From: Prorocentrum cordatum
Lineage: Eukaryota; Sar; Dinophyceae; Prorocentrales; Prorocentraceae
DNA length: 64,000 nucleotides
Assembly (NCBI GenBank): GCA_963575745.1
Contig: CAUYUJ010018063.1
Coordinates: 60,001-124,000, forward strand
Reading direction: 5' to 3'
The notes under the pieces were generated by a model. That model worked only from the letters and a program-made list of their open reading frames with translations. It was not told the DNA's origin and did no database searches. Positions 1-64,000 of this stretch are shown here, in pieces. How positions within the stretch are numbered: position 1 is the first letter of the stretch; the number at the start of each line of letters is the position of its first letter. Both the position numbers and the translations under genes were made by a program.

Positions 1-1378
1 AGATGGCAGTCTTCCACCGAGCACGCCTGGGCAGGCGATGGCCTGCGCGGAGACATTCGAGAAACTGTATCGGGGACCCCGTGGCCAGGCCTTCCCGCAG
101 CAGGTCCTCATGAGAAGTGTGCTCATAACATTTACTCGAGTCTAGCAGCCCACTGATCGCGGCAAAACCTTTGAGCCTCGCAAATCTCAGAACTACGTTA
201 TGGACATGACCTGCCCTATCACAGGTTAGACCAGCCCCGCCCCAGAAGGCTGAATCATTGAGAGAGAGCTCCCAATTTCTGGTCATGGGTTGCCAGAGAC
301 GGGACCAGATTCTTCCCCAAACCGAAGCCGTAACAATCGGCCTAACTCCCGAGGCAGGGGCCGGCTTGCCCAGAAAGAAAATCAAAAGGGTCCAGAGCTC
401 CAAATCCTCTGGACCCCGCTCCCAACTCATTCATATATCCAGGAGCGCTTGCTTGTAACGATCAAAAAGCCACTACGCCTGACGCGGGTGCAAATGGTCC
501 CATCCTAGCCCACATGTTCCAGAGTAAGACGACAAGACTGCATCTAGTTGCGCGATGGTGACCCTCGGAAGCGGCGCCCAGGGATCCAGACCACCGGGAA
601 TCAGAAGGCCCTGAGACGGAACCGGGGCCCCCGAAGCCTTGGATGGGGACCGCGCCAGGGCCCCGGTCCCAAGGGGGAACTTTGCCATCGCGCTTGGGAG
701 CGCTCCGCAACGGCCCCCGCTGTTCCAGCAGACGAGCGACCGCCTGCTGACCTTCAACAAAGAGTGGCGGCAAGTCGTCCGTGGCTTCAGAGTAGATCTG
801 AGTCTCAGGCAGAGTCTCTCGACCATAACCATAGGCAGCCCTTCCGCCTGATCTTTGGCCGCAGCATTGGCCCTGGCCTTCCAGGCCGACGCGCAGGCAG
901 CTCTTTCTTTGCTTTGGAGGCGATAGAGGTAAGCCCGCAAACCCAGGGGGAACCCCAGAGCCCCGTCCCCACCATCAATTAGGAACTGCACTGAATGATT
1001 TCTGGAATAGCTGTTCCGCTGCCACAGGTAGGAGTCCTGCAGCCAATCTGGTAGAGCAGCGCGCTGCGCTGCGAGGGCCTGCCTACGCCGCGCAGCCAGA
1101 GCCTTGAAACCCTTCGCTCGGGACTCCGAGCTGATAGCGTGCAAGCGCATGCAGGCCGAGTAGAAGGAAGCCCACTTCCTTCCTTCAGCCGAAGAGACCT
1201 GCCTGAGATCGCTCTGCCAGGCGCAGTCTACTGCCACATGCTGAACCCGAAGACCGTCGGCTCGCCCAGAATTGGCCGTGGAGCACCGAGTGGAGATGTC
1301 GTGGTGGAAGTCCAGAAGGTACTCCTCGACATGGCGGAACCAGAGCTGACGGGCCGCTTGAAGATCAGACGGTAATCG
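1..1378 (-). pseudogene. LINE reverse transcriptase, N-terminal half, decayed (LINE copy 1)
   Basis: Reverse transcriptase part of a non-LTR retrotransposon, read right to left. An open stretch of about 300 codons (1,378 to 473) covers the linker before the RT and ends in a GLGWDHLHPR motif typical of the start of dinoflagellate LINE RTs. A stop follows, then reading resumes with GVRPIVTASVWGRIWSRLW (RT block 2) and, near 170-80, LLDSSKCYEHTSHEDLL, which carries the first catalytic aspartate (codon at 142-140). Further stops (for example near 230) show it is not functional. The YxDD block would lie outside the window to the left. The right end is broken by an inserted dispersed element at 1,379. 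Assignment to LINE RT is by motif recognition; the exact clade is not known to me. Confidence 0.8.
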
Positions 1379-1971
1379 CACCAGCCCTCTGGGCGTCGGT
1401 GGTTTAGAGCGTTTCCTCTTCCACCCCTCCTTCTTCCCCTTCGGGGAGGGGTTTACCCCTCTCCCTACCCCCTCCCCACTGACCTGGACAGGGGGGGCCG
1501 CGATCGGTCAGAGCGTCCAAAACAGCCTCGGCGAGGAAGCCAAAATCATTGATTCTAGTATGGTTTGGGCCCCATATTGGCCTTCTGAGGGGGGGTGGGG
1601 AGGCTCCAATTGAGGACCCCCCCTTCTTTGATCGATCTCCTCCACGATGGCCGCAAGAGGCGCCCGGGATGCCCCGAGAGGCCGCAGGATGGCCCCAAGA
1701 TGGCCCCCCAAGAGGCCCCCAGGAGGCCCCCAAGAGACCCCCAAGAGGCCCCAAGAGACCCCCCAGAGGCACCCAAGGTGCCCCCAGAGGCCCCGAGATG
1801 GCCCCGAGAGGCCCCAAGAGGCCCCCAGGAGGCCCCAAAGAGGATTCCGAACGGCCCACGGAGGCCCCCCCGAAGCACCCAAGACGCCGAAAAGCCCCTC
1901 AGGACGACCCTCTACTCGCCTGGGCGCCGTTTCTGGACGGGCTGGTGGGGATGCGCGAAGCGTCTAGAATT
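1379..1971 (+). mobile_element. Dispersed ~600-bp element, copy A, nested in LINE copy 1
   Basis: Begins CACCAGCCCTCTGGGCG and ends CGTCTAGAATT. Nearly the same sequence recurs at 58,723-59,324, and a diverged copy lies at about 43,470-44,205. The centre is a minisatellite of CCCCAAGAGG-like units. CACCAGCCC recurs inverted about 25 bp inside the right end (GGGCTGGTG). No coding capacity; the open frames across it are Arg/Pro/Gly repeats. LINE reading stops at one edge and resumes at the other, so this is an insertion. Confidence 0.8.
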
Positions 1972-3150
1972 CTTCTCCAAGTCTCCAAGACCAGTCACTG
2001 AGTGCTCGTTCTGTTGGCGCTATCCGAACAGGCGCTGGTTTATCAATCGGGAACTTCATGGGCAGGGGGGCTTTAGGCACCTTGGCCTCCACTGAGAGAC
2101 CTCTGAACAGAAGGCCCGCGGGAAGGTGCGAGCGCGCTGGCGCTCCAGCGACGCCCGCGGCGGCGCGAAAGAACGGCGTGAGGGCCCTAGAAGTCTAATT
2201 CACGAGCTCCGAAAGTGCCCCCCCCCTGGGTAGACAACGTCAGCCTTGGCCTTCGCAACCCACTTCTGCGCGTCCTCCGGGGCTAAAATTACAACCCGCT
2301 TCGATGATCCACGGGGAAGACAGAGAGCCCACAGCCTGAAAGAGACAGCCACGTAGATGAATGTTGGCCCCAGCGGGCCCGATGCTGGTGCGAAGGTGCA
2401 CTGCGACCATAGCGACAGGAGGAGAGGCCGATGCTGACTGACATGGCCGCAACTCTGGAATCCGAAAGAGCTCCATGGGCCAAGTTCAAAAGACCTGCTG
2501 GGGACCTGCTGGGAACTGCACAACCAGCGCTCGACTCTGCGGGCCCAACACCTGTGCTGCCCGCCAGAGGCATGGGGACCTTGAAGCCTCGCTGGGGCGC
2601 ACCACTTGCGAGCGCTGGCCTGCCGAACAGCATCCCCGAGACGATGCCCTTGAAGGAGCGGAATGTAGGGGGGGCGGTCTTGCTCCTCACCTTGAGGATC
2701 ATGTTTGGCCCCACTCCAGCATGGCCTGAGCAGAAGTCGAGGCCCCTGGGTTGAGCGTCCACATGAGCAGGTCTGAAGGCACTCTGCCGCCCCAACTTAT
2801 GCCGCTTGCCGTGGGCTGCAATGCCAGCCAGGAAGCGCTTGAGCCGTTCGGGGTCATCTGCTGCGGCAGCTCCTGCGGCCTTGAGCTTGCCACGGAGCTC
2901 GCTGTCTTCATGGTCGTAGTCCATGGGGCCTGCGCTGGCAGAAGCGCCGCTGGGGGGAGCTGCAGACTGAGTAGCACCTAGACCAGCAGACGGGGGAGAA
3001 GCGCTGGCTGCGGGCGGCTTCGGCCGCCTGGGGCAACCCAGCTGCGTCCAGCCCGGGGCGCCTTGCGCACTTGCGCACCGCCATATCCATGACCTCGAGC
3101 ATCGCAAGCCCGTGGACTGGATTGACTTCTTCTGGTCCTGTGGGCGGCCC
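1972..3150 (-). pseudogene. LINE endonuclease domain and linker, frameshifted (LINE copy 1)
   Basis: Continuation of LINE copy 1 on the other side of the inserted element. Reading right to left, a Ser/Ala-rich stretch is followed by AMVAVHLRTS and PWIIEAGCNFSP, the positions where APE-type endonucleases carry the conserved aspartate and asparagine; the aspartate is replaced or out of frame here. Then, across frame changes, come PEDAQKWVAKAKADVVYPG and ASRALTPFFRAAAG, matching the C-terminal part of LINE endonucleases. The last residues before the insertion (RALSDWSWRLGEE) and the first after it (RLPSDLQAARQLWF) read like one interrupted linker. At least two frameshifts and a stop are needed to follow it. 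Confidence 0.65.
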
Positions 3151-3194
3151 TGGGAGAACCGACTTGGACAGGGCTTCATTGACGTGGAATTCAA

Positions 3195-3841
3195 TTATTT
3201 GGCTAAGTGTATCCTAGTGGATCTTGGACAGCGCGAGCTCCGCGTCGTAGAGGCGCTGCGCCTCCTGAAGCGCCTCCCTCGCCTCCTTGACCCTGTCCTC
3301 AGCCTTCTCAAGCTGCTTCTTCTTGTGGGTGCGCCTTTGGGGAAGATCTTGCAAGCTCTTGACGCTGAGATCTGCTGGCGGAGGCGGCTCATCCTTTTCC
3401 TTGAACATGTCCTGCAACTGGGTCTCCAACTGAGAACCTTCCTTGGTGCCTTTTCTCTTTGAGCAACTTGAAGAGATCGTCATTGGACAAGGCTGCCGCG
3501 ACAGCTGCCTTGACCCCTTTGCCTCCACTGCCACCTTTCCCCCCCGCCTTGGAAGAGCCGCGGTGGTCCGCTGAACCAGCGGTTGGGGGTTGGCGACGCT
3601 TTGGCATTCTGTTTAGCACGCTGCTGGTTGAGAACATGCTGCGGTGCCTTCGAGCCACCGTCTCGACAAGTCGACATGAAGGGGAAGTTGTCGAAAGCCC
3701 AGCAGGGGCCGCGGCACGCCACGTGGCTTGACCTTGGGCCGCCTGCCACGGGGGCCCATTGCCGCCTCGATTCATGAAAACACTGGGATGGCTCGGTCCA
3801 GCTGGCGCCACTTCCAAGTGCGCTGGACCAAAGGCTCGCAA
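3195..3841 (-). pseudogene. LINE N-terminal region with coiled coil (LINE copy 1)
   Basis: Two overlapping frames together give a basic Gly/Lys-rich start (MPKRRQPPTAGS..., near 3,610), then SNDDLFKLLKEK, then a heptad-patterned segment KAEDRVKEAREALQEAQRL (about 3,310-3,250) with strong coiled-coil character. It lies just upstream, in the same direction, of the endonuclease segment, so I infer it is the N-terminal or ORF1-like part of the same retrotransposon. A frame change near 3,450 separates the basic part from the coiled coil. The function could be RNA binding or multimerisation, by analogy only. Confidence 0.45.
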
Positions 3842-3867
3842 ACTCAGCTCGAAACCTGGAAATGGCT

Positions 3868-3965
3868 AGAAGGAGGAAGAGGAGGAGGAGGAGGAGGAGG
3901 AGGAGGAGGAGGAGGAGGAGGAGGAGGAGGAGGAGGAGGAGGAGGGGGAGGAGGTGGAGGTCGTG
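3868..3965 (+). repeat. (GGA)n microsatellite
   Basis: Nearly pure GGA triplets just outside the 5' end of LINE copy 1. Poly-Arg/Glu/Gly or Ser/Pro frames here are artefacts. Confidence 0.95.
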
Positions 3966-4050
3966 CAAGCCCTGGGCGGCCCGCGCGGCCCTCCAGACCG
4001 CCCCACGACGGCCCCACGACGCCACCAAGCGGGCCCGGACAAGAGGGTTT

Positions 4051-4302
4051 CGGGTGATCCAAAGGGGGGTCCAGCTGAAAGGGGGTGGTGCAATAGATGT
4101 GGGGCAATTGGATTGCAAATGTGTTGCGCAGGAGAGTTGTATTGCATTGTATTGCAAGTCGTGTATTGCACGCGGAAATGCAGCAATACACTTGCGCCCC
4201 AAAATGGATTGCACACCCCAAAGGTATTGCAACCCCACAAATCGATTGCACCAAATCTATTGCACCACACCCTTGTCGCTGGACCCCCTTTTGGGTCAAC
4301 CC
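4051..4302 (+). mobile_element. MITE-like element with ~50-bp inverted ends, CAAT-rich core, copy 1
   Basis: The left end (CGGGTGATCCAAAGGGGGG, 4,051 on) and the reverse complement of the right end (CGGGTTGACCCAAAAGGGGG, ending 4,302) match over about 50 bp and run into GGTGGTGCAATAGAT on both sides. The interior repeats TTGCAAT/TATTGCA. A second copy in opposite orientation lies at 45,610-45,867. No ORF of note. No clear target-site duplication was found. Confidence 0.8.
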
Positions 4303-4816
4303 GAAGGGTCCCAAGTCAGCCCGAAAGGCTCCAGGACGGCCAACACAGAGCAGTCTCTTGGGCTCCAGAGGTGGCTCAGAGGGGGAGAGCCCAAGGGCCC
4401 CTGGAGCCCTCCCCCAGAAGAGGGCCCCCAAGACCCCACACCTGCCCCCTAAATATGCTCCCAATAAGCCCCCACAGGGCCCTCCCCTGGTGCCAGCAGG
4501 AGCCCAGAGAGGGCTCCCACGATGCCGCCCCCGAGGCCTCCAAGAGGCCTCCAAGAAGCCTCGCAACAGACGCGGACGACGAGGAAGACAGATCAACCAC
4601 TACAAGCAGGCAACACGACGGAAACCACAAACAACACACACGACATCGGACACCACACGACGTGTCCTCTTCGGGGCACCCGCGGCGTGGCGCGAGCCTC
4701 TTGAACAATCCCGACCTTGTGTGAAACGTGCAAGGATGGACAGCCGACCCTTTTTCAAAACGGAGCTATGGCTGGACTCTTCCTTGAACTTGTTGGTCCC
4801 CACCTCGCTGCGCGTC
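4303..4816. other. No gene seen
   Basis: GC-rich spacer with short CCTCCAAGAGG-type repeats around 4,530-4,560. Frames crossing it have Arg/Pro-biased composition and no recognisable domain. Confidence 0.5.
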
Positions 4817-4961
4817 TTACATGTCCCCCTACAGGTGTGTGGACGAGAAAAACAAGTACCCCAAAATTGTCCAACGTGGCCCAGAAATGCCCAAACAATC
4901 GTCCCCTGACTACTCTTGAATCTTTTGGAACACTCTTCCTGTGGAGGAGCAGGCCCGATGT
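4817..4961. mobile_element. MITE of the AGGTCGGGC family, eroded left end
   Basis: Internal landmarks of the family are present: CATGTCCCCCTACAGG, then GGACGA, an A-rich middle, CCCCTGACTA, and the right end CTTCCTGTGGAGG...CAGGCCCGATGTC. The outer left TIR is eroded. It lies five bases beyond the stop codon of the minus-strand split gene that ends at 4,966, so it may sit in that gene's 3' UTR. Confidence 0.65.
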
Positions 4962-4965
4962 CATC

Positions 4966-6548
4966 CTACAGCTGGGAGGATGGGGAAACTGGTGCTTCGC
5001 ACCACGGGGCACCGCCAGAATGGCAGGCCCCAGGGGGCGCGTTCGCCTCTCCAGAGGGGGGCGCCTCCCGCACCTGCAGGGACCCATGAGCAAGAAGGGC
5101 CTGGGACATGTGTGCGTGTTGCGGCACCATCGCTGACGCATTGTGGATTTACTCTTGGCCTCCTCGTGATCAGGGGGGGGGCAGGACGAGGGGGAGGGGG
5201 CGACGGGGGGGGGGAGGTGACGATGCGGAGGGATATGGGGGTGATGGAGGCGAAAGAAGGATGAGGGGAGGGGGTCGGGGAGGATGAGGATAATTACGAA
5301 GTAGGAGGGAAGGAGGAGGAGGAGGAGGAGGAGGATGGAGAGAAAGGGGAAGAAGAGGATGGAGAGAAAGTGGAGGAGAAAGAGACTGGAGAGAAAGGGG
5401 AGGAGGAATGTGATGAAGAGAAGGGGGAGGATGACGAAGGAGGAGGAATAGGAGGAGGAGGAGGAATAGGAGGAATAGGAGGAAGAGGAGGAGGAGGAGG
5501 AGGAGGAGGAGGAGGAGGAGGAGGAGGAGTGAGGAGGAGTGAGGAGGCTGTCGTGGGGGCGCCTGGGGCGGCGGCATGCTCGAGACGGCCACGCACGGCG
5601 GCGCGCTCGCAAAGCACGGCGCGCTCGCGAAGCACGGTGCGCCCGCGAGGCACGGCGAGCCCGGGAACGCCACGCACGGCGCGCCCAGGACGCCGGCGGA
5701 GCCCACCGTGCGGTACGTCGGCCTGGTCAGCCGGCGCAGCTCCTCGTGCAGCGCGTCGATGTAGGCGGCCTGGTGCCGCTCGCCCTTCCTGGCCTCCTCC
5801 TTGCCCTCCCTCCACCATCGGCCTGCTGCCCTCCAGCTCTCCTCCTCGCTTTCCTCCTCGTCGTCCCCCCAGACCCCGGCTGCCTCTGTCCCGCAGCGCC
5901 CTCTTCCTCCTCTCGTCCTTCTCCCTTTTCCCTTCTTCCCCCTCGCAGCGCCCTCCTTCTCCTACAGTTTCCCCTGCTTCGCTGTTTCCTCCTCCGTTTC
6001 CTCCTTTTTCTCCTCCTCCTCCTCCTCCTTCTCCTCCCCTAGCCGCAGATCCTCCTCGTCCTGCTCCCACTCCTCCTTTCCACGCGCCGATGTAGGTGGC
6101 CTGCTGCTTGTGAGAAGCGATGAGCGCTTTCAGGTCTGGCCCAGCCTGCGTCTTTACCTCCTCTCCCACGAAGATGTTGAAGGCGCCCCGGCTGTCTCCG
6201 TCGACCTCGGCCCGTCCTTCCCAGTCTTCATCCCGATGCTGCTCTTGCTGCTGCTGCTGCTGCTCGTCCTCATCCTGCGCCCTCTCCTCCTCCTTCCCTC
6301 CTTCTATCTCCATTCGCTCCTCCTCCTCCTCCTCCTCCTCCTCCTCCTCCTCCTCCTCCCCCTCCCTCACCTCGAACGCGGAACCGATCACCGACAAGCA
6401 AATCTTGGGCTGGTACACGTCCTCGACAGCGTCTGCATACGACTGCTCGAACTTGCCGGCGAGCTTCCCCGGGTCCCCGGCTGGCTCGCGGGGGTCGGAG
6501 CTAGTGTCGAGGTTGAACCGAGAAGGAGGAGGAGGAGGAAGAGGAGGA

Positions 6549-6579
<31 letters not shown>

Positions 6580-7474
6580 CAGGAAGAGGGACGACGGACG
6601 AGGGGAGGACGTACGTGTGATATGACTTTGAGGCGCCTTGGTCCCGCTGATTGGCCCAGCTCCAAGGGGACACCGCCCTGTAAGCGCGGCGGTCGCAAGT
6701 GCCCGCCGTGGTTGACCCTCGAGGTCAGGGCAATCACTGGGCAAAACGAGGGCCACTGCTGGGGGGTCCCTGGGACGGGGGGAGGAGGGACGGCAAGGGA
6801 GGGATGAAAGAAGAGGGAGGAGATCGAACCACTGATGAAATATGCCCGAGCTGTGCCGCTGAGCGAGCCCCTCCACCGGGATTCGCAGCAACCCGACGTA
6901 GCGAGCGGCCTCTGGGGCGAACACCGGCTGAGGGCACTCGTAGACGATGACGCCGAGGGTCGTCTCGATGCTGGCCTCCACGCTGAGCGTCTGTGACCGC
7001 CCGATGACCTTCGAGGACGTGCCACCGCTGCTGACGCTGCAGAAGTAGAACATGTCCTGCGACCTCGGGGAGGCGGTGCATCGTTTCTTGATGCCGGCCA
7101 GGCTCGAGACTGCGTGGCTGGAGCACTCCCGGCGGAAACACGAGGAGTGCGCGGGCGACTTCTCGCCGTCGCTCGGGCGTCCCTCCCTGTGCAATTTGTT
7201 CGGTTTCGTGCGTGTTTTTGTTTTTCTTTGGCCCGATGGTCGAGGATGCTCCTCGAAGGTCCTCGCCGAGAAGAACTTGCACACGACGTCCGAGCGATGC
7301 CAAGACTCGGGCATAGCGACAAGCATGGGTTTCGCAACGCCTCCTGCTCCTCCTCCTGCTGCTGGCACTGCTGGTCCTCCCCCCCCCCTCCGCCTTCGCC
7401 TGCGACCTCGGGTTGTGAAGGTCCACCATCGTCACGAGCAGGGGCATCGAGTCCGCCGCAAAGGCGTTGCCCAT
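4966..7474 (-). CDS. Six-exon gene, C2-like N-terminal domain protein
   Basis: Proposed exons, right to left: 7,474-7,400; 7,056-6,830; 6,518-6,371; 6,205-6,101; 5,769-5,563; 5,073-4,966 (stop TAG). Joined they read in one frame for 289 codons. The start MGNAFAADSMPLLVTMVDLH followed by FYFCSVSSGG, LGVIVYECPQ, VGLLRIPVEGL and FHQW resembles a C2 domain (beta-strand pattern, membrane or phospholipid binding), residues about 9-105. The middle is hydrophilic (KLAGKFEQSYADAVEDVYQP, AAYIDALHEELRRL). The tail is rich in Ala, Pro and Cys with repeated CFASAP. Four donors (GC, GT, GC, GC) follow CAG or GAG and meet AG acceptors; intron 2 (6,829-6,519) starts GT but ends CG. Introns carry (TCC)n, (GGA)n and a MITE. 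The ATG used may not be the true start, since the frame stays open upstream. The C2 call is by pattern only. Confidence 0.6.
5074..5562 (-). other. Intron 5 of the C2-like gene, with (TCC)n and low-complexity tract
   Basis: Donor CAG|GCGCC and acceptor TGCAG|GTGCG. Filled with TCC/TTCC repeats on the minus strand, which create long Ser/Pro/Leu frames that are not real proteins. Confidence 0.5.
5770..6100 (-). other. Intron 4 of the C2-like gene, flanked by ~22-bp direct repeat
   Basis: On the minus strand the exon end reads CAG|GCCACCTACATCGG and the intron end reads CAG|GCCGCCTACATCGA. The two ~22-bp flanks (6,104-6,083 and 5,773-5,752) differ at three or four positions. The splice sites sit at the same place in each repeat, so either copy codes for AxYI. 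This is what a target-duplicating, intron-making insertion would leave. Confidence 0.6.
6206..6370 (-). other. Intron 3 of the C2-like gene, (GGA)n
   Basis: Donor GAG|GTGAGG, acceptor GAG|GTCGAC. The interior is GGA triplets and CAGCAG on the minus strand. The poly-Glu/Gln frame through it is probably intronic rather than coding. Confidence 0.5.
7057..7399 (-). other. Intron 1 of the C2-like gene, flanked by exact 14-bp direct repeat
   Basis: The 14-mer CCCGAGGTCGCAGG spans both splice sites: CGCAG|GCGAAGG at the donor and CGCAG|GACATG at the acceptor. The intron contains a MITE of the CATCGCTCGGACG family. Confidence 0.65.
7166..7300. mobile_element. MITE, CATCGCTCGGACG terminal repeats, copy 1 (in intron 1)
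   Basis: Left end GTCGCTCGGGCGTCC and right end GACGTCCGAGCGATG are inverted repeats. The interior (GTTTCGTGCGTG..., GGTCGAGGATGCTCCTCGA) matches the copy at 11,163-11,285. A lone end of the family is seen near 56,056-56,073. Confidence 0.75.
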
Positions 7475-7884
7475 GGCCTCACGTCGCGGCTCTGCCCGGC
7501 CGGGCAAGGCGCTGTCGCGTGCACGCCGTGCCAGTTGACGGCCCCCCCCTGGGCCAGACGCCGTTTGTGCCAGAGAGGGCGCAAGGAGGCGGTGGGGGAG
7601 ACGATGAGGAAGAAGGGAGGGGAGAGAGAGAGAGAGAGAGAGAGAACAAAAAAAAGAGAATGGAGGAGAGAGGACGGGGGAGAGAACAATGATCACGAGG
7701 ACGATGAGGAAAGACAACTAGTCGTGTGCAGAGGGGTGAGCATGGAGAAGAAGGGCAGGGAGGAGGGGACGATCAGGGTGGGATGGGCTGGGCGGGGGAG
7801 GGGGAGGGGGGAGAGGCGGTGAAGGAGGGGGTGACGTAGGAGAGAGGAGGTTGGGGGCGGGAACAAGTCGGATGAGAAGGGGAT
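7475..7884. other. No gene seen; (GA)n at 7,619-7,645
   Basis: Purine-rich sequence upstream of the C2-like gene with a GAGAGA run. It might hold the promoter or a further 5' exon of that gene; nothing distinctive was found. Confidence 0.4.
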
Positions 7885-8086
7885 TTCGGCGGCGAGGGAG
7901 GGGGGGAAGTGAGAAGGAGAAGGCCTTATCAGAAGGTTCGGAAACCCCTGGCCTTCTGAGACGTTGTCTAAGCCTTCTCCGAAAACGAAACAACTTATCA
8001 AAGGCGCGAGGGCTTCTGAGAAGTCCCGCCGCCTTCTGAGAAGGCCTTCTCCTTCTCATTTCCCCCCTCGCTCGCTCGCCGCCGAA
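7885..8086. mobile_element. TIR element (CCTTCTGAGAAGG family) flanked by 23-bp direct repeats
   Basis: Ends TTCGGCGGCGAG are inverted; the TIRs extend about 50 bp through GTGAGAAGGAGAAGGCC. The interior repeats CCTTCTGAGA. Immediately outside, 7,863-7,885 and 8,087-8,109 are the same 23 bases with one difference. Related copies are at 34,632-34,825 and, truncated, at 11,064-11,155. Confidence 0.8.
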
Positions 8087-8315
8087 ACGAGTCGGATGAG
8101 AAGGGGATTGGGCTGGGAAGCTTGGGAGGGAGGGTCGCTGCGACACCGCCTGGGAACGAGAAATCAACGAATCGAGAGCCCGAGGGCACAGCATGGAGGC
8201 CGGGGCATGATGAATCACCGATGCCCAGCTCAAGCCCAACGAGTTAGGTATGTAGACTGCCTGTGCAAGCGTGAGGATGGATGGGGACTGGAGGAGCAGG
8301 ATGACGAACCTAGGA

Positions 8316-8472
8316 TTAGGTCGGGCATGTCCTCCTGCAGGGGGATTTTTGGACGAACAATAAACACTAGTCGAAACATATTTCAAACGAGTCAAAACTA
8401 TGAGAAACATCCCCAGACTATTTTGGGACTCTTTTCTAAAGATTCCCCCTGTAGATAGACAGGCCCGACTTA
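8316..8472. mobile_element. MITE, AGGTCGGGC family, full copy
   Basis: Left end TTAGGTCGGGCATGTCC and right end (read inverted) CTTAAGTCGGGCCTGTC. A T/A-rich interior contains GGACGA and CCCCAGACTA, both conserved in the family. Flanks carry CCTAGGA on both sides, a likely target-site duplication of 7-8 bp. Confidence 0.85.
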
Positions 8473-8684
8473 AGCCTAGGAGTAGAAGAGGTGTGCCCAC
8501 CGATCTGCCTTCCGTCCGTCCCTGAGGCATCTGGTTCAGTCTGTTGCAGACTCGTGGATGTCCTCCAGCGTATCAGTGACAAGGGAGGAGGAGGGAATAT
8601 ACCTCGAGTCGGTCAGTCAGGAGGACAATGAGGAGGAGGAGGACGACGACGACAGAAACGCCACCGCGGGCTCTCGGGCCGCCC

Positions 8685-8848
8685 CTAGGTCGGGCATGCC
8701 CGCCTACAGGCAGACCTGGGAAGAAAACTAAACACAGTCAACAGATGCGCAACAATAGCCAAACATAGTCGACACACCGTCCCCAGACGATGGTTGGACT
8801 GTTTTTGTTTTCTGTTGCATATTCTTCCTGTGGACGGGCCCGACTTCA
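8685..8848. mobile_element. MITE, AGGTCGGGC family, full copy
   Basis: Left AGGTCGGGCATGCCCGCC, interior CCCCAGACGATGG, right CTTCCTGTGG...GGGCCCGACTT. Same layout as the copy 370 bp upstream. Confidence 0.8.
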
Positions 8849-8915
8849 TGATGGGGAGGCACGGAGCCAAACAACCCCTCGCCGAGGCCCTCGCCCAGTT
8901 CGCCGATCTTGGCGC

Positions 8916-9090
8916 CCCTCCTCCGCCTCCTCCTCCTCCTCCTCCGCCTCCTCCTCCTCCTCCTCTGCCTCCTCCTCCTCCGCCTCGTCCTCCTCCTCCT
9001 CCTCCTCCTCCGCCTCCTCCGCCTCCTCCCCCTCCTCCTCCGCCTCCTCCGCCTCCTCCGCCTCCTCCTCCTCCTCCTCCTCCTCCTCGC
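8916..9090 (+). repeat. (TCC/GCC)n tract
   Basis: Interrupted CCTCCTCCG triplets. Poly-Pro, poly-Ser and poly-Gly frames on both strands are artefacts. Confidence 0.95.
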
Positions 9091-10253
9091 CCCGAACTTC
9101 GCGCCCCTCGCGCCCCGCGGTGCGCGCTGGTCCTCGCGCCCCCTCGCGCCCCTCCCCGCTGCGGGCCCTCCCTCGCTCCTCCCTGGGGAAGGGCAGCCGC
9201 TCCGGGCCCGGACCGCGGCGCGCGCGACGCGCGAGCAGCGTCGCCAGAGGCCAGAACAGCCATTTCCAGAATTGAAGGGGCCCACTAACACGTCAAGGGA
9301 TGCACACACACGCACAAATCCCAGGATTCCTGTTATGTTTCCATCTTGTTTGGATTTTCGTCTCCCCCCCCCTTCCCGTGTTTTCGCCTATCTTCCTGTG
9401 TGTATGTTTCCCCTCCTGAATCATACCCACCCCGACACGCGAAGTCGTTTAGTAAACGCGCCCAAAGAAGCAATCGAACAGGGCAGGGCTGTTTAGCAAA
9501 CGCAGGGCCGTTGAATAAACGCCAATTGTCCGGCCAGGGTGGTTTTTCCTCCTTGATTCGCCCCCCCGAGGGTGACCTGGCCCACTGCGCTGTTGCGCCA
9601 ACTCTTGCCAGCGCCAACCTATTTCTCTTGCCTGTCATGGGTTCCGCATGATCGTGGGCATCGGGTGAGCCAGCTCGTGAGCGGGGATGACGAGTAGGAG
9701 GGTTGAGGAACATGTGGAGAGGGGATAATGAGAATGAAGTAGGAGAAACACCAACGCCTGTGCACAGGAAACATGCCCGTCGGGAAACAACATATTAGCA
9801 GGGCACTGTCCAGCCATGTCCAGTAGGCACGGTCTGCAAATAGCGTATCGTGACAACGTTCTCGGAACGGAGCTTTTGCGACAATGTACCTCGCATGCGG
9901 ACCATCTGTCCGCCCACACGACGTTTGAGGAGAAGGAAGAGGAGGGAGGGAGAAAGAGGAAGAGGAGGACAAGGGGGAGGATGAAGAGAAGAAGGAAGGC
10001 AGGAGGAAGGACAGACCCAGATGAGAGAGAGCGCCGAGTTCGGTGACGGGACAAGGGGGCCAGGATCAGGACATTCAGGATGACGAGGACGCTGAGAAAA
10101 CGATGGGAGGAGGGGAGGGGGAGGAGGGAACGGAGGAGGAGGGGCAGGAGGAAGAAGAGGATGGGGACTAGGAGGAGAACAGGAGGAGGATGAGGACTTG
10201 GAGGAGGAGGGGGAGGCGGCGGAGGAGGACGGGGGAGGATTGGGAGGATGAGC
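9091..10253. other. No gene called; GGA-rich from 9,930
   Basis: Contains short repeats (GTTTAGTAAACG, GTTTAGCAAACG and GTTGAATAAACG near 9,446-9,525) and a GGA-rich tract (9,930-10,240). On the minus strand 9,925-9,760 all three frames are open for 40-60 codons; I could not choose one as an exon. Confidence 0.4.
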
Positions 10254-10440
10254 TCAGCGGCTGGCTTCCTCCTCGATGGCACGCACGGCGTCTAGGTTGC
10301 CGCTGCCAGCCCGCGCGGCCTCGGACCGAACGGCCTCGCGCCCGTTGATGAGGGCCTGGCGGGCGGCTTCCGAGGAGGCAGGATCGGCCAGCACCAACTT
10401 CGGATGATCACTGCTGCTGTCATACAGCGGATGCCAGTCC
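10254..10440 (-). CDS. Exon-like island, C-terminal end of an unknown protein
   Basis: Minus-strand stretch reading WHPLYDSSSDHPKLVLADPA then SSEAARQALINGREAVRSEA and ending AIEEEASR with TGA at 10,256-10,254. Composition is that of a real soluble, helix-rich protein, unlike the repeat-derived frames around it. I see no partner exon with confidence; upstream sequence is a TIR element whose inner end (10,425) overlaps the first codons, so the exon boundary may coincide with the element. Function unknown. Confidence 0.4.
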
Positions 10441-10598
10441 ACAAGAGACCTTCCACCAGAAACCCAGCCCTGAGACCCCGACGACCATGGATGTGTGGCG
10501 TGGGGACGTCACGCTTTCCGTGGCAAAACCGTCGAAACCCAAGAAACCCAGGGCACCCTGGGGGCAAGTAAGGTGTTTCTTGGCATGGGCCGCCGCTG
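10425..10598. mobile_element. TIR element (CAGYGG...CAAGAAACCC), copy 1
   Basis: Ends CAGCGG/CCGCTG are inverted, followed on each side by a CAAGAAAC or CCAGAAACCC block. Interior GTCACGCTTTCC and AAACCCAGGGCACCC are shared with 55,731-55,906. Confidence 0.75.
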
Positions 10599-11063
10599 TA
10601 CGTCAGGGCGAACCAGATAAACAAAAACAAACACGGAAGTCGTCGTAACAATTGTGTGCTGCCTCTGCCCGTAGTTTCTGGCTCTCGGTGTGGAGAGGGC
10701 TCAACAACCCGTCCACTATCGCAATAGGTGGGGGGCCAGAGCAACCAGCGCAGTGCAGATTGACCGCGAGGCCAAAACCGATGAGGATCGGTCAGCACCG
10801 AATCGGGGAACCCGACCGAATCGGCATGTGCGTCTGATCGTAAGAGCAGGGCCAAGGCTGGGACAAAACTGGACCTGCGCAAATCTGCGATCTCTGCAAT
10901 CCAGCGGTTCTGGAGGACGTAGCAGGCGACGCGGCCACTCCAAAGCGCTCTGGACCGCTCTGAGAGCGTTCTGGACCGCTCTGGGGCGATTTGTGTCAGT
11001 CCTGGCCCCGCCCGAGAATCGGTCAGCACGGACTGTACGTCGGGTCGGACTGACATCGTCATT
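10599..11063. other. No gene seen
   Basis: Short direct repeats of GACCGCTCTG/GAGCGTTCTG (10,940-10,990) and CGAATCGG/GGATCGGTCAGCAC (10,785-10,825, 11,018-11,030). No convincing frame. Confidence 0.4.
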
Positions 11064-11285
11064 CGGCGGCGCGCCGAAGAGGGAAGTGAGAGGGGGCAGG
11101 CCTTCTCAAAAGGCGGCAGGGCTTCTCAGACGCCCTCTGGCTTCCTACGAAGCCCTGTCTCGCCATCGCTCGGACGTCCATTCCCCGTGCATGTTTCGCT
11201 TTCGTGCGTTTACTTTTCCGCACGAGGATCCAGTGTGCCCCTCGACGGTCCTCGACGAGGAAGAAATGCACACGTCCGAACGATG
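11064..11285. mobile_element. Truncated CCTTCTGAGAAGG element next to CATCGCTCGGACG MITE copy 2
   Basis: 11,064-11,155 matches one end of the 7,885 element (GGGAAGTGAGA...GGCCTTCTC). 11,163-11,285 is a complete MITE with ends CATCGCTCGGACGTCC and, inverted, CATCGTTCGGACG; it is the sister of the copy in intron 1 of the C2-like gene. Confidence 0.7.
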
Positions 11286-11295
11286 ATAAGCTGTT

Positions 11296-11687
11296 GGAGG
11301 CTTGGAAATGGGCACCAACACCAGGGCATGACTCCCCGGGAGGCAGCTGATCCTGCATTTTGGTGCTGGTGGTACTCTTTCGGCCACCTGGAAAGCCCGA
11401 ATCTTACCGCCATCATCGAGATCGGGATCATCTTCCCTCGGTGGAACCACACCGCCGATATTCGGGGGCGGCCAAGAGGGGGGTGTTTAAGAGGGGGGGC
11501 GCAGATCAGGGCCGGCGGCACGTGCGCGGCCCAGAGGGGGGGCCAGGAACGTAATGAAATGAGAAGAGGCGCCATGAAATCTGAGGAAATAGCATGGCCC
11601 ACGCGATGATATCCACCCCCCCTAGTCATCACCCCCCACTCTGGCGCCCCCGAGATATTGGTGTTGGTGCCAACCTCTAGGCCTCCG
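11296..11687. mobile_element. ~390-bp element with inverted ends GGAGGCYTRGA...GGCACCAACACC
   Basis: 11,296-11,322 and the reverse complement of 11,661-11,687 agree at about 22 of 27 positions. GGTGGAACCACACCGCCGAT inside is repeated as GGTGGAAGCACACCGCCGAT just outside at about 11,698, along with GGTGCTGGTGG. No ORF of note. Confidence 0.55.
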
Positions 11688-11758
11688 AAGGCCCTCTGGT
11701 GGAAGCACACCGCCGATACTGGTGCTGGTGGAAGGCTGGAGGCCTTCTGAACCTTCTG

Positions 11759-11921
11759 CTAGGTCGGGCGAGTCCCCCTACAGGCGCATCTTGGACGACA
11801 ACCTCACAAATAGCCCAACCATGCCCAGACATAGCCCACAAATGCTCCAAACATCGCTCCCAGACTATGATGCTTCGACTATCTTTGCATCTTCCTCCTG
11901 CAGAGGGGCGTGCCCGACTTC
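11759..11921. mobile_element. MITE, AGGTCGGGC family, full copy
   Basis: AGGTCGGGCGAGTCCCCCTA, TTGGACGAC, CCCAGACTATG, right end CTTCCTCCTGCAG...GTGCCCGACTT. Confidence 0.85.
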
Positions 11922-12552
11922 CACCCCCCGAGGAGGCCCGCCCCCGCTGCCTCCGCCCCCTGAGGGCGCGCTGCCGAGGCGCGGGCTGCCGGGAGCGGAG
12001 CGGGCCGGCCGCGCCTGGATGCACCGCGGCGCCGTGCGCCGGCGGGAGCGGGTCGGATCGGGTCGGCCGAGGGCGACGTCGGACCCCGATCGTGTGGGAT
12101 GGGGCGCCCCTGGAGGAGGCAGGGCAGGCTCCCCCACCCCTGCCTCGGCCGAGCTTCTCTCTCGGGGCGAGGCTCCGAACGGAGTCGGGCGAGGCCCCGA
12201 CGAGGGTCAGAGGATGGCTGCCGGCGTCCGCACCCAGGGGGAAGCAGGGATCAGGGTCAGGAGGGGGGGCAGTCCATGTCACATTCCTCCGCCTTCCCCT
12301 TCCCCTCCGCCTCCTCCCCTCCTCCTCCCCGCTACTCCGTCTTCCTCTCCACGCCAAAGCCATGGGGAGGGGAGGGGGGGATAGGAGAGAGGGGAGGAAT
12401 ACGTAAACACAAATGTATGTATACACATAGGCCCTAGGCACGACTTAAGTCATATATGTAAACCATGGCCAACGAGAGCCCCAAACAATGTGTTCTAGCA
12501 TACTGCGTGGTGCAATGTGTGTGGTGCAATTCACATTGCCTAACTTGAAATG
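11922..12552. other. No gene seen
   Basis: Very GC-rich to 12,380, then an A/T-richer strip with TGCAATGTGTGTGGTGCAAT. Long frames on both strands have no domain and Arg/Pro/Gly bias. Confidence 0.4.
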
Positions 12553-12735
12553 TGTCAACTCCACTGCTCGCGCAATCATCCCACCCACCCCGCCGCAGCT
12601 TGGTTTGCAAGACCAGTGCGGAAGTGATGGCGATGACTGCTTGGCTCTAGCTGGCGCGCCGCTGCAGCCGCGCTGGCGCGCGCAAGCTCGCGCGCAGAGC
12701 GGCGACGGCCGCCGCGGCCGCGACGACGACATCGG
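12553..12735 (+). repeat. Dispersed repeat D (ATCCCACCC...CTTGGTTTGCAA), copy 1
   Basis: Shares CATCCCACCCACCC..CGCAGCTTGGTTTGCAA and downstream GCGGCCGC-rich sequence with copies at about 51,270-51,345, 52,612-52,830 and 53,590-53,805. Confidence 0.6.
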
Positions 12736-13444
12736 GCGCGTCGGGCGGGACGTGAAAGCGGGCGGGTCGGACGGGCGGACGGGACGGGCCGGAGGGAGGG
12801 GCGGAACGGGTGTGGGGTGGGGCGCCCCGTCGTCGTCGATTGCCGGCGCGAGATGAGGTGTGGGGCTCTCGGCCCCTTCCTCCCCCGAGGGTGGGAGGGT
12901 CTTGTACCCCCCGCCCGCGCAGCGCTGAGGGGGGAGAAGGGGGGGGGCAATTCGTACCCCCCCCCGTTGCCCGAGGGGGGGGAGATTTCGATCCCCGCCC
13001 CCCTGGCATACGTGAAACGCGCTTCGTGACATCTAGGGATAACTGGGGATCCGAACAAGTAGGCATTTGCCGGTTGGGGCTGCGGAATTGCCAGCAGTGG
13101 AGCGGGGACGGGAGGGGGGTGCTGGGGATTTGGACGAGAAGCATGTGCAGGATCATAAAAAAGGGAGGTGACTGAGGGGGGAATGGGGCGGAGGGAAGGA
13201 GGTATGGATGGAATAAGGGATTTAGGGAAGGGGAGGCAGGCATTGCAAGGAGAGGAGCGCGGAAGGATGAGTGGGGAGGGAGAGTATCCACACAGCAAGA
13301 GGCCTCGATGGAGGCGTCGCTGAGCTTCAGCTTCTTGGCATCTCCCGACCCCGCGCGGGTGCGGCTGAAGCTGATGGCAATTGGTGGAGGGTGCACGTGA
13401 AAACCAGCACACATCAAGGATCAGTGCTATACTCTCCTGCTTCC
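12736..13444. other. No certain gene; one weak exon-like strip at 13,390-13,284 (minus)
   Basis: G-runs dominate 12,880-12,990. The minus-strand strip reads TRAGSGDAKKLKLSDASIE before a possible GAG|GC donor and could be the exon after 13,445, but the phase does not fit simply. Confidence 0.3.
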
Positions 13445-14083
13445 CTGTATCGTTTCGATGGCGGAGAGAGCAAGGCGATGGACGCGCCCGAGAGCCGCTT
13501 CACGACGCAGACTGAAAACTCGGCTCTGGAACAACCTTGCGCAGACCATGACATAATGTGACATGTCAAAGGCGCGCATCATCTGGCCGATTGGTAATTC
13601 GACCGTCCAGCAGTCTGGTCAGCCTGATCTGTGAGGTGTGTGTGTGTGTGTGTGTTTGTGTGGGAGACGGGGACAATCGATACCAAATCGAATAATCGAA
13701 TCGAAACTCACCTCAGATCGGGCTGCACCAGCATGGAATCGAAATCGAATGGGATCGACCGCACACGGATGCACAACATAACCTTGCAAACATGGTGTCG
13801 CATCGACTCGTCAGAATGTCGGAATCGGATCGGGTCGAGCTATCCATGATCGATATCGAATCGGGTCGACCAGATCGAAATCGACCCTGGAAAGGCAAGC
13901 CAAGGTCGGAGAGGAAACAGAGGAGGAAGGGACATCGGACACGTCTTTGATCATGGCCTGGATGTTGTCGCGCTGCAGGGCGTTCAAATGGTCGTAGAAT
14001 CCAAGCGCGTCCACCCGGGACCCGACCACAAAGAGTACGCGTTTCGTGGACGCTTGCCTGAAAAACGCCCTGACACGTTGGAA
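13445..14083 (-). CDS. Two-exon fragment of an unknown protein
   Basis: Proposed exons 14,083-13,958 (42 codons: FQRVRAFFRQASTKRVLFVV..., ending LQRDNIQ) and 13,582-13,445 (46 codons: MMRAFDMSHYVMVCARLFQS..., ending AIETIQ). The donor is CAG|GC and the acceptor CAG|AT; both exons are whole numbers of codons, so the join keeps frame. The peptides have natural composition (hydrophobic beta strand RVLFVV, amphipathic helices), in contrast to the repeat frames around. The protein family is not recognised. Neighbouring exons were not identified. The intron holds (TG)n and AATCG-type repeats. Confidence 0.4.
13637..13880 (+). repeat. (TG)n followed by degenerate AATCGAATCG repeats
   Basis: TG run at 13,637-13,660, then repeated ATCGAATCG/GGATCGG words. 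Similar ATCGGATCGG sequence recurs at 44,220-44,400 and 58,190-58,400. Confidence 0.8.
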
Positions 14084-14771
14084 CTGCAGGGGGGCCGCAC
14101 CCCAAAGCACTCCTTGAGGGGCAACGATAGGGGGGGACTAGCACAGGGGGGATGCATCGACCTGGAATCGGCGATACATCGCCGATAGAACGGCGATATG
14201 CCTCCGATCGTGAATCCGCAGCTTGCTGGGCAGGTTGGGGTCGATGCATCCCCCCCTTTGCCTGTCCCCCCCCATCCTTGCCCCTGACTACTGCAGAACC
14301 CGGGGGATGGGGGGCCCTGGACGCCGGCCTCCCTGACCCTGACCAAGGAGGCCGCCCCCCTCCTCCAAAGAAGGGGGGGTCGAACCGGAAAGGGTCCCTC
14401 CCCTCTTGCCCGAGAAGGGCGGGGTCGAACCGTGGGGGGCGGCCCTCCTCTCTGAGTGCAGGGATGGGGGGGCTCTGACTGGGGGAGGGGGCCCGCCAAA
14501 CGGAGGGGGGCTTCGAACCAGAAGGAAGGCCGTCTTCGTCTTCGTCGTCGCCGCTGCTCGATGGCGCCGGCGCCGGCGCCAAGGGAGAGGCTCCCCCTCC
14601 CCCAGTTCGAACCCACCGTTGCAGGTCAGTGGGGGGAGCCCCTGTGCGAGTTGTCGTCAATGTCGCCGTCGAAATCGCCGTCGCCGTCGTCGCCGACGCC
14701 GTCGTCGTCGTTGTCGTCGTCGTCGTCGCCGTCGCCGTCGTCGTCGTCGTCGTCGTCGTCCTCGCCGTCAC

Positions 14772-14808
<37 letters not shown>

Positions 14809-14834
14809 TTCGTCGTCGTCGTCGTCGCCGCCGC

Positions 14835-14872
<38 letters not shown>

Positions 14873-15341
14873 TCGTCGTCGTCGCCGCCGCCGCCGTCGC
14901 CGTCGCCGTCGCCGTCGCCGTGGCCGTCGCCGTCGCCGTCGACCCACGCCAAAGGGAGGGGGGGTTCGAACCAGGAGGGAGCCGTCTTCGTCTTCGTCGT
15001 CGTCGCTGCCCGACGGCGCCGGCCCCGGCGCCTAGGGGGAGCCCTCCCCCTCCAGTTCGGCCCCCCTGTGAGCGTTGTCGTCAGAGTCGCCGTCGCCGTC
15101 GCCGTGGCCGTGGCCGTGGCCGTCGCCGTCGCCGACGCCGTCGCCGCCGTCGCCGTCCTCGTCACCGTCGCTGTCGATGTCGCCGTCGCCCCCCGCCAGA
15201 AGGGAGCCGTCTTCGTCTTCGTTGTCGTCGTCGCTGCCCGACGGCGTGCGCGTCGTCGTCGATGTCGATGTCGCCGTCGCCGTCGCCGTCGCCGTCGCCA
15301 TCGTCGTCGTCATCGTCGTCGTTATCGTCGTCGCTGCCCGA

Positions 15342-15374
<33 letters not shown>

Positions 15375-15929
15375 AGTCGGCATCGGCGTCGGCGTCTGCG
15401 TCGGTGTCGGCGTCGGCGTCGGCGTTGGCGTCGGCGTCGGCGTCGGCGGCGTCGTCGTCGTCGTCGTCGTCGGCGCTCGCCGTCGTCGATTGCAGTGGGG
15501 GGCCGTCCCTCGTCGTCACTCCCCAACGGCGCTGGCGGCGCTGGCGCTGGCGCTCGCCGTCGTCGATTGCACGGGAGAGGGGGGGGCCCCTCGCCGTTCA
15601 AACCCCTCCCCTTGCCTCTGGGGACCCCCCCCCAGCTCGGGCCCGCCCCCATGCAACTCGAGGGGGGGCGAGGCCCCTCGGTCGAACCCTCCTCCCCTGA
15701 ACAGACGGGGGGGGGCTCTCTGGATTCGAACCCCCCATTTCTCCCTTGGACAGAGGTGGGGTGGCCCCCCCTCCAACTCACGTGGGGGGGGCCCCTTCCC
15801 CCTGTTCGAATCCCCCCCCCGCTTTGAAGGGGGGATGGCGGGGGGGGCCAATGGTTCGATCCCCCCCGTGCATCTCACGGGGGGGCTCCCCCCCGGTTCG
15901 ACACCCCTCCTGTCCCACTTCCACAGAAC
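14084..15929. repeat. Long (GTC)n/(GGCGTC)n region with G-runs and TTCGAA words
   Basis: Imperfect GTC triplets fill 14,650-14,945 and 15,070-15,480. Between and after them are runs of G or C and about ten GGTTCGAACC-like words. The Val-, Arg- and Asp-rich frames up to 486 codons long are by-products of the triplets. GCGATACATCGCCGATAGAA around 14,170-14,190 is a small palindrome. Confidence 0.85.
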
Positions 15930-17160
15930 GCGCTCTTTTCGACCTCAAGATCGAAGTAGTCCTGCAACTTGGGGTCGATCCCTCATCAAAGACATGGTCC
16001 AAGATAAGAGCTCAAGTAGGCTGGATGCTTTGTGGTTTTCGAACTGTGCCAATAGACGTTTCCCAACTTGCCTAAGGGTGTACGTGTAATCTTCCACTCG
16101 CTTGATGGGATGGGGTCGTCCGATGGATGGCCGCAGTCCCGAGCGACTTCGCGGACCTACTCTGGAAGCAAAGAAAACGACTGATCCAGCGGGGTACAAA
16201 ACTCCTGCTTTCGCAGGCCCAGGGGCTAGGGACACGAGGACAGGGACAAGGTCGGGGGGAATGCCTGCAGGTTGGCGGGTCGTCCAAGGTGGAGAAGCAG
16301 GGTGTGGGTCCAGAAATTCCTTGGGGGGATGCCAAGATGGATCTGGTCAAGCGGGGCCATTGACTTGATGTACTTGGTCTCCCTTGCGATCTGCTCGACC
16401 CTGTGCGTGAACCTTGGCTGGTCGATTTCGATGATGTCGGGCAACATTGCGTCGAATAACTGGGGGAGGGAGCGAGTGGGAGTAGCACCGCTATGGTGGC
16501 ATGGAAGCTGCCCTCCGCCGATGCTGGAAAGCTGAAGTCACCAGCTACGATAGACGTGCATGCACTCGGTGGTGGCAGCACTGCGCGCACGCTGTGCAGC
16601 TGCTCTTTTTGGTCCTCGATGGGAAAGGAGGGGTCCAAGTGCACGTCTGTCGCCTGCATCTGATCTCGGTCATTCGCCATCATGGTGTCGTGGATGCGGC
16701 TAGGCACCAACTCGCGGATAATAATGGGAGAAACATCCTGACGCAACCGAGGATGGAGAAAAAAATAACAGTGCCTCCACAAAACGACGATTGGCAAAAC
16801 ATGCCAACCAAACACCATCTGCAAATTCACGGACGGAGAACTCAATGTTGAAGCGGGACCCGCGACTTTCGTGAACACGCAAAAGTTGGGCATTTCTGGA
16901 TCATCGGCTTGATGCGAGCTAGTTTACGGCGGGCGGTTACACTGGTAGACGTGGAACCGACTATAGACTGCACATTCCAACCAACAATAGTCAAGTCGTT
17001 CCGTCGTGTACAAGGTGTACACGTCGATCGCGATGGAGAGGAATGAGGATGCCGAGGAGCAGGCGGAGGCGGAGGAGGAGGACGGCGACGACGACGACGA
17101 CTTGTATTTAGAACATTTGGCTCGCGACCTCCGTTGCCTCGTTTGGCGCACTCGGGCCCC
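15930..17160 (-). pseudogene. LINE endonuclease fragment (LINE copy 2), decayed
   Basis: Read right to left: NDLTIVGWNVQSI (about 17,010-16,970) matches the first block of APE-type LINE endonucleases, followed by ARRKLARIKPMIQK. Near 16,660-16,520 come VHLDPSFPIEDQKEQL and SIVAGDFSF, the GDFN block with Asn changed to Ser. Near 16,445-16,370 LPDIIEIDQPRFTHR matches the C-terminal block. Then VEDYTYTLRQVGKRLLAQFE leads towards the RT, which is missing. Blocks lie in different frames, so several indels have occurred. Direction and order fit one truncated LINE. Confidence 0.65.
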
Positions 17161-17870
17161 AGGCCCCTAGTAGGTGTGGCCCAACCTGCGTCGATGCGCC
17201 GCCAACTCCAACCTCGAATCCCCGCGCAAAATGCCATCGACGAGCATCCAAAAATCATGGCTGGGTGTAGTTTGTGTGTTTGAGTGGTTTTGCCACCTCA
17301 GTTGTTGCGCCAGAATTTCCCTTCCAAGGATCACCGCCCTGGTGCTCCTGGAAGGGAATTTCTCGGCCTCAAGCTGGGTTCGCTTCCCAACTCCACCTTG
17401 GGCCAACACTCCCCTAGACTACAGTCAGACCACATGAGGATGCGCGGTAAGGAAGCAGGATCCCTGGAAGGCCATGCTGGCACTTTGCGAGCGGGGCGCC
17501 GCCAACTTCTCGGGCCCGTTTGGGGCGGTCACTGGCAGCGTGAGCGCCCTGCACCCCTTCCCCCTCCAGGAGGAGCGCTGCTGCCGACGGCTCCGCCTCG
17601 GCGCGAGGGAGCAGAATGGGGAGCAGGGGGGAAATGCAGGGAACGAGGCGGACGAGCAGGAGGGAAAGCAGGAGCAGAAACAGGGAGGACGGGCAGGAGT
17701 AGGGAGGAGGAGGAGGAGGAGGAGGAGGAGGAGGAGGAGGAGGAGGAGGAGGACCAGTGTAGACCCAAGAACCATCAACGATGTTGGGAAACCTTCACTC
17801 CAAGCTCCCTCTTCAGGGGCCTCTACAACGGTTCATTTCCACTGAAGGAACTGCCCCGTTGGAAGACAAC
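17161..17870. repeat. Spacer with (GGA)n at 17,704-17,753
   Basis: No gene recognised. TTCCCTTCCAAGG and GGAAGGGAATTTCTC near 17,318-17,363 form an imperfect inverted pair. Confidence 0.5.
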
Positions 17871-18505
17871 CGTTTGAAAACCCTGAAGCATGCCAAAACA
17901 TTGTTTTCGGGGTTCTAACGCCACGGATCAACCTGACTGCTGCGCCTTGACGACCCTGAATCGTGCCAAAAAAACAATCTTGGGACTTCAACACCGCGAG
18001 CCAACGTAACTGTTGCACCCTCAAAATCCATAATCTTTGCAAAACACAATCTCTGGTACGTTGACCATGGGTACCCGTGAAACTCTGGCAAATATTCGAC
18101 AAGGATGTGCGCAACGCGAAAACGCAAACCACATTTTGAAAGCGACCCGCCATCAACCCGTGAACCTCCTGCAAATGTTTACAACGAATGTGCCCGGCGC
18201 TAACGCGAGAACCATATGTTGAAACCAACCCGCCCTCAATCCGGGAAAATATTGCAACTGTTTACAATTAAGGTGGGCGGCGCTTAAACGAGAAGTACAT
18301 GTTGCAAAACAGCCGCCCTCAATCCGTGAAACCCTTGCAGTTCTATGAGACGAGCGTGCGCGGCGCTAAGGCGAGAGCCACACTTTGAAAACGACCCGCC
18401 CTGAATCCGTGAAGCTTCTACAACTGTTTAACACGAGTGTGCGCGGCGCCAAGGCGAGACACACATTTTGAAAACCACCCGCCCTCCATCTGAGAAGCTG
18501 CTGGC
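17871..18505 (+). repeat. ~83-bp tandem repeat, about 5 good units plus decayed ones
   Basis: Units share ACCCGCCCTCAATCCGTGAA, ...GTGTGCGCGGCGCTAA.GCGAGA and CACATTTTGAAAA. Clear units start near 18,147, 18,227, 18,313, 18,396 and 18,477; older ones reach back to 17,871. Confidence 0.8.
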
Positions 18506-20253
18506 ACTTCCAAACTTCAGGGTCGTAACTGGTGAGAAAGTCTCAGGCGAAAGGCCAGCTCGCCCTAAAACTTGGCCTCGGGGTGCGACATGGATAATTT
18601 AGTTATAAGAACAAGGAGTGGAGGACGACGACGACAACAAGGAGGAAGAGGAAGAGGACGAACAATTTCCCACGTGTTTCCCGAAGGCACAAGCAATTTC
18701 TAAGAAGGCGCGCGCTCCCTCGCGAGCTTATGCGCCACGCCAGCAGAGCAGCTTGCGCGACGCCTCGCGTCCATCGCATGGACGCGCGTCGCCCCGCGCC
18801 GCAGCGCGCCGCGCGCCGCCCTCTTTTTTGTCCAAGGATGGGGGCTGGGTCAAGGGCGCCCGCCCCGCCTTTTCGTGCCCGCGCTGAACGTTGCGCAATG
18901 ATCTCCCTTGACAGTTTTGTGTCTGGGTGGCAAGTAACATCGAATTTCTACAGGGGGGGGGGCGGACCCTGCAGGTGGGGGCGCGTGGCAACGGCCCCGC
19001 GGGGTCGCGCTCCAGTGGGCGTCTCATGGCACCGCCCCCATTTGCAATGCTCTCGCAGCAAGACGCCTGCCCGGGCCCCCCTCGACCTGCGCCCATCCTC
19101 CGACGCGCCGCGGGCTTCGCGCACGCGCGGGCATTGCAGATCATGCCCTCGTCGAGCGCGCCCCCCCTCGTGGCGGGCAGCTCGCTGCCCTCAGAGGGAA
19201 AAGGAATAGAGAACCACTGAGGCCCCGGGCGCCGCCCCGGGGAGCGAAGGGGAGGGGGTGGCGCGACGCGACGCGCGAGGTCTAAGCAATGAGCACTACC
19301 ATGGAAGGCAGGGGGAGGGCAGGAATGCGACTCCGAGCAGGAGGGCGACGGGGGCCCGACCGAACGCCTGAGGCCAGGGATCGAAACCGAAGGGAGGGTC
19401 AGATGTCGGGCCCCCGAACTAGTCGCTGGCTGGACGTCGCCGACAGACAAGCTCGACTGTGGCATCTGAACCAGAGGCGAGGTACTTGTAGCAGGTCCCA
19501 CCGCCCATTGCCCTCTGAGGGGGAGGCGCAGCGCCCGCGTGTTCTCTCTGCCGCGCTCGGCGCCGCTGCCAAAAGTCCTTCTCGGGAGCCTGCCGACGTT
19601 TTGCGTTCCCGCGAGCATGAGATGTCGCGCCAGCGCTACTGTCAGGGCCAGCGGAGAGGAGCGGGGGGGCGGAGGACAGGAGGGAAACAGATGGGGCAAG
19701 GAGGAGGAAAGAGAGGGGCGCCACGGGACGATGCCATGCGACGCGGCCGCGTTCTAACATTTCAGCCTCGCCCCCTGGCCCAGCCGCGACGCGACAAATT
19801 TCCGCCAGCGCCCGCCATTGAAACGCGCCGTGGCCTCGGGCGGGGTCCACGAGGGAGGCCGGCAGGGGCCCCGTGCTTTGCGGCCGCGGATAGATGCCAA
19901 CAGCGCAGGTGTACGAAGATATCCAACAGCCGCGGCGACTTGAAAACAGACGGAAGACTCATCCCCGGACCGAACGATGCAAAGCCTTTGTCACTGCACA
20001 TTGTTTGCCTGGCTCTTCTTGAGCAGGGGCCGACCGCCCCGGCATTTATTTCTACGTGCCTACCACGAACTGTTTTCGGAACCCCAGCCATGTTCGAATA
20101 ACGAAAATAATGTTCTTAGAACATAAACCCGATATGTTGACACAAGACAGCCCCAAACAGAAACTAACATTTCGCGCACACCGCAAAAGGTTCTTAGAAC
20201 TTTGTTTGGCAGGCACCTGGGCGCCCCAAGACGCTTCGCCACTGATTGAGTCA
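18506..20253. other. No gene called
   Basis: GC-rich with long open frames on both strands but no domain. 20,000-20,045 resembles 20,248-20,283 (GAAGAGCC.GGCAAA on the minus strand), a possible duplicated intron boundary of the exon at 20,254. TTCTTAGAAC occurs at 20,112 and 20,190. Confidence 0.4.
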
Positions 20254-20392
20254 CTACGCATCCTTTGCCAGGCTCTTCACCTCGTGGAATGCTCTCTGCC
20301 CGTCGGCTGCCCGAACGATGGCGCTGGCGCAGCGCGAACGCGCGAACGGAATCCCCCCGAAAGGGCCAAAGGCAGCCTCGAGCCACTTCCGT
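20254..20392 (-). CDS. Exon-like island, RRM-like segment
   Basis: Minus-strand reading RKWLEAAFGPFGGIPFARSR then CASAIVRAADGQRAFHEVKS, ending LAKDA-stop (TAG 20,256-20,254). The order FGPFGGIPFARSR...AIVRAADGQRAF fits the RNP1-like half of an RRM RNA-binding domain (F-G-x-F-G-x-I, then A-x-V and D-x-x-x-A), but the upstream RNP2 half is missing. A donor AAAG|GA lies just before the stop (20,262), so the stop may be intronic. The upstream edge CCAG|ACGG abuts the end of a MITE. RRM is an inference from pattern only. Confidence 0.4.
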
Positions 20393-20441
20393 CTGGTCGG
20401 GCATGTCTTAGTGAGGGGGTCTCCTACAGCGACCATTAGCA
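20393..20441. mobile_element. Partial MITE end, AGGTCGGGC family
   Basis: GGTCGGGCATGTCTTAGTGA then GGGGGTCTCCTACAG. A related end with CCCCTCACTAAGGCATG is at 29,387. Only one end is recognisable. Confidence 0.5.
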
Positions 20442-21131
20442 GGCCATGGCTGTTAACTTTTTGGCCCACGGAATGAAAACGCGGAAACAGGAACTTGACA
20501 GACGAAGCGCTTTGAAATTTTCAAAATTCCGCTGAATACTGTTTTTTTTTGCACGGCCTTTTTTGCCATCGGCTGCTTTGCAATATTCAAAATCCAGGCA
20601 TGTTTTGCCATGGGGCGATGTGTCATCGATTCAAAAGCGGGGAACCGCAGGCGATGCTCATTGGTACAACGCCCAACGGGTCTCCCAAAAAACAGCGCAC
20701 ATGTTGGATTTGGCGCGCGGCGTACGCGAGTGAGAAAGCAGCCGCTTCTCTAGGGCAGCGCGCGCCTTGAGGGGACGCAAGCTTCAACGTGCGAGCGGTT
20801 CCACCGCGCAAGCGCAAACGCTACGACCGACGGGGCAAATCGTCCGCTGCACGGCGATGCGCACACCTGTCGCGACATCACTCGAGAGCGTCGCAATCAC
20901 ATTTGTTTCCGTCCAACTTTGAAGACGACGCTGCGTAACCAAAGCGCGCGCGGGCGCGCCAAAATCGAAGCAAACACGAACGCGCACACGCGCGCACACG
21001 CACACGCGCACACACGCGCACACACGCACGTGCACGTAGCGAGCCAAACCTTTGAGTCGCGACGGGTACAAGCTAGACCAGGGCGCGGCTAACATAATTG
21101 ACGGCAGCGCAAGCATTTGTTGTTTTTTTTG

Positions 21132-21203
<72 letters not shown>

Positions 21204-21619
21204 CATATACATACATAAAATATCATGTTCAAATGGAAACAAAGAGAACGGATCGCGGTATATTGCCCAGCAGCCAGCCCGGAAACGCACCCGAACGGGC
21301 TCCGCGCCCCACGGGTGCCGCAAGGAGAATTGTCGAATGCCGACGCGCACTTCCGCGCCGCGAAAGGGCTCCCATGCCGCTGGAGCTCCCGCCACCGCCC
21401 CTTTCACATAGCGCAAGGCTTCATCGTCTCCAACGTGCGGGTCCGCCAGCGATGTTGCTTTCAGGAGCGCCAGACGGCTTCCCCACAATATCCGCGCGCA
21501 TGTTGGGCTTGGAGCTTAACGTGCGGGACATGAGAAACGTACAGATTGTACAAAGCAGCGCGCGGCCTGGAGAAGCGCGAACTTAACCGCCGCGCAAGCG
21601 GGAGGAGCATTGGCCGACG
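20442..21619. repeat. Spacer with (CA/CG)n and (CT)n-(TA)n microsatellites
   Basis: ACGCGCACACGC-type repeats at 20,975-21,035, CT dinucleotides at 21,135-21,192 followed by TATATATACATATACATACAT. No gene recognised. Confidence 0.85.
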
Positions 21620-22145
21620 TACGGCCGCGACCCGGCCTCCGTCGGCCTCCTCAGACGGCCCCAGAACAACTCATTCTCAGTTGCGGCACTTACATGTCGA
21701 CTTTGATATTGTGGACAATGCAGAATTATCCCGCGCGCGCGGGTGCCGGTGACCCGGCCTCCGTCGGCCTCCTGACAGGGCTCCAGAAAAATTCAGATTT
21801 AGTTTTGGGAAGAAAATGTCGACTTTCATATTCTGGACAATGCAGAACTATCCCGCGCGCACGAGCGCCGGTGACCTGGCCTCCGTCGGCCTCCTCAAAA
21901 AGCTCCAGAAAAATTCAGGTTTAGTTTTGGAAACAACATGTCGACTTTCATATTCTGGACAATGCAGAACGTTCCAGCGCGCGCGAGCGCCGGTGACCCG
22001 GCCTCCGTCGGCCTCTTTACAGGGCCCCAGGAAAATTCAGATTGAGTTTTGGGAAGGTAATGTCGACTTTTATATCGTGGACAATGCAGAATTCCCCACG
22101 CGCGCGCGCGCCGGTGACTCGGCCTCCGTCGGCCTCCTTAAACGG
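21620..22145 (+). repeat. ~122-bp satellite, about 4-5 units
   Basis: Units start GACCCGGCCTCCGTCGGCCT at about 21,630, 21,749, 21,871, 21,995 and 22,116, then CCAGAAAAATTCAGATTTAG, GTCGACTTTCATATTCTGGA and a CGCGCGCG core. Variant monomers reappear at 23,200-23,600. Confidence 0.9.
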
Positions 22146-22260
22146 CTCTTCAACCAGCCAACCTGCGTGCCAGCCGGCGCGCCAGCCAACCAACACACTG
22201 GACTCAACCATGCAACCAACCGGCGCACGCGGAGCCTTACGTGTACATACTTGTAGATAG

Positions 22261-22374
22261 GCGAAGATTATCGCGCCCCGCGATGCGCGGTTAACTTCAC
22301 GCCCCTGCGCCGCCGCCCTGGACAAGGGTGTCTCTCCTGCCCAGACCGCGGCGCGCGAGGCGCGATAATCTTCG
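22261..22374. repeat. Inverted repeat, 17-bp perfect arms
   Basis: GCGAAGATTATCGCGCC at 22,261-22,277 and its exact reverse complement at 22,358-22,374. Confidence 0.85.
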
Positions 22375-22514
22375 CGCCCCCAGGGGTGACCAAGTGCAAA
22401 GGCCTTGGGCGGCCACGCGTTTCAGAAATATGCAAACCTACGGATGCAAAGCGCAAAATGAGTATGCAGGCGTACAGTGAAGGTCTTGACCTAAGGTGTG
22501 ACGTAAGGAACTAA

Positions 22515-23030
22515 TGCCCCCACCTCGGCATGCGGATACATGTAGGGGCGACAGCTCCAGCGCGCGCCCCGCAAGGAACGGGGGGGCCCGAGATTGGAGC
22601 TGGACCATAACGTAGCCACCGTTCAGTTAATGTCGAGCTAGTGAGCTCCGAACCACGTGGCCACAGGAACGGGGGGGCTCTTGCGAGGAACTGGGCCTCA
22701 ATGCCCCATACCTTGGCATGCGGATACATGTAGGGGCGACAGCTCCAGCGCGCGCCCCGCAAGGAACGGGGGGGCCCAAGAATGGAGCTGGACCGCAACG
22801 CAGCCACCGTTCAATTATGTCGAGCCAGTGAGCTCCGAACCGCGTGGCCGAAGGAACGGGGGGGGCTCTTGCGAGGAACTGGACCTCAATGCCCCGTGCC
22901 CTGGCGCGCGGAACGGGCGAAAGCTCCAGCGCGCGCCCCGCAAAGAACGGGGGGGCCCCAGAGAGGCGCAAGGCTTATGCGCGACCGCCGTCGCACCACG
23001 TCGAGCAAGCGCAAGGAACCGAGCCCCTCC
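22515..23030 (+). repeat. ~195-bp tandem repeat, 2.5 units
   Basis: CATGCGGATACATGTAGGGG, CAGCTCCAGCGCGCGCCCCG and GAACGGGGGGGCTCTTGCGA recur at about 22,530, 22,720 and, partly, 22,915. Confidence 0.85.
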
Positions 23031-23240
23031 GTGGAGCCCCGTTCCTTAGACCGTCCGCCCCGATCGACAAGACGAACCCGCGCGTCCAAAATCGCAAGGA
23101 ACACCGGGGGGGCTCGCCGCCAAAAAGGCAGCAGAACGCATGCAAACCTGAGGAACGACCGAGCCCCTTTTGAAAAGTAAGTGTTCCTGACTCAAGGCGC
23201 TTACTGTGCGCGCTTCGTCGGCCTCCTGAATCGCAGAAAA

Positions 23241-23396
23241 ATTCAATTCAGTTTTCGGATTTACAAGGCGATCTTCTTATTGTGGGCAACCCAGAACTTC
23301 CTACGCGCGCCCGCGCCGCGGCGCGCGCGCGCGTGGTGCGTTCTGTATTGTCCACTATAAGAAGGTCGCCCTGTAAATCCAAAAACTGAATTGGAC
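23241..23396. repeat. Long imperfect palindrome, ~65-bp arms
   Basis: The left arm AATTCAGTTTTCGGATTTAC... to CCCAGAACTTCC and the right arm read inverted (AATTCAGTTTTTGGATTTAC... to ACAGAACGCACC) agree over most of their length. The centre is CGCGCGCGCG. The monomer is a relative of the 122-bp satellite, here in head-to-head form; a further monomer lies at 23,470-23,590. Confidence 0.85.
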
Positions 23397-23599
23397 TTTT
23401 CTGTGAAGCTGTGAGGGGGCCGAGGGAAGCGCGTAGTTCTGTATTGTCCACAATGCTATGCAGAACTACGCGCCTCCGTCGGCCTCCTTACAACTTCACA
23501 AGAAAAATCTATTCAGTCTTTGGCTTTACAAAGCGATCTGCTTATGGTGGGCAATCCAGAACTCACCACGCGCGCGCGCGGGGAAACCAAATGTAAAAC

Positions 23600-24365
23600 T
23601 GAATTCTCTGGCCCCAAGGACTCGCCGTACAACGGACAAATGCGTTGGGCAGCGCGCGCCGCAAAGTCGCGCGCGCGCGTTGGACAATGAGCGGGGACTA
23701 TATTGCGCAGCTCAAGGTCGCGCGCGCGCGCCCTTGCGCTGCGCACTGTGGTTTTCTACGCATGTGTCAACGATGTCAGCGTGAAAATCAATGGGGAAAC
23801 CCTAAGTAAATTTTAATTCTCTGGCTCCAGGAGATGGCCACACGATTAGCAAATGCGTGGACAACCACAGTGCGCAGCGCAAGGTCGCGCGCGCGCGACC
23901 TTGCGCTGCGCGCTATGGCTTCCCACGCATATGTTAACGATGCGAACTCGAAGACCAAATCGGGAATACATAATGTAAACATTATTTCTCTGGCCCCAAC
24001 AGATGGCCATACAGTTGATAATTGCGTGGGAAAGCCAGCGCGCAGCGTAAGGTCGCGCGCGCGCGACGTTTCGCTGCGCACAACGGTTTCCCCCATAAAT
24101 TTGTTAACGATGTGGCGCGAAAACCAAACGATGCGCAATTCGATTCTCGTCCCAACAGATGACCATACAAGTGGAAGCCATAGTGCGCAGCGCAAAGTCG
24201 CGCGCGCGCTGCGCACTTTGATTTCCGCGCGTTTGTCGTCGGTGCAAACGCGAAAACCCTAAGGAAAACCCGATTTGAAATGTAGTTCTCTGGCCCCAGT
24301 AGATGGCCAGACACTTAACAAATGCGCGGCGCCCAATGGTTTTCCACGAACTGTTAAGTGCATGG
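23600..24365 (+). repeat. Palindromic satellite, ~5 units of 140-210 bp
   Basis: Each unit has CTCTGGCCCCAACAGATGGC, then ACAAATGCGTGG and a hairpin GCGCAGCGCAAGGTCGCG...CGCGACCTTGCGCTGCGC, then CCACGCAT.TGTTAACGATG. Units start at about 23,607, 23,818, 23,989, 24,150 and 24,291. Arms exceed 25 bp in the best unit (23,866-23,920). Confidence 0.9.
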
Positions 24366-24639
24366 CCATCAGCGCACTCTGGCTTTCCTGCGCCGGCTGC
24401 TGCGGTTTGCCGTGGCCAACGGACGATCAATAGTGGGCCACGGGTGCAAACGCGAAGAGGATTTCGCCCAAACGGCTAATCACGGGAAAAGAATCCACGG
24501 GGGGCGGGCCAGGGGCATCGGGGCCTTGTTTTCGTCCCAAGGAAATCGGGGGGGCGGGGGGGGGGGACCTCCTGCGGTTAACCCGCGACATTCCCGGCTG
24601 CGGGGCCCGCCGCGTGCGCAAAATTTCCATCCGGGCCAC

Positions 24640-25165
24640 TGCCCGATCTCGCGCAATTGCCGGCCGGGTTCGCTGAATTCCCAGCCAGGTTACCAACCAA
24701 AATCGCCGAATTACCGGCCGGGTGCGCGGAGTTACCAGCCGGGCGCGCGGGAATTAACAGCCGGGCTACCGGCCGGGTGCGCGGAGTTACAGCCGGGCTG
24801 CCGGCCAGGCAAAGGGCCGGCCGTCTGCGGCGTTCTGTAGCGGCGCTGTAGCTCCGCTACAGAATGTGCTGCAAGGCCAAGCTAAGGGCCGGGCTACCAG
24901 CCGGGCTACCGGCCGGGTTACCGGCCGGGCTGGGAATTAACAGCCGGGTTACCAGCCGGGTTACCAGCCGGGCTGGGGCTAACAGCCGGGTTACCGGCCG
25001 GGCGCGCAGTTAACAGCCGGGCTACCAGCCGGGTTACCGGCCGGGCCGGGTCACCGGCCGGGTTCGTAGAATTACCGGCAGGGTTACCGGCCGGGTTCGT
25101 GGAGTTACCGGCAGGGTTGCCCGCCGCGTTCGCGGACTTACTGGCCGGGCTACCGGCCGGTCACC
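24640..25165 (+). repeat. ~15-bp minisatellite (GGTTACCGGCCGGGC)n
   Basis: Dozens of units with CCGGCCGGG or CCAGCCGGG, broken near 24,815-24,860 by CTGTAGC/GCTACAG palindrome sequence. Confidence 0.95.
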
Positions 25166-25349
25166 AGCCGAGCTATTGGGTGGGCGAGGGGCCAGCCCGC
25201 TGGGGTACCGGTCAGGGTGGGCAGGGCTGCTTGCCGGGCCAGGCCCCAGGCCGGGGGCGACCGGGCTGCGCTGAACACGGGCCGCACATGGCCTCGGCGC
25301 TTTCCCCTCGCGCATAATATGGTGTCCCGCCCTAACGCGCGGCGGCATT

Positions 25350-28300
25350 GCCCCTTGCAGCCGTATGTTCGCCTACCTACGTAGTGGCCCATGGCCACAG
25401 TGCGTGTGGCTGCATTTCCGCGATCGCATATTGTGTTTATTTCCCACGCAGAAAGGCCCGCGGCCGCCGCGCGCCGAATGCACAGCTCGCGCCCGCGCGC
25501 GCGCGTAGTACGCTGAGCCACTTGGCCGACGTGCTACAACCCCATGTTAACTTGGAAATCCATTCGGCCACCGCTGAGGGGCCGCTTGAGTTTCCAGGCA
25601 AACATAACGGCCCGTCTATTGTGGGCACAACAGAATTCACAGCTCGCGCCCGCGCGCGCGTGGGCGCGTTGCGCGCTCAGCCACATGGTCGACATGCTCC
25701 AACCACATGTTAACTTGGAGATGCAGTCGGTCACCTCTCAGGGCCACCTTCGTTCACAGGCCAACACGGCGGCCCTTCTTTTGTGGGTAACCCAAGATTC
25801 ACGACTCGCGCTCGCGCGGGCGCGGGTGCGCGCGCGCGGTGGCGCTTTGTGCATCGAGCCACGTAACCGACGCACTACAAACTCATGCTAGCTTCGAAAT
25901 CCAATCGGTCACCGCTAAGGGGCCATTTGAGTTTCCAGGCCACAACATGGCGGCCCTTTCTAATGTGGGTAGTCCAGAAGTCACATCTCGCGCGCGGCCA
26001 CGTGACGGACATGCTACAAGCCCACGTTAACTCGGAATACAACCAGTCATCGTTAATTGGCCAATTCCATTTTCCATGCCAACATGGTGGCCGTTGTACG
26101 GTGGATAATACAGGGTTCACAGCTAGCGCGCGCGTGGGCGACGTGTACGCTGAGCCACCTGGCCGATACGCGACAACCCCCATGTTAACTCGGAAATTCA
26201 ATCGGTTACTGCGGAGGGGCCACCTGAGTTTCCATGCCAACATAACGGACCCGATGTTGCGGGTAGTACGGATTTCAGAGCTCGCACGCGCCGGGGGGGG
26301 GGGGGCGCGCGCGCGCGTGGGCGCGTTGTGCGTTCAGCCACATGCTACAAGCCCATGTGAACTCGGAATTCCAATCGGTCACCGCTCAGGGGCCACATGA
26401 GTTTCCAGGAGACAGCGGCCCTTCTATTGTGGGTAGTGCAGGATGCACAGCCCGCGCGCGCGTGTGCGCGCGTTGTGCGCTGAGCCACTTGGCCGACATG
26501 CTACAACCCCAAGTTAACTTGGAAATCCATTCGGACACCGCCACGGGGCCGCTTGACTTGCCAAGCCAGCACGGCGGTCCTCTGTCGTGGATGATGCAGA
26601 GTTCACAGCTCGCGCCCGCGCGCGCGGGCGCGTTGTACGCTGAGCCACTTGGCCAACATGGCACAACCACATGTTAACCAGGAGATCCAATCTTTCACCG
26701 CAACGGGCAACTTTAGTTTCCAAGCAAACATAGCGGCCCTTCTGGTGTGGATAGTTCGTAAATCACTGCTCTCGCGCGCGCGCGTGGTCGCCCTTTACGC
26801 TGGGCCACTTGTGCGACATGCTACAGACCCATGTTGAATTGAAAATCCAGTCGGCCATCGCTAGAGGGCCAATTGAGTTTCCAAGCCAATACGGCGGCCC
26901 TTCTGTTGTAAGCGATGCAGAGGTCACAACTCGCGCCCGCGCGTGCGCACGGGTGCGTTGCACGCTGAGCAACTTGGCCGGCATGCGGCAACCCTAGGTA
27001 AACTGGGAAAACCAACCGGCCACCGCTAGGGGGCCACTGTGGCTTCAAGGCCAACATGACGGCCACTCTATTGCGTGCAATAAAGAATTCACAGCTGAAT
27101 CGGCACGCTGCAAACTCACGATTACTCGGAAGTCGAACCGGCCAACGATAGGGTTGCACTTCAGTTTCCAGGCAATCGTGGCGGCCCTTCTGTCATGGGT
27201 AATCCAGTGATCCAGAAGTCACAACTCGCGCGCGCGCGGGTGGGCGCGTTGAGCGCTGAGACACTTGGCCAACATGCCATAAACCAGTGCTAACCTGAAA
27301 ACCAATCCGGGTTTCCAAGCCAACGCGGCGGCCCTTCTACTTTGGACCAGGGTTCGCAACTCGCGCCCGCGCGCGCGCGTGGGCGCGTTGTGCGCTGAGC
27401 CACTTGGCTGACATGCTGGAAGACACCGCAAAGGGGCCACTTCAGTTTGCAGGCCAACATGGCGGCCCTTCTACTGCGGGTGGTGCGAACAAATTCATAA
27501 CTCGCGCGCGCGCGCGGGCGCGCGCGCGAGGCGCCTTGTGCGCCGGGCAACTTGGCCGACATGCTGCAAACCCATGTTAAACATGGAAAATACCATCGGC
27601 CACCGCTAAGGGCCACTTGGGTTCACACACCAACGTAGCGGCATTTGTATTGCGGAGAAAACAGGGTTCACAGCTCGCGCCTGCGCGCACAGGCGTGGGC
27701 GCTTTGTACGCTGCACAACTTAATCGGCATGCTACGACCTTTTGCTAACTTGGAAATCTGTCGGTTACTGCTAAGGGGTCACTTAAGTTTCTAAGCAAAC
27801 ATGGCGGCCATTCTATTGTTGGTGATACAGAATTCACAGCTCGCGCGCGCGCGAGCGCAAGCGGGCGCGCGCGCGCGCGGGCCCGTTGTACGCTGAACCG
27901 CTTAACCAAAATGCTACAAACTCGAGCTAACTCGCATATTCAATCGGTCACCGCTAATGGGCTGCTTGGTTCCCCAGGCCAGCATGGCGGCCCTGCTATT
28001 GCGGGTAGAACTCACAGCTCGCGCGCGCGCGCGTGGACGCACTGTGCGCTGAGGCACTTGGCCGACATGCTAGAAGCCCATGTGAAATTGGAAAAAGAAA
28101 TCGGTCACCGCTAAGGGGCTGCTTGAACTCCCAAGCCACCATGGCGGCCCTTCTGTTCTGGATAATTCAGAGCGGCGGCTCGCTCCCGCGTGTGCGGGCG
28201 CCCTGTGCGCTGAACCACTTGGCCGACATGCTGCATCCCCAATCGGTCACCGCTGAGGGGCCACTTTAGTTCCCAGGACAGAACGACTGCCCTTCTTCTG

Positions 28301-28690
28301 TGGATAACACAGAATGCACAGCTCGCGCCCGCGCGCGCGCGCGTGGGCGCGTTGCGCGCTGAGCCACTTCACCGACATGCTACGAACCCATTGTAAATCG
28401 GAAATCCAATCCAATCGGTCTCCGCTAGGGGACCACTTGAGCTTCCATGCCAACATTGCGGCCCTTCAATTGTGGATGGCGCAGAATTCGCAGCTCGCGC
28501 CGGCGCGCGCGCGCGCGTGGGCGCGTTGTGCGATGAGCTACTTGGCTGGCGTGCTGCTGCCCCGCGCTACCTGGAACATCCATTCGGTCACCGCCCAAGA
28601 ACCCCTTCGTTTCCAAGCCCCTTCGTTTCCAGACCGCTGAGGACAATGCAGAATTCACACCTCGCGCGCACGCGCGTGGGCGCGTTGTGC
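25350..28690 (+). repeat. ~160-bp satellite array, about 20 units
   Basis: Each unit carries TTCACAGCTCGCGCCCGCGC, GGGCGCGTTGTGCGCTGAGC, CACTTGGCCGACATGCTACA, GTTAACTTGGAAATCCA, TCGGTCACCGCTAAGGGGCC and GGCCAACATGGCGGCCCTTC. The CTCGCGC core recurs at intervals of 128-182 bp, most near 160. Units differ by many substitutions, so the array is old. Frames of 60-170 codons inside are incidental. Confidence 0.95.
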
Positions 28691-29393
28691 GCCCCCCCTC
28701 CTCCTCCCCCTCATCCTCCTCCTCCCCCTCCCCCTCCTCCCCAAAGCTTGCGCAGTCAATGTCATCATACTTCTGCTCGCCCCCCTCCTGCCGCTCCCGT
28801 CGCTCCTCCCTTCTTCCTTTTAGTCCTCGTCCTCCTCGTGTTCTTCCCCCACCTCCCCCTCCCCCGCCCCCTCATCATTCTTCTGCGCCCTGCCTCTTTC
28901 GGCAAGGGCAGGGGATGTGCATTCACTCCCGGGCGTGCCCAGGCTGACCCACGAAATTCAACTTGACGGCTTCCTCATCACTTTCTCTTCGTTACACGGA
29001 ATGCTCCCGCACTTCCCTGATCAAAACATTTCGCCTGGGCACTGTTGCTGGGCGGGCCGTGATGGATGCGAACAATAACAAAACCAGCTACGCGATCAAC
29101 CGCGAATGTAACAACACACGCAACTCCCCACAAGCATGTTTCGCACGTGGCGTTCATCGTGCAACAACACTTCCAGAGCGGCGAAAGAGGCGAAGCCTTT
29201 CCACCATAAAACCAAGATTTCTGAATTCAAGCACACACAGCCCTTCAAGGCAAAAACAACAACAAACCATAATTTTGGATTTTCCAAACCATGCCTTCGG
29301 ACAAAAACGCAATTTGGAATAACTGTTTAGTTGCGCCCCCTGGCCTGGCTGTTAGCGTTTTGGGGTGGCCCCCCCTTCCTGTAGACGGCCCCC
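28691..29393. other. (TCC)-rich strip, then a fragment of the ~600-bp element and unremarkable sequence
   Basis: 28,690-28,900 is TCC-rich. About 28,990-29,075 resembles the right end of the dispersed ~600-bp element (TGCTCC.CACTTCCCTGATCA, TTCGCCTGGGCA, GATGCGAA). 29,080-29,330 is A/T-richer with no clear frame. Confidence 0.5.
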
Positions 29394-29552
29394 TCACTAA
29401 GGCATGTCCTCATGCAGGCGGATTTTGGACGAATATCTATTTGCGAGAAATCAGAAAAGGAAATTCAGAAAATGCTCAAAAAAACATCGTGCCCTTTTTC
29501 ATTCTGGACTATTTATGAACAATTTCCCTGTAGAGGGACACGCCCGACTTAG
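29394..29552. mobile_element. MITE, AGGTCGGGC family, variant left end
   Basis: CACTAAGGCATGTCCTCATG, GGCGGATTTTGGACGAAT, right end CCCTGTAGAGGGACACGCCC then GACTTA. Confidence 0.75.
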
Positions 29553-29591
29553 CGCTTCCGCGAAGGATGAAAGAGAGGGACTTCGTTCGTG

Positions 29592-29775
29592 TTGTTCCTA
29601 TCGCACTTAAGGACTACATCCCAACAACAACTTCGAGCACCCGGAAAATTGTAAAAAGAGTGTCAGGCGAACGCATCTCAGGGCCCGACACGTGACAACC
29701 CTGGAGTTCCGGTACTTGTTTGGTGCTCGAAATTCTTCCTGGTGCTCAAGGCTAAAGTAGGTTGGAACATCGTGA
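29592..29775 (+). mobile_element. Repeat P, uninterrupted copy (empty site)
   Basis: Shares ...TTCGAGCACCCGGAAAA, CCCGACACGTGA.AACCCT, TTCCGGTACTTGTT and GCTAAAGTAGGTTGGAACAT with 58,605-58,722 plus 59,325-59,392. Ends look weakly inverted (GTTGTTCC / GATGTTCCAACC). Confidence 0.75.
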
Positions 29776-29859
29776 GAGTTGGGGGCAAGGGTGGGGGGGG
29801 GGGGGGGCATTTACTGCCTCGGCCACTCCTGCGGGCGCCGCGCGTCGCGCGAAGACCTA

Positions 29860-32075
29860 CGGGCCCTGCGCGCCGCCGCGAGCCGCGCCCGCAGCCCGGG
29901 CGTCGCAGACTGCATCGGCGCCTGCAGCCAGCAAGCCGCCCCGCCCAGCGCCGCGGGCCCTGAGATCCGACGCCCCCCAAAAAAGTGAGCAGGGTGCTCT
30001 TGACAACTGTCGGCCTCCGGGGGGCCTCTCGCCAGGCCTCGGCAGGAGCGTCAAAAAACGACTCATGGCGAAAAACGGGCCCCAGAGAAGTGGCCCGGAC
30101 CTCTGGGGCCCACGCGCCGAACAAATTGGAGCAGCCAGATGTCTGGGGAGTGAGCTGGGCGGGGCGGCCAATGGGCGCCGAGCTTTTGGGGCCCGCGCAT
30201 CCGCGAAGAAAGCGCGGCGGGAGGCGGCGCCGCGGGCCGCGGCGGCGACGCCCCCGCGGCGTTGGCTGGCCGTGCCCTCGGCGCGCACATCGGCGCGGCT
30301 GTCGCGCCGCGCGCGCCGGATGCGCTTCAAGGCGCGCCGCGGCCTGCGACGTTCGTAGTCGCGATCGGGCCGAGGTTGTCGACCATCAGGCCGGTGGCCG
30401 CGCGGCCTCCGCAAGGCACCTGGTCGAGGGCCGCTCCGCGACCCTCCGCGCGCGCGACGCGGCGGCTGGCTGCGCGTTGCTGACCGAACATCTTGGCTCA
30501 CCGCTGGCGCTGGCCCACCTGGCGGGGCCTCTGGCCCCGAACCAGGCGCCGTCGGCTCCGCCTTCGAAGGGGCAGCCGCGCCGGGCCAGCCAGCCCGCTC
30601 AGGAAGCACGGCTTCGACGAAGCCCGCCACGTGGCCCAGGGTCCCCGCGATCCGCGCCGCCTGCTCGGGCGGCGCCTGGTCGACGCGCCGCGGGGACTCA
30701 GTGGCGCCGATCGCGGCCCACTCCTCGACCCAGGTATCAGCGCGCCTGTTCGCAGCCAGGATGCGCTGCGCGGCGGAAGCGAGGGCCCTGGCTGGCGCCC
30801 GCCTCCGCCACTTACTTTGTCCCCGCAGAAGGTTACTCCGTCGGGCGCGAGCCCAGTCTCGCCAATGCTGCGCCGCGGGGGCAGCCGTGCATCGACGTTG
30901 GGGCGTCGGGGGCATGTGCTCCACCAGTGTCCGGCGTCGATCCCCTTCAAGATGAAATCGCGCAATCTTCGTGAGGCCTGGAGGGGGGCGCGCGGGCCGG
31001 GAGCCCAAAGGGGGCGGCAAACAGTTCGGCGCGAGCAATGCGGCGCTGCGCCGGCAGGTCGTCTGGCAGCGGGCCCCAAGCTATCACTGCCACGTCGAGG
31101 CTGTCATCAGCCAACTGCGCGGCGGCCGCTCCAGTAGGGCCAAAGTCCAGCCACGACCCAATCTGGCTGCCGTTGGACGCGACATCGCCTGTGAACGTGG
31201 CCGCAGCGCTGGCACCCAGCAACCATCGGGCGTCCTCCTCCTGCGCTCGGACCGCATTGCGCTGCGCTGGTTCCGGCGCCAGCTCGCGATCCCACAACCA
31301 GTGTTTTTACGAAGCGATCTGGTGCTGCCAGGTGGCTGGGAGGGTCTGGCGTTCGTGCTGGAGGCAGCTGCAAGTGCCAACGCGGTGCCGGGTCTTCCAC
31401 GACCTCCACGCCCTGCGCGAGGCACTACAAGCAGTAAGGATTGTCGGCCGCGCCTCGCTGAAAGGCTCGCGCCTGGGTCCAGAGGCCCCCTGCCACTGCC
31501 TTGGCGGTCGCGGCCAGCCCAGGCCCCCACTTGCAGCGACGGAGCCAGCGCTGCACTGGCTCAAGCAGGGGCACGAATGTTAAGGTGCTCTGCTCGGCGT
31601 CAGCTTGAGACCCGCGCTGCCACGTGCGCGCTTCAGCGTCGAGTGTGGCCATGGCGGCGATGCCCGCTGGGCATGTCCGCGGGGTGTCAAGGTGCAGCCC
31701 TTCCGTGGTGGTGCAGGTGTGCCACGCTGGCCACGTCAAGCCAAACCCTCTGGCTTCCATCTCGCAAGGGCCTGCTGGGCCGTCCACGGCCTGGCAGCGG
31801 TGGCGTAGACCGAAGAAGGCCAACTGGCGCTTCCACGCGGCCTGCAACATTCTCCGGCTCGACCAGGTCGTCCCGCGACATGCTCGACCAGGCGACGATT
31901 GGTGCTGCAATGCTCTCGGGGGCCAGGTCTTCCAACCAGCAGGCAAGACACAGTAGGGCGTCCTTCCCCTGATGCCTCCCTGGAAGTCCCAAGCTCACCA
32001 AACGGCGCAAGGACCTTGCCGATACGAACGTTCATCTTGGCGAACCAGCTGGCGCGGACACCGCGGCCCACCGCG
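29860..32075 (-). pseudogene. LINE 3' half with RNase H domain (LINE copy 4), decayed
   Basis: Read right to left: KMNVRIGKVLAPFGELG near 32,030 fits the stretch after the RT active site; the tract to about 31,430 is Trp/Arg-rich in shifting frames. At 31,195 FTGDVASNGS followed by AVIAWGPLPDD and IARAELFAA fits a ribonuclease H domain of the LINE type (normally FTDGS...AExxAL); the aspartate-glycine order is altered. RADTWVEEWAAIGA near 30,750 fits its C-terminal NxxAD block. Beyond it is an Ala/Arg/Gly-rich tail to 29,860 where a G-run begins. The catalytic block is damaged and the frames are broken, so it is inactive. Confidence 0.6.
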
Positions 32076-32700
32076 CGGGCGCAACCCGCATATCGACGCT
32101 CAGATTCGTGAATCTGGCCTCGACGGCATTCAGGAGGCCTGCCGGGAGAGGACGCAAGAGGGAAGGAGGAGAGGGGGAAGGAGAAAAGCAGACGCCTCCC
32201 TTGCAGCCAGCCGCAGCCTTCCTGCTCAGCTGCTGCTGCCCCTGCCGTTCCGTCTGTTCCTTCCCTTCCACGTTGATGTCGTCCTCCTCCTTTTCCGTCT
32301 CCTTCTCCTCTTCCTTCTCCTTTTCCTTTTCCTCCTCCTCCTCCTCCTCCTGCCGCCTCTGGTCAGCCCCAGCAAGTCCAACGGATCGTTGGCAGGCCCC
32401 GTCCAGCCTGTCGGCGAGCTCGGGCGCTCCGCCTCCCCCTCCCCCTGCTTCTCCTCCTCCTCCGTCTCCCCCTCCTCCTCCGCCTCCTCCTGCTCCGCCC
32501 CCTCCTCCTCCCATTACTCCTCCTCCCTTCATCTCCTTCTTTTCCCCCTCGTAATCTCCCTCTTTCCCAACTCCTCCTCCACCTCCACCTGGACTTACGC
32601 ATCCACTTCCACCTACCGCGCCCCGTGTACCTCAGTATCCATCTCATTTCCCTGCCCACCTCAGCCATCTCCACATTTAGATCCTCCACCTCGAACCTGG
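32076..32700 (+). repeat. (TCC)n-rich spacer
   Basis: TCC/TTCC triplets at 32,280-32,350 and 32,430-32,530, otherwise plain. Confidence 0.8.
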
Positions 32701-32707
32701 AAGTTTG

Positions 32708-33530
32708 ATCCTCCTCCTCCTCCTCCTCCTCCTCCTCCTCCTCCTCCTCCTCCGTCTCCTCCTCCTCCTCCTCCTCCTCCTCCTCCTCCTCCTCCTCCTC
32801 CTCCTCCTCCTCCTCCTCCTCCTCATCATCATCATCATCATCATCAGCATTATTATCCTCATCCTCACTCTCGTCATCAAACACATCATCACCATCATTA
32901 TAATCACACACACCATCATCATAATCCTCATCAACACCAGCATCACCATCACGCTCATCATCACCAACATCATCATCACCACCACCGCCATCATCGTCAT
33001 CATCATCAGCAGCATCATCATCAGTAGCATCATCATCATCATCATCATCGTCATCATCATCATAATCATCATCATTGCCACTCTCATCAGCATCATCATC
33101 AACAACATCATCACCATCATCAATATCGTCATCACCACCATCACCATCACCATCACCATCAACATCATCACCATCATCACCCATAATCAGCATCCGCATC
33201 AGCATCCGCATCAGCTTCACCATCAACACATCAACATCAGCATCAACATCATCATCAGCATCATCGTCAACATCATCACCATCAGCATCAACATCATCAC
33301 CATCATCAATATCAACATCAACTTCAACACCACCATCGACATCACCATCACCATCAACATCAACATCAACATCAGCATCAACATCACCGTCAACAGCATC
33401 ACCACGAACATCATCATCATCATCATCATCATTAGCATCAGCAGCAACATCCTCATCCCCGTCCTCAGCATCATCATCATTATCATTCTAATCATCGCCA
33501 TCATCATCACCATCACCATCATCCCGGGCA
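32708..33530 (+). repeat. (TCC)n running into (ATC)n, ~800 bp
   Basis: TCC triplets to 32,823, then CATCAT/CACCAT triplets to about 33,530. These give poly-His, poly-Ile, poly-Met and poly-Asp frames that should not be annotated as proteins. Confidence 0.95.
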
Positions 33531-34631
33531 CACCTCGCACCTCGATCCTGGATCTGCCTCCTCTTCCTCCTCCACCCCACCCCGATCCTCGACCTCCCTG
33601 GATTCTCGACCTCATCTGGGGCTTTGCTGTGCTCCTGCTCATTGACATTTGTCGCGTGTGCGGAGCTACGCTGTCAATGCCGCGCTTCTCTGTGGCTTTG
33701 CTGTGCTCCGGCTCGCCGGCTCGCAACGCACACCGCCAGAGGCGGCGGAGAGCTTGAGAGATCCACCGAGCAACAGTGCCCTCCCTGAATTCTCGATCCT
33801 CGATGCTCGCTCCTCCTGCTGCTCCTCGGCTCCTCCGTGCGCCTGGCCCGCCCGCACCTCCCCGGCGTGCCCCGCGCCGGGGGGCGACCCCCGCGCGCCC
33901 CGCCGCCTCCCAGCAGGGGCACGGCGGTGCCGACGGCGCTGCCGGCGCTGAGGGCACCTGTCTGTCGGGGGGGAACGAGAAGGGGGGGGATAGCCGAGGG
34001 GGGGAACGAAACCTCCGCCCTTCGCTTCTCGAGGCGCTGGAGGGAGTCTGGGCCCCTCCCCCCGGATCCCACGGCCCTGCCCCCCTCCCTCGGGGGGAAC
34101 GAGGAGGGGGGGCAGCACAAAGGGCAGGGTGGAGAATCAGCTCACGGAGTTGATTTTCCAAGCGCCTCCTGGCTCGGGGGTCCGAGATGGGGCGGGGAGC
34201 TCGCGTCGCATCGCCGATGCCTCGGCGACGTCGGCGTGGAAAGAATATCGGGCCAGATCGACAAAATTTTATGTTTGTGGCGTTTTCTCTCCGTCGAATC
34301 TGTGAGGGCGTGGGAATGTCGGGGGAACGAAAGAGGGGGATAGCAAAGGGCAGGGTAGAGAATCAGCTCACGTCGCTGATTTTCCAAGCGCCTCCTGGCG
34401 CGGGGCGGCGCCCATGTATCGAGGAATGGGCCCAGCGGGGCCGAAACCAGCTGCATGCAGCAGATTTCGCACCCGCCCCCCTTTCCCCCTCCTCCCCCTC
34501 CCCCTCCCCCTCCTCTCCCTCCTCCTCCTCCTCCTCCTCCTCCTCCTCCTCCTCCTCCTCCTCCTCCTCCCCATTTCGCTCGGCCCGAACCTGCGCCCAG
34601 GGGCTGCGAAAGGTGCCCCTGGCCCCCTCGT
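33531..34631. repeat. Spacer with a 60-bp direct repeat and (TCC)n
   Basis: GAGAATCAGCTCACG then TGATTTTCCAAGCGCCTCCT occur at 34,131-34,172 and 34,363-34,402, preceded by GGGGGAACGA in both. GGCTTTGCTGTGCTCC is repeated at 33,619 and 33,692. TCC triplets at 34,485-34,570. No gene recognised. Confidence 0.7.
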
Positions 34632-34825
34632 GGCGGCGAGCGGGGGGAAGTGAGAAGGAGAAGGCCTCCTCAGAAGGCGGCGGGACTTCTCGGAAGCCCT
34701 CGCACCCTGCGAGGAGTGCTCAGCGTCCTCGGGGAAGGAACAGGAAACGTCTCCGAAGGCCAGGGGACTTCCGAGCCTCCTGAGAAGGCCTTCCCCTTCT
34801 CACTTCCTCCCTCGCTCGCCGCCGA
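34632..34825. mobile_element. TIR element (CCTTCTGAGAAGG family), copy 3
   Basis: GGCGGCGAGCGGGGGGAAGT at the left and its inverted relative at the right; arms about 50 bp. Same family as 7,885-8,086. Confidence 0.8.
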
Positions 34826-34832
34826 TCCTACA

Positions 34833-34885
34833 TTTAGGTCGGGCATGTCCTCCTACAGGCGGATGTTGGACGACAAAGAAAATTA
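34833..34885. mobile_element. MITE, AGGTCGGGC family, left end only
   Basis: TTAGGTCGGGCATGTCCTCC then GGATGTTGGACGAC; no right end follows. It abuts the previous TIR element. Confidence 0.7.
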
Positions 34886-34979
34886 CGCTACCGAGGACCC
34901 CCACATACTTATATTGCAGTTGGAGTGATGATAGCTGAAGTGAAACATGTGAGAATGATGTTGATGGACGTTCCCTGCG

Positions 34980-36075
34980 CACCACCTATGGTGTCGACAA
35001 AGTGCCACGCCTGCTGCGCCCTGGACGACCGGCTCGGAGAGCGGCCGCGCTCAGAGACCACCACCTGCGGACCCACTAAGGTTACGAGAATATGCCACGC
35101 CTGCTACGCCCTGGACGACCGTCACGGATAGCGGACACCCTATGGTGTCGAGAAAATGCCATGCTTGCTGCGCCCTGGATGACAGCCACGGATAGCGGCC
35201 GCGCTCAGAAACCACGACGTGCAACCCCTCGTATGGCGTCAAGAGTCTGCCATACCTGCTGTGCCTTGGACGACCCTCTCGGATAGCGGCCGCGCTTCGA
35301 GACCACGCCCTGCGCCCCCTATATGGTGTCGAGAAAAAGTCGCGCCTGCTATGCTATGGACGACCAGCTCGGGTAGCGGCCTCGCTCAGAAACCATCCCC
35401 TGCGCACCCCGTATGGCGTCGAGCATGTGCCATGCCTGCGATGCCCTGGACGACCGTCACGGATAGCGGCCGCACTCGGACACCACCCCCTGCGAACCCC
35501 CTTATGGTGTCGAGAATATGCCATGCCTGCTGTGCCCTGGACGACCGTCACGGATAGAGGCCGCGCTGAGAGACCACCCCCTGCGCACCTCCGTGATGTC
35601 GAGAATGTGCCATGCCCGCAATGCCCTGGACGACCGTCACGGATACCCGCCGCACTCGGGAACCACCCCCTGCGCACCCCCAATCGTGTCGAGAATATGC
35701 CATGCATGCTGTGCCCTGGACGAATGTCACAGATAGCGGCCGCGGTGAGAAACCACCCCCTGCGCATCCGCTATGGTGTCGAGAATATGCCATGCCTGCT
35801 GTGCCCTGGACGACCGTCACGGATAGCGGTCGCCCTCAGAGACCACTTTCGCACCCCCTCTGGTGTCGAGAAAGTGCAACCACGCCTGCCACGCTCTCCG
35901 ACCCTGGCACGCATAGAGGTCGCGCTGAGAGACCACCCCCTGCGCAACCCCTCTGGTGTCGAGGAAGTGCCACGCCTGCCACGCTCTCCGACCCCGGCAC
36001 GCATAGAGGCCGCGGTGAGAGACCACCCCCGCGCACCCCCTCTGGTGTCGAGAAAGTGCCACGTGTCCAGAACAA
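34980..36075 (+). repeat. ~89-bp satellite, about 13 units
   Basis: Each unit carries CACCCCCTATGGTGTCGAGA, ATATGCCATGCCTGCTGTGC, CCTGGACGACCGTCACGGAT and AGCGGCCGCGCTCAGAGACC. Unit starts are about 34,989, 35,078, 35,141, 35,232, 35,322, 35,412, 35,505, 35,595, 35,684, 35,773, 35,862, 35,950 and 36,040. The near-multiple-of-three period keeps frames open on both strands. Confidence 0.95.
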
Positions 36076-36217
36076 CGGCGGCGGCGCCGGAGACTCATGC
36101 GGTCTGTGGAGCGAACAAGCGACCACCTCTGCGGACGAATCGCCCGCAGAAAAAGGTCGTCCGGGACGACCCGTCTGGGACGACCAAGACGGCCTGGCTC
36201 AGACGACCGTCTAGCCC

Positions 36218-36642
36218 CTGCGAAGACCAGGTTAAGGAGGGAGGCTATGTCATCAGTGACGAGGTACGCATGGGTACCAAAAAATGCATCGGAGGCGGCA
36301 ATATCGAGAGTCGTCTGGGGCTCGTCTGGTCCACTCGCAGGCGGCGGGAGTGGCAGTCCTTCGCCAGCACGCTAGGAGAACATCGGGCTGCCAGCACGCT
36401 GGAATGCGTCTGGCGCTCGCAGAAGTGACAATGAAGGAATGCGGAGGAGGAGGAGGAGGAAGAGGACAAGGTAAAGGACGAGTAGGAGGAGGAGGAGGAA
36501 GAGAAGGAAGATCTTCGAGATACTGCATCTTGTATTTGATCGCCCTGTTCAGGCCCTCAGAGATGATGTCCGTCGCCGCGGCTGGGCTCTCCTCAGACTT
36601 TCGGCCAGACCGAACCCCATTACACGTCTCGAAGTCGACTTC
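36218..36642 (-). CDS. Two exon-like islands of an unknown protein
   Basis: Minus-strand 36,642 to about 36,508 reads EVDFETCNGVRSGRKSEESP then AAATDIISEGLNRAIKYKMQ and YLED. Minus-strand 36,305-36,218 reads DIAASDAFFGTHAYLVTDDI then ASLLNLVFA before a CAG|GGGC boundary. Both have natural composition. The stretch between is TCC/GGA low complexity. Short matching words (TCTCGAAGATC and TCTCGATATTG) sit at the proposed junction, but there is no AG at the acceptor, so the exact join is unsure. The family is not recognised; the second island could be a membrane-proximal or enzyme core segment. Confidence 0.4.
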
Positions 36643-37109
36643 TGACGGAGGAGGAAGGGCGGAGGACGGAGGAGGGACGACAGGAAGCAGGAATGATGGA
36701 CAGAGGACGGAAGGGTGGAGGAGAGAGTGATGGAGGGAGAATGGAGATGACGAACTGGAGGAGGAGGAGGAGGAGGGGCCGGAGGAGGAGGAGGGGCAGG
36801 AGGAGGAGGAGGAGGAGGACATTTACAATATTAGCAACACGAGGTGGTTGGTATAAACGACGAGGAGGGCATTGGCGAAGACAGGGGAATGGGGGGGGAA
36901 TGCGAGGAGGCGGATGAGGATGGGTAGAAAGGGGGAAAGGAAAAGTGGGAGGAGGAGGAGAAGAGGGAGGAGCAGGAAGAGGAGGAAGAGGAGGAGGAGG
37001 AGCAGGAGGCGAATGTGGACGACGACGGCGACGGAAGAGGGGGAAAGCAGCGAGGGATCATTACCAAGAAGGAAGCGGGCCCTGCAGGACCAGGAGGCAG
37101 GGATGGGTG
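36643..37109 (+). repeat. (GGA)-rich spacer
   Basis: GGA/GGAGGA triplets at 36,640-36,820 and 36,900-37,015. No gene recognised. Confidence 0.8.
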
Positions 37110-37273
37110 GGGTATTGCTAGAAGTGCCCTTGGCCCAAGGTGCCCCAAGGATTTCGAAAGAGGCCCCTACGGCCTCCAGAGCACCCCTCACGAGGCTCAG
37201 AAGGCCCCAGGGGCTTCAGAATCGAGCGAAAAGCTGAGGGTACCTTGGGCCAGGGGCACTTCTAGCAACACCC
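37110..37273. mobile_element. TIR element, ~37-bp arms (GGGTATTGCTAGAAGTGCCC)
   Basis: Left GGGTATTGCTAGAAGTGCCC then TTGGCCCAAGGTGCCCC; right end inverted GGGTGTTGCTAGAAGTGCCC then CTGGCCCAAGGTACCC. Total about 164 bp. Confidence 0.85.
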
Positions 37274-37404
37274 GGAGAGATGGGATGCCCCAAACCTGGG
37301 GGCCGGAACTGGCCGAAAACTCTCCGGCCCGCGTCCCGCACGACCAGTTTCCTCTTCGCGAGAAGAAGCCGGGAATAGAAGAAGAAACAACGCCGTAAGC
37401 AGAA

Positions 37405-37532
37405 ACTTTTGGCGCTCTGCGCGGATTTCTTGGATCTGCGCTGGGCCCCCCAGCGGCGCCTCCGGCGCCGCCCCCGGCGCGCTGGGGCGTGCCCACCGCA
37501 GATCCAAGAAATCCGCGCAGAGCGCCAAAGTT
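37405..37532. repeat. Hairpin element, ~33-bp near-perfect arms, followed by TTC tract
   Basis: Arms contain TTTGGCGCTCTGCGCGGATT and TCTTGGATCTGCG; the loop is GC-rich. TTCTTCTTC follows at 37,547. A relative with the same order lies at 45,893-46,003. Confidence 0.85.
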
Positions 37533-37918
37533 CATGTTTAAGGCGTTTCTTCTTCTTCTTCTGCTTCTTCTTTGATCTTCATCGCTTGGGCGCCAGAGTT
37601 ATCCGGGGTAACTTGGGCCCTGGGCAACTCAGGTTCGGATTCCCGACAAACGAACCTGAGTTAGCCCTGACCCGAGTTGTTTCCCCCTGATGCTTCGGGG
37701 CCCTGAAGCGCCTCGCGAGAGAAGCCGAGGCGGGAGAGGACGAGCGCAGCCCGATGTCGCCTGTGCAGCCGCCGGCTTCCAGGCCAGCCAGGTAGTCTTG
37801 GTCTTGCTGCGCGTGGGCGGGCGCGCCGCCTCGTGGTGGGTCGGGTCAGGGGGCGGAGGGCGGGTGAGTGTGAAACAGGGGAGGCAGGGGGGGGAGAGGG
37901 GAGCGGGTGGTCGGGGAT
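37533..37918. other. No gene seen; short inverted pair at 37,600-37,680
   Basis: GTAACTTGGGCCCTGGGCAA / CAACTCAGGTTCG...CGAACCTGAGTTAG are small inverted words. Otherwise GC-rich without a supported frame. Confidence 0.4.
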
Positions 37919-38073
37919 GGACAGAACCCCTTTGAGCAAAACGTGTTCTCGTGAAGACGAGCTCGGGCCCAAGCCTGGCGGGCGCAAGCCTGGAAAATGA
38001 TGGCCGCGGCGCCCTCTCGAGAACCGAGCACGGGCAATTCACAGATCGACATGTCAGGGTGGGGGTTCTGTCC
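37919..38073. mobile_element. MITE with ends GGACAGAACCCC, copy 1
   Basis: Left GGACAGAACCCC, right GGGGTTCTGTCC. Interior CTCTCGAGAACCGA, GACATGTCAGGGTG shared with 39,688-39,827. Confidence 0.85.
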
Positions 38074-38214
38074 ACCCCCGAGGGTGGTCTGGGGAGGAAG
38101 AGGAGCAGCATCAGAAGGGGTAGGAGGAGGCAGACGAGCAGCCGGAGCAGGGGGGATCGTATGGAGACCCGGGGGAAGAGACAGCAAAACACAACAAGGG
38201 AAACACACGAGGAT

Positions 38215-38420
38215 CCATCCGATGCGCCCCCACCAGCCGTCAGAGACGGGAGCTGGGGTCCAGTTCGATGAAGGGCAAGGGTCAGCCCAGACATATGCGG
38301 AGCGCTTGCCGACCCGAGCCCACGAGAACGGCGTTGTGTACGTAGCCTCGATGGACTCTAAAAGCCGTGCGATAGCGGTAAACAGGGGAAGAATGGGGAT
38401 GGCGATTCCTTTCTTCGGGT
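38215..38420 (-). CDS. Exon-like island, unknown protein
   Basis: Minus-strand reading KKGIAIPILPLFTAIARLLE, SIEATYTTPFSWARVGKRSA, YVWADPCPSSNWTPAPVSDG, then WWGRIGWIL. Natural composition with a hydrophobic segment (IPILPLFTAIARLL) that could be a membrane or core helix. No domain recognised and splice edges not settled. Confidence 0.3.
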
Positions 38421-38689
38421 GGCGGTGTTGGGGCCTTGTGCGCAAGGCACCTGCCATTCTCAAGAATTTGACGTCCCAGGGTGGTTGTGGGTGGGTTATT
38501 CTGAAACGGCTGAGCGCCTAGGCCCAAATAGCCACATACGTCGAGCAAGGAAGAGGGTACACAGGGCGACTTTTCGTTTGTTCTGTCACTTTCTATTGGT
38601 CCCCAACTTCCCCCCTCACCGGGGGCAGCCCCAACAACAACTCTGTCAATGTCGCCTTCAAGCGTGGCGCACTTACACCGGGGTTACCT
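38421..38689. other. No gene seen
   Basis: Plain spacer before a tandem repeat. Confidence 0.3.
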
Positions 38690-39250
38690 CAAGTCAGGGC
38701 ATGTCAGAACCAGAGATGCCGAGGATGTCTCAGCCGGAACGGGTCCACGTCTTGGATTCCAGAATTGCGGGAGCGTCTCAAGCGAAACGGGCCAGAGCAT
38801 CTCAATTCAGGGCACCTCGCAGTATCTCAGGGTTCGGAGGATGTCTCAGGCGAAACGGGCCTGAGTACTTCGCGAACCCCACCTTTGAACCTGGAAGGGT
38901 GAGGACGTCTCAAGCGAAACGGGCCAGAGCACCTCAATGCAGGGCACCTGGAAACCTGGGGTCCCGAGCATGTCTCAAGCGAACAACATCATTAAGATGT
39001 CTCAGGTGGAACGGGACTAAGCATATCACGTCAGCGCATCTCGGAACCCAAGTTTCCGAGGATGCCTCAACAAGCGAGACGGCCTGAACATCTCGTGAAC
39101 CGCATCTTCAACCCAGAGTTGCGAGGACGTCTCAGGCCAAACCGTCAGGGCCAAGGATTCCGAGACTGTGTAAGGCGAAACATCGTCGCGGACCACGTCT
39201 TGGGAGCCAGAATGGTGAGGCCGTCTCAAGAGAAACAAGCCAAAGCAGCT
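38690..39250 (+). repeat. ~63-bp irregular tandem repeat (GATGTCTCAAGCGAAACGGGCC)
   Basis: GTCTCAAGCGAAACGGGCC-like words near 38,723, 38,773, 38,840, 38,903, 38,969, 38,996, 39,060, 39,125 and 39,221, alternating with CATCTCAATTCAGGGCACCT. Confidence 0.85.
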
Positions 39251-39261
39251 CCATTCCGGGC

Positions 39262-39671
39262 ATCTCGGTAATGCCCCGTCCATGGTTTCGAGTTCCCTGT
39301 TCAAGTTCTTTAGGACCTTCCGGTAATAATGCTTCACTGGGACGAGTGCATTCAACAGCTTTTCGCTCCATGGTCTGAATTTGGTCCTGTCACCTGGGGG
39401 CGTATTTAGCTGTTGATTGAACAGCCTTGTAGTCGCTCGCGGGAACATGCTCCGAGGTGCTCGCATAATATTGGATGTTTCTTCACACCCTCAAGTTGTT
39501 GAACTGTTCCTCGCAATGCACATTGCGGCTGATAACTGAGATCAGGGATGAGTTGATGTTGTAGCTCATCTGCAAAATTGTGAATGCGTCATCGTTGCCA
39601 ACAATGCTGGTGCCCCGTGTAACCCTGCTCTGGAATATTTTCTCGCCTTCGCAGTTTGCGTTGAGCGCCAT
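39262..39671 (-). pseudogene. Probable retroelement Gag-like fragment, frameshifted
   Basis: Minus-strand, from ATG at 39,671: MALNANCEGEKIFQSRVTRG, TSIVGNDDAFTILQMSYNIN, then a stop at about 39,485; after a frame change TTRLFNQQLNTPPGDRTKFR, PWSEKLLNALVPVKHYYRKV, LKNLNRELETMDG. The second half resembles the FRxWxxKxxxAL region of Gag-like proteins that are common in dinoflagellate retroelements; this is my recollection of the pattern, not a search result. It might instead be part of a host gene. Confidence 0.3.
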
Positions 39672-39687
39672 GCTAACATTCGGAGAT

Positions 39688-39827
39688 GGACAGAACCCCC
39701 TTCAGTGAAAACGACTTCGGGCGCAAACCTGATGGGCGCATGCCTGCAACATGACGGCCACGGCGCACTCTCGAGAACCGAAAACGGACAATTCACTACT
39801 CGACGTGTCAGGGTGGGGGTTGTGTCC
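39688..39827. mobile_element. MITE with ends GGACAGAACCCC, copy 2
   Basis: GGACAGAACCCCCTTCAG at the left and GGGGTTGTGTCC at the right; same orientation as copy 1 at 37,919. Confidence 0.85.
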
Positions 39828-40009
39828 ACCCCCGAGGCATTCCTGAAACGTCCGTTCCCGCAATTAACTGGAATTGCACAATTCCGCAGATCGGCTCGTG
39901 CTCAGGTTGTATCGTGCCTCTCGGACTCGAAGCAACGTGGCCTCGAAAGCCCGGTCGGCTGCGCCAGAGCTCGCTGGTCCCGCTGCGGCTGCCGCTGCGG
40001 CCATTGCCG

Positions 40010-40187
40010 CAAGGGAGCAGCTTCGCGCGGTTAACCACGCGCACTGAAACCAAGGGGTGAACTAAGGGCTCCGCCACCATGAACATGTGATTGGAGCCTT
40101 TGTCTTTCCCTGGTGGCGAAGCGAACTTGAGCCAAGCAGCAGTGCCAAACAAGTTTGCATCATAGCACACTTCGGCTTGACTGCTAT
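40010..40187 (-). CDS. Exon-like island, unknown protein
   Basis: Minus-strand reading AEVCYDANLFGTAAWLKFAS, PPGKDKGSNHMFMVAEPLVH, PLVSVRVVNRAKLLPCG. Strand-like hydrophobic patches and balanced composition suggest a real exon. I considered a SET-like or beta-sandwich fold but see no decisive motif. Partner exons not found. Confidence 0.35.
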
Positions 40188-40261
40188 GCTGCCACGTGTG
40201 ACTATTCCTCAAGCCTATCTTGCCAACAGAGTCGGAGTGCTATGAACCAACACCGCCGCAA

Positions 40262-40425
40262 CCTCCTCCCTCCTCCTACTCCTCCTCCTCCTCCTCCTCC
40301 TCAGCAACTCCTCCTCCTCCTCCTCCTCCTCCTCCCTCCTCCTCCTCCTCCTCCTTCTTCTTCTTCTTGTTCTTCTTCTTCTCCCTCGTCCTCCTCCTCC
40401 TCCTCCTGCTCCTCCCCGACGGGGG
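40262..40425 (+). repeat. (TCC)n/(TTC)n tract
   Basis: TCC triplets with a TTCTTCTTC centre. Confidence 0.95.
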
Positions 40426-40531
40426 TCATTTCGAGAATTCAGGTCCGGTGGGACACCCGTCGGCGGACAGACGAAAGACTAGCACAATGGGAAGGCATGG
40501 GTGGGAGCCCCTTGGAGCCGCTGCGCCTATC

Positions 40532-40681
40532 CTTAGGTCGGGCCTGTCCCCCTACAGGCCGATTTTCGAGGAATTCTTAAAACAAGTCAGAAGAAATTCA
40601 AAATGGTCACAAAATACAGAAAATCCCCAGACTATCCAATCTTGCATATTCCTCCTGTACAGGGACAGGCCCGACTTAAGC
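40532..40681. mobile_element. MITE, AGGTCGGGC family, best-preserved copy
   Basis: 27-bp terminal inverted repeats with about three mismatches: CTTAGGTCGGGCCTGTCC... at left, CTTAAGTCGGGCCTGTCC... inverted at right, both reaching CTACAGG or GTACAGG. Flanks GCCTATC and GCCTACC suggest a target duplication of about 7 bp. Confidence 0.9.
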
Positions 40682-41229
40682 CTACCCCACTCAACGTTGC
40701 CCCTGGCTATCAAATCGTAACTCAATTCTCCGGCGGCCGTTCGGGGCGATCCGGGCAACCCGGGGACGCTCTCGGCGACGCGCGGCCGCCAGAAAACATC
40801 CCGAGACACGAAAACCGCGGAGAACCCACGAGCGCGTCCGAAAACTTCAAGCCTCGAACCATTTTTCGAACCACCTCCCAGCCAGGATGTCAAGCGTGTC
40901 GAAGTGCGCACCTGGCCTGTTCCCCTGGCCTTCCCCTCGTGCCGTCCCAGAAGCTGGCGTGCGCACAGAGGGCGCCGCCTGCGCTGGCGCCGAGGAGCTG
41001 CTGAATCGCCTCGCGTCGGCCTCCCTCCTCCATCTTCCCTCATTCCTCTGCCTCCGTCCTCCTCCTTCCTCCCCGCCCATTTTCTTCCTCGCTGATCCCT
41101 CCTTTCTATCCTCCCTCCTCCCGCGGATTAGCCGGATTCGCCAGATTTCCCGAATCTCACCAGAAACGGAGCAATGGGGGCGGTCGGCGGGGCCATTGCC
41201 TCGTGCGCCGGGGTTCAGGATGACGTGAG
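40682..41229. other. No gene seen
   Basis: GC-rich spacer; TCC-rich around 41,020-41,120, and repeated GCCGGATTCGCCAGATTTCC words near 41,128-41,160. Confidence 0.4.
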
Positions 41230-43395
41230 TTCCACAGCAACTCCATCAAACCAACACCCCCCAACCATCCCTTGCAACAACAAATACGAAGTGCGCATTG
41301 CACCGAGATCTGGATCTGCGCAGACGCCCAGCGATCAATTTGCATCGGTTCTTGGCAGTGACGGCGGGTGTGTCAGCATATCGCTTGCTGTGTGCAAGGC
41401 CAACACCCCCAACCATCCCTTGCAGATAAGAATGCGAAACTACTCTGCACCACAATCTGGATCATCCGCGGACGCCCCGCGATCACTTTGCATAGGTCTT
41501 TGACAAGGACAGCGGGATGCTGGCATACTGTCTGCTGTGTGCAATGCTGACACACCCAAACCATCCCTTGCAACAAAAAACGTACAATATGTACTTGTCA
41601 CGGAGATCTGGATCATTCGCGAACGCCCCGCGATCACCTTGCATTGGTTCGGCAAGAACGACGGGGGTGCCGTCATAGTGCCTGCTGTGTGCAATGCCAA
41701 CACCCAACAGGCATCCCTTGTAAAAAGTATCCCAGTGCGACCCTACCTAGGAGTTGGAGCCCCTAGGAAAGCAGCATTAGTAGTATCAGTAAAGCTAAGC
41801 TGAGGCTAAGCAAAAGCTAAGCTAGAGCTAAGCTAAAGCTAAGCTAAATATAAGCTGAAGCTAAGCTAAAGCTAAGCTGAAGCTAAGCTAAAGCTCAGCT
41901 AAATCTAAAGCTAAGCTAAAACCAATATGAAGCCACGCAACAGCTAAGCTAACGCTAAGGTAAAGTTAAGCTTAACCTAAGCTAACGCTAAGGTGCAGCT
42001 AAGCTACAGCTAAGCTAACGCTAAGCTAAAGCTAAACTAAAGTTAAACGAACGCTAGCATAAAGCTAAGCGACAGCTAAGCTAAAGCTAAAGCTAAAGCT
42101 AAGCTAAAGCTAAACTCAAGCTTAGCTAAAGCTAAAGCTAAAACTCCCAAGGGACTGGGGGAACCGCCCGGGGCGCGTAGCACTGCCCGGCCCTTTAAGC
42201 CAGAAAGTAAGAACCCTTCTAGGCAGAGCCTAGGTAGGGAACAAAGCGAAGTGCACATTGAACCAACATCTGAATCATGCGCGGACGCCCCGCGATCATT
42301 CTGCATTGGTTTTGCCATGGACGGCCGGCATATTGCCTGATGTGTGCAGGCCCACCACCCTTCTACAGGGAGAATGCTGACGTTTCACTTGGCCAGGGAG
42401 AGCGGGTCGGCCAGCATACTGCCTGCTGTGTCCAGACCTACTACCCTGCCAACAAAAAAAACACGCGCAACGTGATTGCGGGCGCACGCCCCTACACACT
42501 ACACGATGCTCGCAGACCCGCCGTCAATTTGCATACGCTTTTGACATGGGTTGTGGGGAAGTTGCCATATTGCTCAACGAGATCCGACACGTGCGGCGCA
42601 CCCAACGGTCATCGCGCACTTTGCTGGTGTCTGCACGGTCCCCCGATTGTTGTCGATGGCGGCCTCCACCTGTGCTGAGACTCGGGTGATACTTCGTAGT
42701 GGGAAGGCGAGTGGAAGTGAGCGGCATGGCTTACGGCGTGGGGTAGCTTGACTATTGATAATCACCCTCTCCCCAAGGTGACCAGCAGCCAACCAGGACC
42801 AATGCGGCCCCCCATCCTCCATGTCAAAAAATAATGTGACGTCCACTTTGGGACAACATCTTGGGTCATGATCAGGGGGGCGCGAACAGTTTGTGGTGCT
42901 TCCTTGACAAGGACGGCGGGGGTGCCTGCATATTGCCTGCTGTACGCAGGGCCGGCATCCCTATCAACAAAAACAAAGCAAATTGCACTTCGAGGCAAAA
43001 TCTGGATCATGCGGCGGGGGTGCTGGCATATTGCCTGCTGTGTAGGCCCACCAGACGCTATGATGGCCACCCCGCCGCGATTGCGCACTGGTTTTCGACA
43101 AGGGCGGTGGGGGCCGACACGTCTCCCGATGTGTACTGCCACGTGCGCAGGCGCACCTGGCACAGTCTGCGCTTGCCCCCAACGTGGCGCACTTGGCGCG
43201 GCTGGAGCATGCGGCACACATGGCGCTCGTGGATCGTGTGGCTCATCTGGCGCACCAGTCGTGCCCGGGATGCTTGGGCCACAGGGGTGCCTGGCGCACC
43301 TGGCGCGCCTGGCGCACCTCGCCCCAGCGTTGCGCACATGAGGCCTGTTTTGGTCCCCATTAGCTGCCCATGCAAGGACTGCCGCTGAACACGCT
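41230..43395 (+). repeat. ~148-bp satellite array, interrupted
   Basis: Units carry AACACCCCCAACCATCCCTT, GCAC..AATCTGGATCAT.CG, CGGACGCCCCGCGATCA, TTTGACAAGGACGGCGGG and ATATTGCCTGCTGTGTGCA. Clear starts at about 41,256, 41,402, 41,549 and 41,700; the array resumes after 42,240 with more diverged units to 43,395. Confidence 0.85.
41741..42239. mobile_element. TIR element CCCTACCTAGG carrying an (AAGCTA)n array, inside the satellite
   Basis: Starts CCCTACCTAGG and ends CCTAGGTAGGG (exact inverted 11-mers). The interior 41,795-42,150 is AAGCTAAGCT-type repeats. Satellite sequence continues on both sides (CCCAGTGCG left; AACAAAGCGAAGTGC right), so it interrupts one satellite unit. Confidence 0.85.
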
Positions 43396-43469
43396 GCGGC
43401 TCGTGTGCTACTCATGTGTTGGGAGGGCGGGTGGGAGTGAACGAGACGGCTTGCGGGCGGAGAGGATGC

Positions 43470-44205
43470 CTTGACCCCTCCCCCTACCCCATCCCCTGGA
43501 CAAGGACGGGGGGCTGAGAGCGGTTGGAGCGTCCAACAATGCCTGGGCGAGAAGGCGCAAATCATTGATCTGACGTGGTTGTTGACCCTATTTGGGCCTC
43601 CTGGCGTGTATGCGTCTGTGTGTCTGTGCCAAATTGAGTGTCCCGATTTTTGGATAGAGCTCATTTAAGATGGCCCCAAAAGTGCCTCCAAGGCTCCCAG
43701 GGGTGCCCCAAGAGGCCCCAAGAGGCGCCCCAAATGCCCCAAGAGGCCTCAGAGGTCCCGCGGCTCCCTAAAGACCCCCAAGAGGCAGAGGCTCGCCCGA
43801 GGCACCCAAGACGCTCCAAGAGTCCCCATTGGGGCCGCCAAGAGGCCCCCAAGACGCCCCATGGGGACTCCAAGAAGCTCTCAAGAGACATCCGAAGAGA
43901 CTCCGAGAGGCATCCAAGAGGCCTCTGGCCTCTGGCCTTTCTGCTCGCCCTGCTCCTCCTCCTCCTCCTCCTCCTCCTCCTTGTCCTCGTCCGCCTATTC
44001 CTCATCCCCCTCCTCCCTCTTCTCCCCCCTCTCCCCTTGCTCCTCCTCCTCCTCCTTCTCCTCCTCCTCCGATTCCACCTCCATCCTCCCCCTCTTGGGA
44101 TATGACGGTTTTCCCAGCTCTATATTTCACTGCATGCTCCTCCACGTCCCTGATCAGGGCAACTCGCCTGGGCATCGTTTCTGGATGGGCTGGTGGAGTT
44201 ATGCG
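43470..44205 (+). mobile_element. Dispersed ~600-bp element, copy C, diverged
   Basis: Follows copies A and B in order: CCCCTCCCCCTACCCCATCC, AGCGTCCAACAATGCCTGGG, AAATCATTGAT, a CCCCAAGAGGC minisatellite (43,670-43,930), then TGGGCATCGTTTCTGGATGG and GCTGGTGGAGTTATGCGAAG. Carries an extra TCC tract near 43,955-44,090. Confidence 0.75.
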
Positions 44206-45609
44206 AAGCGTTTAGCAAGGTCGAATCGGATTGCGCATCGGCACGGAGTCGGAGTCCAATCGATTCGGCTATGCCAAGACGCACCACCGCGCCATGAAAA
44301 AAAGCATCGGGCCGCATCGGATCGACGGCACGTCCGAATCGAACCAGATCAAACAGGCCGACATCAGCATCGAATGGCATCGATCGGAACAAGCACGACC
44401 CTGCCGGCGTGGGGGGGGAGCAGAGCGAGAGCGGCGTGAGACACGCGAGGCGGTGGCAAAGGGCGCGGGCACGCGCTGCAACAGGCCTGGCGAACACACT
44501 CACAAATGCTTGGTCCAGCGCACGCCGCCAGGGGAAGCTGAAAACTCAGCGCTCAGCCAGTAGCGCCCACGCCGAGGTTCCTACCTAGCTGTGAGCTCTC
44601 GCCGGGAGATAGGAAGTGGCACGCCTCTGCCAGAGGCTGGCAGCATGGTGTCCTGGAGGCGGCAATCACTGACGTGGATGCGCACCGGTGCGCAAGGGGT
44701 GGTGCTGGATGCGTGGGGCCACTGCCGTGGTGGTGTGGCCCACTGGATGCGTAGTGTGAGGCCGACGGCGTGGGGTAACCAAGGGCACCGCGCAGCTGGC
44801 AGGAAACGGGGATTGGCATGGAACAGAACTCAGTGTGATGGTTCCCTTAGCCATGAGAGTCTCCAGTGGAAACTGCCTGCTCCGAACTTTGACCACATTG
44901 GAAAAATATCACACGGCGCGGGGAGAGAGCATCGGGGAGGAGGAGGAGGAGGAGGAGGAGGAGGAGGAGGAGGGGGCAGGAGACGGAGAAGGAGAAGGAG
45001 AAGGAGGAGGAGGGGGAGGAGGAGGAGAGAGGAGGAAGAGAGGAGGAGGAGGAGGAAGAGGAGGAGGAGGGGGGGGGGAGGAGGAGGAAGAAGGAGGAGG
45101 AGGAGGAGAAGGAGGAGGAGAGGAGGAGAAAAATGGGCCTCCCCAACTGAGCGATGTGGAGGGGCTCCTGGCAGCAGCCGAAACGGCCCCGTGCGCCCTC
45201 TTCCTGCCCTTGCGCCCCTCCCCTCTCCTCCCCCGTTTCGTCTCCCCCTGCCCTCCGTCCGTTCCTGCCGCCTCACCCTCCTCCCCCTCCTCATCCTCCT
45301 CCTCCTCCTCCACCTCCTCCTCCTCCTCCCCCTCCTCCTCCTCCTCCCCTTCCATCCTCCTCCCCCTCATCCTCCTCCTCCTTCTCCTCCTCATGTCCAT
45401 CAAAAAGATGGGGACACATCGTCTCGGCTGTATCATCGGGGGGGGACAAGAGTGGGCCGCCATTACCAGAACTCGTAGGACAGCTATGCTCGGCGAGCTG
45501 GGGACGCCGACCACGCGGCATAACACGGGGGGTAATGTGCAGCCCCGGTGTGGGGGTGCGTAGTTAGTGTGGAGCTCCGGTCGACCAGAACAAAAGAAGG
45601 AACATCTGC
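44206..45609 (+). repeat. Spacer: ATCGGATCG words, (GGA)n and (TCC)n
   Basis: ATCGGAT words at 44,220-44,400; GGA triplets 44,936-45,130; TCC triplets 45,270-45,395. No gene recognised. Confidence 0.8.
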
Positions 45610-45867
45610 TGGGTTGACCCAAAAGGGGGTCCAGCGACAAGGGGGTGGTACAACAAATTCGGTGCAATAGATTTGTGGAGTTGCAATACATTTGGGGTGT
45701 GTAATGTATTCCGGGCCGCCAATGTATTACTGGATTTCGCGTGCAATACCTGACTTGCAATACAATGCAATACAATGATCTGTCGCAATGCATTTGCAAT
45801 GCAATTGCCCCAAATCTAGCCAGCATTGCACCACCCCCTTTCAGCTGGACCCGCTTTGGGGTCCCCC
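45610..45867 (-). mobile_element. MITE-like element with CAAT-rich core, copy 2 (inverted)
   Basis: Reverse-complement relative of 4,051-4,302. Ends GGGTTGACCCAAAAGGGGGT and, inverted, GGGACCCCAAAGCGGGTCC; both run into AAGGGGGTGGT. Confidence 0.8.
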
Positions 45868-45892
45868 GGAGTCTGCATTAGCACATACATTC

Positions 45893-46003
45893 CGAGGTCC
45901 GCGCGGATGTCTTGGATCTGTGCCGGACCCTCCCCGTCGCGCTCCGCGCGCAAAGGGGGGTTGCCCAGTGCCAATCCAAGAGAGCCGCGCGGACCTCCCA
46001 AAG
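45893..46003. repeat. Hairpin element, copy 2, followed by TTC tract and (GA)n
   Basis: Arms GAGGTCCGCGCGGATGTCTT and, inverted, GAGGTCCGCGCGGCTCTCTT. TTCTTCTTC at 46,018-46,080, GA dinucleotides 46,085-46,118. Confidence 0.8.
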
Positions 46004-46027
46004 TTGATGCTCCTGCTGTTCTTCTCT

Positions 46028-46058
<31 letters not shown>

Positions 46059-46080
46059 TTTCTTCCTTTTTCTTTTCCTT

Positions 46081-46118
<38 letters not shown>

Positions 46119-46121
<3 letters not shown>

Positions 46122-47116
46122 GACAACAAGAAACGCATACAACAAAGAGAGGCAGGGGGAGGGAGGAGAATGGAAGGACAGAGAGGAGGGGGAGGGAAAG
46201 GAGAGAGGATCACAAGACAGGACAAGGGGGAGGGAGAAGGATGGAAGGGAGGAGGCAGAGGGAACCTTTTCGACTGCTGTCCGAAGCCCCGCGGCCCTGT
46301 TGGCAGAAGCGGGGGCGTATCCCCCCAATCTCCTTTGTCCTCCCCATCCCCCGCCCATCTCGTCTAGATTACAGTCGGACCTAGGCACAAAGAACGTCCT
46401 TCTGAACAATTACCCTCCGCCAGCCAAAACAAACAGAACATCCAAGGGTACCCTCCCCAGGATGCACAAGAGCATCCAACAAACAAAAAGAACGCTAGAA
46501 GATCCTCCTTGAACCGATAGCCATCTTATACGGGGGTGCGACTGTACAAGCTTGAATGAGATGGGGAGGGACACGACACTCACGAGGATAAGGATAAGGA
46601 TGAGCTGGAGAATGCAGATGTTTGGAAAGCGGATTGGGAGGCAGATGATGGGGAGGAGGGCGGCGGACACCCGAGGACCATGAGGAAGAAGCCATGATAA
46701 ACATGTGGAGGCAATAAGCCGATGATGAGGGCCGTACTGGAGCAATCTGAGAAGGACAGAAAAAACATAAGGCGTAAAGCCCGCATGCTGAACTTGTGCC
46801 AACTTCGGAAAACGAGCAAAATTGTCAGTCATACTACAATTGCGACGATGACGCACACCAGACTGATGCCGAACACTGTGGTACGGTGAGGGTATCAGAT
46901 GCAAAACGCTTGAAAACGGTAAGAAACAAGGCACCGAACATGACGGAAACGAATCCGCAACAAGGTGACAACACACTACCTCTTATCGAATATGATGACA
47001 CCACGAATGGACCGTGCAAGCACGAAGAATCGGAAGATGACACGAGGAGGACGAGGAGGGCTAGGAGGAAAAGTAGAGAGGAGGAGGAGGAGGAAAAGGA
47101 GGAGGAAGACGAGGAA
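46119..47116. other. No gene called; sequence upstream of LINE copy 3
   Basis: Purine-rich to 46,260. A frame from 46,796 is Asp/Glu/Lys-rich and runs into a GAGGAGGAG tract before the spliced-leader relic; I see no endonuclease blocks here. Confidence 0.4.
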
Positions 47117-47138
47117 TCCGTAGCCAGTTTGGCTCAAG
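47117..47138 (+). other. Spliced-leader (DinoSL) relic
   Basis: 22 bases matching the dinoflagellate spliced leader at 21 positions: TCCGTAGCCA, then G where the leader has T (position 11), then TTTGGCTCAAG. It is directly followed by LINE coding sequence. In living cells this leader is added to mRNA 5' ends by trans-splicing, so a genomic copy fused to downstream sequence marks reverse transcription of a processed RNA. Confidence 0.9.
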
Positions 47139-49020
47139 CTTGCTCAGGGCATCCAAGAGGCGACTGTTGGAGACCTTTGCGTTGGACCTCCAGCAGGCTA
47201 CTGATGCGAACGACTGCAAACGTCAGTGGCATGTCATGAGAACATTACAGAAGTTTGGGGGACACAAGAAAAACAGCGTTGTGTGGGCTAGGAACAAGAC
47301 ACGACATGGCAGGACAAACAGTTGAGTCACGACAGCAGCTGTCAAGTGCCTTAACTGAGTACTTCGCGAAGCTCGAGATAGGGGACATAATCTCATGGGA
47401 GGAGCTTTGCCAAATGTGCAATGACACCAGATGGCCGCCAAATGACTGCAATGGCCTGAGCAATAACATGGTGATCACCAAGGGAGAACTGCTATATATG
47501 ATAAGAACCCCTGCGGCCAATAAGGCCACTGGGCCTGACAATGTGTCGACGGACCTACTTCGAGTTGCCCCCGAGGAAGCTGCGGATCTGCTCTTGCCCA
47601 TACTCGCCAAAAATCATGTCAACAGGAAGGAACCACTCGGCTTCAAAGGAGGATGGCAGGTTGACCTTTTCAAGAGTGGCCTGACCGCTCCCATCACGAA
47701 CTATCGAGGCATCCTGTTGGGAGTGCATGTAGCCAAACTACATCACAGGTTCCTAAGATCCAGACTGGTGCAGGCATCACAGCACCTTTATCACTGAATA
47801 TCAGATGGGCGGCCTCGCTAAGCGAGGCACAGATATCGCGACACTCATAGTGTACACAGTCGCCAGTGTAGTCAAAGCGCGCAAGGGCACGTTATTGCTA
47901 CTATTCACCGGTCTTAGATCGGCCTTCTACTCAGTTGTCAAAGCATTCCTCTCTCGGTACGCGCAGTTTACCGATGACCTACAGCATACTCTAGACAGCA
48001 TGGAGATCCCAATATCGTTAACCCCGATATGTGACAAGTTGATTGAGGCACCTGGGCTGTTGGACGGACTAGGAGATAATCACCTTCTCACCGCCACAGT
48101 GGACACCATGACGAACACGTGGTTTCAAGTGCAGGGAGCTCGGCAAATAGTCCAGCCACATGGAGGCACCTGACCTGGCATGCCGCTAGCGGATTACTTG
48201 TTTGACAGAGCCTTTTCACCATTACAGTCGAGTATCAACGGGCGTTTGAAGCAGTTAAATTTGTTACCGACAGTTGAGCAACCACAGGTACATCCTCGAG
48301 CCTTTCGGCCACCTGAACCCCCTGTTGAGAGCGCAGTCTGGGGCCCGTCGTACGTCGACGATCTGGTCAGCCTGGCAGAAATCCCCAGGGCCGTCCAGTG
48401 GAAGGAAGCCGCCATCCAACTAGCCAGTGTCGCCCTCGACATGAAATACAAGATCCCATACGCGAGCAAACTATGCATACCACATATGTTGTACAATGCG
48501 TCGACGTCGAATGAGTTAACAGCCAAGCAGAAGGAAATGATCGATAACAATTTCTTCCTGCCGTTCCGTGCAGCAACTGGTTTACGATACAACGGGCAAC
48601 ATGATGATAACATATCTATGGCAAGGCTCATAACGTTCGCACGGCAGCCACCCGCAGCGCGCGTGACCCAGATGAGGAGACTACGACTACTGCATAGAGT
48701 GATTGACGTAGCGCCACCGGCCGTGTTGTCTGTGCTAGACGAGGCAGCGTTGATACCAGGCACATGGGCGAATCTAGTGCGTGAAGACTTGCAATTCGTA
48801 GCTAGCATTGTTACACTCCCAGGCGGGGAACGGCCATATGGTCCGCCAGCATGGTGGATCCAAATGGTTAGGGACCTAGGGTCGAGATTTTGGAAGCGTG
48901 TATGTAGGCAGGCTGAGAGGTTAGAATTTCGTGCCAAACTAGCACAAGCGGCGTTTCAGGCATGGATTGATGAAATCAAGTATTTTTGTAAGTTGCACGG
49001 CCAGGCACTCCCCTCCTTCG
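47139..49020 (+). pseudogene. LINE copy 3 reverse transcriptase, frameshifted
   Basis: Three frames joined: LLRASKRRLLETFALDLQQA (47,142 on), then from about 47,300 ESRQQLSSALTEYF... TPAANKATGPDNVSTDLLRV (RT block 1) and LTAPITNYRGI, then from about 47,780 TEYQMGGLAKRGTDIAT and LLLFTGLRSAFYSVVK, where the usual first-aspartate position reads FTGL. A TGA at 48,171 interrupts what is normally RPGxPLADxLF; PLADYLFDRAFSPLQ follows. The catalytic YVDD is intact at 48,351-48,362. The thumb continues to QAWIDEIKYFCKLHG near 49,000. A 13-C run near 49,026 causes the next frame change. The change in the first aspartate, the stop and the shifts make it inactive. Confidence 0.8.
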
Positions 49021-49054
49021 TGCTGCCCCCCCCCCCCCTACTTGGGCCTGGACG

Positions 49055-50200
49055 TGCGCCGAGTGTGAGCTTGTGTTCACATCCAAGGCCTCCTTGTTGA
49101 GCCATCGCAACAAAGTGCATCCCACACTTGAGGCGGCTAGCAACATTGCGATGGGCTCGTGTTTGCACGACTTTCATTCACGGCTTCGTCTAATCAAGCA
49201 CTTCAGGCACGGTGCTAAAGCGTGCCTAGCCAACTCACTGGCAGTGTTGAAGCCCATCTCTGATGAGATGCTCAGACAGTTCAAAGTAGAGGATGCCCTG
49301 GCCTCGCAACAGCTGAGGAGACAGGGCTACTATGGGGAGAAGGCTTCCCTCCCTCCGATGCCATTTGCTGGACCCAGCTTGGAAGGCGCGGCGCTGGCGC
49401 TAGGGTACGACCCTGTGGCCCCGTCGTCTTATGTCAGGCCTCTCGTCTTGGAAGTTGAGCCGCCCCAGGCCATCTTTTGCGCACCTGCACAAGGCGCACC
49501 ATGCTTCATAGTGCACGTTGGTGTCGATGCTGTGCGCTCGCATTGTGATTTCCAAGCGCGCCTTGAAGCTCGTGCGGCAGCTGCGGGACGGACACTCGTT
49601 GTATTGCAGGTCTCGCAACGTCAGGCCGCATCGTACCAGGACCGCTGTCTGCTCGTCAGTCTCATTTTTCAGGGCAGGGTGGCCGCGACCGTGGCCGTCC
49701 CACCAGCTCAGACATGGGTGCAATGTCAAGACCCAACCCCCAAGCCTACCAGAACACTCGACTGGCCATGGGGATCGCCGCATGTGAAGGAGAAGGGGCA
49801 AGAGTTACTCCAGACGGAGAACTCCATGCTCCTGCTAGTAGTAACGCTCGTTTATTTCGCCAACGCCTGTCAATTATCATGTTGCTTGTGCTTTCCTCGC
49901 GTGCGTGTGTCATGTTACTCACCCTCTCCTTGGGAAATCCCCGAGGTGCGTGAATGCTTGACCTATACCAGGAAGACCAGGTGTGTCTCAGGCGGATCGA
50001 GTTTTACGTTTCATTCTGCATACATGCCAGGGTTCCCAGAAGACGGAGCCGTCGAGTGCGTGTATGAATTTCTTGTTGAGACAATCGTTGACGCTATTGC
50101 GTTTGCACAAGGCGGCGATGTGCGCGACGAACCGCCCTCGGATGTGCTCGCACGTTTTTACGTGCCCCTTGACCCATATGGGTCGGTGGATGAGCCCTGA
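49055..50200 (+). CDS. LINE copy 3 C-terminal region with C2H2 zinc finger, open frame
   Basis: One uninterrupted frame of about 380 codons. CAECELVFTSKASLLSHRNK then VH gives a C-x2-C-x12-H-x4-H finger. A second finger-like unit, CLHDFHSRLRLIKHFRHG, has lost its first cysteine. Then FIVHVGVDAVRSHCDFQARL and LLVVTLVYFANACQLS match the order of a conserved C-terminal region I associate with dinoflagellate LINE proteins. Stop at 50,198-50,200. The zinc fingers probably bind template nucleic acid. There is no own start codon in context; it is the end of the polyprotein after the C-run frameshift. Confidence 0.7.
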   Translation, partial: CAECELVFTSKASLLSHRNKVHPTLEAASNIAMGSCLHDFHSRLRLIKHFRHGAKACLANSLAVLKPISDEMLRQFKVEDALASQQLRRQGYYGEKASLPPMPFAGPSLEGAALALGYDPVAPSSYVRPLVLEVEPPQAIFCAPAQGAPCFIVHVGVDAVRSHCDFQARLEARAAAAGRTLVVLQVSQRQAASYQDRCLLVSLIFQGRVAATVAVPPAQTWVQCQDPTPKPTRTLDWPWGSPHVKEKGQELLQTENSMLLLVVTLVYFANACQLSCCLCFPRVRVSCYSPSPWEIPEVRECLTYTRKTRCVSGGSSFTFHSAYMPGFPEDGAVECVYEFLVETIVDAIAFAQGGDVRDEPPSDVLARFYVPLDPYGSVDEP

Positions 50201-51344
50201 GGATGCTGTACCAGGCCTCCCGTGCTCGGTCTCTCTTTCTTGTGCATGTATGTTCGCTACGACTCATGGTCTTCAGGTCTGTTCGCAGGAGGACGAGGAG
50301 GAGGACAAGCCAACGTGATGAACGCTGCGCTCTAGTGTGTCGCGGCTGCTTTTCCGCCCCCCCGCCATAGCCTCTCGAAGAACAGGTCCTCCGAGGGGGG
50401 AGGGGAGATGGGGAGGAGGGGGGGAGGAGGAGGAGGAGGAGGAGGAGGAGGAGGAGGGAGAGGAGGAGGAGGAGGAGATGAGGATGAGAGGAAGAGGGAG
50501 AGGAGAGAAGGAGGAGGAAAGAGGGAGGAGAGGATGGGAGAGGAGGAGGAGGAGAAGAAGAGGAGGAGGAGGAAGAGGAGGAGGATGAGGATGAGGAGGA
50601 GGAGGAAGAGGATTGGGAGGAGGGGGCGGGGGCGGCGCCTGCAACGCCTGCGCCGCTGGGTCCAGCGGCGCGTCCTCGGCGGGGGGCACTGGGGGCTCGA
50701 TGAGGAGGGCGACCAGGCGACAGAGAGCGAGGAATGCTGAGCTGAACGAGGACGACGACGACGAAAAGGACCACGAGGATGAGGCAGAGGTGGACGAGGA
50801 GGATGAGAAACACGAGGTGGAAGGGAAGGTCGGGAGGATGAGGCAGAGGTGGACGATGAGGGAGACTCGAGGGAGAAGATTCTGATAATGAGGTGGAGAC
50901 AGAAGCGGTTGACGAGGACGGGGGCAAAAAGGATGAGGACGAAATGAAGGACCACGGAACCACCACAACAACGCACACGCACCACTGACACTGCAACACG
51001 CCCTTCTTTGGGGTGGTTCCGAGATGTCGCGGGCCGCTTGGATGGCCCGCTGAGGGCGTTCGCTGACGATCTGGGGCGGCCCCAAGGCGGTCCCGGGCCC
51101 TGCCCGTGCCCCGGGAAACGCATTCGTGGTAAAGGTCCCGGCCCCCGGCCCCCGGGGCTCGGTGGGTCGCTATGTGTGCGTGTGTATAAATATCGTGATT
51201 CATGCAGAAAGCGCGCCGCAAGCGAGAACAGACACCGTGTCATCTATGTGGTGCACTCCCCTTTGACCGTCTTGAAGCTGTCCTCTCCACTGCTCGTGCA
51301 AACATCCCACCCTCCCACCCGCAACTTGGTTTGCAAAACCTTTT
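50201..51344 (+). repeat. Spacer with (GGA)n
   Basis: GGA triplets 50,398-50,630, then CGACGAC/GAGGATGAG mixtures to 50,940. Repeat D copy 2 at about 51,270-51,345. No gene recognised. Confidence 0.8.
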
Positions 51345-51875
51345 CGACCGACTACGACGACACCGACGACAACGACTAGGACGACACCGACGACGTCTCC
51401 GACGACTTCGACGACGACAACGACGCCGACGCCGACGGCGACGCCGACGACGCCAACGAAGGCGACGACGAGGGAGGAGGAAGGACGACGACGGCGACAA
51501 CGAAGACAACGACGACAACGACGAGGGAGGAGGGAGGACGGCGACGACGCGAACGACGACGAAGGAGGATGGACGCTGACGCCGACGACGACAACGACGA
51601 GGGAGGAGGGAAGACGACGACGACAACGACGACGACGACGACGACGGCGACGAAATAGGAGGGACGACGACGAGACGCCGACGACGAACGACGACGACGA
51701 CGTGGGAGGAGGAGGCAGGACGACCACGGCGACAACGACGATGGAAACGATCACGACGCCAAAGAGGACGACGACGACGAACACGAGGAAAGACAGAGGA
51801 CGACGTAGGCGACGACGACGACGACGACGCGGGAGGAGGGAGGACGCGACGACGACGACGACGACGCAAGAGCGC
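51345..51875 (+). repeat. (GAC)n tract, ~530 bp
   Basis: Imperfect GACGAC triplets with GGAGGA breaks; it starts right after the repeat D copy. Confidence 0.95.
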
Positions 51876-51889
51876 GCGCGCACGCTTTT

Positions 51890-54480
51890 GTTGAAAATCC
51901 GTGTTGCGAAACCTTGGGTTTTTGTAGGTTTTTTTGGACGCGCGATTTCGAAATCCTTCCGAAACCGACAGGTTTTGAAGGATTTCGGCGTACGCGCGCG
52001 CCGTCGCGCGCGTCAGCACTTCGTCTCATTTTTGGAAGAGAATTCTCGCGACGGCACACGCGCAAGGGCGTTCGACAGATTTCGACATGCGCGCGCGACG
52101 CCCGTTTGGTAGCAGTTTGTGAAGATCTTGAAAAACCCATGGTTTTCTTCAGATTTCGCCAGAGCTCGCGCGGAATATTTTTTAGCAAATCAGTGTTGCG
52201 AAATTCTGTGTTTTTGAATGTTTTTTGGAAGCGCGATTGCGAAATCCTTCCGGCACCGAAGGTTTTTGAAGGATTTCGGCATGCGCGCGCGACGACGCGC
52301 GCGTGCGCACTTCGTCCCATTTTCTGCAAGGGATTCGTGAAACAAGTGTTTTGTTCGAACAACAAATGTCACCGCATTGTGTTTTTTTACAAAGGAACCT
52401 CTGGGGGGGATACCGGTTTGGCTGGGATGATATGATTTCATATTTAGGATGAACGAGTGTGCAGAGTACACATATATATATATATATATATATATAGAGA
52501 TGAGACTATACTACCCCAGGGAGAAGCGTTAAGTCTGGGGGGGGTATAATCTATTCTCTTCTTAGAAAAAGGAGAATATATTTGGTGGATGTTATTGTAA
52601 ATCGCAATGAAATTTGAGCCCCACGATTCGCGCTATCATCCCAGCCACCCACCCGCAACTTGGCGTGCAAAGTGCATGCGGTGGCGATTGCGACGAGGTT
52701 TTGGCGTTGGCTGGTCCATCTCTGCGGCCGCGCCAACCCAAGCACGCGCGCGCAGCGGCCAGCTACTTTGGCGCAGCCGACGCGGCCGCGGTGGCGCTGA
52801 CCGTTGGGCACATCCCAGCGGTTGAGAAACTTGAAACCTATGGCTTCTCCAAAGAATCCGCTAAAGCGCAATCGGAGGCTATTTTGAAAACGGATGCTGC
52901 GAAACTCTGTGATTTTTTGCATGTGTTAGGACACTCGGTTTCGAAACCGTTCCGGAACCTACGTATTATGATGGATTTCGGCACGCGCGCGTGCACTTCG
53001 TCCCGTTTTGCGCAGAGGATTCTAGCAACGGCGCGCGCGCAAGTCGTTCGAACGATTTCGGCATGCGCGCGCGAAGCCCGTTTGGTAGCATTTTCTCAAA
53101 ATGATGAATAACCTGTGGTTGTCTCAAGAATTCGCAAGGGAACGCGCGCAAGTGATTGATTTTAAATCCGTGTTGCGAAACCATGTGTTCTCTAATGTTT
53201 TCGTGCGCTCGGCTTTGAAGTCCTTGCCGAACCGACGGTTTTTGAAGGATTTCGGTGCGCGCGCGACAGCGCGCGCGTGCACATCGTCTCATCTGTTCAA
53301 AAAAATTGTTGAAAACTGATAATTTGTTGGAAACGAGTGCGCGCATAGAATTCGTCGCAGAAGATGGCGGGGGGGGGAGGCGATGTAGGCCCCCCCCTGG
53401 GATGGTGTAAATTTTGGGTTCGGATTGACGACGGAGCAGAATAATGTAGACTGCAAGTCGACACGGGGGGCGGATAGTCCCGGGGGTGGGGGGCGGATCT
53501 ATTCTCTTCTCAGAAAACAAATCAATGTCCTTTTCTAAACCTGCGCGGTGCATTTGGCATTGCGCAATATACGCTGTGCCCTCTAATTGGTGAAATCTAC
53601 GCCGCGCAATTCACCCCCGCCCACCCGCCCGAAACTTGGTTTGCTAAATCCATGCGGCGGCGACTGCGATGAATGCTTCGCGTTGGCCGGGGCATCTCTG
53701 CGGCCGCGCTGAACCGCGCATGCCCGCGCGCGCAGCGGCCGGATGGTTTGGCGCGACCGACGCGGCAGCGGTGGCGCTGACCGGTGGGCACCGCCCAACG
53801 GGCACTTCAGTGCGAGTCGGCGGCTGGGGCGAGCGCGGCATCGTGGCAACATCGACAATGGTGGACGCGGTGATGGTAGCGACGCCGGTGCGAAGGGTGA
53901 CAAAGACGACGGCAAAGCCAATGGCGGCACCGATGCTGATCGCGCCAACGACGATGGCGGTGTCTCCGCGTCGTCGTTGAGGGATCTGGAAATACTTCGA
54001 CATGCGCGCGCGGTCGACGCGCGAGACTGGACCGCGCCGCATCATGCGACGCGGATCATGCGACGCGGATCGTGCCCCAGCACGCGCGCAAGGGCGCCCG
54101 AATGAGTTTCACATTCGCGCGTGGGGGGCTCGCGCGACCGAATTGAATTAACATGTTGCAAATCCATTGCTTCCTTGAGAATTCGCAAGAGCGCGAGCGC
54201 ATATTTTTCTTCGGACTGATGTTGCAAGACAAGACACTTCAATATAGTTACAGGACACTCTCGATTTTGAGATATTCACGGACTCCCGCGGTGTCTAGGA
54301 ACGGATTTCGGCACGCGCGCGCGACGACGCGGGCGCGTGCAGTTCGTCGGGGTTCTTGCGGCAGCACGCTCGCAATGGCGCGCGAGCGATTCCGACGTGC
54401 GCGCGCGAGAGGCCTTTTTGGTAGCATGCCATGAACATGTCGAATCACCTGTGGTTCTTCAGCAGGCGCGACTGTTGTCT
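51890..54480 (+). repeat. ~300-bp repeat module (GTGTTGCGAAAC ... TTTCGGCATGCGCGCG), several copies alternating with repeat D
   Basis: GTGTTGCGAAA.T at about 51,898, 52,193, 52,893 and 53,171, each followed by GCGCGAT..CGAAATCCTTCC, TTTTTGAAGGATTTCGGC and a CGCGCGCG palindrome, then ACTTCGTC. Repeat D occurs at 52,612-52,830 and 53,590-53,805, after TATTCTCTTCT(T/C)AGAAAA. (TA)n runs at 52,472-52,494 and 54,602-54,620. Confidence 0.8.
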
Positions 54481-55095
54481 ACGCGCAGTATGCGCGGTGC
54501 CATTCAACGGCTGCGACGGGCGGCGACGGCGCGGCGACGGGGCGGCCGCGTAGCCGCAGCGGTTTGGGACCCACGCTAGCTAACACGTGCACGCATTTTA
54601 ATACATATATATATATATACATACACACTCACTTGTTTCGGAGATAATCCATTTTATCGGGTGGAGGGGGGAGGGAGGTGCTGGCCAATAACCTAACCTT
54701 TTCGCTTTGGGCAGCCCCACGTGTGCCCGCGCGCACCAGTCTTGCCTACCCCCCTTCAGACCTGCGCAACTGACACACTCTGGTTATCACCAGGAGGGGG
54801 GGCGGGGTTGCCCGATAACGCGGGGTTTCGCCGGACCCTTTAAAAGCAGTCGTCGTTGTCGTCGTCGTCCTCGTCCTCGTCATCATCGTCGTCCTCTCCG
54901 TCGTCGTCCTCCTCGTCGTCGCTAGTGACAATCTCCCTGCCCCCCTCCCTCATCGCTACGCGATCATGCGGAGCCTGCAGAGCCTCGTCGCCTCCCCCCC
55001 CAAACATCCGACGCCCTGACTCTCTCAACACCACGTCCCCGCCGGCCAGGACCTTCCCCCCAGGGCCGGCTCGTCCTGCCGACTCTCTCATCAGA
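54481..55095. other. No gene seen; GTC triplets at 54,850-54,920
   Basis: Short triplet tract and GC-rich spacer. Confidence 0.5.
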
Positions 55096-55230
55096 GGCGA
55101 CGATAGGGGCGAATAGCCCAGGGGAGAGCAACACGTGTACGCAGGGGCGCCGACGATCTATGTCTTCGACGGGGCTCCCGGGCGAATACGTGTAATGCCA
55201 GCCCCTGGGCTATTCGCCCTTATCGTCGCC
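55096..55230. mobile_element. Small inverted-repeat element, 29-bp arms
   Basis: GGCGACGATAGGGGCGAATA... at 55,096-55,124 and its inverted copy at 55,202-55,230 differ at one position. Inner words ACACGTGTACGC and TACACGTATTCGC are also inverted. Confidence 0.85.
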
Positions 55231-55730
55231 GCCGAGCTCTCTTCTGCGGTCCCGGGGCCCGGCGCGGGCCCCCAGGGGCCCCAAGCTGAGTCTGAGGAAA
55301 ACCTCCGCCTCTCGTTCCTCGAGACGTTGGAAAAAGTCTGAGTCCCTCCCCCCGCTCCCACAACCCTGCCTCCCTCCTCCTCCCTCACTCTCCCCTGCCG
55401 CCCGCGCCTGCCGACTTCTGGGTCGGTCAAGAGGGTCGAAAATCAGCCCCTGGACATGTCCAGGGGCGCGATCCGGGCAACATTTCGAGGCGGAGTGGGC
55501 CGTGGCTGCGAGAAGCCCCCCCGCGCCCAAAAAAGAAGCCAAGTATCGCAGAAAAGCTCAAAATTCGATCTGGCACGCCCGAGAGAGGACCGGGAAGTCT
55601 CGAAACGGTGCCCAACAGCGAACGTTGTCTAAAACCGGCAGCAGCAGCCGTTGAGCAAGGGACGCTCGTCCCAAATGGACGACCTCTGCGGCGGCACATA
55701 CAGCGAATCTGGGTAAACACGGCAAGGATA
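55231..55730. other. No gene seen
   Basis: GC-rich spacer without a supported frame. Confidence 0.4.
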
Positions 55731-55906
55731 CAGTGGAGGCCTAGTCCACAAGAAGCCTTCCACAAGAAACCCAACCCTGAGACCCCCGGACCTCCATGAA
55801 TTTTTGAAGTTGGAAAGTCACGCTTTCCATCGCAAATCCATCGAAAACCAAAAAACCCAGGGCACCCAGGAGACAGGCAGGGGTTTCTTGTCATGGGCCT
55901 CCACTG
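55731..55906. mobile_element. TIR element (CAGYGG...CAAGAAACCC), copy 2
   Basis: CAGTGGAGGCC at the left and, inverted, CAGTGGAGGCCCATGACAAG at the right; both lead to CAAGAAACCC. Confidence 0.8.
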
Positions 55907-56768
55907 CACAGCGATCACGGATAAAAGCGGCTAAGAAATGCTGTCAATCGCCGTTCCCGCTGTCGCGAAGGGTGGCGGACCCAGCCACGGCCATACGAAC
56001 ATCCCATCCCCGGGAGCCCAACAACGCCAGACGACCGCCCCAAACGACGGGGAGTGGACGTGCGAGCGATGGCGAGTCTTCCACGCCATGGTTCGGGGGG
56101 GTTCCCACCGAAGGGGGGGGGTCCTCCTCATTCCGAACCTGCGGGCCGCAATCCGTGCACTCGCAGGCCCCCATTGTCATCCGATCCCCTCGATCACGCT
56201 GCTCGTCCTCCATCTCGGCCGCCCCAGACCCAGAGCCCCTCGATCCTGCTGTTCGCTGCTCTCCCCTCGACCCTCGACCCTAGATCCTGCTCCTCGGCCC
56301 CCCATCCCCGCGCGCCCCTCGACCACTGCTGCACTTCGGCCCTCGGCCCCCGACATCGCCTCGGCCCATCCCCGGCCAGGCCGCTGCGCCCCCCCCCCCG
56401 CTCCCCCGAGGCGAGGCAGCTGCCGAGCGTCCTGCAGCGCGCCGAAGGCGCCGCCGCCGCCGAGGGCACCAATCACGCTGGGGGACGGAGGGGGGGGGCA
56501 CCTCCTTCTCATCCTCCACCACCGTTAGGGCTGCTATTTCGCACCGGCCTGCTCCACAGCCTCCTGCTCCTCCTCCCCTCCCGCTCCTCCTCCGCCGCGG
56601 AGCTCGAGGCCGCGGGAGTGCGTCACCGATGCGGTCGAAGCCCTCGAGGCCGCTCTCCCCTCTGCAGCGCCAGAGGGGAGAGCGCGACAAACACCAAGAG
56701 GCGAAGAACTGGAAGCAGGGGAGACGGACGATCATCTGATCAAGAGCAACGTGCCTGACCGTCTACAT
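55907..56768. other. No gene seen; lone CATCGCTCG MITE end at 56,056-56,073
   Basis: GTGGACGTGCGAGCGATGGC matches the end of the MITE at 11,163. The rest is GC-rich with Pro/Arg-rich frames. Confidence 0.4.
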
Positions 56769-56915
56769 TTGGGTCGGGCGTACCCCCTCCCTCTACTGGG
56801 GGATCTTGGACGAACAGGAGAAACTATTAACACATAGTTCAACAATCATCAACAAAAATCGTTACCAGACTATTGTTTGCCTATTTTTGAATAGACCTCC
56901 CGTGGAGGGACAGAG
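56769..56915. mobile_element. MITE, AGGTCGGGC family, eroded right end
   Basis: TTGGGTCGGGCGTACCCCCT, ATCTTGGACGAAC, ACCAGACTATTG, then CCTCCCGTGGAGGGACAGAG. Confidence 0.7.
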
Positions 56916-56979
56916 TGTGCGCGTGGGTGCGGCCCGAGCGTGGCCCCCCCCGTGGACGGGCCGAGACCCACCTCGCCAA

Positions 56980-57110
56980 CCACCTCCTCCTCCTCCTCCT
57001 CCTCCTCCTCCTCCTCCTCCCTCGCCACCCACCTCCTCCTCCTCCTCCTCCTCCTCCTCCTCCTCCTCCTCTTTCTCCTCCTCCTCCTCCTCCTCCTCCT
57101 CCCTCTCCTC
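56980..57110 (+). repeat. (TCC)n tract
   Basis: Nearly pure TCC triplets ending right at the leader-like sequence. Confidence 0.95.
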
Positions 57111-57132
57111 TCCCTAGCCATTTTGGATAAAG
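57111..57132 (+). other. Probable decayed spliced-leader relic
   Basis: TCCCTAGCCATTTTGG then ATAAAG; matches the leader at 19 of 22 positions, including an intact TAGCCATTTTGG. It lies 45 bases upstream of the ATG at 57,178. Confidence 0.6.
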
Positions 57133-57177
57133 GTTGCGGCAGGCCCCCACGGACGCGGTCGGGCTCTCCTCTCGCCA

Positions 57178-58235
57178 TGGGGCGCGCGAGAGATGGCATC
57201 ACGGTGCTCTACGACCCCTCGGTGGCCCTCCTCCGCGATGTACAGGAAGCGGCGTGCTTCATGCAGCTGCTCAGTGGCGGGTGCTCGCACTGCGACCCGA
57301 ACACGGACGTCGAGGCTATCTTGCACTCGGCGGGCGCGACCCTTGGGCTCGGCACCACGGCCAGCTCCGAGGACACTCGGCAAGGGCTGCGACTTCGGGG
57401 ACGTGTGGACCTGTCCAAGGAGTGGGCGACCGCGCGTCAAGGGCGGCGAGCGGCGGCGCATCGGGACGGCCGCCTGGAGCAGCGTGCGCTCGCGGCGTTG
57501 GCTACCCCGCCGCGCCGCCTCGACCGGGCGGTCCAGGAGAAGCAGAAAGATACGGATCCGTACGACAACGTCCGCACAGTGGCGGAGGAGAAAATCGGTT
57601 TCGACGCCTACGTCGAAGACCTGTCCAGCGTGGACAGCACGGGGCCGAATGAAGGCGCCTTGTGCGAGAAGCCGGTCACGTCTAACATGGACCTCTTCCT
57701 GACCTTGGAGAAGATGCAGCAGCAGATCGACGTGCTGAAGGATGTGCAGGAGTCCCTGGCGCGGAAGTCCACCGTGGAGGCCGAAGAGCAGGCCTGGCAT
57801 GTCCAGACCTCGCAGGAAAACAAGATGGTGGAGAGCGTCGCGGACGGCACAGACACCATCACGTACACCTCCACGGACGCATGTTCTGATGAGGCCACGG
57901 CGGCCGCCCAGGAGCTCGAGAAGGTGCTTCAGGTCGAGGACAGTGCGAAGAGTACCGAGAAGGAGACCGAGGATATAGCCAAGGAGGAGAAGAAGCAGGC
58001 CGATGCGACTAAGCAGTCCGAGGAGAGGCCTGTGGCGCGGGAATACCCCCTCGGTGAATGCTCCACCATGTGCAAAACACCCTCCGCTCCGCCCTCTGCT
58101 GCAAAACGAACTCGGAACGGCAACTGGCCACGAGATCGCCAAAACACCGGCTGGCTCGAGGCCTGGGCCCCGTCGTTGAAGCAGGAGCGCCCAGAATCGA
58201 ATCGGATCGATCGGTCGGATCAACGAGAAACGTGA
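57178..58235 (+). CDS. Intronless ORF, acidic coiled-coil protein of unknown function (candidate retrogene)
   Basis: 352-codon frame from ATG 57,178 (MGRARDGITVLYDPSVALLR) to TGA 58,235. The first 70 residues hold a predicted globular part with SGGCSHCDPN. Residues about 150-300 are hydrophilic and heptad-patterned (LEKMQQQIDVLKDVQESLAR; EKETEDIAKEEKKQADA). The last 50 residues, from about 58,060, change composition and run into ATCGGATCGG repeats, so the true C-terminus may be earlier or an exon end. The start is supported by the leader-like sequence just upstream, which would be the old mRNA 5' end. A longer open frame on the opposite strand (58,550-57,114) is Leu/Arg-rich and taken as a shadow. 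No family recognised. Confidence 0.55.
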
Positions 58236-58400
58236 ATCGGATCGGCGGAAGTCGGCAGCAGAGTCGGGAAAAGTCAAATCGGCAGAATCGGCAGGCTTGT
58301 AGGCCTCCTTTGAGAGATCGGAAGCCACATCGGAATCCGGAATCGAATCGAATCGGAAATGGAAGCACTCGAAGCCGGAATCGAAATGAGCCCTGCGTTG
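58190..58400 (+). repeat. ATCGGATCG/GAATCGAATCGG word repeats
   Basis: Dense ATCGG words like those at 13,680-13,880 and 44,220-44,400. Confidence 0.75.
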
Positions 58401-58604
58401 AAGCCCCGACCGGCGCCATTCCGCCGCTTGTGAGCTCCGTTTAACCGATCCCCATCCCCAGCGGCGTTGCCTGGGCCCCACAGGCCGATTTTCCCCCCTG
58501 GATGGGGATATGGGCCGTTGCCTTCGAGCTTCGAGTGGCAGATCCACCAACTAGGGTGGTGGGATGGCGGGGATCTGGACGGGGATGGAGAAAGGGATAA
58601 GGAT

Positions 58605-59392
58605 TATGTTGTTTCCATCGTACTGAAGGACGACATCCCAGAAACAATGTCGAGCACCCGGAAAAGTGTCGAAACAGTGTCGAAACACTCCCAGAGCCCG
58701 ACACGTGAAAACCCTCGAGTCCCACCAGCCCTCTGGGCGTCGGTGGTTTAGGGCGTTTCCTCTTCCACCCCTCCCTCTTCCCCTTCGGGGAGGGGTTTAC
58801 CCCTCCCCTTACCCCCTCCCCACTGACCTGGACAGGAGGGGCGGGGAGCGGTCAGAGCGTCCAAAACGGCCTCGGCGAGGAAGCCAAAATCATTGATTTT
58901 ACTATGGTTTTGGCCCCATTTTGGCCTTCTGAGGGGGCAGCGCTAATTAGAGCTCCCCTCTTCTTTGATCGATTTCCTCCACGATGGCCGCAAGAGGCCC
59001 CCAGGATGCCCCAAGAGGCCGCAGGATGGCCCCAAGAGGCCCCCCAAGAGGCCCCCAGGACCCCCAAGAGGCCCCAAGATACCCCCCAGAGGCACCCAAG
59101 GGGCAAAGATGGCCCCAAGAAGCGCCCAGGAGGCCCCCAAAGGCCCCAAGATGGCCCCAAGAGGCCCCAAGAGGCCCCCAGGAGGCCCCAAAGAGGATCC
59201 CGAACGGCCCACAGAGGCCCCCCCGAGGCACCCAAGACGCCGAAAAGCCCCTCAGGACGACCCTCTACTCGCCTGGGCGTCGTTTCTGGACGGGCTGGTG
59301 GGGATACGCGAAACGTCTAGAATTTCGGTACTTGTTTTGTGCTCGAACTTCCTTCTGGTTATCAAGGCTAAAGTAGGTTGGAACATCATAAG
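58605..59392 (+). mobile_element. Repeat P, copy interrupted by the ~600-bp element
   Basis: 58,605-58,722 and 59,325-59,392 together match 29,592-29,775. The break falls between CCCTCGAGTCC and TTCGGTACTTG, which are joined as CCCTGGAGTTCCGGTACTTG in the other copy. Confidence 0.8.
58723..59324 (+). mobile_element. Dispersed ~600-bp element, copy B
   Basis: CACCAGCCCTCTGGGCG to CGTCTAGAATT, highly similar to copy A along its length, including the CCCCAAGAGG minisatellite, which differs mainly in unit number. Confidence 0.9.
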
Positions 59393-59576
59393 ATAGGGAT
59401 CGGTGAAACGATGCTGAGCTTGCCGTCCCCGTGGCGGGGCAGGGCCTGAGGAGCGAGTTCTGCTGCTGCTGCAGCGCGGCGCCCGGGAAGGAGCCCATCC
59501 TGCGGGGGGGCGCGGAGCACGGCAGGGAGGGAAGGAATCGGAGCGATTCTGCGAAGGACTTAGGCGACCCGTCCAT

Positions 59577-59799
59577 CTCCTCCTCCTCCTCCTCCGCCTC
59601 CTCCTCCTCCTCCCCCTTCTCCTCCCTCTCCATCTCCTCCTCGACTCCTCCTCCTCCTTCTCCTCCTCCTCCTCCTCCTCCTCCTCCTCCTCCCTCCTCN
59701 NNNNNNNNNNNNNNNNNNNNNNNNNNNNNNNNNNNNNNNNNNNNNNNNNNNNNNNNNNNNNNNNNNNNNNNNNNNNNNNNNNNNNNNNNNNNNNNNNNN
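59577..59799. other. (TCC)n tract and 100-base assembly gap
   Basis: TCC triplets to 59,699, then N at 59,700-59,799. The gap of exactly 100 N is likely a placeholder, so distances across it are not reliable. Confidence 0.95.
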
Positions 59800-59980
59800 C
59801 CCCGCGAGTGCTCCAGTCGGCTGCGTCGCCCTGGCTTCCCCCCCAAGGTCGGTGGCCGGCGCGGGAGAAGTCGCCCGCGCCAACGCGCGCCGCGCGAGGC
59901 CCCTGAATCACGGAGTCGGTGCTGGGGAGGGCGGGCCCGGGAGGAGGCCGCGGGGCCTTGCTGCCTGAAGTTGGCTCGAG

Positions 59981-60889
59981 CCAACGAGGTGGCTCATCGG
60001 CGGGAGTCAGTTCAGATGGGGCCCATCGCGCCCGAACCTTGCAATTAGCGGTTATCAAGAGGGCTGCAAATCGTCTACAATCTTTGAGTTTAGCATCGCA
60101 GGCCCATCTCTTTGAAAAAGCCTGGGTCACGCTCATAATATCACATCGATACGCGCGACGTCGACAATGATGACGCTGATCCTTGGACTGACGCTGGAGA
60201 ACAGAAATAACCGCCGTCACCTCTAGAATGCGACTAGGTTCTTCCCGAATAAAACGCCCCAGATACAACGGGCGCCGTTGAGCATTTCTCACATGATCAG
60301 AGGGCGCCTCAGGGAAATCAGGATCGACTTCCCGTTCTTCCGGTTGAACTGTTCCTCGGGGTACCCTAACAGTGAAGTGGTCCGAAAGGGCATCTCGAAC
60401 GCCGGCTTCTAGGCCGCGCCTGGCACGAGGTCGGGGGCGAGAGACCCTGGGCACTTCTGGACAACGGAAGCGTTGTCTCCTGTCGCGACGTCCGCACCCC
60501 TTCGCAAAATCACGATCCGCGTCAGCTGCCACGGCCCCTACCCCATTCAAGCAGGCGCCAGTAGCTATCGCCGGCCGGCCCCGCGCAAGGCCCCAGGACG
60601 ACCCGGCGAGCAAGAGGGGGCCCTGACAGGCATCTAGTTCTTTTGCAGCGGACCCCCGCAGAGACGCATCCCGAACTCCGCCCGCGCGCGCAGACTGGCA
60701 GCGAGACATCAGCGCTGACGGCACAGGCCCCCCAAGCATGAATGCGAGGGCGAGGTGCCCGATGAGCTCCCCCATGCTCTTCGGAAAGAGAGAGCCAGCG
60801 CCCAACTGATACGCAAATCCAAGCGCCGGAATCTCTTGCGGCGCGGGCCGCTGAGCGGCCCCCGTCCTGCATCGCCCCAAGATCGACAC
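59981..60889 (-). pseudogene. DIRS-like element: RT end and RNase H domain
   Basis: One open minus-strand frame. MGELIGHLALAFML (about 60,775) matches the GHLTFxFLL block that follows the RT in DIRS-type elements. From 60,229: ILEVTAVISVLQRQ, CDIMSVTQAFSK, AALLITANCKVRARW, APSELTPADEPPR. The order ILExxA...CDNxSVxxAxSK...RWxPSExNPAD is the RNase H signature of these elements, with Asn changed to Ile in the CDN block. The frame continues into the N gap. No tyrosine recombinase motif is seen beyond it. Confidence 0.7.
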
Positions 60890-61560
60890 TCTGCGGGTCG
60901 GTCTGCTCGTCGTCGCGCGCGCCGAGGCCTGCGCCGTTCAACGTCTCGAAGACCTCGTCGGCGAGCCGCTGAACATGTCCCATGCTGCCGCCGAGCGCCC
61001 CGACGTTGCCGACGTAGATGTAGTGCACAGTGTAAAGAGTGCTTTGGAGAAGCTGCCCCACGCCGAGATTACGCAGCCGACTTGAGGGCTTCAGACCAGG
61101 CACCCTCTCAACCAGCCCTCGCTTGGCCACTCGCGCAACATAGAGGCGCCACTTGAAACCCACTGGCAGCGCAACGAAACGGAGATGAACCCAGTCCGCC
61201 GCCAGCCCAGTGTCGCGAGTTCGAATTGTAAGCGGGCGAACATATCGGCTCGGATCCTCATCGGCCCTGAACCTGGAGAAACAGTCCTGCGCGTCCGTTG
61301 AAAGCGGCGCGCGCCGCGAGGTCACCCGGCCCCATCCAGCTCGCCGAAAGATTCACGCGTTGCGAGGCTCGCAGAGGGTGGATCGTGAAAGCGGCGCTTC
61401 GCACAACGGGCGTCCGCTATCAGGCGCTGACGTCGACCCTTCTTTTTCACATAGAAGCAGGCGACCCTCTCCATCGCATCGCGGCACCATCGCACGACGC
61501 CCTCCTCGACGAGCTGCCAGTAAAAGGTGGTGCACAGGCCAGCATCTGACCTCAGGCGCA
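60890..61560 (-). pseudogene. DIRS-like element: reverse transcriptase core, active site altered
   Basis: Two frames. The upstream one ends ACFYVKKKGRRQRLIADARC then AKRRFHDPP (RT blocks 1-2, about 61,465-61,360). The next reads LSTDAQDCFSRF (first aspartate block, 61,298) , FVALPVGFKWRLYVA and HYIYVGNVGALGG. The active-site tetrad YVDN/YVDD reads YVGN at 61,016-61,005, one base away from aspartate. A frame change near 61,325 separates the blocks. Confidence 0.75.
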
Positions 61561-63980
61561 CGTCTGTATATAAGTCTGAATAGGGCGCGATGGGGGCCTT
61601 CATCGTCCTCGACCCCACAAAAACTCTACGTCCGATCTGACGATCCGCTGCTCGACCCGACGGAGAAGCCCGCGATCGCGACTCCCCGGCAAGTCCACGG
61701 CAAACGGGCGCTAGCCGACACAGGGCGGAAGGGGGGGTAACTTTGACTTCGGCACCACAGGTCTTCCGAGCAGTAACCTTCTCGGGCATGCAGATGCTCG
61801 TTGGCGGCCCCGTGCGCTTGCGGCACGGGCTCAGTGGGCGCGCTCTCCCACGCGGGCACCATCCGCATATCCAGGGCCCGAGCGCGAGTCTTGGTGAGCG
61901 CCTCGGGGGCAACGTCATCGCGCCCGGAAAGCCAGTTGAGCGACTCCACGCCGTGGTTCGCTCGCAGAGCAGCGCGGGGTTCTCGCACAGCACGCTGTCG
62001 GGGCCCTCGCGGAAAGGTGCTCCCCAGCGACTTCAGGGGCGGCCGCTAGGGGGCGTGGAAAGAGCTCCACCGACCCCTGCAGCACGTCAAAAATGTCGGC
62101 GGTGACCCGCCTCAGGCGCAAGCCTGCTCGCCTCGGTCTGTCCTCGCCCCCATCCGCCCTGAGGGCTTGGGCGAAGAGAGGTCTGCTGCTCGCGTCTTCC
62201 TCGGGGGTGGGGGGTCCTTCGTCGGTCCCCGCGCCGCCTTCGCTTTCTGCCTGGCCGTCTCGATCTCGGCCTGGCCCTTCGCTCTCTTCGCGACGTGGGC
62301 TGACGGGGATGGCGCGATGCCCAGGGCGAGCTGCTGGGCGCCCATCCAAGACTCAACGTCATCGGACTTCGGATCACCAAGGCCCATCGAGTTGGCGTCG
62401 AGGCGCAGCTGACGCCGCATGGAAAAAGCTTCGAAACAAGACAACGAGGGACAATTCACTTAATCGTACGACCTAGCATGTGCCGAAAGTCCTACAGGCC
62501 ACTTGCAGCTCTCGTAGGCCACCCGATCCGTAGGAGCAATATTTAACTGACGCGGCAAAGAAACGATGAGACCATTGCACCGGCGACCCGCCAGCCCGCT
62601 CCGCGCGCTCCAACAACCATCGGGGTAGTGCTTGGGCCTTCCATAGGCCAATCCTCATATAAATTCTCCGGAGATGAGGCTGCCGCGCGTCGCCGCGGTC
62701 GCCAACGTTCGCCCTGCTCATCATACTGCGCAGACAAGGTACGAGCGTCGTCCTCTTCTCCGTCCTCAGCGGGCTTGGGAGCTTCACTGCCAGCACCTCG
62801 CGGCGTGGCCGAACCCCCCGCCCACTCTTGAATGGCGGGCCGTCGCAGCTCCGCGTAGTCACACAGGGCATCCTCCTGAATCTTTCCAACGAGCACAACC
62901 TCCTCGATGCCGCCAGAGGCGCGCAGACGATACAGTTCCTTGAGACCAACCACCGCCTCCAGCTTCCCCCCACTAGTTTCTGGCCCACGGAGAAGCTCGG
63001 CGTCTCGGCGGCGACCACCCAGACCATACCAGGCTCAGCGTCCACTCGAGGTGCTCCTGCGACTGGCCCAGCCACAAGCGCACCCAGTAGATCACCCAGT
63101 GGGATATCGGCACCACCCCAGTCACACTAGCCTCGTACATCAGCGGGTTCAACCAGGGCGCCAGCTCCTTCCACGTGAAGTCGTTCAGCCTCAGCACGCC
63201 CTTCTCGGATGGCCGTCCGGACAGCCTCCACGTCCAAGTTGCCTCGAAAACGGTAGGCCGGGTGAGCCACATGGGCGGGAAGGCGGCTTTCTTTCCGCAC
63301 AGCATATACCTCCTCGGCGTCTTCATCATCAAACACCTCGTCATACATGTCACCGTCTGGGGTCAGGACGACCCAATGCTTATTGGAAAGAGGCCAGGGA
63401 AGGACGCGCTCGTGGGCTAGGCCCTGGTCGTATTTGAATAGAAGACGCGTCCCCGGCACCAGCGACTTCAACCACGCCTCTAACCCTACTCTCTGTTCGC
63501 GTGCGGCCAACACCTTGTTGTCCACGACACTGCCCGATCAGAGCGATACCCGATCCAACCACCACGCCTCCCAGCACTCCGTAGATACGAGCTCCTGGGG
63601 CCGCTTGCCCCTCACAAGGTGCAGCGGCTGGACAGGCAGGTGCAGACACAGCTGGGGCTGGGCACACTAGGCTAGACAACTTACGCAGGGGCACGTCTCC
63701 GCACTTCACTTCGCAAGCAGGGCGCACCTTCGATTCGCGACAGTGCAGCTCACGCGATGGGCGCGGAGGTGGACGAGGTCACGCCGCCTGTCCTGCTGTG
63801 GCGGCCCAGTGAGCTGTGACCAAGAGCCCGAACAGAATCTTGGAGCCCGACGTTCCCAAGGAGGACGGGAAACATGCAGACCCAGTCGAATGCTCGAGCA
63901 AAGGAGCGACTATAGAGAAATCGATGTACGCCGAACCGTTCACATTGTCATCAAAGTGCCCGCACAGCCATGCTTTCAAA
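61561..63980 (-). pseudogene. DIRS-like element: N-terminal polyprotein region
   Basis: Minus-strand, several frames. From 63,525: LEAWLKSLVPGTRLLFKYDQ, ERVLPWPLSNKHWVVLTPDG, DMYDEVFDDEDAEEVYAV, then YRFRGNLDVEAVRTAIREGR. From 62,953: MVGLKELYRLRASGGIEEVV. Near 62,110 ADIFDVLQGSVELFP; near 61,935 HGVESLNWLSGRDDVAPEAL. These blocks are in the same order and direction as the RT and RNase H, so I take them as the upstream (Gag-like and linker) part of one element. From 63,979 a further frame (MKAWLCGHFDDNVNGSAYID) may belong to it; the element may extend past the window end. Confidence 0.55.
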
Positions 63981-64000
63981 TTACAAAAAATGGTCCCCGG

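Follow-up and report, generated by a model that had tools for sequence, protein, structure and literature searches.

The dinoflagellate 22-nt spliced leader, DinoSL, has the sequence DCCGTAGCCATTTTGGCTCAAG (PMC12014239, PMC7245778). Leader-tagged retrogenes are already known from dinoflagellates, and trans-splicing has been proposed as the origin of some mammalian LINE-1 chimeras. Neighboring systems include the SpIREs, which are spliced integrated copies of LINE-1 (PMC5860796), and the endogenous copies of dinoRNAV, for 6 of whose 26 RdRp ORFs a DinoSL relic was found no more than 500 bp away (PMC10235124). In PMC6050394, retroposition is tied to 'RNA-dependent DNA replication' genes, so leader-tagged reverse transcriptase copies may already sit, unrecognized as such, in published gene lists. 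A search of part of the open literature, with key papers lying outside it, found no report of a LINE copy headed by the leader. The copy described here, a single locus, is plausibly new in this respect.

Leader relics in the window

The window, i.e., the whole 64,000-nucleotide stretch of DNA that was analysed, contains two sites resembling DinoSL:

47117-47138, + strand: DinoSL relic TCCGTAGCCAGTTTGGCTCAAG, identical to the spliced leader at 21 of 22 bases
57111-57132, + strand: second leader relic TCCCTAGCCATTTTGGATAAAG, differing from DinoSL at 3 positions and bordering a pyrimidine (TCC) tract
57177-58235, + strand: intronless ORF of 352 aa, its ATG 44 bases after the second relic

A preliminary description, made from the sequence alone, had reported a 22-base leader with a single mismatch at position 11, and this was borne out exactly, leader position 11 being the sole difference between DinoSL and the relic at 47117-47138. 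With up to 3 mismatches allowed, the window holds 2 leader-like sites and 100 dinucleotide shuffles of it hold 0; with up to 5 allowed, the same two sites are still the only ones across the window. For sites with at most one mismatch on both strands, composition models of order 0 to 3 give an expectation of 1.6e-7 to 5.0e-7 per window, and equal base use gives 4.9e-7, so the earlier estimate of 2 in a million was conservative. The leader relic at 47117-47138 is real, and it is the leader that points to a dinoflagellate as the apparent source of this DNA.

All 22 leader bases are present, on the same strand as the reverse transcriptase described below, and the relic ends in CAAG followed directly by CTTGC, as the first bases of CTTGCTCAGG. 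An SL-RNA-like gene provides the relevant comparison: in a contig of a metagenome-assembled genome (L003, of which 2152 of 5151 bases were read, giving this one gene), an exact DinoSL runs into GTACGCAACC, i.e., into GTACG, with GT as in a splice donor. As the window's leader is followed by CTTGCTCAGG and not by the GT-headed intron of an SL RNA, the leader most likely reached this locus already spliced to another RNA. The relic is thus of the mature form and makes up the copy's 5' end, as in retrocopies headed by DinoSL relics.

The second relic and its ORF form a candidate ordinary retrogene (57111-58235), by analogy with the known dinoflagellate pattern; the 352-aa ORF gave two Pfam matches, both below the cut-off. 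Further downstream, a 276-aa ORF on the minus strand (60522-61352) carries HYIYVGNVGALGG, which we take to resemble the catalytic part of a reverse transcriptase of a different kind.

Scans for the leader elsewhere returned one viral contig, the same in two scans, and two genome contigs. The viral one (L001, IMGVR_UViG_3300045993_001077) is an AT-rich IMG/VR contig in which an exact DinoSL heads a GC-richer block at 1936-2766 on the minus strand; a 254-aa ORF opens 45 bases after this leader, and a second exact leader lies at 2893-2913. On our reading the contig is giant-virus-like, and the block looks like either a dinoflagellate cDNA that carried the leader and was retrocopied into the genome of a virus, or a chimeric assembly. 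The two genome contigs belong to Dehalococcoidia metagenome-assembled genomes and carry exact DinoSL at 32-52 on the + strand (L002) and at 4334-4354 on the minus strand (L003). At the contig end of L002 a TCA repeat precedes the leader, and L003 has apparent eukaryotic, alveolate-like rDNA with the SL-RNA-like gene in its spacer. Both are probably eukaryotic DNA within bacterial assemblies.

The reverse transcriptase and the edges of the copy

The region around the relic at 47117-47138 contains the following features:

47062-47116 (to 47117 under a 38-of-40 rule), no strand assigned: GGA-rich purine tract abutting the relic start, candidate insertion site on the 5' side
47139-47335, + strand: stretch between relic and reverse transcriptase, LLRASKRRLLETFALDLQQATDANDCKRQWHVMRTLQKFGGHKK, with one frame open at 47140-47325
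47336-47785, + strand: reverse transcriptase, N-terminal portion, containing KATGPDNV (47522-47545) and NYRGILL (47699-47719)
47790-49019, + strand: remaining reverse transcriptase, including a presumed thumb-like region
47808-47831, + strand: GGLAKRGT, within the reverse transcriptase
47895-47936, + strand: presumed reverse transcriptase motif A, LLLFTGLRSAFYSV
48171-48173, + strand: in-frame stop in the reverse transcriptase
48174-48194, + strand: presumed motif B region, PGMPLAD
48351-48362, + strand: YVDD, in the reverse transcriptase
48992-50200, + strand: C-terminal ORF of 402 aa, the whole of which is assigned to the LINE by assumption
49055-49120, + strand: weak C2H2 zinc finger CAECELVFTSKASLLSHRNKVH (zf-C2H2, E 0.0038, below cut-off)
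50392-50612, no strand assigned: next downstream purine tract, which with 47062-47116 flanks about 3.3 kb

Five + strand ORF pieces (47077-47325, 47240-47797, 47757-48173, 48174-49100 and 48992-50200) are a broken reverse transcriptase plus its C-terminal part. When the frames are joined, KATGPDNV, NYRGILL, GGLAKRGT, motif A, the motif B region and YVDD fall at positions 112, 171, 206, 235, 324 and 386 of the product, in what we take to be the expected order, the motif names and the thumb label being our own assignments. Scanned singly against Pfam, the ORF pieces matched no reverse transcriptase family, and the joined product matched RVT_1 with an E of 0.068, below the cut-off. Against PDB at E up to 10, a 468-residue joined product retrieved six matches, every one a reverse transcriptase: R2 (E 0.022), an entry named 'RNA-directed DNA polymerase' (0.41) and four LINE-1 ORF2 entries (0.45 to 1.1). 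Five of the six are thus named R2 or LINE-1, and as the four LINE-1 entries are versions of one protein, the six amount to about two independent families. An earlier joined version of 419 residues, searched with a limit of E 1, retrieved R2 alone (E 0.018), and the reversed 468-residue product, used as a control, retrieved nothing from PDB. Single matches are weak and not independent (PDB E 0.022-1.1), and it is the combined evidence that identifies a non-LTR reverse transcriptase with ordered motifs. Judged by its sequence, a decayed non-LTR, i.e., LINE-type, reverse transcriptase sits 3' of the relic on the same strand, as the preliminary description had proposed. AlphaFold2 models of two pieces of the window were too poor to use (mean pLDDT 40.1 and 40.5) and were left out of the evidence.

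The copy has three frame breaks in addition to the stop at 48171-48173 and is therefore dead. As a rough inference, this damage, with a single altered base among the 22 of the leader and four breaks over about 1,000 codons, is compatible with a single event of moderate age. No second copy of the LINE was found within the window. In viral contigs, one ORF used as query gave 2 pattern matches and 0 relatives, and a reverse transcriptase motif pattern gave 0 matches; in genome contigs, the joined reverse transcriptase gave 11 pattern matches and 0 relatives. These searches use exact short peptides and detect close relatives only.

The point at which LINE sequence begins can be placed only approximately. 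The preliminary description had LINE coding sequence starting at the very next base after the leader, and a frame is indeed open from 47140, yet the homology detected by the search tools begins only at about 47,266 (LINE-1) or 47,468 (R2), some 130 bases or more after the relic. The LINE-1 alignment opens at query residue 45 (about 47,266), facing residue 401 of the 1275 of ORF2p; this start lies 5 residues before an artificial join, which makes 47,336 the safer beginning of homology. The R2 alignment opens near 47,468. The letters of 47139-47335 look to us like a LINE pre-RT linker. With the LINE-1 alignment starting at residue 401, some 355 residues of the ORF2p N-terminus are without a counterpart downstream of the relic; R2 has about 265 further residues upstream of its aligned point. 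Beyond the relic, the first ATGs of the three frames open only 12, 29 and 11 aa. As far as sequence comparison can tell, the usual LINE N-terminal sequence is absent between relic and reverse transcriptase.

LINEs carry either an N-terminal endonuclease of the APE type or a C-terminal one of the RLE type. Pfam detected no endonuclease family in 9 chosen upstream ORFs on both strands (including 46778-47236), where some repeat-driven matches fell below the cut-off, and neither Pfam nor PDB detected one in the C-terminal ORF; a decayed or divergent domain could escape either scan. The endonuclease half may be missing upstream, as the preliminary description had it, and such an absence would be expected of a truncated copy. 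The same Pfam scan, a weak test on decayed sequence, gave no support for LINE homology upstream of 47,117.

With purine tracts on both sides, the LINE copy may have split one tract, but the window has 37 such tracts totalling 3172 bases. The best candidate for a target-site duplication has 2 mismatches in 20 and lies inside simple purine repeat, so that nothing convincing was found; there is no A-run of at least 6 in 49901-50700, and no intron is evident in the copy. GC is 0.505 in the 1 kb upstream versus 0.520-0.521 in the reverse transcriptase region, with 0.605 for the whole window, and this shared low GC would also fit an older unit extending upstream of the relic. Low GC occurs elsewhere as well (0.502 at 52001-53000).

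Insertion directed by such tracts at both relics was considered and is not claimed: the test was post hoc, the distances vary by rule, and the tract is of purines at the first relic and of pyrimidines at the second. By the 38-of-40 rule, both relics start no more than 10 bases from the right end of a tract, and the first alone no more than 3; positions this close, at up to 10 bases, make up 1.2% for each relic (squared, 1.5e-4). Four other rules give distances of 1, 7, 4 and 1 for the first relic and 9, 5, 15 and 14 for the second.

How leader and LINE may have been joined

We consider it probable that the locus is a retrocopy of the RNA of a LINE (non-LTR retrotransposon) that had gained DinoSL. 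The LINE would have been transcribed, alone or through read-through, and host SL trans-splicing would then have added the 22-nt leader at an AG acceptor located shortly before the pre-RT linker; everything 5' of the acceptor would have been lost from the RNA, together with any N-terminal endonuclease or DNA-binding region. In a longer parent element, the acceptor AG would directly precede CTTGCTCAGGG. A reverse transcriptase, probably a LINE's, would have copied the RNA to its 5' end, and the product would have been inserted, perhaps as a single event, at the GGA-rich purine tract; decay would then have produced the one leader mismatch, the three frame breaks and the stop. The preliminary description had likewise proposed a LINE RNA that was trans-spliced, reverse transcribed and inserted here. 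Of that proposal, addition of the leader before reverse transcription best explains a mature-form leader 5' of a LINE reverse transcriptase copy; the acceptor AG may have been internal to a full-length LINE, and trans-splicing may have caused the truncation and may shape LINE offspring in this genome. Leader-headed retrocopies, a known dinoflagellate pattern, lend this reading support by analogy (PMC6050394, PMC12014239, PMC7245778), as does the second candidate in the window. The locus suggests that LINE RNA received the leader, and was perhaps shortened, ahead of reverse transcription.

An unlikely alternative, though one to be taken seriously, is that mRNAs of this LINE family normally begin with the leader, the reverse transcriptase frame having its own trans-spliced message from a separate cistron or a short element, so that splicing truncated nothing. 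According to PMC6050394 and PMC12014239, the nuclear mRNAs of dinoflagellates receive the leader in all or almost all cases, and an ordinary LINE mRNA might therefore bear it too; no full-length relative was found that would show a longer ORF. On the other hand, the proteins of LINE-1 and R2 extend about 355 and 265 residues further upstream, and the short ORFs opened by the first ATGs after the relic are not what a regular 5' end would lead one to expect, a weak point given the decay. Surveys also disagree on how general the leader is: among full-length transcripts of Polarella, 13.54% and 50.39% were found to bear it (PMC7245778), and among those of Prorocentrum 4.95%, in each case with technical caveats from the authors.

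Quite improbable, in our view, is template switching, in which the reverse transcriptase left the LINE RNA and continued on the 5' portion of a different leader-capped RNA. It is viable because the 130-200 bases after the relic have no assignment and, lacking tool-detected LINE homology, could come from another mRNA. Against it, the frame at 47140-47325 is open and its letters look to us like those of a LINE linker. The product would be comparable to the U6/LINE-1 chimeras of mammals, for which template switching is one of two mechanisms that have been put forward (PMC13174262).

We hold it very improbable that two events are superimposed, i.e., that the end of an older leader-tagged retrogene was joined by a later, ordinary 5'-truncated LINE landing beside it. 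Truncation at the 5' end is common in LINEs, and with the LINE edge being approximate, up to about 200 bases of the older retrogene could intervene. However, if the 47140 frame is LINE sequence, the insertion would have had to land precisely where the leader ends, and facing the same way. Leader relics are abundant in such genomes, retrogenes making up 22.3 and 23.2% of the genes of two Symbiodinium species (PMC6050394).

That a retroposed SL RNA, snRNA-like, was fused to the LINE has next to no probability and is rejected: snRNA/LINE-1 chimeras do occur in mammals (PMC13174262), but an SL-RNA copy would run into the GT intron, as in the one gene of L003, and the window has CTTGC in place of GTACG. 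Equally close to nil is a chance match or ordinary internal LINE sequence, since, even though no LINE relative was found that could speak directly against internal sequence, the 0 sites in 100 shuffles and the expectation given above lead us to reject chance.

A wider proposal, which we regard as distinctly unlikely, is that SL trans-splicing acts as a brake on LINEs: leaders would be added at internal acceptors, many offspring would be leader-headed and without N-terminal domains, dead copies would gain cap or promoter potential, and GGA/TCC tracts would be favored as landing sites.

Significance and known systems

If leader-headed LINE copies recur, the leader would be a base-exact mark of LINE RNA processing. 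Recurrence would also bear on which reverse transcriptase makes dinoflagellate retrogenes, as LINE RNA would be caught in the leader-tagged pathway; PMC6050394 favors LTR elements as the source of that enzyme. A host RNA-processing step would moreover be shown to disarm transposons.

The primary papers on retrogenes with DinoSL relics are those of Slamovits and Keeling (2008) and Song et al. (2017). SpIREs reportedly resemble the present case in that splicing of LINE RNA yields defective offspring, and reportedly differ in that the splicing takes place within the LINE RNA, whereas the splice proposed here would attach a leader in trans. The DinoSL-relic retrogenes share with this locus a genomic RNA copy headed by a leader relic (PMC6050394); here, in contrast, the retroposed RNA would be the retrotransposon's own, and the leader stands beside an N-terminally shortened ORF. 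Endogenous dinoRNAV copies likewise have DinoSL relics near retrocopies of something other than host genes, with LINEs as the suspected machinery, the difference being that the retrocopied sequence there is of an RNA virus and here would be the LINE's own RNA (PMC10235124). The trypanosomatid elements L1Tc and ingi are also LINEs living in genomes with SL trans-splicing, but their Pr77 promoter is described as giving abundant unspliced, translatable transcripts, so that the leader is avoided (PMC8190864). In the mammalian chimeras of LINE-1 and mRNA exons (PMC13174262, Cell Genomics 2026), as here, foreign RNA lies 5' of the LINE and trans-splicing is proposed to precede reverse transcription. 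The donors there are ordinary gene exons, whereas the donor here would be a dedicated spliced leader, and with such a donor the event need not be rare and could be routine.
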